Origin: Actinomucor elegans
Lineage: Eukaryota; Mucoromycota; Mucoromycetes; Mucorales; Mucoraceae
Assembly (NCBI GenBank): GCA_026027325.1
Contig: JAMSLZ010000003.1
Coordinates: 3,534,001-3,598,000, forward strand
Direction: 5' to 3'
DNA length: 64,000 nt
The notes beneath the pieces are model-generated. The model was not told the origin of the DNA. It ran no database searches and saw only the letters and a list, made by a program, of their open reading frames with translations. Positions within the stretch are counted from its first letter, which is position 1. The number at the start of each line of letters is the position of its first letter. Positions 1-64,000 of this stretch are shown piece after piece. The translations under genes and the position numbers were made by a program.

Positions 1-997
1 CACTCTAGAGATTCATTACTTGTTCGTAAATACTACTTGCTGTATTCATTGTCGTTCAACTAAATAAAAGCTCTAGTAGGTACAAAAATTCATTTTGTAC
101 AAATAATACTTGCCAGATGCGACATTTGACTGAAATCAGCAAAAAGATCTACAGCAGAGAATATTATAAAACTATTGTTCCTCTTTTTCCATGTTTTTAT
201 TGGATGTCTGAATTTAAATAATCACTCTTAAGCTTAAGCTTCTTCTTCCTTTGGAATTCAAAGACCCACAGCTACCATATATGGAATTCGCAATGCAAAT
301 AATGAGATATTTCCTTCTGTTAATTAAGCTATCTTTTGTTTAATGACCAGTATATGATTAAGAAAAAGAAGTGTTGTATCCTTTTAAGCTATTTCTTTTG
401 AGAAAAGCACAACGAGTATAATATACTTTAAGAATGTGTTGGAATTCACATTCATATGATGAAAATTTATAGATTCAACTTATGATCTTGGTCAAATTGC
501 GCATCTGATAATTATTTACTCCACGTTTAAAAGAATTAGTTCATTTATTCTGACATTACCATCGTTTGACTTTTGATTGCCTTGACTAAAGTTTTTCTTC
601 CGTGGATTCCATAATACTATTGCTCAAAGGGTTTTGTAGAGTAACAAATAATTCAAAGAGTATCAACTTTATGTGTGAATGCAAATTATTCATGGTAAAC
701 TGCTAAATAAACCATAAGTATAAAAATTCATCTTATTTTTACTTTGAAGCAACAAATCTGATTATAATAAACAGTATATAACACAATACTGTTTATAGCC
801 TTTGTTTTTATTGAAATCTTTGGTTGGTTTGTATATGAATCAGGGAATGGAATAATGGAAAGCAAAATAGGATGAAGGTAAACAAACCAATCCATAATTT
901 GGTGTGTGCATTTCATTTGTGTATATATATATATATAAAAGATCAAGTGTAAAGTTGCTATGATCGGTATGTAAAGTAATAATGATATAAAGTGATT
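1..997. other. Intergenic, no gene recognised
   Basis: AT-rich DNA downstream of the HECT ligase gene. Short open frames here have no recognisable motif. A short TA run lies at about 920-938. Nothing else can be supported. Confidence 0.5.
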
Positions 998-3900
998 TCA
1001 AGAGAGTAAAAAGCTATTTTGTCCTTCTTCCATCGATGTCAATAACCTTTGGCGCATAATCTCTTTGCTTGTATAAGCAGGCATCTTGAAATAATTGGCA
1101 CATGTCATAACAGAAGGTAAATAATCGTCTGCAGTCAATGGGGCTTCTGGAATCTTGCGAACCACTGTGAACACTGGTCGAAGCGCTTTCCAGCCTCCAA
1201 TTGGTAATCGAGGAGAGCCTGTAGTGAATTGCAAGAATTGACGTTTCTCTACATCGCTAAAGTCGGACAAGATCTCCAAGAGGTAGCGCACAGGGTCGCT
1301 ATCCATTGTAAATCCGTGATCGGCTCGCATTGTGCCAGCTAAGGTGGTATAGCTCCAATCCTCGTCCGCTTTACCAAACAGTGATACTAATTCAGCATGG
1401 GTTAATAGCTTGAGATCATCGATAGCAAAAAGACCATTGAATCCTTCTCTGAAGGCAGCAATTTGCTGAGTAATACCAGATCCAATAATGGCGTCTTGCA
1501 CCAAATCGATATACTCTTCTACATTATGGATAGTAACAGGTATATCAGACCCACCAGGCTATTATAAAACTAAAGATTAGACATATGCAATATCAATAGT
1601 TAGGGTAGATCATATTACCTTTAACTCATATGTAGCATCACCAGGAAGTGTAAAGTCAAGACATAGATCCTCCAATTTGGCATTATCTACTTGTATATCT
1701 TTAATAGCTTCTGCTTTCTCTTCTGAAGACTGAAATAAGAAACGCATTAGAACAGTTTTGTTTCAATTGTATTATTATTATTATCCTTCTTTACCTTGCT
1801 CTTATCTGCATAGATCTCGCGCTTTTGCTTGATATATGATTGTAACATATGAATCGATTTAGCTAACTGAGAATCAATCTCCTATGTAATCATCATAGTC
1901 ATTATCAGTCATCCGTTTTATCATATCAAAATAAACACTTACCTTCAAAAGTTCAGGGCTAGGCTTCAAATCATCCAATACTATTTTGAAGAAAGCAGGA
2001 CTGAACGGAATATCAATGATTCTGAAGTCCAGTAATCCCTTAGCAATAAACTGCCCCAGGGCCTTGAACAAATGCACAATCTTCTTGGTTGATCTTGAGC
2101 TGGACTTGGCCAATGTCTTGGGAAACAAACCTGAAGCAGACTGCACAAAACCCTTTTCAGTTTTATTGGATCCACGCCACATATTAAGCGAGTGTTTACT
2201 GAATTCCTTGGAAGTAGAAGCATAAAATTCGAGTGTAGGCCCCATACCAGTACCTTCTTCGCCCATATATTCAATTTCAAGCACTGTTGGTGAGCTACCA
2301 AACAAATCCAAGATTTTGATGGCAGATTCCAGCATTTGCGTACGCATGATGCGCACTTTTTGACGTTCCATACGACCCAAGACAGGTTGTTGATCAGATG
2401 TATCGTTTCTAGGTCCATTCTGCGTGTTGTTGCGCATTTGCAAACTTTGCCAACGTGCGATTAGACGTGCGTATCCAAAGGAAGTACTTTGGATGAACAA
2501 GTAGCGCGTCTCAAAGGGGAATAAGAAAGGTGTTTCACTCATGAGCCAGTAAATCCATGTAGGTAGACAAGAGCTAGCAACGATCAAAGGCTCTTCCAGC
2601 TGTCGGTTGGCTTTGGCAGTCAACTTACGGTTGATAAAGTCTTGTGCACTGATACCATGAGGATGTTTAGCAATGGCTGGGGATAAGGCCTTGAGTAATT
2701 GTAATACTTGGTAGCAAGTAGAGTCCTCTTTCAAATCTTTAGGCAAGCCAATGTCTGCGAGTTGGCGAACAACAGTTGAGCTAGACTTTTTACCTTCTTC
2801 CTCGTCTGATTCTGTATGAGGAACCCATATACGCTCGTAAGTAACAGGATAAGAAGAAGCCCAGATGTTTCGACTACTCAATCGAGACTGGCCCGCAAAA
2901 GTAGCACGACCTTCTAAAGAACTCATTTCGTATTGATGTACTGCAGCATATACAGTGGAATCATTAGAGATAACACTATCATTGAGCGAGAAACGAATTT
3001 TCCACTCGCCATCCTTCTTACTGGTAGCGGTCTTGTCACTAGCACCGGTGGTTGGCTTAGTATTGGTCGAAGAACTGGCTTTTGCATCTTCTTTTGTTTG
3101 TTTTCCTTGGGATTCATCCTCTTCCTCGCCTTCGGTTTCATCTTTTGTAACATCTAGTGCTTCACTCATGACAGTATCATGATCCTCGTCAACATCCATA
3201 TGGTCTCTATTGTTTTCATCTTCAATCAACAAATGATCTTCCTCGTCTATTTCCACTTCATCCTCTTCGTCTTCATCCTCCTCCTCTTCCATATCGCGCA
3301 TAAGCGAAGAAGCTGCGCTAATTCGAGCCAGCAAATAATCCTCTAACACACGGAAAGTCGCTACAGCATGTGTCGATACCATCAACTGCTTATAATTGCT
3401 AGGGATATCATCACCTGTACCCGACAATCGCAGACGCAACTGCTTTGCCAACATACTGGTAGGGTTTCGCAAACTATCAGTGCCTAAAGGTGATTCCATC
3501 GGTGTAACCACTTCAAAAGTTTCTGATCGACTGAGAATCTCTTGCAATCGAACTACCAACTTCTTTAGTGCATTATTGCCATCGACATCAATATCAGGTT
3601 GATCTACAAAGATATGTTCAAAGAGCTGAATACGTGATTTTAGAGGCACCTTCCATTGTGTGTCGTCGGATTGGGTCAAGTAGGCCAATAAAGCCTTCAT
3701 TAGTCCTGTGTTGATCAATTCGAAACTACTAATGCCCATAATAGAATCGCGAAGATAGGCAGAAAGTTTGATCAATGTCTGTTCTGATGCTGGGTCTTGA
3801 TCAGTAGGTGACAAGAGGTCATTTGTAAATTGCACTATTTCTTTTAGACTGCTGCCAGCTGAAGCAAGAGGTGTTCCATCTTCTGAAGTCTTGTTAAAAT

Positions 3901-6563
3901 AATGCTGGACAAAGTGTTGAGCAAGTTGAATGATGTACTTGCGAGTGGATCCTCTACCCACACCCTTTTCATTTTCAGAATAATGCTGATGGCGACTCAC
4001 ACGTTGTTGGTGCTGTAGCAGGTGATGATTGCGCATCATGGCTTGAAGATCAGCGCTGTCAAATAATCGACGCTGAGAAGCTGAAGAGGATGGTGAACGA
4101 AGACCTGAAGAAGAACCTACAGACTTGGTTGAAGCTGATTTGCCACTCCTTTTTCCTTTGCTGGGGTTATCATTGTCGCTCTCATCCTCATCCTCATCCT
4201 CTTCGTCATCCTCCTCCTCATCGTCCTTCTTATCATTATTGGAAGGTTCCCTCTTAATGTTATCCGCATCAGTTGTTGTGCCATCACTTTCGTCTACTGT
4301 GGTATTGTTGATATCTTCGCTAGGCTGAGTATTAGGTAATGAATCTGATTCTTTCTTCTGTGATTGTTGATTTACAACGGTTTCTTCTTCTTCAACGTAA
4401 GGTAACTTGGATAAGGATTCAATCTCATGTAAAACGCCTTCCCTCTCAAACAAAAAGTGGTAGACTTGAGGCAGCTTTTGAATCATCAGTTCGGTTTGAT
4501 AAAGTGCATCGATTAAGAGAACAGGGTGTTCTTGACGTGTAAGAATACCAGACAAGAAACTTGATAGAGTAACGTTCTTTAAGACTTTGGATAGAGTTTC
4601 AGAGTCAGAATAATGGAGAAGCTTTACCAATGTGCGCGTCACCAATTGACGAACGCGTAAATTGACAGTTGATGCATACATATCCAAGATTAATGGAATC
4701 AAGATGAGATCCAACTTGAACAAAACTTGGGGTGTTTCTTTGAACCATTCTACACGAGGATCTACGGCAGTTTCAGTCACTGCAGCAGAAGGGCTACTGT
4801 GATTCGATTTGAATCGCCTAGAACTGAACATGGTGTCCTTTGGTAAAGAGGGCAACAGGTCAACAATGATCTTCATGATGGTTGGTACAGAATCACGCCA
4901 TTTTGAATCCAGTGTGATATGATGTTGGGCATTGGTAGTTTCAAAGTCGGGAACCGAGGAGGCACCAGTCAATATCTGATAAAAGGATTCTATAATGTCC
5001 AATTTGAGTAATTCAAAACTAAGTTGAGGTGAAGCTTTGGAGATTGAGCGGAAAATACGCAATAAATCCTGAAAAGTAGCTGGATGAACTGCATTTGCAT
5101 TGCCAGGAATAGGTATTAATCCATATAATATTTTCAGCAAATCAACATTGATAGCACGCTCCAAGCATTCTCGGTTGCTACGATAACCTTCTGAAATTCG
5201 TACCCAACAGAGACATGTCAATTCAACAACAGATCTGTCGGAATAGGTGATGGTGTTCATTAATGTCGGAGTAACTTCCAATACCTGTGGGAATGAGTCC
5301 ATATCAATACCACGCATACAGTTGGATGCAGTGCGTAGTGCTGTGCGTTGAGCATGAATACTGAAGAAATCGAAATACATCAACGCAGCGCTTAAACCAC
5401 CTTCATTGACAACAGCACGAGGAAGTTGAGCAGATATTTTCTCCAGTGCCTGCCATCATATCATTAGTAATCAAGTTACTTTATTATAACTATATACTTA
5501 CATAGAGTGCTTGCTCAGCTAGATCAATATACTGAATTGATTTCAGCTTCTGACAGAGTACACGAATAGCACCATGGGATACAATACTTGTAACCGCTGT
5601 TGGCATAGCTTCTAATAAGTTTGATATACATCGACAAGCAAGAAGCATCACTTCGGGATTACCACCCGAAAAACCTTCACTCATAGCTAAAGCAAGCATC
5701 ATGTCTTCATCCATATCAGCACCTTCAGGTAACACACTATCGGGCCCCTTCATAATACGGATCAATTCTCTAGAGAAACTATCGCTAGAGAAATAACCAG
5801 CCAAGTTCTCTTCGCTACTGACAGAGAGTATTTCAGCCAATTCTTGCAAAGCAATCAATTGCATCGTTGGATCATCATTGGTTTTGAGGCTGGATAGAAT
5901 GGATTTGAATCTACCAAAGTCAGAAGACATCATGCCACCAAAAAGACCTTGCATTTGAAGTCCAAGCGTTCTTCTTACACGAGATAATTCCTCGTCATCG
6001 CCTTCTTCGTCTTCTTCTTCATCATCATCATCATCATCATCATCTTCTTCTTCTTCTTCGAAGTCATGCTTTGGCTCTTGTTCTTCATCCCATTCTTCCT
6101 CTTCTTCATTGTAGTGGATATCGTCATTAAATTGCTCTTCTGTTTTCATTACGTCTTTTTTTTCCGTAGCACTATTTCGTATTTAGTCTCTTTATCACTG
6201 CTTGTTTTGCTTTCCTTTATTTACCTTGACGTCGGCTTATCTTCTGCCTTTTGTTTTCCTTTACTATTGCTACTGTTCTCCATTATTTTAGTCTTCTTTT
6301 TGGTCTTTGGTTCTTGTGTTTGTTGGCCTTGTTCAACTTTTCTTTTATGAGATCTATATATCTCTTGTTATTATAACCTGTTTTTTTTATAGCTATGACA
6401 TGTCCTTTTATTTTTACCTTGTTGGTTTCACAGGAAGAGGCTCTTTTTTTCTGCTTCTTAAACTATAACGTGAGGTGGATGCTGTTGATGCTGTAGTGTC
6501 GAGTTGAGCTTTAGAAGGGTCTTTTTTCGTAGTTTTTTTCAATTGTTTGGACTTTTGCTCCAT
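998..6563 (-). CDS. UFD4: HECT-type E3 ubiquitin ligase, Ufd4/TRIP12 type
   Basis: Transfers ubiquitin through a HECT catalytic cysteine; the yeast Ufd4 and animal TRIP12 family acts in ubiquitin-fusion and N-degron degradation. My model has seven exons: 6563-6418, 6353-6225, 6171-5502, 5449-1943, 1881-1795, 1729-1619 and 1558-998 (frame kept throughout, about 1,736 residues). The first two exons are small and add a basic N-terminus (SLRSRKK, KRKVEQ) before a very acidic Asp/Glu stretch. An armadillo-like region follows, then long acidic linkers (around 3150-3300 and 4160-4240), then the HECT domain. The HECT N-lobe shows EYMGEEGTGMGPTLEFY and the C-lobe ends with LPSVMTCANYFKMP, putting the catalytic Cys near residue 1703 and a short conserved tail after it. 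The start at 6563 was chosen because both upstream introns have good GTAAAA/GTAAAT donors and TAG acceptors; an internal Met at 6149 would also be open. Family assignment is strong; assignment to Ufd4 rather than another TRIP12-like paralogue is inference. Confidence 0.93.
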
Positions 6564-7799
6564 AAAGAATAGTATTGAGTTTTATAAAAGGTTTAGATAT
6601 ATAATGTTCTTTCTCTTTTCTTTCTTCTTCTTTGTCAAGTATTGTGAAAAAAAAAGAACAAAAGATGAAAAGAAGAAAAAAGAGATATAAGAGTTTGCTT
6701 TAGTATATATCCTTAGTCTTCTTTATGATATATAGAAAGAAGTTTCTTTTTAATAACAATATAAGCTTGCGCGTCGATTCGTTTTCGAGTTTCAAGTAAT
6801 CGTTTGTAACAAATAGTATCAAATCAAAAGTAAAAAAAAAAAAAAAGCCTCTTCTTATCTATATTTCACAAAGGCTTCTTTTCTTGTGGTTATTGCTGGT
6901 AGTGTGTAGTCAATAGAGAAACAGGAAGAAAGAAGAAATGTTTTAACTTCAAACTGACTTTCATCAATGATCAACTGCGAAAGTTGGACTGCTTTTTGTT
7001 TCAAAGCAACACGATGCGAATACGCGTTGTTAGCGGTATTTGAATATTATCTTGCAACGATTGGATATCGGAGAATAGACGACCTCAAATGAATTCCGAG
7101 CTTCCCATTCAGTTGCGATTATTCACAGAACCATGGACATCAAGTGCTTTAACAGATATTGTAAATGATTATACTATGTATTCAACAATACAGGAATTGC
7201 CCGATGATTTTCTGAATTTGCACGAAATTTAACCATGACTTACAACTGAAAGGTTATTCACAGCTGTTCATCTTTATATGAACATATATATATAAACAAC
7301 TCCTAGCCAAATTTATTTTCTCGCAACAGTATCTAGTTTACACAAAATGCAACTTTGGGTTAGTCACTAATATATATTAGGTATTATACTTCTATCTAAT
7401 AGATAGAGCAGTTCATCCTGAATTTGGAGCACTAATTAGATTCAACATATCACCGAAATCGATCAAGAGTTTTAAAGAAGTTAATTGTAGTTAAGTAGCT
7501 TACTGATTCTGGACATTATTTCCTTGGTATAAAAATTTAGCAGATTTGATGCAATTTATGTCAAGATATGCATTCATAATTTTGAAGTATTATTGAATAC
7601 AACCCCTGATACTATCTTATCGTATATATCACGCTTCTCAACTCAGTTATCTCTTCTAGACAATCTTCCTGTTTGGAATACGTACTCTCAGTTGAATGAC
7701 ATATAGAGTAGTGGCATTCCTGGTTTATCCTAATTCTGATCTACTGGCAATTCTAATGTCGATAGTTTTAGTATTACTATGCATCTAAACTCATATTGA
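6564..7799. other. Intergenic with faint ORF remnants
   Basis: Upstream region of the HECT ligase gene. It contains homopolymer A and CT-rich tracts (6640-6850). A 45-residue open stretch starts at 7089 (MNSELPIQL) but has no continuation I recognise. A block at about 7560-7780 resembles one at 21230-21430 (shared words such as CTCTCA, GAATGA and TTCTGATCTA in the same order), so both are probably pieces of one old repeat, likely the LINE that follows. Confidence 0.4.
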
Positions 7800-8950
7800 A
7801 CATATTCAATGCTGAAAACTAAAAAGAAAAAAAAAAGGAGAGGCATCCCTTAATCTTGTCAACGTCAATTCATGCACCAAAACCACTTGATACCAAGCAA
7901 CTATCTCAGAAAACGATACCTTACAATAGAAGAATTTTTTGGACCTTATAATCAAATTAACCGTTTGGAACAATTATATTGAAACAAACCCCCACTCAAA
8001 ATTCTTTAGCATTGGATCTTTATATATACATACATATATCACCCTCTAGCTGCTATTCTCAATCCTCTAGATCAACTGATCCAAGGTCATTCTGGTATTA
8101 GGAAACTCCTAGTATTAGATGTCTTTACATTTGCCTTTGAAAACCAAACATACGTTTACATGATATTAGATCTGAATTCATTCAATTGCGTGGCCTGTCG
8201 CACCTTGCTGCTCAATTTGTATGTAATCACCAATTTCTTCTACACCCATTCTTCTATAACCAATGCCAACTATCCTCTCGGATGTTACCTTCACCCCAAA
8301 ACAATATATTCGAAATCAATCTCCAACCATTTTGTAACCTTCTCGTCCTTTAACAATTGACTGCATCCTTGCGATCTCAACAATCCAGGACTATCTCTAC
8401 CGATTCCATCAAATATTACAAATATCTCCTCCCTGCCTTCCAACCATCAACAGCCACTCTATCTCCGGCTCAATGGAAACGTTTCCAGTTATTCTCAATC
8501 ACTCTCTCCATTCGCACTACCTGGTACCACTGTATACATGAAAATTTGACTACCAAGCAGTGTTTGCACCAGCAAATCCTTAACAGTCATCGTTCTCCTC
8601 TTTGCTCAACCTGTGCCCTATCCACCATAGAGGATAACTTCCATTTCTTCTTCGCCCGTCCCTCACAAAAAACAGGAAGTCCGGCAAAGTATTATCCACA
8701 GTTAATCTGTCCAGCCCTTAATCTTTCAATTACTTTCTTTTTCTTCTTCTTTGACAAGAGACACCAATCGCCCTCTACCCAGAATTTATATCCACCAAAT
8801 CTTTGCTTGTACCTTATTGAGCAATTGGCAAGCTCATTGGCGCCTCGTTTTCGATAATACTTTATTTTCCTCGACAAATGTAATTGCATGCATCTTTAAG
8901 CTTCTAACCCGATTTGATTCTGAACGTCAGTCTGATTTGGACTAATCACC
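7800..8950 (+). mobile_element. Decayed LINE (non-LTR retrotransposon), C-terminal remnant
   Basis: Several frames in succession give fragments that read as one broken protein. The clearest part is 8357-8857, which contains TTWYHCIHENLTTKQCLHQ, then a Cys-x2-Cys pair (CSTC), then EDNFHFFF. This is the pattern of the zinc-knuckle tail after the reverse transcriptase in LINE-type ORF2 proteins (W-R-x-I, PTKQRLH, C-x2-C, ED-x-HFF). Upstream fragments (8040-8360, e.g. LAAILNPLDQLIQGHSG) are open but shifted in frame. Stops and shifts throughout mark it as a fossil. No poly-A tail or target duplication could be placed with confidence. Exact ends are approximate. Confidence 0.6.
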
Positions 8951-9948
8951 CAACTACCCACTTAAACCTTCATACTAGCTCTTTACTCTTTATACCCAAT
9001 CTTTCTTTCCTTTCTAATAATTTTTGCGACGATATAATGGTTTAAAATAAAACCACAGCTTACTCCCTTACAGTATATATATATATAACATCACTTAAGA
9101 AATTAGATCATTGGCAACCGAAGAAGTACAAAGATAACTAAGGTAGCGTATTGCAATTAGGGTTTGAGCATCTTATCATTGAATTATTCTGAGACCAGGT
9201 TTAGTAAATGTTTCAAGCACAATACGTAATTTCTGATAACGAAACTTCTTCCAAAATGTTTTTCTTGCGCGGCTAAATATATTTATGATAACAATTAGAG
9301 CTCTCCATTCAGTAAGCGAGAATAAGAAAAGCACTAGGTCATTAGTATATACATTGGTATTTTTATGGCTGTGAAGAGTTTACTAAAATTTATTATTCCA
9401 AGAGAAGGCAGCTTTGTGTTATATCCTCTTTTTGGGACTCAAAACTGCTTAAAGTTAATTGTACTCATTTCTCTTGCCTATTAAGCACTGTTAGACGTTT
9501 TAAAAAATGTCAGTAGGCTAAAAAAAAACTGAAAGACATGTTGCCAGTAAGAAAAGGCGCACTCAGGTTGAAAAGGGCGGTGCATAAAAAAAGCTGCAAT
9601 AGTTTGTTAAACATCTAGAAACAGACTTCTCATTTAATTTTTTAGAGCTTTTTATTGCTCTAGTTTCTCTTTATACCACTTGGTCAAGATGAACTCGGAA
9701 TGGTATGTACGCCAAAATGATTTGAACACTCCACTCAAACTCGAAGTAAATATTGTTTAATGTGTTATGTGATGATATATATATATAAAGGATATTGATA
9801 ATGAATGGGAAAAATGAGTTGTGATGCCATCACAAAAGTATATTGAGCTATTGCATATAATGTAAAAAAAAAATTTTTTTTTAAGAACAATACCAAAGCG
9901 CTGGATTTGCCGAGATCATATGTACATCTAACAAGTCAAATGTAATTG
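8951..9948. other. Intergenic, no gene recognised
   Basis: AT-rich. At 9689 an ATG is followed 14 bases on by a GTATGT donor-like site and is preceded by CATAAAAAAA at about 9584, which resembles the start of a lost gene, but no downstream exon is visible. TA microsatellite at about 9776-9788. Confidence 0.35.
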
Positions 9949-11341
9949 CTAGTTAATAAATGTAGTCTTATGTTCATATTCTGCTTTTATACCTTGCTCA
10001 CCAGATTCCATATGACTGTTTGAAGACTGCAGCACAACATTGTCCATTGAAAAGTTGAATATATTGCTATCATAAGATGTATTGATAGACGAACATGAAG
10101 TCGTAGACGATAAACCTGTCATATTGGAAGCAGTCGAACCTGTTGAATTGGAGGGGTACAAGGTCACAGGGTAACCACCAAGTTGACTTACTAACGACGA
10201 TGATCGTGTAGAAGTAGGTGACATTGACATGTCCTGAAACATACTATAGTCTGTCATAAATAAATCATTGATGGCTTGCTGTTGCGTAGCTTCGGATGGA
10301 TGGTGAGGATGATAAGTAATTTCAGTTTGATACTTTTGATAGTTAGACTGAGCATCTTGATCAAAGAGAGTCCAGTCCATACCATGTCCAGGAGGTGGAT
10401 GATCACATGGTGCAGTGGGTAGGCTGTTATCGTTATCCTGCATCATATCTGGAAAATAAAAGGAAGGTGAAAGAGAAGATGGTTGCTGACCGCCTTTGGT
10501 TTGATTCGAATTGGCGTATAAAGTACTAGATGAGGTTGCTGTAGTAGTGGACGAGACAGAGGCTGTAGACTGATGGCTTTGCAAGTTATTGACCTTTGCA
10601 TGACCATTTGTTCGATTAGAAGTAGATTTCAGATCAGGCTGCTTGGTATTACTGCTGCCATTGATGCTATTAACCTTGAGTTTTGCATGCTTTGCTAATA
10701 TGCTTGAACTGAGAGTTTTTGTTATAGAAGTGGGTGGTACCAAATCTGAAGGCTGAGAAGTTGATGAAGCGGCAGCTCTTTTGTTTCTTGAGATACGTTG
10801 CTCGCCTCGAAGTCTCAATTGGGCCAAGATTGATCTCGAGTCTTGTACTTCCATCTCTGTCTTAATCATTTTGGAGTTTAGATCTTTGGCTACTGTTGTC
10901 CTTTGTTCGTTTACATTGCTTTCAATTGTAGTAATGGACTGAACCATGTTTCGCTGGTTCTCGAGATCAGACTCAATACGACGAATGCGAGCTTCAAGAT
11001 GAGATAAGTTGTCGATAAATGGGTCAACATTTGTCGGTTGGGTTGTGCGGGATCGTCTTGAGCTTGGATAAGCACATAGTACACCTGTTGATAGACATCT
11101 TGTACAGTTTGGATGTGCTCCGTCACAGCGAACCTATGAATCAAAGTACTTTGAATATTAGGGCTATATTACAATGATTACTACATACCTTTTTGTGATG
11201 GCATCTAAAACATGCAATAGGAGCTCTTGGACGTTTTGTAGAAGATCTCATACGCGTTTCGTTATTATGATTGGTATCCTTGATATCATTACTACTGTTA
11301 ATATGGGCATTACTATTGTTTGATCTTTTTAAAGAGGACAT
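9949..11341 (-). CDS. Zn2Cys6 binuclear-cluster transcription factor
   Basis: Probable DNA-binding regulator in the nucleus. Two exons, 11341-11189 and 11133-9949, joined in phase at HHKK/VRCD, give about 445 residues. The cluster is at residues 44-72: C-x2-C-x6-C-x6-C-x2-C-x6-C, read as ACFRCHHKK, VRCDGAHPNC, TRC, LSTGVLC. The intron lies inside the zinc cluster, so the model only makes sense when spliced. Basic residues follow the cluster (SSRRSRTTQP), then a short heptad-like helix (LSHLEARIRRIESDLENQ) suitable for dimerisation, as in Gal4-type proteins. The rest is low-complexity Ser/Thr/Asn/Gln sequence that could be an activation domain; I see no fungal-specific middle homology domain. 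Target genes cannot be predicted. Confidence 0.88.
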
Positions 11342-12681
11342 ATTGTTATTTGTAAGGACTGTAATGGGGGGGTTGAAAAGGAGCGAAAAAAGTATGGCTC
11401 ATGAATCTATAGTGTTTTAAAATACATCTTTTATACCTGATTGTGCCTAATCCCATGCTCATTCGCATCTTTCTAACTGACCAAAAGGCTCATATTTGGT
11501 AATGTACTAGTTTAGATTGCTCCAAAGATACATCTTATCCTATCTGTCACTCCTTTGTTTTCCAAGAAACATCGGCTGTAGTAACAATAGATATAGCTGA
11601 CCAAGTAGTAAATGATTTAACTGTAGAAGTAACCATCAAATATTACATAGATAGCACAATAGTTATACCATCTCTAGTATACATTATAAATACAAATGAA
11701 GAGCATCCCACGCAAACTTCTCTGAAAAGGACGTGTTTGAATAGGTTAGTGTATATCTAAATCTCAAGAATCCCGAAGTTGAGCAAAGTAATAACAATGA
11801 AGAAGCCTTATACCTAGGCAATCTGTTCACTTCTTATTGCCAAGGGCAAAGCTATCTAGGAATGTTGCCTTGTTAACACCATCTATCAATCGCTTACGGC
11901 TCATTCAATTAGACATATCTGGTTACGATTTCAATTCTATTAAGGAATCCATGTTCCATCTAGCCAATCAAAACTGAACCAACGCGCAAGATTGATCAGT
12001 CGACGTTGAAAAGTGTCCAGGTATTAAGCTTATTTCTTGTTTGCAATTCGAGCTGATGTATATATTTATACATAGACAACGAGGGAATTGGTATCATTGC
12101 ATGAATAACGTGCCTTAGAGACGCTTATGATGTTTGATAATTCATCATACTAGTTATAATATATAGAACTTTGAATATAGTAGAGCTGTTGTATCTGGCA
12201 GTGCAGTGGTACTACATAGTATACAAAAGAGAAACATCAATGCGCTTGCATGTCCTTGTCCTTTTAAATTGATGGTTCTAGAACAAGGTCTATATATTAC
12301 AAATTACATTAGTTCTCATAGATAGCATCTTAGGTATGAACAATCATTGCAATAGCTTCTAATGATCATTACTACCTCAATATGTATGAATGCAGCAAAA
12401 TTTCCCTTTTTCGTTATTAAACCCTCTTCAAAGACCATAATGCAATGTATTGAGCAAATTTTAGTAAGAGCCTATAATTAAAGACATACACCATGAAACA
12501 TCTTGGCTCGAACATATTAGTTATCAAGCCGACCTCTTGTTCTGATAGCTCATATATTCAAAGAAAAAGGCATTATAATGAACCAACATACTGTTCTCTT
12601 GAAACAGAATTATATTCATTCAAAGCCCTGTAGTTTATTGTATTAGTTTATCACGTTTGGGCCATTTCTGAATATCATCAT
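11342..12681. other. Intergenic with an LRR-like protein remnant
   Basis: On the + strand about 11856-11976 reads as LLTPSINRLRLIQLDISGY followed by FNSIKESMFHLANQN and a stop. This resembles one leucine-rich repeat from an F-box/LRR protein of the kind common in these fungi. No start, no F-box and no flanking exons are visible, so it is at best a pseudogene fragment. The remainder shows nothing. Confidence 0.35.
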
Positions 12682-13589
12682 CTATCTCGATCCAAACACT
12701 TTTCCAATACCACTTGTGAAGGCTTTTCCAACTAATCCTGATGCACCACTACCCAATGATCCCAAGGCTGAGCGAGTTGCCATTCCAGTAGCCCATCTTT
12801 TTTTCGCGTCTTTATCACATTGGGTATATCCATACACATTGGCCATGTTCAAAACCAATGCAACACCAACAATAATCAACCAAGAAAACTTGAAGGTAAT
12901 AAGGCAAGAGAAGGCGAATAATGCCCAGAGAGCGGGTGTACCATACAATGTCCACCAGAATAATCGCGTATCCGCAGAGTTATTTACACGACTTGGCTAT
13001 GCAGTCATCAGTATTTGGCCTAGACACTTGCTATCTCGTACTTACATTAGCGCTTTCAAACACCCACTTGTTAGAGCCATCAGGCTGAATTTCATTCCAC
13101 CAACGAAGCCCTACTAGTAAACGACCAGAGATGTTCTTTACTGTCCAGAAATCAAATGCTAACAGTAAAATAGTGATAACAAACACAAGAGTAAAGTTAT
13201 CTGTAAAAATAGAACCCAATAGATACATCAGGAGAGCCCCTAAACGAAAGGCTAAAAAGAAAAACGCGGCTATAGGATGGCTATAAATAAGAAATGAGCG
13301 TCTTTGACTTTCCCGGGCTTGGCGCTTATAGCAGTGTACCTTGATTGTTCAAAGTACTCTCTAATTCTACCAGTCGAGTTTGTTTCTTGTAATACAGGCG
13401 CAGAATGACTTCTATTGTTATTATTACTGGCAGGTTGCGAGGTTGTAAATCCAGATTCCAGGTCTTGGTCAGCAGAAATGCTTGCTGAATGCTGTAACAA
13501 GTTGAATTGGTCTTCTTGTGGCTACAGAAAGTTACAAGTCGTTTTTACTTTCTTCTAACTTTGAGCTTGATTCTAATGCTGCTTACCAT
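12682..13589 (-). CDS. TVP23: Golgi membrane protein of the TVP23/FAM18 family
   Basis: A small integral membrane protein of late Golgi vesicles; in yeast it is linked to vesicle trafficking with Yip-family partners. Four exons: 13589-13587, 13521-13340, 13280-13046 and 12996-12682, total 244 residues with frame kept. The first coding exon is only the ATG: GTAAGC follows directly and the acceptor CTGTAG precedes CCACAAGAAG. Family motifs are [29 protein letters not shown] (shortened to avoid long strings) and a C-terminal GY-x-K-C-like region ([10 protein letters not shown]). Four hydrophobic segments are visible, near [43 protein letters not shown] and [13 protein letters not shown]. The N-terminal 60 residues are polar and poorly conserved, as usual. 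Identification is firm. Confidence 0.92.
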
Positions 13590-14433
13590 TTCGAAAAAAA
13601 GTATAGCTTTAAAGATACACGTACTTTTTTCTTGGCTATTAGCATCCAAACCAGTCTCGATGAGTTTGAATTTCATATCAATTTTGTGTGAGGTATACTC
13701 ATTAACTATTTCCTCTAATCACTGTAATACAAGCTGTTTCTGCAAACATAATAGTTCCTAATTGAAGCAAGTTCATTATTTTACCGTCTTTTATGAATCA
13801 TTTATTACACAAGCGAGTTCGACTGCAGTATGTTATGGTACAAAAACAATGCTTGACGCTAAAGACAATGATTGCGATGAAATAAAAAAAAAAAAAAAAA
13901 AAAAAAAAACCATTATTCAAAGCGCTAATGGGCATTCTGTGCTTCATCTTTTTATTTGGCCTATACTGCGCTCCGGTAAACGAAAAGATAGATCAAAATG
14001 CAAAATCTGACTCAATAGGAAATCTTTTGAGAAAAAAAATCTGCGGCATTACTCTCCTATAGAGCAATGACGGTTGCGCGAACTCAGATAGCAAGCATAG
14101 GATCGGCAAGTTTTATATAGGCTAGTTCTAATGATCTGTATACTTTTCAATTGATCTTGGTCAAATGTCGCATACAAAGGGTGCTCCCTATTCAGATTGA
14201 ACTACTACATCAGCCAAAAACCTTCAATAACTCTTTTTATTAAAAGGGGGCTGGTATATAATTGTTATTTTTATATTCTTCAATAAACCAAATGGTTAGT
14301 TTCCTGGGAATATATCAAGCAATAATAATGCAAAGCCAATGTAAAAGTCAACTATTATGTTCAAAATGTATTTATAATTATTTTAACAAAGGACATCTTC
14401 ATCCTTTTTTCTTTTACATATATACGTTTATGT
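13590..14433. other. Intergenic with poly-A tract
   Basis: Spacer between TVP23 and the 3' end of the eIF5B gene. It contains an A homopolymer of about 25 bases at 13885-13909. No gene recognised. Confidence 0.5.
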
Positions 14434-17400
14434 TTAATCAACACCCAAAATCTTCTTAAGCTTCACTACAAGACCCCATTCTTCCTTTGATAGATCATTA
14501 CGGAAAGATTCCTTCAAAATATCAATGGATTGACGCGTAACCTTGGAGTAGAACTCATCAGAATCTTCAAAGTGACGACCGTATGTCTTGGGAGTTTCAT
14601 AAACAGCGCATTCAATCTTGACAGCTACACCACCACCGGCACCACCCTTCTTGACTATTTCCATACTCTTATGGTTTTGTTCAATAGATGTGACTTTACC
14701 AAGTGTAATGATTTCGCGTGCTTGTGTTTCTGGGTTGTTCTTGACAACACAAATAGGTGTGCCAAGTCTAAGTGTACCTTCAACAACATCAACACCAATA
14801 ATGATAGGATCTTTCTTATTGATAATAGCGCGAGGAATCATCTTCAAAACACATGGGAAAACAGCAGAAGAAGCTTGATCTTTACGTTTTTGTTCAGCCA
14901 TAGCAGCATGGTATTCTTGGAATCGATCAAACAAGTGATAGATAATATCTGCTGTGAACACCTTCATACCCAATTCTTCAGCCAATTCTTCAGCTTCTTT
15001 ATCGATTTTGACATCGAAACAAAGCATAACAGCAAACTCGCGAGCCTTTTCCAACATCACACTAGCCTTTACAACATCCTTCTTATGCACGGGACCAATA
15101 TTAATACCAGCAACAGGAATCTTGGAAGTCTTTAAGAATTCAAGCAAGGCTTCAAGAGCACCCAAAGTAGAAGCTTGTACCCAAACACCATGACCAGTAC
15201 GATCAATAGAAGACATCAAATTGGTTAAATCAGACATAACTTCATCCTTTAAATCTTCAATATCATCATCAGGGCCAACAACCAAAAGACGTGAACCAGC
15301 AATTGCCTTTTCAAGGTCAGGAGCAGCAATCTTGATACCTAAGGCAGCCTTGACAGACTTGTGATGAACATATTGCGACTTGATACGCAATTCACGCATA
15401 GGCTGAGGTGTCAATAGAGCTCTGACAGTCGTTACGATTGGCCCATTCAGACCGCACACTACGATTCGATCACCTTCATGTAACCAACCGTTTACAAGCA
15501 CAACATCAATGGTAGTACCCAAACCTTCAATGACCTTGACTTCAAGAACGGTACATTCAAGTTCAGTAATGTACATGAGCTTCTCACTCATACGAGATTG
15601 TGTCAAGTTAATAAGCAAGTTGAGCATATCAGGGATACCTTCACCAGTATGAGCAGAGGTAGGAACTAAAGAGACATACTTGGCAAAGTTCTTGTTCTTA
15701 TAGTAAAGCTGGGAGTTAAGACCTTGCTCAGCGAAAGCAAGCATGGTATCGGCAACACGCTTTTCAAATTCTTGCTTAACAGAAGGTTTTTGCTTGGCGA
15801 GAGAGTCAAGGAAGGAGTTATCAGGAATAGACTTCCATTCAAAGAGACGATCAATCTTGTTCAAAGCGACAATGAAAGGTGTCTTACGATCACGAAGTAA
15901 ACGGATAGATTCAATAGTTTGAGGCTCAAGACCATGCATGATATCAACAACCAAGATGGCAATATTACAAAGAGAACTACCTCTGCTTCTCAAGTTGGTG
16001 AAAGATTCGTGACCAGGGGTATCAATGACCAAGATACCAGGCACCTTGAGCTTCTCGACACGGTCAGCACCGAGGACGGCAGTCTTCTTTTCAATAGCAT
16101 CAGCAGGGAAGAAAGTAGCACCGATTTGTTGAGTGATACCACCAGCTTCGCCTTCTTGAACGTTGGTTTGACGAATCTTATCCAGCAATTTGGTTTTACC
16201 TATACATGTGTGAGTGATTGTGTTTCAATATTAGATACTTGTCATTATTACCAGTATCTACGTGACCAAGAATACAACAAATAGGAGAGCGCAAATCGTC
16301 CTTGGAACGGTTTGCCATAGCTTCCTTTTGACGTTGGACACGACGAGCAGCAGCTTCTTCCTTCTTTTGAAGAGCAAGCTTTTGGGTAGCAGTGAGTTCT
16401 TCATCAGAGCTATCGTCTTCAGAATCGTAGTCAGAGCTATCATCATCGTCCTCATCAGATTCTTCTTCAGATTCAGATTCTTCCTTCTTGGCAGGTGCCT
16501 TTTTAGTAGCAGGAGCAGCGGTTGCCTTGGCGGGAGCAGCGGTTGCCTTGGTGGGAGCAGCAGCAGGCGCTTTCTCTTCTTCGTCACTGGAAGCGTCCCA
16601 ATCACTCTTGAGGTCCTCATCTTCAACTTCCTTCTTTTTCTCTTCTTCATCACTGCTTACAACAGCGTTTTCCCAATCATCTTCCTCGGCTATACTTGAA
16701 GTTAACAAAATGCATCATTTGACAAGAAATGGTCTGTATACTCACATTCTTCGGCTTCAGCTGCCTTCTTGGCCTCCTCTTCCTTGCGCTTCTTTTCTTC
16801 TTCCAAGCGTTTCTTTTCTTCGGCTTCTTGTCTCTTCTTCTCTTGTTCTTCCTTGGTAGGACCCTTCTTCTTTTTATTGCCGTACACAACCTTCTTGGGT
16901 TTAGTATCATTAGCTTCAAGAGCTTGAACACGAACAGTACCAGAGGCAAGTAATTGCTCATGACGCAACTTGGCTAAACGTTGAGCTTCCTTCTGAGCCT
17001 TGGTGAGCAATTTACCTTCCTTACGAAGCTGTTCCTTCTTGAGCTATTGTAAATTGCAGGTGAGCACTCGATATCATATAATTTAATACATTAGCATGTC
17101 TTACTCTCTCTTTTTCTCTCTTGGCAGCACGGGCCTCCTCGCGCTTAGCTTCTTCTTCAGCAAGTCTCTTTTCCTCTTCCTCAGCCTTTCTACGTTCCTC
17201 TTCAATACGCTTACGTTCAGCTTCTTCAGCGGCACGTTGAGCCTCAACCAATTTCTATTGACGTTGTTTAATGCCATTGCCACTTATATTAAATTCAGTC
17301 TTTCAACTTACTCTCAAAGCTGCAACATTACCACCTTTACCCTTCTTACCCTTGGGAGCGGCGACAGGAGCGACTGGTTCTTCAACAACAGGAGCAGCTT

Positions 17401-18208
17401 CAGGTTCAGTTTCCTTTGCAGCGAGCTTCTTTGCTTTTTTTTCCTTGAGCAATTGCTTCTTTGACTTTTGAGGTGCTTCAGCTTCAGCAGAAGGTTGTTG
17501 ATCGTTCTTTTCCTCCAAACCGAGCAGTTTGTTGAATTCAGCATCTTCAGCTTCTTGTTGCTTTTTCTTTTCGAGAGCTGCTAAACGCTTAGCTTCCTTG
17601 AGCTTTTCTTTTTTGATCTTTTCCTTTTCCTTCTTGGACAAGATACGGAATTCTCCTTCATCTGCTGCTTCAGGGGCAGGCGAAGCTGGTTCCGCAGGTG
17701 ATTCGGTCTTGCCAGCTTTCTTGCCCTTCTTGCCCTTCTTATTATCATTTACCCAATCGAAATCATCAACTTCTTCGGCAGCGACTGGAGCAGGTGCTTC
17801 TTGTTCGGGAACAGGTTCCTCTTCCTCTTCAACTTGCTGCTTCTTTCCTTTCTTTCCCTTCTTGACCTTATTCTTGGCTGCCTTATTGACCATAGCCATC
17901 AAACTACGAAAGTAGCATAAGTTTAACAAATCAAAAGCGCGTCGTCTATAGGGAGCTTACCCGTCTTCCTCTTCGTCTTCGTTTATTTCAGCAATAGCAT
18001 TGAAAGCAGTAGCTCTTTGAGCAAAGTCTTCTTCAGTTTCGGCAGGAGCAGTAGCTGCGCCAGTAGCGACAGCGTCCTCCTCGAAGGCTTCATCCCTGTA
18101 GAGTCAGATAAGAGAGAAAATTAGGTAAGTAATAGTACTTGGTAATTAGAGACGCGAAGAATATTACCAGTAATCGTCCTTTCTCTTTCCAGCCTTCTTC
18201 TTAGCCAT
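14434..18208 (-). CDS. FUN12: Translation initiation factor eIF5B (IF2-like GTPase)
   Basis: Cytosolic GTPase that joins the 60S subunit to the initiation complex. Seven exons: 18208-18168, 18095-17961, 17903-17312, 17254-17105, 17043-16746, 16689-16252 and 16199-14434; frame is kept at each junction and the product is 1,139 residues, close to other eukaryotic eIF5B proteins. The N-terminal half is Lys/Glu-rich and unstructured ([21 protein letters not shown], poly-acidic runs before the G domain). GTPase motifs: G1 GHVDTGKT near residues 546-553, G2 with [14 protein letters not shown]3 DTPGHESF, G4 NKID. The C-terminal part ([18 protein letters not shown] onward) matches domains II-IV. One intron splits the G1 loop between the Gly and its second base (GDTG/GKT), so an unspliced message cannot make a working G domain. 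The start has no in-frame competitor upstream. Firm identification. Confidence 0.95.
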
Positions 18209-20715
18209 TTTAACTAAATTGTGTTCTAATGTACAATAGTAAAACAAAAGTCTCTTCCCAGCAGGAAAAAATGATATCGTCCAGAAAAAATCTCAAGCCT
18301 ACTAAGCCACTCTCGTGACGTTTAATATCATGAAATGTAGGCCAACTGTGGATACAAAGGATTTTTTGGTTTCCTCAATCTCCAACTCGCTTCATTTAGA
18401 ACGATTTCACTCACATTTTAAGCTTAGCACTTGCTTTTTATGAGATGGTATCGAACAACTATCAAAGCAGGAATTCGTAGCAACCGTAGCTGTCAAGTTT
18501 TTGTTCCTAATCAATCAACCAACTATCAATAGATATCTTGTTGACTGCTCCTATTGAAATGGCATAGCAACATATAGTTTCTTGAATACATTTAAGGCTA
18601 AGATGCAGTTGCTCTCTTTCTATTATTTTATTGGAAAATAGAAAAAAAGTATTTCTAAAAGAAGATATCAAAATGTTGCACCTAATGCTTTTATTGCTGT
18701 GTAATATTCCCTATCATTACCATATATATAAAATTCGTCTTTATGGGTTCTTTCTAGCGTCACTACAACCTTGATCATAAACTATATCTACATCCACTGA
18801 GAGACGAAATACAATTTTGAGATCCGGGAATTATAATGGAGAAAAACAAGCTCTTTCTTTTGGATATATAAGTTTATCATTGCTCATTATTATATTCAGG
18901 CACTAGAAGATAGCTCCGGAACTGTTGCATTTTTACTCTCTACCAGATCATCATTTTACATAGTTTACATTTTTAGAAAAAAAATTTGATGCTCTGCGAT
19001 TTGCATTGAGATCTCGAAAGTTGCCTCTTTGCGCTTTCTGAAGTGCCCCTTAAAAAGTGAGTTGATGACCTTCTGGAGTTCACAAGTTCGTATGTTATAT
19101 ACTTCCAGTGCCTACCGACCCAAATCTCTTCATTTTTGACATGACTTTTCCTATCTGCCCCTTCTAAAGGTAATATTCATTACTTACCTGTCGACTGCTC
19201 ACCAAAAATGATAATTAGTCTTCAAATGAAGCCCTTTTCAAAATTAATCATTCTAGTATCATATGCACCCTACAGAAATTGGATTATAGACTAAATTGCA
19301 GATAGTATTCCTTTTGAAACAATCATAATCTGTCTAAAATTCCTTCTATATTTCGGATATGTAACTGGAATTTAGCAGACCAACATTTATAATTAAAAGC
19401 TTGCTTAATTGGTGTCCATACATTAGGGACTGTCGCATAGCGTATATTGGATTGTAGATATGATAGAAGAATAGATAAAAAGAAGAGTTTAATAGAATGG
19501 ATGTTCCTTATATTTTTATATTGGCAACTTTAGCAGTTCTATTTCTTAATATATTGGTATTGCTTAGACACCAAAGCATTATCCTTTCACACATGCTATT
19601 GTGGGTTGCAAAGATGCTCTCCCTGGTGTTGATGTAAGGCCAATGGGTAAAAATAGAGATTATGGCTGGGACAACGCAAAGTATGAATATTATGGAATCA
19701 TAAAGATTACAACCGACGAATGCAAATGATCAAATTGTGCCGGCTTGTCTCCGATCAAACAATATGTAAAGGATTTGGTTTAGATTAGGAATACACTGAT
19801 GAAAATAAAGCCCCTTTTTGCCTTCCGAAGACATTTGATTCGACTTCGATGACTTTTGCGGTTAATAGAATCCTAAAACTAAAACTAACATTGTTCGTGT
19901 TGTAGCTTTTCAATGGAAAGAGAATGTATAGCTAAAAATGTTCCTCGCGCTGCTGATATTTCACTTACTATTAGACAAGCTAATGATCTGATGGTTATAT
20001 CACAATATAGTATTTTGGAAGAGTCAGTACCAATCATTGCCTTGTGTACTGCTTCAATAAAAGTATTTCAAGACTTAAAACTAAGTATAAATATCGATTG
20101 AAAATTTCAACCCGACAGCGACTTCAAGTATGACGCTGTAATTGTTTTACTGCCTTTACTACTACTGTTTTACACCACTATTTTGTTCCCTAAGAAAAAA
20201 AGAATAATGGCCGAGTTGGACCAGATTCGCGACCTGTTAAATGGTACAGGAAATGGAGGTTCTAAAAACTTACATTTACCATCGAAACAAGTATAGATCA
20301 ATCATGGTCTAATGCTGCATCGCATTAATGCATCATGTTTAAAGCGACTGCTGCAGCTGCTAAATCTTAGTTGGGGCTGAGTATGTTTGCTATGTACCCA
20401 GATCTATCTTTTTGGTAGCTTGAGACCTTACTACGATTTGAAATAACAAAGTATAATCAGGAAGAATAGTTTTCGAGGGACAAGTCTAACAAAACCACAG
20501 TAGGCTGTACCTATTAGTAAATGGTCTTAGTTAAGAGGTATATGTAAAAGGTATTTTGACAACTACAAAAAGAATAAAGGAACGTTCGTCTAAATCGTAT
20601 GATTTTATGCAATTCTGCTTACATATCCAATATCGCCTTTACTATTCTCAAGCTTTTTTATCCATTTTACTTTGATTCTATAATAAAAAAAACTCCCTAT
20701 CAAACATTAAATTAA
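18209..20715. other. Long intergenic region with protein-like remnants
   Basis: 2.5 kb without an intact gene. Open pieces on the + strand at about 19570-19728 (with DYGWDNAKYEYYGIIKITT), 19913-20101 (MERECIAKNVPRAAD start) and 20207-20296 (MAELDQIRDLLNG) are in different frames and end in stops; together they look like a decayed gene or element, but I cannot name it. AT-rich spacer otherwise. Confidence 0.35.
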
Positions 20716-21114
20716 ATGGGGTACTCTTCGTCACAAACAGCATTAGCGCGTTTACAGCGTCTTCAAAACCACCTTCTACCAGAGAAAAAGGAACAAAAAC
20801 TTACACTAGGAAGAAAAAACTTGTACACAATAGATGAAGTAGCAAAACACAACACTGAAAATGATTGCTGGGTCATTATTAATGAGGAAGTCATTGATGC
20901 AACATCGTTCTTAAACGACCACCCAGGTATATTTACATGTAGTCAAATTATTTTGGTAATCTAAGTTATTATGTCTATTTCAGGCGGCAAAAACGCTATT
21001 ATGATGTATGCAGGAAAAGATGCTTCCAGACATTTTAATATAGTCCATATGAAGGATGTAATTGCAAGATACGCACCTGAAACAATCATAGGCGTTCTTG
21101 TCCAGAGACAGTAG
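20716..21114 (+). CDS. Cytochrome b5-like heme-binding protein
   Basis: Small electron carrier-type protein. Two exons, 20716-20926 and 20984-21114, joined inside the heme motif as HPG/GKN; 113 residues. The heme-binding core HPGG is present, with the second axial histidine expected in SRHFNIVHM. The domain starts at [10 protein letters not shown] and [12 protein letters not shown], typical of the family. An N-terminal extension of about 35 residues precedes it. No membrane anchor is visible after the domain (the protein ends VLVQRQ), so it is more likely soluble or a domain-only paralogue than the classic tail-anchored ER cytochrome b5. A possible N-myristoylation site MGYSSS at the start could instead attach it to membranes; that is inference. 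Confidence 0.87.
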
Positions 21115-22523
21115 CACTTGTAGAAAGGTAATTATATATGAACTGCAGATTTAGCATATTGGTCTATAAACTCACATTTCGAATCTGCATAACATCTAAA
21201 AAATTAGACTTCAGCTAAAAGTTGCTTGTATATTAGATATTATCATTCCATTAAACACTCAACGACTTTGAACCCCAAAAAAAAGGCTAGAAGGGATACC
21301 AGTTGTCTTCTCTTCAAATACTCAACTGTAGTAAACTCTCAATCGAATGATATGTGGAACAATGGTATTCTGGTTTTATCATGCTTCTGATCTATTAGTG
21401 ATATTGATTATGTTTTATTGGAGCAAAATATAATCTCGACGCTTTGGTACTGTTACATTAGTTAATCAAAACAGTATTATATGAATTCTGTATGGAAGAG
21501 CTTATAAAAAAATACATATGCATGAGAAGACTACGCATTTTAAAAATAGAATCTTGTTGCAATTACACAAATGACGAACCCCATTTTTGAAAGAAACAAA
21601 AGTAAAAACAAGCATTCAGTCTTGCAGAATCGAGTAGTACATTAAACTAGCTTCATGCAAAGCAGCCTTTACAGAAGGCCATGACTTCCGACAGGAGACC
21701 TTATAGTTAAGCAGTCTCGTCCTAAATAATCGTATTGGATTAAAGTTATTCTCAAAATACTGTATTAATGTATGTTGTTTCTTATTTGTCTGTGTGTACA
21801 TGCCACTACCTGATATGGTCAATCAACCTGAAAAGTGCAATAACCCTTCCCGAACAAATTGGCTATGTAGAAACGTACTATTATTTGAGCCTTTGATCCT
21901 CCTTATATACCTACCATATTTATTGTAATTGTTACTTTACTAAAATTTAATAGGCGTATTATATTTTATAGATTTCTCAAACGACCTTGCATCTGATGTG
22001 TAGTTCATGTTCAATATAAAAAGTTGCATGCATTAGGTTCTTCCTTTGAATAAAATACATTATAGAATACCAATCTCGAGTGTTAGTAAATCGCATGTAT
22101 TTCATATATCTTAAATCGGATGATTTATAGATTTTTCGGTCAATTTCTGTTCAATACCGCATCAGATAAATAGCTCATACTCTAAATAAACTACTGTTGA
22201 TTTGGTTAATTAAGCTTTCTTAATTTTCATTGTGGAGGACAAAAACCTTTTGATTACTGCTTCCCTGAGGTTTGAGTATGTTTTGGCTTGAATTTTAAAT
22301 ATAAATACATGTTGTCAAGGGCAAGACCATGCTGTGCTAAATCGTTTATTAGTATTGTTTCCATTTACCAACAAATACGTCATTAAGCTAAGGGATGGAT
22401 GGCTATACAGTGGTTAAAGACCTGCGAATGATGATTTACACTGTTATATAGTTTATATAGAATAAATAATTAATAGATCGGCTTATAATGAGGAATATAT
22501 ATTTATATGTAATTGAATTCCCT
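21115..22523. other. Intergenic with an old repeat fragment
   Basis: Spacer downstream of the cytochrome b5-like gene and of the convergent kinesin gene. About 21230-21430 shares an ordered series of words with 7560-7780 and is probably a fragment of the same decayed LINE. No gene recognised in the rest. Confidence 0.45.
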
Positions 22524-25500
22524 TCAAAGTGAAAGAGTATCAATTGGGAATTTCTGATCAATCATTTGAATCCAGTTTATCATACTCTGACGCGTTCCAG
22601 ATTGTAAGGTATAGGCATTGTTGTTGGTATAAAGAGCAAATACATTGGTTCGCTATACAAATATATCAATATAATGTACATGTCGAAAAAAAAAGAGTAT
22701 GGTATTACCTGAATCATTTTCTCCAGCGCTTCATTATAGTCAATTCGAACAGATGCTACATTAATGACACCTTGTTCGTCTGATTCTTTATCATCAGAGT
22801 ATATATAAATGTAAGGGCGACGAATCACAAACCAACGTTTTACCCATAGATCTTGCGCAGCGTCTTCTTGATATAATAAATAGCCCTTCTTCGAGATATT
22901 GGCGCTGTAGAAAAAGTATTAGCAGTGGAGGTTAGATAACATGTGTATTGTATATACATACGATTGAGTGACAAATTCTACTTCGGCAATCAATTTAGAG
23001 GCCGCTAAAGGCTCTTGAACTGCTGGCACATGTGTCTCTATGACTAAAGGAGGGTCTTGACTAATAACAATATCTTTATCAGTGCCCAACTTCAGTTTCC
23101 ATAGATCTATAATCTTCTTTAGCAATGCTTGTTTTCCATCTTCATTTAATGAAGCAATAGCTGTTGATGATGATGATAATAGAGATGCTTTGGGTGATAG
23201 AGAGTTGTCTCTTTCCAACTGTCTTAGATCCAATATTTGTCGAGTAAAAGCAACCTGCTGTTTACGATGGATAAAGTCTTGAATGTGCCTATGATCGTTG
23301 ACAAGCGATACACCCCGAGGCCTCCATGCACCTAGAAACTCTTCTCCATGAACATACTTGGATGCAGTATTCAAACGCCATAATTGGCTCAATCTTCGGG
23401 TCATTGGTGGTTTCAAATGGACAAGGTATACACCACTGTATTTGCTGAGCTGCTTGCCGCCCGAATAAAGGAATTTTCTGAAGCTGCTAAACTTGCCTCC
23501 ACCGATAGATCGATCTCTGCCCTGGATCTGGAATGCAATATCCATATTAAACTGAATTGGTCGTTCGCATCGTTCGGCTTCAACCTCCCAACGCAAGTTG
23601 AGAATAACACGACTGTTGGGGTCTGTCAGACGATTCAAGAAGATACACTCATGCTGTGAACTATCCCAAGCGCCTTGTGCTGTAATACGACTTGTACCAT
23701 CCGAGTTATACTGCACATATTGCTTATTGAGCAACTTGATTGGAATGTTTTCTTGCGCTGGTGATTCCAAAATACGGCCTTTGCCATCCAGTAATCGAAC
23801 ATGACCAACGGATGCTTTGCTGATTTTGGTCCATTCAAACTGATGACCTGATGTATGAGACAATGTGAAGCAGATTCTACGCTGAAGACCTTGTCTAATC
23901 GTAAAGTAGCCTTTATCCATGGGGTTCTTGGATGTTAACTGAACTGGCGTGTATTCACCAGATGGGGATAGTTCTCTCACTTCAATCCAAGCAACAACAT
24001 CGTGTCGCTCAGCTGCCAACAGCTCTTCTTCTGATCGTCGTTCTAATGAAGCTACAGTGGAGTCGCTACTACTCCCTGAAGATGATTTGACAGAGGTGCG
24101 ATCAGGTGTTGGTGGAATGCTGGTTGGTCGGTTCTGGGCTGCAATCAAATCGGCAAGTCGAGGCCTTTCTCTTTGATCATCCCATCGCTCTTGCTGTAAT
24201 AAAACTCTGGACTGAGCTTGTCCAAAGACTTCAAAAGGAATGAACCCATGAGTGAGTATGTCAAGTACTTCTGCTGTTACTGTTAGTGATAAAGTCTGTC
24301 TGAAATCGAGTTGTACTGGGTTATGCTCAAAGTAGTTTGCAGGTTCAGTAGCAAAGATCTTTTCTGCTGGGGAATGGGATGGGATGCCGCCAAAAGAGGA
24401 TAGTTTGAACTGGATATGCACATCTGTAAACTCTGATTCACTGATACCACTGAACTCGATCAATTTAATCTCAAACAAGAGATTCTGACCGACTTGCAGC
24501 GTTGATTGATCATCTTGCTCATTGTCTTTATCGTCCTCATCCTCGTCATCTATATCCGAGGAATCATTTTCTGGAAATACGGGTTGTTGGTGAGATAGTA
24601 ATGATAGCTTGGTATTATCATTTCGAATCGCTACTGATCGAGCGATAGGCGAAACTAAAATACGCAACTTGCCGCGTATTTGACCGGTGCTTCGACATAT
24701 AATTTCAGCAACACTTTCATAAGTTTGTTGGACTATCAGATTACGCACAGAGACAGAAGCTACACCAATAAACGAGTACTTGGGACAAGGGTTCTCGAAA
24801 AACGGATCTTCCCAGTTAAAATGCTTTCGATACAGTGGCTTGTCCATAAAGTTATAAAGGTTTCGCATCTTGTGCAAACGCAGCTTTAATTTTTCAAGGG
24901 ACCAAACATAAATCACCTGGTTCTTCTTGTCAATAACACGTACACCGACACAGGGCTTTGGGGTTGAAATCAGCATAGTGTCTTCATCTGTTTCAAACTG
25001 GTGCAATGCAGAAGTTGGTTCCCAGAATGACAGTGGATTCGAGAAGGGTTCATCTTCAATCACTGCAAATTGGTAGAGTACTTGTTTGTTGAGTTCTCTA
25101 GAGATAATGTTGGCTTCCTTCAACATGACTGCATTGGTGAGAACAACTTCTGCCATATCTACTGTTCTTAGCTGTCTCCAACGCTGCAGTACCTTTTGAA
25201 TCAATTCAATTTGCTGTGGTGTAAATACAGGTCCAGCAAGACCTGATTCAAATTGTTGTTGAGAATACTGTCTTGACATGCGATGAATTTTTGCTTCAAA
25301 GATACGTTTCTGATTGTCCAATTCCTTCTGCATACGCTGTTTTTCTTGCTTGAGTTTTTCTTCCAGCATGTCTGAATGTGCTATTGATAGATCAGTGCAA
25401 ACACTCTCAGCACCATCTTCAATCATGGTTGCAGAAGAGGAATTTCTAAAGGAATCTCTTGTAGTAGAAGAATCATCGTCATCGTTATCAGCTCTACTCT

Positions 25501-27875
25501 CTGAGCGGGTTCGTCTTGAGTTGCGAATCTTGGTAATATCATCGTACAGTTTTTCCAATTCTTCATCTTTGAGTCCACCAAAGTTTGCTTCAGTTGCATA
25601 GTAGTTTAATACAGCTTCACGACGAGCGTAGTTCCAATCAATGACTTCTGATCCTATCGTGCTGTCTGAGGTAGGCGAGTCAGGTCTAGATTCATCTTCT
25701 GCAGATGCTCCGTGCATGCTATTCTCAATAGCCACCTTTTGCAAATCGCGCTCTTTACGTACTTGTTCAGGATGATTGAATCGAAAGATATGGTAATAGC
25801 CGAGAATGATACGATATCCATTCTTCAGTTGCTGAGGTTTTGTAATGCGCATACCGTTGACCATAGTAAGAGAATCTGTACCTGGTTGCAGGGTAACAAT
25901 GCCGTTATTATTCTCAAAAGTACAATGATCATCTTGAATATTGGATCCACTAAGACGAATGTCAGCCTGGACATCACTGTCTTGTCTTCCTAAGCGAGTA
26001 ATTCCAGGTTTGATTTGATACATGAGACATTCAGACATGAGTGGATCTTCATTGAGATTCACGATAAAGGGTATAGTCTTTGGTGTATAAACACCCATAT
26101 CATTTTTTTCAATTGTAATACCAAGTTCTTTAAGCGCCTTTTCTCTTTCTAAGTGGATTTCTTCAGTTTTTTTCAGTTTTTCTTCCCAGCTTTCGTTTAG
26201 ATTCGCCAGTAGTTTTTCAGAGCTTTGTAACTGTTCAATTATCTCTTCTTTAGACATCTTCTTTTTCTTTCCTGAGCTATCTAGGATCTCAAATTCGGAC
26301 AATTTAGTAGGCGCACCACCAGCTTTGGCAGCTGACGCTCGAGATGCGCTGGTGCTTGGGTTCGTTCCACCGCTTGATTTATAGACACTAGTCGCTGTCA
26401 GTTGCTCTACTTCTTCCGGTGCATAGGTACGTAGTCTGTCACGAAGTAATTCAAGCTCATCCTTCAGGTCGCGGATCAGTTTGGCATTTGGATCTTCATT
26501 GACAACGGCCTTGTTCTTAATTCTCTTTGCTTGGTCAGCATATCTTAGTGTACTTAGCGTTTCATCGTAGTCAGCTTGAGAAATAGCGGCAATCATAGCA
26601 GTTTTCGAGTTGCCACCTAATGAATCTTTCAGTAACCAAGTTAAAACCTACAAGATGTATGTAAGTAAACGTAGAGTAGCATCTATCGAAGGGCTTACTG
26701 AATCTCTATAGGGAATAAAGACTTCCTTCTTCTTTCCTCTTTTGCCTTCTTGTGACGACTGTTCAGCTAGACCAGCAATAACTTTACCAAGCGTAGTTAG
26801 AGATCGATTGATATTAGCACCTTCTTTTAATCTTGCACCAGTGGCACCTGTACTGTTAGCACGTTCACTACCAGCTAAATCTACCAAACTAAATCAAAAG
26901 ATGAGCAACTTTCATTTAAAGTCGATTTATAGTTTACCTGATTCTAGCCACTTTTTCTGTCTCTAGCTTTGTTAAGTCATCCAGTCGTTTCTGAGTCAAG
27001 AACAGCGTGAATACTGCATGGGATCTGGAAGATGTTTCATTCATGTTTGTAGCTGCTACAGTTCTAGCCTATACTTTGTTTAGATAGATATTTTAAAATA
27101 AATTTTCTCGTACCTTGTTTCCTTCATCCATCAAATGTTCAATGTCGTCAAAGGATCTGACAACAAGCCGAGATAGATCTTCAACATAAGGGCCCAGGGA
27201 TGGATGTTCACGTACTTTGAGATTTCCTTTGTTCTTTGGATTTAATAGATCGCGTACTTTTTCATTGTAGATTTCGATATAGGATACTTCAACACGATAG
27301 GTGAGGTTTGGTTCTTGATTTACTTTGATACGATTAAACAGTTCTGAGCATGTTCGAGGGATAATACCTTTATCCTCGCCATAACCCATCTAGAAAGGTG
27401 TTAGAACAAGAACAATATAGTACTTGCATATTATGTATTACCATTGAATATGATTTACCAGAACCAGTTTGACCATCTAAGGGCAAGTCAGTAAAAAGCT
27501 ATTGTATAGTTGATCTTATACTAACAGGCGAAAATACAGCAATTATAACCACCAAAGGCGTGATCCAGCAGTTCTTCACCCAAATCATTGTAAAGTGTTT
27601 GCTGATCGGCATAACTAGGTGAATTTTTATCGGCTGACCAATAAGACTTGTCGAACGTGAAAGCCTTGACGTCTTCCGATTCCTTTCCGGTTCTTTGATC
27701 AGGGGGTCTACTGATAATTGTTTGGTCACCATCCATGCGAATCAAGCCTACAGCTCCACGGGCGATTTCTGGGCGTGTATTTGATCAGATAATGGATAGT
27801 TACGATAATAGAACACGTACCTCGGGCGTTCATAGGGCGACAGCGCACCACAACCTTGATATTTCCTCCACTCAT
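22524..27875 (-). CDS. Kinesin-3 motor protein, Unc104/KIF1A type
   Basis: Plus-end microtubule motor carrying vesicles or endosomes. Nine exons: 27875-27821, 27768-27526, 27476-27442, 27389-27114, 27068-26938, 26888-26699, 26647-22962, 22904-22709 and 22652-22524; frame is kept and the product is 1,646 residues. Motor domain at residues 1 to about 355: N-terminal [13 protein letters not shown] strand ([11 protein letters not shown]), P-loop GQTGSGKS near 101-108, switch I with [10 protein letters not shown], switch [10 protein letters not shown] neck and coiled coil follow, then an FHA domain near residue 530 ([21 protein letters not shown]), further coiled coil, and the long KIF1-type middle region. 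A PH domain closes the protein ([20 protein letters not shown], then WIQMIDQKF at the end); it would bind phosphoinositides on cargo. The last two exons are needed for the PH domain and were found by splice sites. A kinesin with FHA plus PH is the standard Unc104 layout. Confidence 0.94.
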
Positions 27876-28466
27876 TTATACTTGTAGATTTTCTATGATA
27901 AATATTAGTTATAGTGGGTTTTTATCGAAAAATATCTCACTTGTATGGTTCAGAAAGCACGTTTTGCAAAAAAGCCAAATTTCAGATGCTCAAATTCTTA
28001 CAGAAAAGCAAGATGATGAAGGAATTTGCTTGTTGATTTGAGTAATTTTTGAAAGTGTTTCTTCTTTCTCGGCGTCAACCTCGTCTAGTTAAAGTAGTGA
28101 TATGTCAAGACTAGAAAAAAAACAATTATAAAAGCGTAAAATGAAATAAAGGGCAGAGGGGCAAAGAACCAACTGGCGAATAAGTCGGCTCTCGAATCAC
28201 GCGAGAAAAGTGCATTGAAAAACCAATAGTATACAATCTACGCTACAACACCATGACTGCATATAGTAAGTTTGGTCAAAACAATACTGCCAATAAACTT
28301 GGATTTACTGCTGCATATACTCAGTTCAGTTCAGTACTATGGCTATGAAACGGAAAGAACCATCTATTTGTGCTACACAGTGTCCGACAAAACGAGTTTA
28401 GAAGCGAAAAATAGTGTCTAGTCCTTTTCTTTTTCTTTTTTTCTTTCGCGTCTTTTTTTGTTCAAT
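27876..28466. promoter_or_regulatory. Shared upstream region of kinesin-3 (-) and calcineurin A (+)
   Basis: 591 bp between two divergent start codons. A pyrimidine-rich tract (28421-28462, mostly CTTTTT units) lies just before the calcineurin ATG, a common leader feature in these fungi. A TATAAA-like word occurs at about 28128. No binding site could be assigned, so co-regulation is only possible, not shown. Confidence 0.4.
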
Positions 28467-30529
28467 ATGCTTGCTACTAACAAAGGCTTGGAAAAGAAAG
28501 TACCTAAGATCGATTTCACTCTATTCACAACGGCTGATGGTACAGTCGTAAGTACAAAAGAGCGAGTGATCAAAGGTACAACATAAAAAATATACGCGTA
28601 CACTTGATCAATACTGATCAATCTAAAGATGTACCAGCGCCAGCAGTTCATTTGCCCACAGAAGACGAGTTCTGGAGCAAAGAAAGGCCAGGCTTACCAG
28701 ACATTCATTTCCTAAAAGACCATTTTTATCGCGAAGGCCGATTGACCGAGACTCAGGCACTGTTTATTCTTGAAAAGGGAAAAGAGATATTACGATTGGA
28801 AAAAAATCTGCTGGACATCCCTGCGCCTGTTACAGGTAGGTGATACAAAGTGTGGCTCATATAATCATCTCACCAAGTTTAGTGTGTGGTGATATTCATG
28901 GTCAATATTATGACCTGATGAAGCTCTTTGAAGTGGGTGGAGATCCAGCTACTACAACCTACCTTTTCTTGGGTGATTACGTCGATAGAGGATATTTCTC
29001 AATAGAGGTATGTTAAGGTAATAGTCAAGCTTTATACTAAAAGAAACTTATGTAGTGTGTACTTTACTTGTGGAGCTTAAAGATGTGGTATCCAAATACT
29101 TTTTTCTTGCTACGTGGAAACCACGAATGTCGTCACTTGACTACGCATTTCACCTTCAAAACTGAATGTAAGGGCTCATCCTTTTTTTTGTACCTACCAA
29201 TAACAACGGCATTTAGGTCGACACAAATACACTGAGAACGTTTATGATGCCTGCATGGATACCTTTAACGCCTTGCCTTTGGCGGCTGTTATGAACAGAC
29301 AATTCTTGTGTGTTCATGGTGGTCTCTCACCTGAACTACATACCTTGGCTGACTTTGATACTGTAAGCAACTAGGCAATCTCGAAATGAATAGGGCTTAA
29401 CTCTAGTGTATAGATTAATCGTTTCCAAGAACCTCCTACGCATGGGTTGATGTGTGATTTATTATGGGCTGATCCGCTTGAGGACTTTGGAGAAGAAACT
29501 ACTAATGACCTTTTCCTTGATAATCGCGTTCGAGGATGTTCTTATTGGTTCACGTAAGTCGGTGTTTCTAAGTTCAAACGTATATTAAACAGTCTGACAG
29601 ATATCCTGCTGCTTGTGCTTTTTTACAAAGAAACAATTTATTATCGATTATACGAGCCCATGAAGCCCAAGATGCTGGGTAATAAGAGTCATGATGAGTT
29701 ACCCAAGAAGCTAACTGATCTCGTTAGATATCGTATGTACAAGAGAAACAATACAACTTCATTCCCAGCTGTCATGACTATATTCTCGGCACCAAATTAC
29801 TTGGATATGTATAATAACAAAGCCGCTATACTTAAATACGAGGATAACGTTATGAATATTCGACAGTTTAACGCCACACCTCACCCATATTGGTTGCCTC
29901 AATTCATGGATGTAGTAGAATGGAGTTTGCCTTTTGTTGGAGAGAAAAGTAATTTCAGATTCCAAACTAACCAACTTTTTTGTACTAACAAACGTTCTAT
30001 AGTAACAAACATGCTTTTGGCTATCTTGAACATTTGTAGTAAAGAAGAACTATTAGCTGAAGAAAAAGAAGAAGCCGATCAGCAAAAGAACAGTTCAATG
30101 AGCGATGCTTCAAATGAAGAGATAGAACAGCGCAAGACTGTGATTCGTAACAAAATACTGGCTATCGGCAAAATGTCTCGTGTTTATTCTGTTTTACGAG
30201 AAAACTCTGAAAGAATTACCGAGCTAAAATCATTGTCACCAAGCGGAAGACTTCCTTTGGGAACATTAGTATTAGGCGCAGAAGGCATCAAAACAGGTAC
30301 AACATCCGTAATAAAATGTTTTATAGATCCTCATCATTTGTTTTGCATAGCCATTACGTCATTTGAAGAAGCAAAGAGGGCTGATTTAGAGAACGAAAGA
30401 TTGCCTCCTTCTGGCGAAGCTAGAGATGAGATGATTAAACGAGAAACGGACAAGAAAATTAGAAATGCAGTTCAAGAAGAAGATACTACATTGAATGAAG
30501 TAGCAGATGTGATTGTCGAGGACATTTAA
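28467..30529 (+). CDS. CNA1: Calcineurin catalytic subunit A (Ca2+/calmodulin-dependent phosphatase)
   Basis: PP2B serine/threonine phosphatase acting with calcineurin B and calmodulin; in fungi it governs stress response and, in Mucorales, growth form. Ten exons: 28467-28575, 28629-28835, 28883-29007, 29056-29167, 29217-29362, 29414-29553, 29601-29678, 29728-29948, 30003-30296 and 30351-30529; frame kept, 536 residues. Metal-site motifs in order: [21 protein letters not shown], then HGGLSPE and [11 protein letters not shown]. The calcineurin B-binding helix follows ([16 protein letters not shown]), then a calmodulin-binding stretch ([16 protein letters not shown]), and the autoinhibitory segment [18 protein letters not shown] near the C-terminus. 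Two intron-containing spots (29679-29727, 30297-30350) could be misread as coding because they stay open in one frame. All regulatory domains are present, so this looks like a normal active enzyme. Mucorales often carry several paralogues; which one this is cannot be told. Confidence 0.95.
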
Positions 30530-31151
30530 ATAAAATTTACTTACGGACCTGAACGCTACATGTTTGGCTCCAAATTATATAAGCTGAGATCCTATTTATA
30601 TACAGTGTCTGTATTTCGACAAGGCGTAACAACGTCTAGGGACGCGCTTATTTTAAAGGTTACAGATATGTTGCTTATCTTACTAAATTGTCAAGGGAGC
30701 TAGCTTGTAATTTCAGACTTGATCGTATTTTCAATATCTATAGGTTATTAGTTTTCATTTAATGTTGCATCTGATTGCTAGTAGACATTGAGCCAGAATA
30801 AACTCTTGCGACTATTTCAATCACGTTTAAACAAAGCACATCAAATATGCAATGCATTAATAACCGCCATTAAATTGTACATATTGCTTCTGTGTTAGAC
30901 ATATTATTGATCTGTACATCTCTCGATTGGTCCTGGTTTCCTATAGGTTTGATGAAATTCAACAAACTATATGCTATATAGAAACCTCATTATTTTTGCC
31001 TGGTCCATATCCGACCTATAGATCGGAAAGCCTGTCCTATTTAGACGACATAGCTTTACTTTCAGAGCGATGGCGGCATTCTTTGACTTGTGAATGCTAG
31101 TAACCCTCATATGCGTAATTAATAACAACGTCTAACATCTACAAGAATCAT
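30530..31151. other. Intergenic between convergent genes
   Basis: Shared 3' region of calcineurin A (+) and the Mdm31-like gene (-), 622 bp. Nothing recognised. Confidence 0.5.
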
Positions 31152-33230
31152 TTATTGACCTATATATGCCCAAAACCCGCGTGTAGTTCCTCGTAAAGAT
31201 TCATGAAGTACCGAAACACTACGAACTATTTCACGGAAACTCCAAAAACCAATTTGCTTCAAACGTCGATTTCTCTCTTGTTGATCAGTAACAAGGTCTA
31301 CAAGCCCTTTGGTAATACACATGCTTAATCTACTTCCTAATGTTGAGTCATGTATTGTCCAAGCACCATCAAAAGTAGATAAATCCATAATGATTCGACC
31401 TTTGATAGGAACTATAGTCTTGTTACGATTGATGTAAGCTATCAAAGGCCTAACCATAGCACTATTCAGATAACTGAGCTCTGGAATTTTTAACGGCACA
31501 GCGCCTTTTATATTCTTGAATCGAACATCAATATCTAGAACTACAAACTTGTGTCTGTCTTCACTTTCTAGTTGATTATGCTTTGTTTCTTGTTTGTTCA
31601 GAGACTGTGTCCCGGTACCAAACTCTAGTGATTGAGGCAAGCTTCGTTTAATTACCTCTAAAATTGCCTGGGGTATACTTGGCGGTGAGTAATTCTCTGA
31701 TTCATCTGGTATATAGATATCAGCACAAAAGTCCATGGTTCCTGATGTGATCCACTGAGGCGGACCTTCTCCAAACCGATGAACATGATCCATGCTTATG
31801 TTTTCTATTCTGAGCCTTGATTTTCTTTTGTATCCTTTCTCTTTCATACCATCGTCCGTCATTATCCCAAACTGCTCATCATTCGCACTGACAAAAACAC
31901 CTTTCGGATTTGATTTTTTAAAAGGATAGAATGAGGATAGATCTGGTTGACTGTCCTTTGCTTCAAGATCAGAGTATTCCAATACGCTTTTCTCTAACTG
32001 TGGCGTATGTACACTAAATATGCTTCTATCAAGTGAACCTATAATAGAATCTGCGCACAACAGATCATAAAACAGCCTTAAAAAAGTTTTTTGAGTCCAA
32101 TTATTCCCTTTTTTTTTTTAAGAAACCCATACCATTCCCTTCTTAATCTACTCAGATGGGCCTTGATGATAGACACGGGGAAAGGTCTAAATCCTTTAGG
32201 CATATATACAATAATGGAGAGATCCTCCAAATTCAGCTTTTCCACCTCCAAACCACCAGGAATACGACTTTTTCTTATTGTTTCGCTATCCCATGCAGCA
32301 TCTTTGTTCCAACCAGCTCTTCGATTATCAACAATTCCTCGAACTCCTTTGATATCAGCACTTTTTATAATGCCTTTACCTTCCATCCAACGCATCAGAC
32401 TCAACTCCACATCCAGAGTATCGATTACAATATCGAACCATGGTGCTTTTTTTAACCTTTTCTGTGCTATTGGTGACACTTCGTCTTCATCTAATGGAAC
32501 ACCAGCTAAAGGGTCGCCTTGTACAACGATAGGCGCTTTTTCCTGTGATTGGAGTCGAAATTTATCTTGCTCTGAGCGCGGCATACAGTGAACGCGTACA
32601 TGGTTCATTCTGATTCTGTTATCTTTCCAATTGGGCGTTGCTGATTCAAATGTCACTATTGCTTCACTATTTGATGTAATAAGTTGACTTATTGACTTGA
32701 CAATCCATTCTATTATGCTCGAATTTAGTTTCTAATCAGTCTATATCAATGCGCATAATAATACCTTGAAACTGGAGTGAATTCGCAGCCCATAAGCCAA
32801 AACTAATAAAGCTGGTTGTCCCAGCTATGAGCCAAAGTGTATGACCAAGAAAAACCCACGAAAACAACGCTGTAATGTCGTTAAGCGTAAATGGTCTAAT
32901 TTGCTTCATAAGAGGATACTTAATCCTGATTTTGAGCCTTTGTAAAAATCCTCGGGCTTGTACAAGTAGTTCATATTTGTTAGGTGGTTTAGGGGCTTGA
33001 GGTAAATGAACGTGTCTTGTTGAAGCGCACAGCGATCCTTTTATTATATGCTTGACATTAGAATGCATAAATTGACGTGTTTTAATATACCATGGTGAGA
33101 TAAGTGTATTGTATGTTATTCGTCTATTGGAGCCAAGTGTTTTACGCTGTAATAGAAGTTTGTCACTCGAGTCTAGTAGTGTTCTGCAGTTTCTCTTGAT
33201 TGCATTAGAAAGCATAATTGTAATAATCAA
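31152..33230 (-). CDS. MDM31: Mitochondrial inner-membrane protein of the Mdm31/Mdm32 family
   Basis: Family members sit in the mitochondrial inner membrane and are needed for mitochondrial shape and distribution. Three exons: 33230-32765, 32709-32133 and 32076-31152, frame kept, 655 residues. The acceptor at 32710 was chosen because only it restores the family string FQEWI after the hydrophobic segment. The N-terminus is basic and Ser/Leu-rich (LSNAIKRNCRTLL), fitting a mitochondrial targeting signal. A transmembrane helix lies near residues 128-155 (WVFLGHTLWLIAGTTSFI). Then come family motifs FESATPNWKD, RWMEGKGIIKSADIKGVRG, the region around WYDLLCADS-type junction (LFYDLLCADSIIG) and LSYLNSAMVRPLIAYIN. 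Assignment to Mdm31 rather than Mdm32 is a guess. A second start 15 bases downstream is possible. Confidence 0.88.
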
Positions 33231-35699
33231 AAGCCAAGACGAAGGAATAAATTGTGCTATTGATTTTATCCTCGGGAACTAGTTTAAAATAAGTCTTGCT
33301 GTAAGGCATACCTTTCAATGCTTAATCTGTATGGCTTGGCCTGATCTTTCAACTGTAGGTATCGTATATCATGTTTATATGAATACCCCCCTTATAACAA
33401 CCACGATTTTCTAGAGTTTTGAGTCAAGTTTCTTTCAAAGGCTACCTGCTAACCATTGTATCACACAAGACACGCTACAGATTGTAGTAAATGTATCCAT
33501 TTACACAATAATAGTTGCCTATCAATAGTGATTCAAAAATTACTTCGCTACGAGAATGAAATATTTTGCCAGATGTTCGTAATTAACCAAGTACGTGTAG
33601 ATTTAACAAGAAAGAATTTTTTTGTAGGGTAGCACGCTCTGTTTTTATTTAATGTCAAAATAAATGGTTTATTTCTACAATTGCCAGACTTCTGTTATTA
33701 GGAAGCCATACAGGCATACCGAAATGATTTTTGTAAAGAATAGATTATTAAATCTACACGTACTTGGTTAATTACGAACATCTGACAAGTAATTTTTGAA
33801 TCACTATTGATAGGCAACTATCATTGTGTAAATGGCTACATTTACCACAATACTTTTCCTTGAAGAAACCTAGGTTGTATGCGGTAGAAATGCATTTACA
33901 AGATCGAGCTTTTCTCCTCTGAGTGGAAAAAATGAGGCGTATTCATGGAGACTAAAATAAGGCACAAGGTTTTCTGTTTGATGTTTAATTGACAATTGTT
34001 TTAGCTTTTCGTTATCAGAAATTATTGATATAAATGGTCCTTCTAAATCTGCTCTACGCTATATTCAGCTGCAAGAAATTAAAAAAGTGCTTGAGCAGCA
34101 GAGCCAGGTGTAAAATCATTCACTTTTGGGGGCCCATCATTAAAGAAATTCAAATAATTGGTTATTTGGTGAAAATAATCCGTTTGGTTATAGATAAAAA
34201 GTGAAAGATCAACCCCGAAATATCTTTGATTAGTGCTTTGTATAAAAGTGGTCTGGTAACGTCTACAAGGTAAATAGCTGTCCAGAAAGAAATTAGCAAC
34301 ATGGCGTTGTTGAAAACACGTAAATACTACAGAATAAAGTGTGCAGTTAGATTTATATACTAACGCTTTGAATATATAGTTTTACTTGATAGATTTTCTG
34401 CGCGTATTTAGCTCTGAAAAGAGTATTGGCCTCATGCTGAAATAGTATGTACTTATAGTTTGAATTAGTTCAATGCACTTCTAACCCATTTGAGCTGTCA
34501 ATCTGCTAAGTGATGGCCTTTGCAAGTTCCTAGTGACTAATAGCAAGTTTGCCAAAAATGACGGCAATTTGTCTTTTGGCAGATTTCAAAGGACTTTAAG
34601 CAAGTCTTTTTTTTTTATATATATATATGGTACAAGGTATTGTCACTTTGCGATATAGTACCTTCACTTGTTTAAAATTGCTTATCGCGACATTAAACTG
34701 AAAATAGTAATAACACTGCTTTATACTACCTATCATAATTGGTAACCCCGGAATGACCCAATTCGTTTATTTATTGAATCATTGTTACCGATAACAAAGG
34801 GAAAGGTAGAAAAGCCTCTATGTACCTACAATAAAGGAAAGGACAGCACCTACTACTCAAGTAACTTACAAAAACTATTCAGATTCTTAGATAAAAGTAT
34901 TGGGAATATACATGAAGTCATGTATCTTTTTTTTTTCTTTTTTTGTTGAGCAGTAGTTTTCATTGGACATCTGAAACCATGCACGTATTACCAGCACAGT
35001 GCCATATAAAAAAAAGACTACTTGCAAATCGAAGTAGAAACAAGCTTTCTAAACAAACAATTATACTAATTTATTCTACCTCATATGTATCAGTAGTAAT
35101 AAAAAAAATCACCAGAAAATACAGAAGGTGTTAAATTATATTGGACAACAGCTGTATGTCAATCCTATATATGATTATAGAAAAAGGTCAACAGTCGATG
35201 CCCATCGTCCTACTCTTATCTCTGAAGATGCCATCATAACATGGAAGACTAGCTTAGTTACCAATTTCATTGTCAATTATCTAAGCTATTTTTGCAGTCC
35301 AAAGATACAAGTGCTTCAAACAAATATAATTAATGTTAATGGCACCAGAGGGCTTGAATTTCCTTCCTTTAACAGCAAAAAAGCCTACTTGATAGCGGCG
35401 CTACTAGCAGTGGTTTAATGTAGAAGTCAACGACTCTACCTGATTCCAGCTGTGTTCACTCAGGACGTTGGTCATGATCATGACCATGTCAACTACTACT
35501 GTGCACTCGACGAAGCAGCCAGTAGATTCCTTGGCCAAAAGATAATAGGACAAAAGAGAATGATAATAAAAAAAATCATTCTGATTGACCCATTAAAACA
35601 TGGCGTCTAATTGGATGATGCTCGACTTGCCTCTTTCAGACACAATGCAAAAGTAAAGTACGTTTTATTCCTCAATTTGCTCTCTTCTCTTATGGCAAA
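33231..35699. other. Long intergenic region with one TIR element
   Basis: 2.5 kb. It contains the inverted-repeat element at 33481-33851 (separate entry). A 96-residue open frame at 35128-35418 (+) begins MLNYIGQQLY and ends AYLIAALLAVV; I do not recognise it and its upstream context is not promoter-like. TA run at about 34616-34628. The rest shows nothing. Confidence 0.45.
33481..33851. mobile_element. Non-autonomous element with about 115-bp terminal inverted repeats
   Basis: The left arm 33481-33605 and right arm about 33750-33851 are inverted copies of each other, starting ATTGTAGTAAATGTA on the left and ending with its near complement on the right. The left arm has a roughly 26-base insertion (33546-33571) not present in the right arm. 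The centre (about 33610-33745) is unique. Related fragments appear at 41046-41150 and 62405-62560 (shared words GTTCGTAATTA, GTACGTGTA, TTGTTATTA near a GCCAG). No coding capacity. A clear target duplication is not visible. Confidence 0.7.
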
Positions 35700-38036
35700 A
35701 TGTATCCAGGATTCGAAGGTAAATATTCTTTGGTAAAAACGAAAAAGAAATGAAACTTGCCTTTTTTTTTTTAGATTTATGTACTTCTGTTATCGAAACA
35801 AAATCATCTTTGAACGCGTTTATTTCTGATCGACGATCTGAAGTGGTTGAATGGTCTCTTAAACAAGCAGTAATGACAGACAAAGAGTTACATGAACTGT
35901 GGCATCGTCGTTTCATCAAACGTATCAAAACAGACAGACCAGAAATCGTTGTGAAGTAAATTTTTGCCTTTCCTTCCATTTCTTTTTTGCTGTTTGTACT
36001 GATCATTTCCTTTTTTTTATTAGAGGGCAACCAATGACGGAAATCTGGGCCACAATCGCTACCTTGAAACAAAAGATGGTATGGATGCAAATGATTAGAA
36101 GCTGGGGCCACTTTATTCACTTTTTTTTTACAGCTTCAAACCGATTCAACATATTTGGCTGCTGGTTTTGACATGCTCAATTCTTATGCACCGACCGTAA
36201 TAGGCTTGCGAACCGCGGATCAAAACGAAGAATTGAGCAACAAAGCAGCCCCGATCAACAAGAATCCAGTTTGATCTCTGATGACAAATATGTTGATGAT
36301 GATAATAATGATGATGATAATCCTTCTATCAAGACCGAGTACGCCACCGTCGAAGATACTCTTTTCACCATGGCATTGAAAAAGGTAACACTCTCTTCCA
36401 TATTCCTCTTTCCTATTTGTTTTTTTTTTACTTGGGCTCCAAGACTCAACTTTTTTTAATTAAAAGTTCAGTGGCATTACTTGGTCTGATTTGGAGAAGC
36501 AAATATTGTGTGAGCTTGAAGAGGGCAACCCATTTCTAAACGTCAATCAAACTATGACTCATGTGATCAAGACTTTGCTCAAGGAGCAGAAACCTCTAAG
36601 TGATCATGATATTGGTGTGCTGAAGTAAGCTGATTCAAACGTGAAAGAAATAAGCAAGGGCCAAACAAGCTAGTCTCTCAATCACTTTCCCCCTCTGTTA
36701 CTTTAGACTTTCGTTATCTGGTACTGTGAACCAACTCAACACTTATCAATTCAACTTTGCCCGGTCTTACCTTCCTGCAAATTTTGATCAAAACTGTGCG
36801 GAAAAAATGGTAGGCAATTTTAAAGCTCGTGAATTGAAGGAAGAAACAGTGGCGATGTTTGTATCCATTTTGACCATCCTGTAAGTATTAAAAGTGGGAA
36901 AGCTGATGACTTGAGATTTTCATTATTATTTTAATTTCAGTGACACTGAAACTGGTAAACCTGCGGAAGAGGCCCTGCTCAAGATTAATCTGTTGAAAGT
37001 GCAATTCTTGAAGAATGGTAGTCGTCAATCCGAAGGATATATCATGTTAAAGATCGTCGAGTACTTGTAAGTGCGAAATAATAGAGAAGTTGAACTAGCA
37101 TATAATACAACAAGGCACTGACTCATTATGTATTTTACGCTACAGATTGGAAACTTTGGATGATTGGAAACATGATGATTCAGAAACCACTGTATATCGT
37201 TGCATAGCCACCATTTTTGATTTCATGTTTCGGGATACTCCTGCCAAACTGGCCGAGTAAGTAAAAAAAAAAAAAATCGCAACCTAGCTTCTAAATTTTT
37301 AACAGCGGCGAGACAACGTGTGATTGCACACAAAACGAACACCAATATAATGATATTGTCTTTGGCAGTTCTTCATCTGGTCGACAACTCTTTGGCCGAA
37401 AAATTGACCTTTTGATTCGGTTTGGAAATGGAGTGAAATCCTTGGAGTTATCAAGCAATGAATTCAAAAAGCCTTCAGCCATATCAACCCAAGCTCTTGT
37501 CCAACAAAACAAAAACCTGCGCGTGAATGGAGCCATTCTGAATCATCTTCATAACTTGAGCAAGACCATTGATGGCTTAGTCGCAATGGATTGGATTGGT
37601 ATGACCACTTACTGACGGTCCCTACAAATTTTGTTAATTTTACATATTATATACATACTGATGATAGGTAACATTGGCTATCTTTTTTGCCTGGTCGATC
37701 ATTATGATGTTTATGTTGCAAAGAAAATTGATCCGATAAAAATTCCAACAAACGTCAAGGGTATGGTGGAATTCAAGCAAACTCTTCGATTACTTTTTGC
37801 GTACAAGGTATTAGTTAAAAAAAGAAAAGCTTTGGCTCACGAAAATACTACAGGGATTTATTTTGAACATTGGAGCTATGGCAGAACATGCACTTGACAA
37901 GCGGCAACAAGTTGATCGTCTTTGTGAAGCTATCGATGTTTCTGATGAAGTCACTGAAACTGGCCATCAGCACCACATCTTTTTCACACCAACTACCAAC
38001 AGAGTGAAAAAGCCAAAGGTTAAATCAACCATTTGA
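35700..38036 (+). CDS. Multi-exon hypothetical protein of a probably Mucoralean family
   Basis: Exons by splice signals: 35700-35718, 35775-35955, 36024-36078, 36134-36268, 36334-36384, 36467-36624, 36707-36880, 36941-37066, 37146-37256, 37306-37598, 37668-37807 and 37854-38036; this gives 541 residues in one frame. The intron 36269-36333 has a weak GTTTGA donor; without it the frame shifts by one, so an indel is the alternative (acidic Asp-rich reading through that stretch). Visible strings: DRRSEVVEWSLKQ, TVYRCIATIFDFMFRDT, GRQLFGRKIDLLI, LELSSNEFKK, NLRVNGAILNHL, YDVYVAKKID. No catalytic motif is recognised. The layout (RKIDL, ELSSNEWKK-like, RVNGAIL, DVYVA) recalls a multicopy family I associate with Mucorales genomes, but that is recollection, not proof. 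The start is uncertain: the first exon is only 19 bases and an upstream exon is possible. Last host-like gene before the repeat-rich half. Confidence 0.6.
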
Positions 38037-38349
38037 AGTTCTTTCCTTGCCTCCCTTATTAGCAATGGTTTTTTCTCCCCCTCAATATTTGTATCACTTT
38101 TTTTAAGACATGCTCCACTTTTGATATTAAGAATATACAAGTAAAAGAATGTGAATTGTGTCTACTTAATTGATGGATAGCACTACGTCGTCATGAAGTT
38201 ATAAACGGTACTGCGAGAAACTTTTAGATTAACACAAATTTGCATCAAGCTTTCTACTATTTTAGTCAGAACTGTAGAAGGATTCTCATTTACCAAATTA
38301 AAAAGTAATCGTTTATATTTTAAATATGGAAGCAAAATATAACTAAAAA
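38037..38349. other. Intergenic, boundary to the repeat-rich half
   Basis: AT-rich spacer after the hypothetical gene. It may include the degraded start of the LTR that follows. Nothing else recognised. Confidence 0.4.
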
Positions 38350-38766
38350 GACTGAAAGGTACTTTTAAAGCTGTTGATAGATTTTATTGTAGATCAAGAA
38401 TTGATTGACTGATCAGAGATGATAAAACATGTCTCTTAAATACTTTTTTTTATTACCATCGGTGCGCTTGATTCTAAATTTACATGATTACTTGCTAAGA
38501 ACAACGTTGGACTGCGTATGATGAAGGTCAGAAATAATAACCAAATGGGCGGACCAAGATTAGGGGTGAGGAATGGTCGGGATAATATTTGGTGTTAGGA
38601 ATAGTATTTATCAATTATCGTCTACTTGCTCAGTATGAGATATAAATAGAGATCTTTAACACAGTCAGTGCCGTCATTTATAATCTGGTTCTGGGTAATA
38701 ATGCTTGATGCATGTCTATAGCTATATAGTATTCTCTTATTAATATAATCATGAGCGTTTACAATA
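38350..38766 (-). repeat. Degenerate LTR, family A
   Basis: Aligns by eye with the family A LTRs at 43149-43652 and 54475-54980: shared TAGATCAAGAATTGATT, GGACTGCGTAT, ACCAAATG-GGCGG, TAGTATTTATCAATTA, and the end ATCATGAGCGTTTACAA. Canonical orientation (set by the gypsy copy at 54981-57722) is minus. It appears inserted in the family B LTR whose 3' part follows at 38774. The left end is too decayed to place. Confidence 0.7.
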
Positions 38767-38773
38767 GCCCATA

Positions 38774-38899
38774 CAAATACACCTCCTCCATTTAGGATCG
38801 AGTAAAGAACAACTTATTATCAATCAGTAATCTGATTGCATATACAAGTCTTATTATTAATACGTTAATCTTTGGTCTTTAGCTACTACGAATTCAACA
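38774..38899 (+). repeat. 3' part of a family B LTR
   Basis: Matches the end of the LTR at 43953-44423 in inverted orientation: TTATTA-CAATCAGTAATCTG, TATACAAGTCTTATTATTA, TTTGGTCTTTAGCTACT and the terminal TTCAACA. It would be the 5' LTR end of the gypsy remnant that follows. Confidence 0.7.
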
Positions 38900-40596
38900 G
38901 TTATACTATATTCAACACTTGCATATTTCTCTTTTTTGTTAATCTTGCTGATTTTAATACATATTTTATCGTCATTTTTTTTATATTGGTTCATTTTACA
39001 ACTAAAAAAGGTTTTATCAATAATAACCTTTTGGATTTCATATATATATATATATATATATATGTACTAAACATTTCCTTTCGGACACTTGGTTTTTTAA
39101 ATACCAGCGGATCTTCTTGATTAAATCCGTTGCATGGTAAAACACTTATCAATACATTAATACTCTGGCTATAAAAATTTAGCAAATCATTAATTAACAG
39201 TTCCGCAAATAGGTATTTACCCACATACCAAAACTTCTGTATTAGATATACCATTTATTTTGCTATTTAATGCAATTGCTCGTTTTACCATGCCTAATTG
39301 AAATGTGATTCTTGTAAACTGATTGGTATTTTCATAATTGGTTCTCTACGTCAAGAAAGGCATGAAACCGACCGGGAATATGCAAGCCGCTTTCAAAAGC
39401 TGCGTCGTAAATCTGGCATGGAAGATAACACGCGACTGGCTGCAACTTTCTTTGCGTCGTTACGAGAGGAGGTTCGTGGTCGATCTCAACAAGTCATTGC
39501 TTGTCATTTTGGAAAGAGATTGCAAAACTCTATTGATGAATTCATCGGTTTGGTGATTGCCTCTGGTGATGATTCGCCTTTCTGAATGGTAAAAGTCCCC
39601 GAGTGGGCTCTGACTCTGGTGAACCTTGCTTTCAGCCAATTAGTCGCCTGTCTGAGCGAACAAATACTGGTACCATCGATATCAGTGAACAAGTAAATTC
39701 GCAATTAAATCAGTGTGCCTTAGAATGTAAGTATTCATCTAAAAATACAATAACTAAGGATTTCAAAAATATTAACGATCCTATTACGTTTCCTATTTTC
39801 GTCATTAGAAGGAACTACATACCGGAGCGTCTGGTATCTATATTAGATACAGGTGCAAATCATAGTGCTATCAATAAAGACGTTGTTAAAAAATTAAACC
39901 TACCTATACTTTTTATTTTAAATGATAACATCAAACACAACAAGTTAGCAATAACAAAGCACTCTCGTAAATTGGAAGCCATAGAACGTACAAATAATTA
40001 CGATTCAAGTATTAGCATTAACTCAATGACTTCCTTTGGAATTGGTATTTGACTGGATTTCCTATAAAGTATAACAAATCCAATTCTGAACATAACAAGC
40101 TTACCTCTATTAGACAATATAACAGTGACAATGAATTATTAGAATAAGTCAAACAAGAACTAAGTTTGGCAATAATCCCGCTGGAACCAAATAAAGAAAG
40201 AACAAAAAGAAAGTTCTGCATTATTTCTGAAAGTGTGGTATATATCAGTACACTACCTAACATAACTGCTTATCGTAAACCATATTCTGTGCCAACCTCA
40301 TTTAATGAAGTTGCAGATAAACAAATGAATGAATGATTGAATGAAGGTTTTATAAAACATGCAATTGGTTATTCTAAATGGAATTATCCTATAACAGTAG
40401 TTCCAAAAACCAATGGTAAAGGCAAAATAATAGGCCATCGAGCCTGTCATGATCCTAGACGCGTTAAGCATTGCTGCAATCTGTTGATCGTATGCTATTA
40501 TTTATTGTAAATGAATTATTTGAAGAACTTAAAGGCGTATCCATTTATAGTACTTTGGATCTAAAGTCTGCCTTCAATTAATTATTGCTAAATCCT
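38900..40596 (+). pseudogene. Ty3/gypsy remnant: gag, protease and RT fragments
   Basis: Three pieces in the order expected for gag-pol. Gag-like at 39298-39585 (ETDREYASRFQKLRRK, RLAATFFASLREEVRG). Aspartic protease at about 39603-40052, with the active-site string SILDTGANHSAIN. Reverse transcriptase N-terminal part at about 40261-40590, with GFIKHAIGYSKWNYPITVV then PKTNGKGKI. Frames shift between pieces and stops interrupt the RT part. No integrase follows because a reversed family A LTR starts at 40597. Inactive. Confidence 0.78.
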
Positions 40597-40985
40597 TGTT
40601 ATAAACGCCCATGATTATATTAATAAAAGAATACTATATAGATATAAGATCCTATAAATATCCTTATAGTTATCTTTACATACACCTATAGATATGCATT
40701 TAGCACTATTACCCAGAACCATATTACAAATGACTGTATTGGTTGGGTTGAAGATCTTTAGTTATATCTCGCACTGAGCAAATAGAACAATATCCTTAAC
40801 AACAGATATGCATCCAATACCTTATCTTTGAATATAATTATCCCGACCACTCCTCGCCACTAATCTGGTCTGCTCATTTGGTTATTATCCCTGGTCTTCA
40901 TTATACGCAGTCCAACTTTGTTCCTGGCAAATCGTAATATGAATTTAGAATCAAGCACCGATGGTAAAAAAATATATATGAGAAG
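40597..40985 (+). repeat. Degenerate LTR, family A, opposite orientation
   Basis: Starts TGTTATAAACGCCCATGATT, the complement of the end of the other family A LTRs, and continues through ATTATACGCAGTCCAAC and CGTAATATGAATTTAGAATC. The right end fades after about 40985. It directly follows the RT fragment. Confidence 0.7.
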
Positions 40986-41045
40986 CTGTGGTGAATAAAA
41001 CAGCTTTTCATAGAGTAGTGATAGAAGTGTAGCTGAATAGTTAAC

Positions 41046-41150
41046 TTTTGTAATCATGACTAGTTGCATTTACTCTATGTAACTACAGCGCAGCTTATTA
41101 TTAACAGAAGGCTTGTAGTATCTAACTAATTACAAACATCTCAGGAAACA
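41046..41150. repeat. Fragment related to the TIR element at 33481
   Basis: Contains CATGACTAGTTGCATTTACTC, trimmed here, and CTAACTAATTACAAACATC, both close to the complement of 62405-62560, with an internal deletion between them. No coding sequence. Confidence 0.5.
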
Positions 41151-41159
41151 TTTCACTCA

Positions 41160-42023
41160 GCAGGTCTGATTTAAAGCAACATTTTGGAACATCTATTGCC
41201 TCTAGGTGTCAATCAAGCGAAGAACTACGAAGAGTGGCAGCAAGTAGTATAGCTGAATTCTTTGGTCAAGGCCATACTGTTTATCCTCTTCCTTTGGAGA
41301 CTTTAGAACAAGTAAAGTCTTACCTTTCGTCATTAAACCAAATGCTCAATATTCTGGCTTCCATTCGAGTATTGATTTAGAATCAAATCACTCGTTTTTC
41401 AATATTTGGAGGATAAAATCTTCAAGTGACAACTACTATAGGGCATTAGCTCAGAATGTAGTCATGCTATTTGGATTGGAATCAGAACGATGTGCGCGCT
41501 TTTTTGCCGAGCTGCTACTTAATGAAATGGTGCAAATGTTCAATACTTGGAACAAATACTCTGCCGTACCAGTAGAAGAACTGAAGCAAGCAGGGCATCA
41601 AATATTCAAGCGAGCAAACTTAGCCAAGTACCTGCAACCAAACGTAAGTCAATAAAAAAAAATGATAACTGAATGAGAGGCTTAGCTCTAACAACAATAT
41701 AATAGGCATATGTCATCGATGGGTTCAATATTGCAACATCCAAAAGTTGGCTAAATGAACTCATCCTACCAACAGTTGACAGGGTATTGGAAAACATAGA
41801 AGAAGCAGCATTCCTTGGCGGTGTTGGGCCTTGGAAAAAACTACAAGTACGAGGTTACTATATTTTGATAGTAGCTCAATATCGAAGTGAATTGCAGAAA
41901 ATAACAACATTCCAGAGCAATATAACAGAATATATTGCAAACAATTATGATATAATACCAACTATGGAGAAACAAAAAATATGGAAAACTAAAAATGGAG
42001 TATTACACTTCCATGAAATATAA
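41160..42023 (+). pseudogene. Hypothetical protein fragment with one intron and frameshifts
   Basis: Open pieces read FFGQGHTVYPLPLE, then in another frame FVIKPNAQYSGFHSSIDLES, LAQNVVMLFGLESERCARF, FNTWNKYSAVPVEELKQAG and, after a good intron (41645-41704, GTAAGT...ATAG), AYVIDGFNIATSKSWLNEL to a stop at 42021. The intron shows it derives from a normal cellular gene or an intron-bearing element. At least one frame change near 41310 and no clear start mark it as broken. I do not recognise the family. It lies between a gypsy remnant and a Helitron helicase piece, so capture by an element is possible. Confidence 0.5.
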
Positions 42024-42363
42024 GAAAAAAAAAATATGAATATTAAATATGAATAATAAAATCATATCGTATTTCATATCAAATAAACTATTCCTACGTC
42101 CAATTTAAAATCTAATTTGATGTCTGAGCTACTTTTTGTAGATTTACGTTCTCGGAAATGGCAATATACTGAATTATATCTGCTGGGAAATCTCTACTGC
42201 ATCATAAAGTAGCTACACGTATATTCCAGCTGTTACAATCTTCTTAAAAACCTGCTATCGGAGATTGCACAAGACCAAAAGCAGGAATACTATGCAATTG
42301 GGAATGCTATAGGCGTACGTTACTTTTGCATCGTTACTGAATACTGAAAGAACTCGAATAAGT
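42024..42363. other. Spacer, nothing recognised
   Basis: AT-rich sequence between the hypothetical fragment and the helicase fragment. If the helicase is part of a Helitron, its 3' end should lie here, but no CTRR end with hairpin could be fixed. Confidence 0.35.
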
Positions 42364-43148
42364 TTATTTAGTACGTATTTTTTTTCTAATTATTTCTACA
42401 GCATCAACATCACAGCCATACATTCTTTTAATTGATAAAGGAGTTTCAGCTCCAAAGAAAAACAAATCTTCAGCCTTTCTTACACGAGACATTACAACAT
42501 ACAGCTGGCCATGGGTTAGCATGTTATCCAAATGTATACCAACACAGTCGATAGTAACACTTTGAGCTTTATGAATGGTACTAGCAAAGGCAGGGACAAT
42601 CGGAAATTGTGACCTTGTATAGCTTGTGCCAGGGACTTGACGAGTAATTCTTTGAACCCAATATATCACTTCTTTTGGATTATCATACTCATCCCTAATA
42701 ATCGTTCTTTTCAAATAAATGTTTTCCTCCTCGACAAATTCAACAGTAGCCAAAGTGCCATTTGCCCAACCTAGATTTACATTCAAGTTTTGGATCAACA
42801 TCACAGGCATGTTCTCTTTTAGTTGTAGTATTTCCAATAACCGCGTTTCTTTCAAAGCATGAAGAGCAGTTCCTTTAGAGCCAACATAATAGTCATGAGC
42901 TTTAATTTCTTGAGCATCACCTGGAAATGCAATGAAGTCGGTTTCATTTGCATTCCTTACCCTTTCTCTAGTGGTATAGAGCCTTAAACAACATGGAGGA
43001 AGTTGAGATTTTGGAATAGTACTTCTATTAATAAATTCTATGACGGATTGATCAAAATCGTAAACTCTCACTTTGTTCAGAATGTTTACAAATTCTTCAT
43101 CCTGTTGCCGAATATGTGTATTGAGGTTGTATCTGTTCACACAGTCAT
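42364..43148 (-). mobile_element. Helitron-type PIF1-like helicase, C-terminal fragment
   Basis: An open frame of about 260 residues to its stop. It shows the late helicase motifs: LQLKENMPVMLIQNLN followed by GWANGTLATV, then FASTIHKAQSVTIDCVGI and THGQLYVVMSRVRK. These are the motif order and spacing of the C-terminal half of PIF1/RRM3 helicases carried by Helitrons and of cellular PIF1. The N-terminal half (Walker A and B) and any Rep domain are missing: a family A LTR abuts the frame at 43149. I favour a Helitron origin because of the mobile context and the MLIQNLN-type motif; a cellular PIF1 pseudogene is the alternative. Confidence 0.75.
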
Positions 43149-43652
43149 TGTTGTAAAGGTAGTAGATGGAGATTTCGAAGATAGAAATACTTTTAAAACT
43201 GTGGATAGTTTTTATTATAGATCAAGAATTGATTAACTGGTCAAAAGGTGATAAAACGCATCTCTTATATACTTTTTCACGATCGGCACTTAATTCTAAA
43301 TTCATATTACGATTTGCCAGGAACAAGGTTGGACTGCGTATAAAGAAGACCAGGGATAATAACCAAATGAGCGGACCAAGATTAACGGCGAGGAGTGTCG
43401 GGATCAATGTATTCAAAGGTAATAGTATTGGATGTAATAATTGGTGTGAGAGATAGTATTTATCAATTAGCGTCTACTTGCTCAGAGTGATATATAAATA
43501 AAGATATTTTAACATAATCAAATACAGTCATTTACATTCTGGTTCTTGGTAATAATGCTTTATACACTTCTGTAGCTATATATAAGGAGATCTATACGTT
43601 TTTCTATCTGTACAGTATTCTCTTATTAATATAATCATGAGCGTTTACAACA
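43149..43652 (-). repeat. LTR, family A (504 bp)
   Basis: Begins TGTTGTAAAGG and ends GCGTTTACAACA, so the ends are TG...CA with a short inverted TGTTGTAAA. Nearly identical to 54475-54980. Left flank is the helicase frame; right flank has a purine-rich run on the minus strand (AATAGGGAGCC) that could be a decayed polypurine tract. The 5-bp flanks (GTCAT, GGCTC) do not match, so this is not a clean solo LTR. Confidence 0.85.
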
Positions 43653-43952
43653 GGCTCCCTATTTTTCAATTCTAATATTCTATAGAACTTGAACCGTTTC
43701 TAATGACAAACTTTTTCTTCTCTTTTTTTTTCAGTACTAGTTTTTCTTCATTCTGTCTTTTGAAGAACTTTTCTTTTTGTACCCATGGCTTCCTAGACTC
43801 AATATTCCTATCTTCTTTTAATATATCTACTCAAGATAATGCTTGTATGTTTAAGAATGCTGATTATTATAGCTTTCTAACTTGCTTTCTTCTTCAATAG
43901 GAACTGTATTTACTTGGTTTTGGTATGTTTTTTATTCTAATTCATTAATCGC
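43653..43952. repeat. Internal remnant between family A and B LTRs
   Basis: 300 bp, pyrimidine-rich on the + strand. Its last part (about 43890-43950, GGTTTTGGTATGTTTTT) resembles 46030-46080, which also lies next to a family A-type LTR (45484-45985), so both are probably untranslated internal sequence of the same retroelement group. Confidence 0.45.
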
Positions 43953-44423
43953 TGTTGAATCCGAAGTAGCTAAAGACCAAAGATTCACGTAATAATAATA
44001 ATAAGACTTGTATATGTAATCAGATTACTGATTGGTAATAAGATAGTTGTTCGTCCTTTATTTCGATCATAAAATGAAGGTGTATTTATATTAGTTAAAG
44101 GTCTTATGTTTAACCGATTGACAGGTACTGCTGAGAATGAATGAATGAAACAATAATTCATGTTTAGCCGATTACTTGCAAGTTACGGTAGAATTAGTTT
44201 ATACACAAGTAAACGTACTGTTCTTGTATTGGTTCTTGTATTATTACTGATGAGTAATGTTAATGACAAGTGATGATGAATCGATCTAGAAGCTTAATTG
44301 ATTATGCGTGATTGCTTGATTGGTGAAACCTGTTTGTCGGGTCAATCAGTTACGCAGTTAGATAGCTTTAATTGAGACATGTCGTATGTATAATAGCCTG
44401 TGAATATAAGCGTGTATACGACA
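43953..44423 (-). repeat. 3' LTR, family B (471 bp)
   Basis: On the minus strand it begins TGTCGTATACACG and ends GGATTCAACA. A polypurine tract, GGAAGGGGGCAA, immediately precedes it on the minus strand (44424-44435), which marks it as the 3' LTR of the gypsy copy whose integrase end is at 44632. Confidence 0.8.
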
Positions 44424-44631
44424 TTGCCCCCTTCCAGATGAGAACATCGCTTGTGTAAGATCTTTGATAAAAGATGTAATGTGATGTACAAATTTTAAGA
44501 ACGTAAGGCAGTGTAATTGAGTTGTCATTGTAAGATCGTTATAAGTGTAATAATTTAGTCGATAAAAACCTTTGTAAAAAAACCAATGTTTTGGAAAAAA
44601 TCAAAATAAAGGAAAAGACAAGTTAATTAAC

Positions 44632-45483
44632 CTATGATCTTGTAACTCGTGGTTGACGCGTTCTGCTGTATTTATTACGAGCAGGCATCTTACGTTTGTT
44701 GATTGTATCAGGTAAACGTGTATTTGAACTATGTTGTGAAGAGGTTGCTTGACGTCTAGCCCAATAATCTTGGATTGGTTTCATTGAGTCAAATGTATCA
44801 ACGGTTTGCCAAGTATTATATTTTGCTTGATCATCATAGCCAGCCCAGTGTACGTAATATTCATAATTACCAGGTGTACCTCTGTGATTTACAATTGATT
44901 GTACCTCATAGTGTTTGTCTTTAAGTTCGTTAGCAGAGCGTTTGTCGCCAGCTTGTATTAATCTGATCTGTTGTGTAGGAACATCTCGAGATAATAGTGA
45001 ACCTGCAAGATCCTCTAATATGTAACTACCATTCTTAGTGTAACCTTTAATAATCAATGGGCCGATCCATCTAGGTTGTACTTTAGCAGTTCGATTGACA
45101 TTAGTGATCATGACTTTAGAGTTAAGAGGGTACTTGTCACGAATGATCTTATGAGACTTTTCAAAACGTTCGTGATCAAATAATTGTGTTTCCTTGATTC
45201 TTTTAGCAAGAGCAGGAATAACCACTTCTTTAACATATTTTAACTTTTCATCAATGACTTTATGATCCGATTTCTCAATGTCTATAGTGGGTTTTACATT
45301 AGTGTAATCCTCAAATCCGTTTGGATGTCTAAAGAACATTGCTGAGAAGGGACGAGACTTATGAAGTCTAGCGTATTGAACGTTCATCGAATATTGCGTT
45401 ATATCCAAGTAGGTATCCCACGAATCAGCAGTAGCAGCGTTCGCAGTTAATGTCTTAATGATAGTTCTCTTGGAAATACCAAC
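44632..45483 (-). pseudogene. Ty3/gypsy integrase C-terminus with chromodomain
   Basis: Truncated pol end. It starts in the integrase core after the second Asp (TADSWDTYLDITQYSMN, then RPFSAMFFRHP), passes the GPY/F-like module (RWIGPLIIKGYTKNGSYIL) and ends with a chromodomain (YEVQSIVNHRG, EYYVHWAGYDDQ, WQTVDTFDS) and a basic tail. The upstream boundary at 45483/45484 is an abrupt junction with an LTR. About 250 residues remain. Chromodomain integrases are the mark of chromoviruses, which insert in H3K9-methylated chromatin. Confidence 0.85.
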
Positions 45484-45985
45484 TGTTGTGTACGTGGATA
45501 GAAAGAGGATTATAATAGAAGAACAGAAGAATAATATCAAAACTGTGGTAAGTCTTTTTATTTCCAAAATTAAATTTCGAATGATCTTTTTCTAATCAGC
45601 TAAGAGCTCGTCCTTTTATACTTTTCAGCTTGCTGCGGTTGACTAATGATATTATGGGTATACGTAAGCTAGTAGCTTGTTGACTGCGCGGCTCATAGTG
45701 ACTTGCTGATATTCCAAGATGATGATGATGGCCGACATACTGCGGTACCATAGCGGACTGTAAATAAAGGTAAGCATTTATATCTCGGCATAACACTCGA
45801 TTAGGAATTTGTCTTTTACTGCTATTTCTTGTTTTATAATAAAGCGTAATAATTACACAGTTGTTCATATTCTGGATTCGGGTAATAATGAGTTACATCT
45901 TCAAGCTATTCATAAAGGTGGGCATATGGCTACCAAAGCCTATACAACCTCTTCTTTACTGATATAATCATGAGCGTTTACAACA
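45484..45985 (-). repeat. LTR, divergent member of family A (502 bp)
   Basis: Starts TGTTGTGTACG and ends ATCATGAGCGTTTACAACA on the + strand. The last 40 bases match family A, the middle does not. Length is nearly the same. Flanking pentamers CCAAC and ATTGT differ, so it is not a clean solo LTR. Confidence 0.7.
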
Positions 45986-46536
45986 ATTGTTTTCTAACGT
46001 GTTTTCTTTTTTAGAGGCTGCATTTGTTTGACTTTGGTATGTTTCTTTTTACAATTCATTGCTCGCTGAATTACTCATTGTTATTTTCTTTCTTTCTTTT
46101 ACATATATAGGATCAACTTTGCCTTGTTATTTTCTAAATGTACTATTGTCGTGTAGTATATATTACGTACGCGTTGCTATGCGACGCAAGCTCCACAGGT
46201 ATGTATTACTACATTGTTAAAGTATATACTTTAGGCTTTATTAGTCTAACCATCTTCCTTTTTGAATAGTTGTAGCAGTAGATGATTGAGTAATTTGTTC
46301 GTTTGATTGGTTTGAGGTTAGTTTTATCAAAGATTTATAAGTTATCCTTCATAATAATGACTAATATAACCGGTGTTTAGTGGCTTTTGTCACTTTGCCT
46401 TTTATTTTTCTGTATGAATGACTACTCTTGTGCGTTTATTAAAGGACTGGTAACGGTAAGTTGATTGCTATGTTGATATTTTTCCTGGATATATATTACT
46501 ATACAGCAGGTATATTTTACCTTTATATATGCTTTA
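45986..46536. other. Repeat-derived spacer
   Basis: The first 100 bases resemble the internal remnant at 43890-43952. No coding sequence recognised in the rest. Confidence 0.35.
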
Positions 46537-46838
46537 TGTGGTGAAATAGCCACATAATTGAAGTACAGACAGACTAGAGGCCTGTGCGCCCTAGCTGTAG
46601 CACATACATACTAAAGCATCATTGATTACCTTATACAGCGATACAGTCCTTAAACAGAGATACGTCCTTCTTATACTTCTTATATGAACACAAGTAAATA
46701 ACCTTCAGTCACAATTCAACGAGTATAAATACAAGCTAAAAAAACTAGTTAGAAAGAATTAATCACGTTTAAGTTGAATAAACTATAACCAAGTTATAAT
46801 CGACTTACTACCTGCTTTTATATTTTAATTTTACCGCA
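46537..46838 (+). repeat. Solo LTR, family C (302 bp), with target duplication
   Basis: TGTGGTGAAATAG to TTTTACCGCA. Identical ends and nearly identical sequence to the 3' LTR at 48885-49186 but in the opposite orientation. A perfect 5-bp duplication CTTTA flanks it (46532-46536 and 46839-46843). Confidence 0.92.
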
Positions 46839-47311
46839 CTTTATACTATATATGCTTTATACTATATGTTATAAAAAATATATAAAAAACGTTATAAGAA
46901 TACAATTAAAATCCTTCTAATGGTTTATTGTGTAGAAAGGTAAAAGATGATTCTTAGTTAACTGAACTTCTTTAGATATAAAATCAGGCTCTATATATAT
47001 TATTGTCGGGTATATAATTAGTAGTATATACAAAGACCTCGGATGCAGAATTATATTGTTTGTACAAGACGGTTGCTGAGATATATTTGTTAATGGAGTA
47101 CATTATGATGATGATTATGTTTTAAGACGGAACTTATTATGTGCGAGATCTTAGTTCAGCACACTATATATTTTATACTATACTATTTGATCTAATGAAA
47201 GAAAAAGTAATAAAATCAATATTATTATTAAAATATAATTATTTTCATAAACGTATATACGTATATTTCAATTCATTAATGGTACCATTTGGCAGACTGA
47301 AAATGAGAGTA
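46839..47311. other. AT-rich spacer with short tandem repeat and weak RT-like reading
   Basis: 46839-46870 has two copies of CTTTATACTATAT. On the + strand 47141-47311 is open and includes NSLMVPFGRLKM, which loosely resembles the PFG region of a reverse transcriptase, too little to call. Confidence 0.3.
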
Positions 47312-47519
47312 TTGGCTACTAATATGCCCATAATGGCATATTTTCTGCCAGTTTCCTTGGCTACTAATATGCTCTTATTGGCATATTTTCTGCCAGTTTC
47401 CTTGGCTATTAATATGCCTTTATTGGCTATTTGAAAATTTTTTACTGCATTAAAACAGCCAAGGCATTATAAGTAAAAATTGGCAGTTTACCTGCCCATT
47501 TTGGCATATTAGCAGCCAA
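47312..47519. mobile_element. MITE with 17-bp TIRs and an internal 45-bp tandem repeat
   Basis: Left end TTGGCTACTAATATGCC and right end the complement of TTGGCTGCTAATATGCC, 16 of 17 matching. The left part holds a tandem repeat with a 45-bp period (units at 47312, 47357 and 47402), each unit starting with the TIR word itself. It interrupts the HTH transposase gene to its right. No clear target duplication. Confidence 0.75.
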
Positions 47520-47705
47520 TTTTTTCGCCATTAGTGGAAGGCTTCTCGTCGATTAAATTGGTTAAGAACTCTTTATGTTCTAATCCCAAAATAGGAGGTC
47601 TACCAACTGGTCTGCCACTACCAGATTTTCTCTCTTCAAAGTCATCGTCACCAGCTTGGTTTGCTTTTTTCATCCAGCTTTGGGCTGTGCTCTGAGGTAC
47701 TTTTA

Positions 47706-48014
47706 TGTTGTGTTTGCACAGTGAAATAATAAAGAAGACTAAAAAGAGTACTTTTTGAGACTGTGCTTTATTAACCAAGATGAATATAAAGATGAAGATC
47801 CTATAACTATGTCTAAACTAAACCTATTTATACTAATCGTCTATCTAAGTGTGGTGAAGAGGATTTAAGAAGATGTTATGTTATAGGTCTATGTTCTAGA
47901 TATATATCCATCTGAGACATGAATCTTAAACATATCAACTCATAAGTGCTTCCGTAAAGATGAGATTGATAATGAATAAGTTATTATTCATACAATAGTC
48001 TCTATTCTATAACA
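47706..48014 (-). repeat. Solo LTR, family D (309 bp), target duplication TTTTA
   Basis: TGTTGTGTTTGCAC to CTATTCTATAACA. Perfect 5-bp duplication TTTTA at 47701-47705 and 48015-48019. Interrupts the HTH of the transposase-like gene. Canonical orientation is minus, set by the copy at 63484 with its coding region. Confidence 0.93.
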
Positions 48015-48147
48015 TTTTAGCTCTGCAGCTGCAGAGCGAATACTCTTATTTTTTTCATGTACTAGATAAAAAAAATAGTTTTTGACCTCGGCTTTGTGCG
48101 ATCTATAGGTTCTGGTTTTTTTATTATTCGCTTCATCCTCTACTTTA

Positions 48148-48456
48148 TGTTGTGTTTGCACAGTGAAATAATAAATAAGACTAAAAAGAGTACTTTTTGA
48201 GACTGTGCTTTATTAACAAAGATGAATATGAAGATGAAGATCCTATAACTATGTCTAAACTGAACCTATTTATACTAATCGTCTATCTAAGTGTGGTGAA
48301 GAGGATTTAAGAAGATGTTATGTTATAGGTCTATGTTCTAGATATATATCCATCTGAGACGTGAATCTTAAACATATCAACTCATAAGTGCTTCCGTAAA
48401 GATGAGATTGATAATGAATAAGTTATTATTCATACAATAGTCTCTATTCTATAACA
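48148..48456 (-). repeat. Solo LTR, family D (309 bp), target duplication CTTTA
   Basis: Same 309-bp sequence as 47706-48014 with a handful of differences. Perfect duplication CTTTA at 48143-48147 and 48457-48461. Inserted only 128 bp of target sequence away from the first copy and in the same orientation. Confidence 0.93.
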
Positions 48457-48750
48457 CTTTAGTTTCATATGGTTGCTGTTCGACCTCTTGCTTTACTTTC
48501 ACCGGTTTTTCAGGCGGCTTGAGGTCCAGACAGCTGTCGTAGTTCGTAATGTCTTCCAGAGGATACTCAATTTCGTCTACTTCCATATCTACAACTGAAA
48601 CTTCTACACCATCTTCATCAGTAAGATTTCCTTCACCATCTTCAAACAAAGCTCTGTTCATTTTAGATTTAAATACTAATTAATAAAATACAAAATCTGA
48701 AGATGAGCGAAATTTTTTTCTTATAATGATTAGTATTTAAAATTTTAAAG

Positions 48751-48825
48751 GAGCGATACTTTTTATTTTTTGTGATCGATATTTTTTATTTTTTGTGAAC
48801 GAAATTTTTTATTTTTTGTGAACGA
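48751..48825. repeat. 23-bp tandem repeat, about 3.3 units
   Basis: Units start GAGCGATACT, GATCGATATT, GAACGAAATT and GAACGAATAA, each followed by a TTTTATTTTTTGT tract in the full units. No coding role. Confidence 0.7.
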
Positions 48826-48884
48826 ATAATTTCTGAAAATAGTGTATTAATCCTTATCCTAGTTATATTCCTAACCTTAATTTT

Positions 48885-49186
48885 TGCGGTAAAATTAAAA
48901 TATAAAAGCAGGTAGTAAGTCGATTATAACTTGGTTATAGTTTATTCAACTTAAATGTGATTAATTCTTTCTAACTAGTTTTTCTAGCTTGTATTTATAC
49001 TCGTTGAATTGTGACTGAAGGTTATTTACTTGTGTTCATATAAGAAGTATAAGAAGGACGTATCTCTGTTTAAGGACTGTATCACTGTATAAGGTAATCA
49101 ATGATACTTTAGTATGTATGTGCTACAGCTAGGGCGCACAGGCCTCTAGTCTGTCTGTACTTCAATTATGTGGCTATTTCACCACA
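48885..49186 (-). repeat. 3' LTR, family C (302 bp)
   Basis: Complement of the solo LTR at 46537-46838. On the minus strand it follows a polypurine tract, AGTGGGGGAGCA (49187-49198), so it is the 3' LTR of the gypsy element whose pol lies at 49447-54474. The left flanking pentamer is ATTTT; the other end of the element is lost. Confidence 0.9.
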
Positions 49187-50922
49187 TGCTCCCCCACTAG
49201 AGTCAGTGCACACTGAGTCGACATTAGTAAAGAATAACAAGAAGTTGTATCTACGTGTTATGTTGTTTTTTGTTCTCCAGTGATTCAATTTTACCAGGTT
49301 TATTTTTACTGTAGTATGATATCAACTGCTGAGATACAATTTCCAAGGCATAACTGCGTGACAGTATATTATTATATTTTTTTGTTTAGTTTTGTATATT
49401 GACCGGGCAAGTGAGAACTTAATGTTTCTTTCACTGTTGCGTGTCATTACTTCCTGCTTCTTTTACTACGTCTAGTCTGTGATATGGGATGATTTAAATC
49501 AGTTACCTCACCAGTTCGCATTCTCTTATTATTCGACACATTATCAGATTTTTGATCAGTAATTGTGTTCTTAGTTGGTGATTTGGTATGAGTTTTCTTT
49601 TGGTAAGTGTCTTTCAACCTTTCCTTTGCTAATCGCTTTGAATGTCTAACCTTTTCCCAATACTTTTCGATAGTGACAGGAGACGAAAATGCATCAACTG
49701 AGATCCAGTCATTTTCTCGTTCACCATAGCCTACCCATTTTACAAGATATAACCTTTGGCCATTTTCATCTTTATGGTCTCGTATCTCCTCGACTTCAAA
49801 CAGTTCTTCTTCTATAGCAGATTCGTCAATAGATACGACTTTGAGTTCTGAGGGTACATATTCACGATGTAATAGTTCATTCGACTCGTCCTTCAATACA
49901 TAGGTGCCAGCACGTGTCTTTCGAACTACAGTATATGGCCCATCATATAGAGGCGATAACGATGTTGGTCGACCACCTTGTAATTTGACCATTACAGGAG
50001 TGTCTATTGGGATATCAATAATGCGATGCTTCTTGTTGAAATCCTCATTGTACTTTTCGACGATCTTACGTGTTCTCTCTTCAACAGCAGGAAATACAAC
50101 GTCAGCCATGTAATCAGCTCTCTTTACCAGTTCTTTTACTGATACAGGATTCTTTTTGCCCTTCATTTTAGGATCATGATTTGTGCTCAAGTCTACTTGT
50201 CTAGCAAACATTAACGAAAATGGTGTACTAGCAGTGCGATCTCTTACTTTGATATTGCAGCATAATTGTACAAGTCCTAGCCTTTCGTCCCAGTTACTTG
50301 TATCATTACCACAAAGTTTCCGCAGTGTGTTTTTCACCATCTGCACGGATCTTTCAGCAGCACCATTGGATTGAGGATAATAAGGTGTAGAGAATCGGTG
50401 CTGGATGCCCAAGGTATTGGTTAATGTATGCATCAATCCGTTCCTGAATTCCCTTCCGTTATCGCTACCAATGATGTCAGGTAATCCATAGTCAGCAAAG
50501 ATATTAATCAAAGCTTTAGCTACGGTATCACTTTGTTTGTTGGGTATAGGTCTAGTGATAATATATTTGGTGCAAATATCGACAAGTACTAGCCCATATA
50601 TGTTACCAGCCTCAGTTACAGGAAGTGGTCCAAAGAGATCCATTGTTACATGACTGAATGGTTCGAATGCAACTATAGATTTTTGTGGATTGAAACCCTT
50701 CTTGGATACATTGTGAAGTGCACATTCTTTGCAGCGTGAAAGGATATCTTTACAGTCAGCGTAGATGGTATTCCAATGTAACCCCTGGTAAGTGTGGATG
50801 TGCTTTACTACACTCTCAATACCGAAATGTCCAAGTGCATGTGCATCGTGGATGATTTGATCTCTCTCGTGGGCTGGAGGACAAGCATACTCTGTTCCTT
50901 TAGATTTGAAGTCTTTACTATT

Positions 50923-51322
50923 GAGCTACATTACATACCATTAATAATTAATATATATTATAATTATTTTTATATTATTAAATTAAAATTATATAGTTTT
51001 CTTTATTTATCAAGTTGTAAGTTGCTAAAAAACTTACGACGTGCTTTTTAATCAATTTTAAAAGAAAAAAATTGTCGCACAACAGGGTTTCGATCTGGTG
51101 TGAAATATTATGAAAAAAAAAAGTTTAATTGTATTGAAAAGTAATATAAAAGTTTAATCTTTATAAGTTTTGCATAATTATTGCAATTTCTTATTTTTAC
51201 GTTAATTACCAAACTTTCAAAAATTACAATAAAAAAGTGTTAAACAAAAAAAAATATAATTACAAAAAACACTATTTAATTTAAAAACTAATTTTTATTT
51301 TTTTTTATTTTTAACGTTGCTC
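50923..51322 (-). repeat. Terminal direct repeat of E1, transposase 3' side
   Basis: 400 bp, near identical to 52957-53357 and 57723-58122. Very AT-rich. Contains a hairpin, GTTGTAAGTT then AACTTACGAC (about 51012-51038). The transposase stop codon abuts its inner edge (51323-51325). Confidence 0.9.
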
Positions 51323-52772
51323 TTAGACATTGATAGAATCCCAATAATTCTTTAGAATATCTTTTGTTTGAAAGTCACTTTCTTTAATCCAACTGTTTAC
51401 TTGTTTTTTATAATTTCTCCATTTTACCTCATATTCATATTCATTATTTATTTTTCTATGTTGTATTATATATTGTATCTCATATACATTTTTATCAGTA
51501 CTAGTATTATTATCATCATTATCAATTTGCATTTTATTTTTAGTTAAGCTGATTTTAAAATTATTATCAGATAAAAGTTTATTTAGAAGATCATCCTGTA
51601 AACTTTTCATATTCATTATATTTTCTTTTTTATATACCGCCTTTATTGATTTAGTTTCGATATTAAAATCCTTAATAGTATCAAAAAAATCAAAATCTTT
51701 TTCCATCCATAGTTTATAATAAGATTTTTCTTCTATATTATTTTTTTCTACAAAGTTTTTGATATTAAATAAAACTAATGCTAATTTAATCTGAATGTTA
51801 TATGTTTTTTCTTTTGTAATTCTTGCATTGGCTTTGTAGCTAAATCTTTTGAATATATTTGAAAATTTTGCAAAAAAAGTTTCAATGGTACTTCTATATG
51901 ATCCTAATTGTTTATTAAAATTTAATTCATCAACATCTAAATCAATATTTTTTTCTTTTTTTATTGGAAAACAAAAGTTATTTTCTGTAATATGTAATCC
52001 TACATTATTATATTTTTTAAAATTTCATCTAATACATTTTCATATAATCCATCATAGCATAAACAATCTGTCAGTTTAAAAAATTTCATTAAATTTATAT
52101 TATTAATAAACATATTATCGTCATTATTAAATTTACATGGTAATGATTCTGAAACATAGATGATATATCCTGCTGAATCTATAATAAATTGGGTGTTTAA
52201 TGCATTTTTCTTTAATTTATAAGAATATAAATCTTTTTTATTTAAATCAATATCTTCAATTACTATTCTATTATGTCTTCCATCTAAAAGTAATGTACAA
52301 TGTTCAAAATTTTTAGGATTGTATAATTTACTATATAATAATCTAGTAATGCTGTTGCTAAAACAATAAAACATCGTATTATTAACCCAATTTTCTAAAA
52401 AATCTATATTATCAATAAAAACAGATTTATAAATTCTATAAAAAGAATCATTCTCATCATAAATTTTCATATCATTAATGGAACAACCATCTACTAATAA
52501 TTTTAAAATCAAAATTCCTTTTTCTACATTATATACTGGTGATGGCATTTTAATTTTACTACAAATTTCTGTTAAAAATACAAATATAGGAATTGCACCT
52601 AATAGTTCATATAATTCTTTTTTATATTTTGAATGTTAATAAAATTTCCTATTTTACTTCTATGATATTGTTTTTCAATATTAGATTTATATGTATTATC
52701 TAAAAATTTCCAATAATTTGTTTTAATCTCTTCATATTCATTTTCTAATAGTTCCTCTATTTCAATTGTCAT
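51323..52772 (-). pseudogene. DDE transposase (PIF/Harbinger-like) fused to a C-terminal chromodomain, E1 copy
   Basis: About 480 residues if two single-base slips are ignored (near 52630 in an A run, and near 52015 in a T run; E2 has the uninterrupted form at the second). N-terminus MTIEIEELLENEYEEIK, then an HTH-like stretch (ILILKLLVDGCSINDM). Catalytic-type residues: Asp in LLLDGRHNRI (about 163), Asp in KFNNDDNMF (about 218, the GS-x-HDS-x-F position), and Glu in RSTIETFF (about 297, the R-x2-VE position); also CLCYDGLYE where Harbinger proteins have GDKGY. This order and spacing fit the DDE_Tnp_4 group. The C-terminus is a chromodomain (YEIQYIIQHRK, YEVKWRNYKK, SWIKESDF, LKNYWDSI), about residues 425-480. 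The frame breaks make this copy inactive unless they are assembly errors in homopolymers. Confidence 0.8.
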
Positions 52773-52956
52773 AAGATGTTCTTATTTTTATTTATATAAT
52801 AATTCAATTTTTTAGAAAAAAGTAATTGAGTTTGAATTAATGTTACAGAAATGATTATAATTATAATTATTTTAATATTAAACATTCAAACATTTGGCAA
52901 AAAATAAAATAAAAATTGATACTATGAATCAAAAACAAAGAGCAATTTTTATATAA

Positions 52957-53357
52957 GAGCTACATTACATACCATTAATAATTAATATATATATTATAAT
53001 TATTTTTATATTATTAAATTAAAATTATATAGTTTTCTTTATTTATCAAGTTGTAAGTTGCTAAAAAACTTACGACGTGCTTTTTAATCAATTTTAAAAG
53101 AAAAAAATTGTCGCACAACAGGGTTTCGATCTGGTGTGAAATATTATGAAAAAAAAAAGTTTAATTGTATTGAAAAGTAATATAAAAGTTTAATCTTTAT
53201 AAGTTTTGCATAATTATTGCAATTTCTTATTTTTACGTTAATTACCAAACTTTCAAAAATTACAATAAAAAAGTGTTAAACAAAAAAAAATATAATTACA
53301 AAAAACACTATTTAATTTAAAAACTAATTTTTATTTTTTTTTATTTTAACGTTGCTC
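52957..53357 (-). repeat. Terminal direct repeat of E1, transposase 5' side
   Basis: 401 bp, near identical to 50923-51322. It lies upstream of the transposase start (52772) and so probably holds the promoter. Differs from its partner by one or two bases in homopolymers. Confidence 0.9.
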
Positions 53358-54474
53358 ATTAAGCTTCACCGCGAGGATGTTCAAACGTTTATCTTTCGAG
53401 TAGATCTTCTTTTTATGAATAAATCTATCTTTGTCATTGTTAGATGAAGCTCTTCTTAGTAAGATGCATTTCTCTAATCGTTTAATATTGCGATCCTGCT
53501 CCCCCTCCAGCGTTTGATCTTCAATAATAGGAGGGTAAACGCGAGATAGTGCATCAGGTAGTTTATTGGCAATGCCTTTTAAGTGAACTACATTCAGATT
53601 GAATTGTCCAATAACATCCATATAAGATTGTAATGTACTGTTCAACGTGGTGGACGTGAACATGTAAGTAAGAGCCATATGATCAGTGAGCACCTCGATA
53701 GGTAATGGATGCCCCCATAGCAAAGGTCTAAATCTGATCAATCCGAATACAATTGCAGCAGTTTCGCGTCTATTGGTGGACCAATTGCGCTCAGCCGAAT
53801 TGAGAGACTTGCTAATGAAAGCAATGTGTACAGTTCTATTAAATTCATCTCTTTGAGTGAGTGCACAAGCTATCCCATATACAGATGCGTCTGTCTCCAG
53901 ATAAAATTTCTTGGATAGATCAGGCTGGTGAAGCACGGCATTAGACACAAGAATCTGTTTAATCCGATTGAATCGATCAGTATGTAAAGACGTCCATTTG
54001 GTTTGTACATCCTTATCATTACGTAGTTGATCTAAAGGTGCAGCTACTTTACTAAGCATAGGACAGTAATCCCTTAAATGAGAAATCACACCCATAATAC
54101 TTCGTACTTGTGCAGCGTTTTTAGGAATTGGCCATTTATCAATGTTTGAAAGTCGTCTGTGATCGATCTTTGTAATGCCAGGTCCAACAATAAAGCCCAA
54201 TAAATATAAAGCCGTTCGAAACCATGTGCATTTGTCGGGATTGATCTTCAAATTTACAGAAGTCAATCTTTCGAGCACTGTGTTTATCAATTTAATATGT
54301 TCTTCTATCGTTTCACTATAGAGTACACAATCATCTACATATGTTTCTACTCCTTCTAAGTCTCCCAAGAGGATGTTCATGACCCTGCAGTATTGGCTTG
54401 TAAGAAAGCTTAATCCGAAGGGCGCGTGGCACCATTTGTAGTTTATATGATTATAAGAGAATGATAATACTTCT

Positions 54475-54980
54475 TGTTGTAAAGGTGGTAGATAAAGATT
54501 TTGGAAGATAGAAATACTTTTAAAACTGTGGATAGTTTTTTATTAGAGATCAAGAATTGATTAACTGGTCAAAAGGTGATAAAACGCATCTCTTATATAC
54601 TTTTTCTCGGTCGGTACTTGATTCTAAATTCATATTACGATTTGCCAGGAACAAGGTTGGACTGCGTATAAAGAAGACCAGGGATAATAACCAAATGAGC
54701 GGACCAAGATTAGCGGCGAGGAGTGTCGGGATCAATATATCCAAAGGTAATAGTATTGAATGTAATATTTGGTGTGAGAGATAGTATTTATCAATTAGCG
54801 TCTACTTGCTCAGAGTGATATATAAATAAAGATATTTTAACATAATCAAATACAGTCATTTACATTCTGGTTCTTGGTAATAATGCTTTATACACTTCTG
54901 CAGCTATATATAAGGATATCTATACGATTTTCTATCTGTACAGTATTCTCTTATTAATATAATTATGAGCGTTTACAACA
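54475..54980 (-). repeat. 3' LTR, family A (506 bp)
   Basis: TGTTGTAAAGG to GCGTTTACAACA on the + strand. On the minus strand it is preceded by GGTGGAGGATAA (54981-54992), a polypurine tract, so it is the 3' LTR of the gypsy copy at 55164-57722. It cuts the RT of the neighbouring gypsy copy. Confidence 0.9.
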
Positions 54981-55163
54981 TTATCCTCCACCAGAATCAA
55001 ACAAACTTGTATTGATTCGGCAAGTGCGTCAGTTCCACCAAATAGTACATTCATGCGGCTGAGTTTTGATTAACACGCTCAGGTATACCTCCTTTTACGC
55101 ACCAATTCAGGGTCTTTTCTTGCATCGTGGCTTTTCTTGGTTCTTGTTTCATAACTTGCCTAC

Positions 55164-57722
55164 TTATTCTATCTTTCTTTTCTTGTTTGAACGTCTATTC
55201 AGTATTCTCTCTTCTCTACTCGTAGTGGCTGCAATATTTGCTCTTTTGTTTTTCGACATCTCGATCGCTACATTTGACATCTCATTCCCATTGCATTTAG
55301 GAATCTTGGAAATTCCAACTTTTTTGCGTCTGTTAGGTTCAGAGTTTTGAATTGACTGTTCGACTCTAGTTTGCTCTAAACGTCGTAATTCTCTTTGCTT
55401 ATTCCAGTACCGTTGAATGATAGTTGGATCGGTGAAATCACTTGCTTTTTGCCAAGTATTTTCTTTCTCAGAATAACCTTTCCACTTAATCAAGTATTCT
55501 CGATGACCTTCTTCACCTCGATGATCACGGATACCTTCGACTTCGTAGTATTCTTCTTCGATACTAGACTCATCCAGGGTAACTACTTTCAATTCCGACG
55601 GTACATAGTTTCGGGATAATAATTCATTCTGTTCATCCTTTAGTTCATACGATCCACCAGTATTTCTTCGAACAACAGTGTAAGGTCCCTCATAAATCGG
55701 AGCTAACTTACTAGATCGATTCTGTAATCTGATCATGACATGCGTTCCAACTGGAATGTCGACAAGAACACTCTTTTGATTGAACTTTTTGTTATATTCC
55801 TCATTTATCTTCTGAGTTCTTTCGAGGATGGCTGGGAATACGATCTTATCCATGTAATCTACGCGTTCTTCCAACTCTCGCATGGTCATAGACTCAATGG
55901 GTAGTTTGAACTTCTTCTCGTTCCCGTAGTCATCAGGTAAGTTGACTCTACGTGCAAACATCAAGGAGAAGGGAGAACTCATAGTTTTTGCTTTAATGTG
56001 TCGGTTCATGCAGAGCTGTATGATAGGAAGATAATACGCCCAACTATGACTGTCTGACTTCATCATTTTTCTTAACGTGTTAGTTGCGGTACGAACTGCA
56101 TTTTCCGCTGCTCCATTTGCTCGAGGATGATATGGCGTAGTGTATCTTCTATCAATTCCTAGGTTCTTCGAAATACTGTTCATCACAGCATTCTTGAACT
56201 CTAGACCATTATCAGACTGGCAAATACGTGGAACACCAAAATCACCATAGACTTTGACCAACTCTTTTGCAACAGTATCGGATTGTTTGTTCTTCAGAGG
56301 TCTGAGAATAACGAATTTCGAACAAATATCTGTTATAACCAACATGTAAACATATCCTTCTTCAGTTACGTCAAAAGGTCCAGCCAAGTCGATAGCAATA
56401 TGATCAAATGGTCGGTTGGCTACAACATTAGATAATGGGTGATAACCTCTCTTACTGATGTTGTGCTTTTGACATTCAACACACGAACTAACAATGTCTT
56501 TTGCTTCTGCGTAGATATTCGCCCAATGGAGACCTTGTGAATGTAAATCTCGCACAATTGCTTGCGATCCAAAGTGTCCAAATGCATGCGCTTCTTTCAA
56601 CAGAGCATCTCTCTCTTCTTCAGGAGGAGTCATATAGTCAGTCAGCTCATCTTTTCTTTCAACTAGTTTAGTCGCGAGTACGTTAATCGTTTTATCTCGG
56701 CTAAATCGCTTTTTTCTAATGATGGCTTTCTTTTTAGGGCTTCGTCTGATGATTTTGCTCGTAACACTATCCTCCACCAGTTTGTTTTCATCTTCTAAAG
56801 GTGAATACAAACGGCTCAGAATATCAGGCAATTTGTTCAATATACCGGGGATGTGCACTACATCAAAATCAAAATCCAGAAGAGTCTCGATCCATCCAAT
56901 TAACATGGGATTTGCGATCTTTTGCGTATGTAAGTATACTAGTGCCTTGTGATCTGTAAATACAGTGAACTTTTTGCCCCATATATACTTGCGAAACTTC
57001 AGTAATGCTAACACGACTGCATACAATTCTCTTTTAGTAGTGCTCCAACGGCGTTGTGAAGGTGACAAGGAGCTCGATACAAATCCTATGTAAAGATCTT
57101 GGCCGGCCTCATTCTTTTGAAACAACACTGCCGCGACACCATAAAGTGATGCGTCTGTAGCTACGTAAAACTGTTTTGACAAATCCGGATAATGCAGCAT
57201 CATCTTCGACTGCAAAATCTCTTTGATAGTTTCAAAGCTCTTAGTGTGACGATCGGTCCACAGCTCTTCCACATTCTCTGCATTCACTAAACTGGTGAGT
57301 GGTTCTGCTACTCTGGAAATCATCGGAACGAATTCTCTCAGGTAATTGACCAAACCCATAAATTGCTGGATGTGTTTCTTATTTTTATTTGGAAGTGGCC
57401 ACTTTGAAACATTGGTAAGTTTTGATTGATCCACACGAACTCCTGAAGCGTCCACTACAAATCCCAACATACGAACTGAATGTTGAAACCATGAACACTT
57501 GGATTCTTTCAGGATTAAATTTGCGGAATTTAATCTGTCAATCACAAACTTTACATCTTTTGCATGCTGTTCGATACTTTCACTGGCAACAATACAGTCA
57601 TCCACGAAGTTCTGAACGCAATCAATACCTTCAAACAAGGTTGCCATGACCTTTTGAAATTGCGAGGTTAGCATTTTCACTCCAAAGCACGCTTTTTGAA
57701 AGGAAAAGCCATTGCCATTATA
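55164..57722 (-). CDS. Ty3/gypsy chromovirus pol, 5' truncated by element E2
   Basis: About 850 residues open to the stop at 55164. In order: RT second half (KACFGVKMLTSQFQKVM, FVDDCIVAS), RNase H-like domain (FYVATDASLYGVAAVLF, then VFTDHKALVYL), integrase zinc finger (HAFGHFGSQA, SCVECQKHN), integrase core (DLAGPFD, ITDICSKFV, QSDNGLEF, Glu in NGAAENAVR), GPY/F module (LAPIYEGPYTVVRR) and chromodomain (YEVEGIRDHRGE, YLIKWKGYSEKENTW). The frame is broken only by E2 at 57723, where RT begins abruptly. Gag, protease and the RT fingers are missing from the window. Presence of all catalytic residues in the remaining part implies recent activity of the family. Confidence 0.93.
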   Translation of the reverse strand, partial: YNGNGFSFQKACFGVKMLTSQFQKVMATLFEGIDCVQNFVDDCIVASESIEQHAKDVKFVIDRLNSANLILKESKCSWFQHSVRMLGFVVDASGVRVDQSKLTNVSKWPLPNKNKKHIQQFMGLVNYLREFVPMISRVAEPLTSLVNAENVEELWTDRHTKSFETIKEILQSKMMLHYPDLSKQFYVATDASLYGVAAVLFQKNEAGQDLYIGFVSSSLSPSQRRWSTTKRELYAVVLALLKFRKYIWGKKFTVFTDHKALVYLHTQKIANPMLIGWIETLLDFDFDVVHIPGILNKLPDILSRLYSPLEDENKLVEDSVTSKIIRRSPKKKAIIRKKRFSRDKTINVLATKLVERKDELTDYMTPPEEERDALLKEAHAFGHFGSQAIVRDLHSQGLHWANIYAEAKDIVSSCVECQKHNISKRGYHPLSNVVANRPFDHIAIDLAGPFDVTEEGYVYMLVITDICSKFVILRPLKNKQSDTVAKELVKVYGDFGVPRICQSDNGLEFKNAVMNSISKNLGIDRRYTTPYHPRANGAAENAVRTATNTLRKMMKSDSHSWAYYLPIIQLCMNRHIKAKTMSSPFSLMFARRVNLPDDYGNEKKFKLPIESMTMRELEERVDYMDKIVFPAILERTQKINEEYNKKFNQKSVLVDIPVGTHVMIRLQNRSSKLAPIYEGPYTVVRRNTGGSYELKDEQNELLSRNYVPSELKVVTLDESSIEEEYYEVEGIRDHRGEEGHREYLIKWKGYSEKENTWQKASDFTDPTIIQRYWNKQRELRRLEQTRVEQSIQNSEPNRRKKVGISKIPKCNGNEMSNVAIEMSKNKRANIAATTSREERILNRRSNKKRKIE

Positions 57723-59185
57723 GAGCTACATTACATATCATTAATAATTAATATATATATTATAATTATTTTCATATTATTAAATTAAAATTATATAGCT
57801 TTCTTTATTTATCAAGTTGTAAGTTGCTAAAAAACTTACGGCGTGCTTTTTAATCAATTTTAAAAGAAAAAAATTGTCGCACAACAGGGTTTCGATCTGG
57901 TGTGAAATATTATGAAAAAAAAAAGTTTAATTGTATTGAAAAGTAATATAAAAGTTTAATCTTTATAAGTTTTGCATAATTATTGCAATTTCTTATTTTT
58001 ACGTTAATTACCAAACTTTCAAAAATTACAATAAAAAAGTGTTAAACAAAAAAAAATATAATTACAAAAAACACTATTTAATTTAAAAACTAATTTTTAT
58101 TTTTTTTATTTTTAACGTTGCTCTTAGACATTGATAGAATCCCAATAATTCTTTAGAATATCTTTTGTTTGAAAGTCACTTTCTTTAATCCAACTGTTTA
58201 CTTGTTTTTTATAATTTCTCCATTTTACCTCATATTCATATTCATTATTTATTTTTCTATGTTGTATTATATATTGTATCTCATATACATTTTTATCAGT
58301 ACTAGTATTATTATCATCATTATCAATTTGCATTTTATTTTTAGTTAAGCTGATTTTAAAATTATTATCAGATAAAAGTTTATTTAGAAGATCATCCTGT
58401 AAACTTTTCATATTCATTATATTTTCTTTTTTATATACCGCCTTTATTGATTTAGTTTCGATATTAAAATCCTTAATAGTATCAAAAAAATCAAAATCTT
58501 TTTCCATCCATAGTTTATAATAAGATTTTTCTTCTATATTATTATTTTCTACAAAGTTTTTGATATTAAATAAAACTAATGCTAATTTAATCTGAATGTT
58601 ATATGTTTTTTCTTTTGTAATTCTTGCATTGGCTTTGTAGCTAAATCTTTTGAATATATTTGAAAATTTTGCAAAAAAAGTTTCAATGGTACTTCTATAT
58701 GATCCTAATTGTTTATTAAAATTTAATTCATCAACATCTAAATCAATATTTTTTTCTTTTTTATTGGAAAACAAAAGTTATTTTCTGTAATATGTAATCC
58801 TACATTATTATATTTTTTTAAAATTTCATCTAATACATTTTCATACAATCCATCATAGCATAAACAATCTGTTAGTTTAAAAAATTTCATTAAATTTATA
58901 TTATTAATAAACATATTATCGTCATTATTAAATTTACACGGTAATGATTCTGAAACATAGATGATATATCCTGCTGAATCTATAATAAATTGGGTGTTTA
59001 ATGCATTTTTCTTTAATTTATAAGAATATAAATCTTTTTTATTTAAATCAATATCTTCAATTACTATTCTATTATGTCTTCCATCTAAAAGTAATGTACA
59101 ATGTTCAAAATTTTTAGGATTGTATAATTTACTATATAATAATCTAGTAATGCTGTTGCTAAAACAATAAAACATCGTATTATTA
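57723..59185 (-). mobile_element. Element E2: second copy of the chromodomain transposon, truncated
   Basis: Terminal repeat 57723-58122 followed by a transposase frame nearly identical to E1 (58123-59185). The copy ends at 59185 where element F begins, so the first 150 or so codons and the other terminal repeat are missing. The transposase has one slip near 58760 in a T run, a position that is intact in E1, while E2 is intact at the E1 slip near 52015. It is inserted in the RT of the gypsy copy at 55164-57722. Confidence 0.85.
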
Positions 59186-59418
59186 AGAGGGATATCTTTT
59201 TTTATATGAATTTAATATATATATTAGTAGAAAACATAAATATAATGTTGTTTTTTCATGCATAATGGAACAGTTGCCTTCTTGATAATGTTTATTATAC
59301 AGAATAATCATTTTAATTTATAAAAAAGGTTATAAAGATATAAAAACTATGGATATATTAAAAAGTTTAAATATATATAGAAAAGATAAAAATGATGTAA
59401 TGTCTGTATATATCCGTC
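59186..59418 (+). repeat. Left terminal direct repeat of F (233 bp)
   Basis: Starts AGAGGGATATC, ends TATATCCGTC. Matches 61197-61429 base for base by eye and is a divergent, inverted relative of the solo element at 62612-62845 (shared GCATAATGGAACAGTTGCC-like core). Confidence 0.88.
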
Positions 59419-59494
59419 TACTATAATAATAATAACAGATTATTACTAATTTTTTTCTCTAATATACAAAAATTGAATTTTCTAACTAATAAAA

Positions 59495-60668
59495 ATGGAA
59501 ACTATTAATATTAAATATAATTTACTAAGAGAATATCAAACTTTAACAAATGAATATTGGAAATTTTTAAATTATGGTTTGCCAATTATTAATCAAAAAA
59601 AAATATCATACAAAAAGGCCAATTCCTATTAATAAAATCAAGGAAATTAAAAAGGTTTTATTTGAGAAGTTGGGAATTATACCAGTTTATTTCTTTTTAG
59701 TTACATTGTTTGGTGATGGAAACTATAGAGGATATAGTTTATATGTGGAGCCAATAATAAATAATTCAGAATTAAATGATTTTAACTTTGTATATCTTAT
59801 TAGAAAAGATAAAAATATAAATTTAGATGATGTTGAATTAAATTATAATGATCAATTTGGTAGTTTTAGATCAAAAATGGAGAAAGTTTTTTCTGATATT
59901 GGATTCATATTTCAGAGATTAAATAATAAAAAATCATTTTTAACATCTAATATAAATATATATAATATACAATTAAAAATTGCATCTGTACTTCTAAATA
60001 TTAAAAGATATGTAAAATGGACATGTTTATGTAACATTATAAATCATGTGATTTATAATTGTGTAACCAAACATTAATTGTTTTAAATAGAAAATAATAA
60101 AAATATAAAACACTTTTTAAAAAGTGTTCTAAATTGTTTTAAGAAGAAAATATAAATTATTAAAAAATGTTGACATGAATGGCAACTTTTTAATTTTTAT
60201 TATTTTCAAATGACAAACAATTTGATAATATTTTTTATATTTTCAGAAAGACAAACAATTAAATAATATAGAACATTACAGTTTTCAATCAAATTGGATG
60301 AATGATAACTTTGATTTCGAATATAAAAATAATTTAACTAGTAATATAGATAGCTATAGTGCACCTCCAAAATTAAATGATAGAATAAATAATTTAGATA
60401 AAATGAAATTGTTACAACATCAATTTTTAGGATTACAATTATCAAATGTTATAAATGATTTAATAATAATATGGATTTAGAGATAGTTGTAAATGATGAT
60501 GAAAATATTTATGAGATTGATATTATTTTAGATCATAAAGGATTAGTAGTTGAAGATAGTTTTTATCTCATAAAATGGAAAAATTACGATAATAGTGAAA
60601 ATTCTTGGATACATTATACTAAATTTAATACTTTTGAATGTATTAATGCTTATTGGAACAGTAAATAA
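59495..60668 (+). pseudogene. Internally deleted chromodomain transposase of element F
   Basis: Starts METINIKYNLLREYQTL, parallel to the E start (both have NEYWKFL or NYWKFL). After a slip near 59600 it runs KVLFEKLGIIPVYFFLV, matching the E region just before its HTH, and then jumps to GNYRGYSLYVEPI and LNYNDQFGSFRSKMEKVF, which matches the E region around the last Glu. The part with the first two catalytic Asp is therefore missing. A non-coding stretch with a palindrome (AACACTTTTTAAAAAGTGTT, 60109-60128) interrupts at about 60020-60290. The end (60471-60668) is a chromodomain: IYEIDIILDHKG, FYLIKWKNYDNSENSW. Inactive as a transposase, but the chromodomain exon is intact and has its own ATG. 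Confidence 0.72.
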
Positions 60669-60727
60669 GTAATATTTTCGGAATAAATATCAATGTTGAA
60701 AAAAATATTACAATATTAAATACAACT

Positions 60728-61030
60728 TTATTTAAAATCCCATATTTCTTTAATACTAATATAACCTTTTCTGAGAAACCATGATTTGAAATATGTTTTT
60801 CTAATTTCTTCTGTACTTTTCAATGTTGTTTTTATAACTAAATTTGCATGTACATTTGTATTATTATCACAAAAATCATAAAATGGACCACTATATAAAA
60901 TATCTTCAATATTCTTAATGTTTTTAATCCAAAATAATATTTTCTTGCTTAAAATTTCAAATTTTTTTCCATTAACGTCTTTTTTTTCAGGATCGAGTGT
61001 CAATACAACAGCGTAATAATGATATGTCAT
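60728..61030 (-). CDS. Small ORF inside element F, function unknown
   Basis: 100 residues from a Met at 61030 (the open frame starts at 61081). It begins MTYHYYAVVLTLDPEKK and includes FWIKNIKNIEDILYSG, NNTNVHANLVIKTTLKS and ends IKEIWDFK. It is convergent with the transposase remnant and fully open in an otherwise decayed element. The hydrophobic strand with NVHANLVI faintly recalls motif II of HUH (rolling-circle Rep) proteins, but only one His is present and motif III Tyr is not evident, so I do not claim that function. Harbinger elements usually carry a second ORF (a Myb-like protein); this does not look Myb-like. Confidence 0.45.
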   Translation of the reverse strand: MTYHYYAVVLTLDPEKKDVNGKKFEILSKKILFWIKNIKNIEDILYSGPFYDFCDNNTNVHANLVIKTTLKSTEEIRKTYFKSWFLRKGYISIKEIWDFK

Positions 61031-61196
61031 TGTAAAAAGATTAAATGTTTTTTTTTGTAAATATATAATAGAATATGTCAATATTTATATTTTTTTTACA
61101 AGATATTTTTAGAAATACCAAGAAATTTATTTTTGTAATGTTCATGTGATTATTTTTAATTAATATAACAACTTTGTATTCCCTATGCCCTATAGA

Positions 61197-61429
61197 AGAG
61201 GGATATCTTTTTTTATATGAATTTAATATATATATTAGTAGAAAACATAAATATAATGTTGTTTTTTCATGCATAATGGAACAGTTGCCTTCTTGATAAT
61301 GTTTATTATACAGAATAATCATTTTAATTTATAAAAAAGGTTATAAAGATATAAAAACTATGGATATATTAAAAAGTTTAAATATATATAGAAAAGATAA
61401 AAATGATGTAATGTCTGTATATATCCGTC
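61197..61429 (+). repeat. Right terminal direct repeat of F (233 bp)
   Basis: Same sequence as 59186-59418. Followed by ATTACG and the degenerate TTAGGA-rich tract. Confidence 0.88.
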
Positions 61430-61433
61430 ATTA

Positions 61434-61640
61434 CGATTAGAAACAGGAATAGGATTAGAAACAGGAATAGATTAAGGTTAAGTTTAAAGTTAGGATTATG
61501 AATAGGATTATGTTAGGAACAAAAATATGTTATGATAAAGGATAGGATTAGGAATATAATTAGGAATTGAATTATAAATAGGATTAGGAGCAAGATTAGA
61601 ATAAAAGATAGAGTTAAACATAGGGATAATATTAGAAATA
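61434..61640. repeat. Degenerate TTAGGA-type tract
   Basis: GGATTAG, AATAGGATTA, TTAGGAA and similar words recur irregularly on the + strand. It looks like decayed telomere-like or subtelomeric satellite DNA. No coding sequence. Confidence 0.6.
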
Positions 61641-61644
61641 AATG

Positions 61645-62215
61645 TACGGTAGTACCCTGAGGGCTAGGGCTAGGGTTTGCACAAGGCATACCTCAGGTTT
61701 ATAACACTCGTAAGCTGAGAGAGCTAATCACACCACATGAGAAAGGGTAATACCCGGGCTAGGGCTAGGGCTAACCCTAGGGTTTACGCTAGGGATACCT
61801 TTGGTCAATAGAACCTAGGGCTAAGAGAGAGCTGACTACACCACAAAGGCTAAGGGGTAATACCCGGGCTAGGGCTAGGGCTAACCCTAGGGTTTACGCT
61901 AGGGATACCTTTGGTCAATAGAACCTAGGGCTAAGAGAGAGCTGACTACACCACAAAGGCTAAGGGGTAATACCCGGGCTAGGGCTAGGGCTAACCCTAG
62001 GGTTTACGCTAGGGATACCTTTGGTCAATAGAACCTAGGGCTAAGAGAGAGCTGACTACACCACAAAGGCTAAGGGGTAATACCCGGGCTAGGGCTAGGG
62101 CTAACCCTAGGGTTTACGCTAGGGATACCTTTGGTCAATAGAACCTAGGGCTAAGAGAGAGCTGACTACACCACAAAGGCTAAGGGGTCTACCTTCAGGG
62201 CTAGGGCTAGGGCTA
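61645..62215. repeat. 110-bp tandem array with telomere-like CTAGGG motifs
   Basis: Four near-identical 110-bp units begin at 61756, 61866, 61976 and 62086, preceded by a divergent unit (from about 61650) and followed by a partial one (to about 62215). Each unit starts GGGCTAGGGCTAGGGCTAAC, contains CTAGGG repeats facing CCCTAG (inverted), then a unique part with CACAAAGGCTAAGG. GC content is far above the surroundings. Homogenised repeats with telomere-like words suggest a subtelomere or an interstitial telomere-derived array. Confidence 0.88.
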
Positions 62216-62404
62216 AGATTAGGGATACCCTAGGAGAATAATTGATTGGGGGTAAAGTTAGCGCATTGCTAGAATTAGAAAATAGAAAGTAATAGCCAAA
62301 GCTAAAGTTATATTAGGGTCGTTGTTGTATTCATGGCTTATTCAGTGTCCGTCATCAATCAATCGATATTCGACAAGGGTTATACTCAGCTTTGAGATGT
62401 TTCC
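62216..62404. other. Spacer, nothing recognised
   Basis: Unique AT-rich sequence between the tandem array and the next repeat fragment. Confidence 0.4.
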
Positions 62405-62560
62405 TGCGATGTTCGTAATTAGTTGGTAATTAGTAGGGTACGTGTATAATTAACGAGAAAACAGTAGAGATTCATTCTACCACTGCCAGCCTTTTGTTAT
62501 TAATGGGCTGGGTAGTGGTTAAGTAGAGTAAATATAACTAGTCACGATTGCACAAGTTAA
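62405..62560. repeat. Fragment related to the TIR element at 33481
   Basis: Contains GATGTTCGTAATTA, GGTACGTGTATAATTAAC, GCCAGCCTTTTGTTATTA and GTAAATATAACTAGTCACG in an order shared with 33481-33851 and, inverted, with 41046-41150. Confidence 0.5.
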
Positions 62561-62611
62561 GTATTCAGGTACATTTCTTTTACTATTCTATGTTTAGCAG
62601 TTATGTCCACT

Positions 62612-62845
62612 AGAGGGATATCTATTATTTTTTAAACGATTATCTTTATTATAGATATTCATAAATAAATTTGTATATATTTTTATAATTTAAACAAAGT
62701 ATTATCCTTCTAGATATTTCATTTAAATATAAATAATATATTTAATCAAGAAAGCAACTGTTCTATTATGCATAAAAGGCAACATTTTCATTTATGCTTT
62801 GTTTAAAATAGACTTCTTTTTTATAATAATAAGAGATATCCCTCT
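62612..62845 (-). mobile_element. Solo terminal-repeat element (MITE-like) related to F
   Basis: 234 bp with perfect 12-bp inverted ends AGAGGGATATCT. Length and ends equal those of the F terminal repeats, and its core (AAGCAACTGTTCTATTATGC) is the divergent complement of the F repeat core. A TA (or CTA, depending on where the end is set) flanks both sides. No coding capacity. Confidence 0.82.
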
Positions 62846-63088
62846 AGCTATAAGGCAACTAGTAGAAGAAACTCCTTCCCTGAAGATAACATGGGTGAGA
62901 TTTTCAAGCGATCAACTATAACTACTCTTACTTATAATGGACTTCATCCACAAAAGTATTACTGCATTGCTAATAGGCAACATTACCCGCGCTCCGGGTA
63001 TCAGGCACAGTAAGCTTAGTTAGGAACCGAGGAGTTTGATAGCATATACAGCCATTTAGCAATGTGTCATCAGTAGGAACACCACATT
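62846..63088. other. Spacer, nothing recognised
   Basis: Unique sequence between two solo terminal-repeat elements. Confidence 0.4.
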
Positions 63089-63433
63089 GAGTAATGATAC
63101 AGAATTAAATTATAATAATATTATAACCTAATTTAAATACTTTTAATTTTTAATATAACTATAAAAATAACTTATTGTTTTAAATACCTTAATAAATTAT
63201 ATACTGTATAAAACATTTTATATATCGTTTTATTTTTAATTAATATTATTTTTGTAAATAATTATAAATTTATAAATAGCATTAATTATATTTTAATAAT
63301 TTTATATGTATGAGTGAAATTTTTATTTTTCAAAACAAATTTCATAATTTTTTTCTTTAAAAAATTAATTAAAAAAGCACGTAGTAAGTTATTTTTGTAA
63401 CTTACAACTACAATATACTAATAAACGTGACTC
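63089..63433 (+). repeat. Divergent solo copy of the E terminal repeat
   Basis: Ends GAGTAATG and GTGACTC resemble the GAGCAACG and GTAGCTC ends of E in inverted orientation. It keeps the hairpin word pair (GTAGTAAGTTA and TAACTTACAAC, about 63380-63411) next to GCACGT, and the AATTTTTTTCTTTAAAAAATTAA tract, trimmed here, at the matching place. 345 bp against 400 bp in E, so it carries deletions. No target duplication seen. Confidence 0.6.
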
Positions 63434-63483
63434 AAAAATAAGAATAACATTAGAGATAAAATAGGATCAATATTTAAGGTATA

Positions 63484-63792
63484 TGTTGTGTTTGCACAGT
63501 GAAATAATAAAGAAGACTAAAAAGAGTACTTTTTGAGACTGTGCTTTATTAACAAAGATGAATATAAAGATGAAGATCCTATAACTATGTCTAAACTGAA
63601 CCTATTTATACTAATCGTCTATCTAAGTGTGGTGAAGAGGATTTAAGAAGATGTTATGTTATAGGTCTATGTTCTAGATATATATCCATCTGAGACATGA
63701 ATCTTAAACATATCAACTCATAAGTGCTTCCGTAAAGATGAGATTGATAATGAATAAGTTATTATTCATACAATAGTCTCTATTCTATAACA
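63484..63792 (-). repeat. 3' LTR, family D (309 bp)
   Basis: Third copy of the 309-bp LTR. On the minus strand it follows GGGAGGGGATAA, a polypurine tract (63793-63804), and a coding region, so it is the 3' LTR of a minus-strand element running off the window. Left pentamer GTATA. Confidence 0.9.
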
Positions 63793-63812
63793 TTATCCCC
63801 TCCCAGGTATGA

Positions 63813-64000
63813 TTAATACCGTCTAAATCTTTTATTACTTGTTACCTTGTAATTACTGCTGCTTTTATGCATATTTAATTGAGAATTAGGGTAACTAGTA
63901 TTATAAGAAGTGGATGGTATTTCTCGTTTGCCTGATAGTAATTTTGGAGATTTATTAATAACATCATTCTTGTACTTTTGTTTCCAAGAGAAATCCTCTG
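63813..64000 (-). CDS. C-terminus of a family D retrotransposon ORF (partial)
   Basis: Open from the window edge to a stop at 63813-63815. Visible strings are EDFSWKQKYKND, KLLSGKREIPSTSYN and SNYKVTSNKRFRRY. The short distance to the polypurine tract and the 5-bp duplications of its solo LTRs fit an LTR retrotransposon; a Ty1/copia type is a guess from the TGTT...AACA ends. The protein part seen is too short to identify a domain. Confidence 0.55.
   Translation of the reverse strand, partial: EDFSWKQKYKNDVINKSPKLLSGKREIPSTSYNTSYPNSQLNMHKSSSNYKVTSNKRFRRY

Follow-up and report, generated by a model that had tools for sequence, protein, structure and literature searches.

The insertion described here, in a window of 64,000 nucleotides of Actinomucor elegans DNA (contig JAMSLZ010000003.1), is probably a PHIS-type DNA transposon with a composite-like R-INT-R organisation, in which two direct repeats (R) enclose an internal region (INT) encoding a DDE transposase-chromodomain protein, and which moves and is targeted as proposed below.

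Anatomy of the insertion

A complete single insertion on the minus strand occupies positions 50923-53357 of the window and interrupts the pol gene of a Ty3/gypsy chromovirus. The original prediction, of a PIF/Harbinger-type transposase fused to a chromodomain, was placed at coordinates that prove to be exactly those of the whole insertion, both direct repeats included; the repeats of about 400 bp, the 3-bp duplication and the repeat design common to the families were missing from it. The features of the region are as follows.

49447-50925, chromovirus receiving the insertion, integrase with chromodomain
50920..50922, left copy of the target-site duplication, ATT (based on an empty-site pattern with a single ATT)
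50923..51322, minus strand, direct repeat R on the 3' side of the ORF, 400 bp; read on the minus strand, outer end CTC and inner end GAG
51323..52956, minus strand, internal region INT, 1634 bp; the ORF stop TAA (51323-51325) abuts R
51323..52772, minus strand, transposase ORF, in three frameshifted pieces in the window copy; ATG at 52770-52772
51338..51484, minus strand, chromodomain, Pfam PF00385, 28.6 bits; cage Y431, W452 and Y455 (P0001 numbering) from the alignment with HP1-type chains
51881..51883, minus strand, codon of likely triad residue E298 (RSTIETF), invariant in 12/12 aligned proteins
52051..52053, minus strand, codon of likely triad residue D241 (CYDGLYEN), invariant in 12/12
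52282..52284, minus strand, codon of likely triad residue D164 (LLLDGRHN), invariant in 12/12
52957..53357, minus strand, direct repeat R on the 5' side of the ORF, 401 bp; read on the minus strand, outer end GAG and inner end CTC
53346-54539, chromovirus receiving the insertion, RT/RNase H
53358..53360, right copy of the target-site duplication, ATT
57723..59186, minus strand, second family A copy (L023), truncated: one R and the 3' portion of INT are left, with no 5' R

The empty site, represented by a 43-base join of the two flanks with one ATT, occurs 26 times without mismatch in this genome, and the reversed control pattern does not occur. Since 40 two-R copies, from six families, show the unit as well, chance or artefact was rejected as its origin. 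Two more minus-strand Ty3/gypsy-like frames, at 44632-45591 and 55164-57725, carry chromodomain-like sequence at their ends, and the end of the window is a nest of such elements.

The transposase

The ORF of the window copy is divided into three overlapping minus-strand pieces (52599-52781, 52000-52635 and 51323-52024). Other copies read the same protein in one frame, in agreement with the earlier description of a single frame with slips. A search of the genome with the protein scored 150 of 381 candidates and gave at least 152 matches, and one protein from each of 11 related families, A to K, was examined (P0001-P0011). The 486-codon ORF of family A, to which the window copy belongs, is open in 11 of the 21 copies counted by a pattern inside INT.

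Pfam profiles of the intact protein uphold the predicted fusion of a Harbinger-type DDE transposase to a chromodomain, and the duplication, the empty sites and the intact copies identify a real transposon. DDE_Tnp_4 scored 20.6 and 19.5 bits on the window pieces alone, under the Pfam cut-off of 24.8, and 37.7 bits (E 2e-9) on the intact copy P0001. The cut-off was exceeded in 10 of the 11 families, family E reaching 24.3 bits.

The catalytic triad is likely to be D164/D241/E298, judging from an alignment of the 11 family proteins with a canonical Harbinger protein of the same genome (L090; DDE_Tnp_4 107.3 bits). Two of the three acidic motifs originally proposed, LLLDGRHN and RSTIETF, hold triad-type residues. 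The middle one, NNDDNMF, has a D218 that all 11 related proteins keep and the canonical Harbinger lacks, and the second triad position falls instead to D241 in CYDGLYEN, which aligns with ILADSAYPL of that protein. The predicted structure had a mean pLDDT of 69.8 with six input sequences and 77.8 with eleven; in the eleven-sequence model D164 sits on a strand, E298 on a helix, and D241 at a point between a strand and a helix, an arrangement that fits the description of the PHIS superfamily in the excerpted text of PMC4482050. The helix-turn-helix of the original prediction was not recovered: no HTH family matched P0001-P0011 at E up to 1, and in that part of the protein the models show no more than helices.

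Structure searches with Foldseek gave chromodomains only, and nothing for the DDE part, among the best 50 of 270 and of 331 matches (E up to 10); none of the matches listed reached E ≤ 0.001. NCBIfam gave weak IS5-family matches in 6 of the 11 proteins (best E 0.0015). No relative was found among 42 pattern matches in viral contigs.

Other coding capacity was assessed on one copy per family. No second coding-strand ORF of 100 aa was present in elements A, C, D, E and F, and no ORF for a His-Me finger endonuclease in A-F. Upstream of its transposase, family B alone among A-F has a coding-strand ORF of 122 aa (L031:902-1267), for which Pfam, PHROGs and PDB held nothing credible.

The chromodomain

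The C-terminal chromodomain was confirmed at 28.6 bits in the window piece and 25.9 bits in intact P0001 (E 9.1e-6; Chromo cut-off 25.1). PF00385 exceeded its cut-off in 10 of the 11 families, family K being without it. When aligned with HP1-type chains, the positions of the aromatic cage are kept in the chromodomain-bearing families, with Phe at the third in family F. The HP1 chain 1kna was matched by profile at E 4.9e-10, and 1kna_A, HP1 with an H3K9me2 peptide, superposes in Foldseek with an rmsd of 1.0-1.1 (E 0.0088-0.011).

The element chromodomains are 29-41% identical to that of the chromovirus integrase at 49447-50925, and 39-49% identical to a second one within the window, that of the chromovirus integrase at 55398-55547; sequence identity therefore makes capture from a chromovirus plausible.

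Family K (L074, C21:329700-333000) has direct repeats around a 423-aa transposase without a chromodomain. Family J (L072 and L073), a 2151-bp element, combines a chromodomain with short inverted ends and, judged by eye, 3-bp duplications at both copies; no long repeats were found in it. The chromodomain and the long direct repeats are thus separable traits.

The direct-repeat design across families

All 40 two-R copies that were fetched, from families A to F, have the structure R-INT-R with the repeats in direct orientation. The size of R is about 401, 221, 239, 220, 223 and 292 bp in A to F respectively, 232 bp in H and 288 bp in K. The design is common to 8 of the 11 related families (A-F, H and K), and in each of the eight R starts with GA and ends with TC (mostly GAG..CTC), forming imperfect inverted ends. 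Family G, which has a 211-bp inverted pair and a further copy in direct orientation, about 70 bp long, and family I, which extends past the fetched stretch, were left out of this count. A tree, drawn open, splits A-F from G-K with support 85/98.

In several families the three INT bases adjoining each repeat are inverted complements of one another (TTA..TAA in A, C and K, TAA..TTA in D, TAG..CTA in E) and add 3 bp to the inverted ends of R; in the window they lie at 51323-51325 and 52954-52956. They are not fully present in families B, F and H.

An exact 3-bp duplication surrounds 37 of the 40 R-INT-R copies of families A-F (exceptions L009, L018 and L033), as well as 3/3 copies of family H and 1/1 of family K. 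The duplication is degenerate and not TWA, with A at position 1 in 21/37 and T at position 3 in 23/37. Copies L018 and L028 have a common left flank, and L039 and L040 have both flanks in common, so these are not independent events. Judged by their sequences, the chromodomain-transposase families are young, because the nine INT of family B that were compared (of 41 in the genome) are all identical over 2062 bp.

Paired direct repeats that are nearly identical within a copy, together with solo repeats and a dimer (below) in a genome rich in chromoviruses, are what would be expected of a small LTR retrotransposon of TRIM- or LARD-like kind, copied by a chromovirus reverse transcriptase, that had captured a Harbinger transposase gene, so that R would be true LTRs. 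We consider this very improbable. The repeats end in GA..TC rather than TG..CA, the target duplication is 3 bp, and a transposase of this kind occurs in family J without long repeats. In five of the six families no primer-binding-like TGG follows the 5' R immediately, family F having TGGTGC, and no purine tract precedes the 3' R (6, 8, 9, 5, 9 and 8 purines of 15 in A to F). Tests for the marks of an LTR retroelement, RT, PBS, PPT and TG..CA ends, gave this identity no support.

Solo repeats, a dimer and concerted change

The R pattern of family A occurs 99 times in the genome (88 exact), with 41 R adjoining INT and 58 not. The 58 include one at C14:348, which follows an ORF piece at a contig start, and eleven with one or two mismatches. 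Ten of these eleven are on the + strand and most lie no more than about 30 kb from a contig start (for example C10:1659, C24:1659, C22:3031, C15:1849 and C26:2020), as if they belonged to a subtelomeric repeat. In family B, 98 R and 41 INT were counted; 37 of its INT have R on both sides and 4 on one side, and 21 R are solo. A set of 28 solo R of family A was taken from two lists, each holding the best 40 of 108 candidates, and among these listed candidates 27 of the 28 showed an exact duplication. Within each of the solo pairs L065/L081 and L060/L088 the flanking letters are identical. A dimer, R-INT-R-INT-R, is present at C22:9970-14753, flanked by AGT/AGT.

Family A has 20 two-R copies, which fall into two lineages of ten each; across them four R and four INT substitutions travel together (permutation p 5e-5). 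The four R substitutions that tell the lineages apart are mirrored between the two R of every one of these copies (one cell being a gap); beyond these, the window copy is the only one whose two R differ from each other, with two differences in an A-rich run. Drift would not mirror four substitutions, which suggests that one R was at times copied over the other, or that both were made from one; two R-homogenising events, in ancestors of the two lineages, would be enough. Family B gives no signal of concerted change, because only two of its copies differ, by one private difference each.

The solos also differ from the INT-linked repeats in type. Haplotype CGGG was found in 11 of the 28 listed family A solos and in none of the 41 R of INT-bearing copies, while the TAAG type was found in 20 of those 41 and in none of the listed solos. 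These haplotypes may be read as R moving or surviving alone; alternatively, the solos would descend from full copies since lost, and solo R can also arise by recombination within full copies.

On a rival account only the whole R-INT-R moves, with R immobile alone and the solos and dimers by-products of homologous recombination. Recombination between two R leaves solos with the original duplication, which matches the data, and the dimer is compatible with unequal crossing-over. The haplotype difference in both directions argues against this account, and so does the excess in family A of 58 R without a neighbouring INT over 21 INT; full copies since lost could still account for these findings. 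On balance we regard an immobile R as a real possibility, somewhat doubtful.

Genomic distribution

The distribution of 114 copies, chosen by hand from at least 131 DDE_Tnp_4 matches (17, canonical ones and fragments, were omitted), was compared with that of 74 of at least 153 mariner-type matches, those whose frames are free of stops over about 200 aa or more. Chromoviruses were taken as long-frame chromodomain matches among those listed, one 1377-codon frame being omitted, and distances to contig ends cover 32.9 of 36.5 Mb. Among the matches listed, half (50%) of the 114 copies lay within 20 kb of a chromovirus, compared with 27% of the 74 mariner-type copies and 7% of random positions; within 60 kb of a contig end the corresponding values were 35%, 10% and 7%. 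This proximity is compatible with a bias towards heterochromatin, without proving it; on the reading proposed below, the chromodomain would steer insertion there.

Copy clustering can arise without targeting, and the same pattern could result from selective removal of insertions elsewhere, the chromodomain having no part in steering. The mariner-type copies are clustered too, with a median neighbour distance of 18.4 kb (14.9 kb for the 114 copies), and two of the 114 belong to family K, which has no chromodomain. The conserved cage positions of the chromodomain families, including the Phe of family F, and the excess over mariner-type copies near both chromoviruses and contig ends speak against selection alone, which we judge a tenable account that is more apt to be wrong than right.

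Comparison with known systems

The closest published architecture found is that of the KolobokP DNA transposons of animals, LTDR-INT-LTDR (Kojima and Bao 2022, PMC9587614), a design that the excerpted text of that paper describes as unlike any other DNA transposon. According to this text, KolobokP and the present element both have long direct repeats, with short inverted ends of their own, around a transposase gene, and both show solos, multimers and short target duplications. KolobokP encodes a Kolobok transposase and a His-Me homing endonuclease, whereas the present element encodes a Harbinger-type (DDE_Tnp_4) transposase with a chromodomain and no recognised nuclease gene. In bacterial composite transposons, as discussed in the same excerpts, two mobile repeats likewise move a central segment as one; here, in contrast, the transposase is central and the repeats encode nothing recognised.

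PHIS elements, as described in the excerpts of PMC4482050, agree with the present element in DDE_Tnp_4, the putative triad, the order of strands and helices and the 3-bp duplications. PIF/Harbinger relatives, by the same source, have inverted ends and mostly a second ORF of Myb/SANT type, whereas the present element is bounded by direct repeats and has a single main ORF, which includes a chromodomain; no Myb/SANT ORF was found in one copy of each of families A-F. The long direct repeats set the element apart from ordinary Harbinger elements. The canonical duplication is TWA/TNA; the one found here has the same 3 bp but is degenerate. In Pangu, of the PHIS group, it is ANT, and here A first and T last are commonest while many sites depart from this. 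Two copies on C8 (L090 and L091) are of the canonical Harbinger type: besides a DDE ORF they have a second ORF, of 136 aa, on the opposite strand.

Chromoviruses (Ty3/gypsy) share with the element paired direct repeats and a DDE enzyme with a C-terminal chromodomain. The element differs from them in lacking a reverse transcriptase and PBS/PPT, in its 3-bp duplication and in its transposase family. HarbingerS of oomycetes is also a Harbinger lineage with a chromatin-related part, although this is a SET methyltransferase and not a chromodomain, and long direct repeats are unmentioned in the excerpts of PMC12730594. In the main text of the PHIS survey PMC4482050, neither 'chromo' nor 'direct repeat' occurs as a word start. 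No Harbinger with a chromodomain or long direct repeats was found in the open-licence papers searched; an earlier description is possible.

Proposed mechanism

The transposase would recognise the R ends (GAG.../...CTC) and cut the two outermost. The whole R-INT-R, observed as a unit with its duplication, would then enter a loosely AT-rich 3-bp site. R alone is probably movable as a short non-autonomous element, because each R carries both transposon ends. Recombination between R copies would yield the solos, the dimer and the like R pairs that are observed. The chromodomain, probably derived from a chromovirus integrase, would read a methyl-lysine mark and bias insertion towards heterochromatin. 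Points against this reading are the three of 40 copies without an exact duplication, the separability of chromodomain and long repeats in families J and K, and the lack of any match for the DDE part among the Foldseek matches listed.

A more far-reaching proposal, which we put forward tentatively as having a little less than an even chance, is that the element belongs to a second lineage of composite-like DNA transposons, one that arose independently of KolobokP and is unrelated to it. In this lineage both R-INT-R and R alone would be moved by a Harbinger transposase, a circular or recombination intermediate would keep the repeats alike with no dedicated nuclease involved, and a chromovirus chromodomain would home the element to heterochromatin. 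If true, the element would have converged on LTR retrotransposons both in its ends and in its targeting.

Significance

Long direct repeats are usually taken as the mark of a retroelement, and the anatomy of this element indicates movement as DNA. Structure-based finders may misfile such elements as LTR elements. A second direct-repeat case with another transposase would make the design a recurrent solution and not a curiosity. One genome holds both direct-repeat and short-inverted-end designs, with and without the chromodomain, as well as intact proteins. These coexisting designs and intact proteins, in young families, make two questions testable: how a DNA element keeps its direct repeats alike, and whether chromodomains are able to direct cut-and-paste enzymes.
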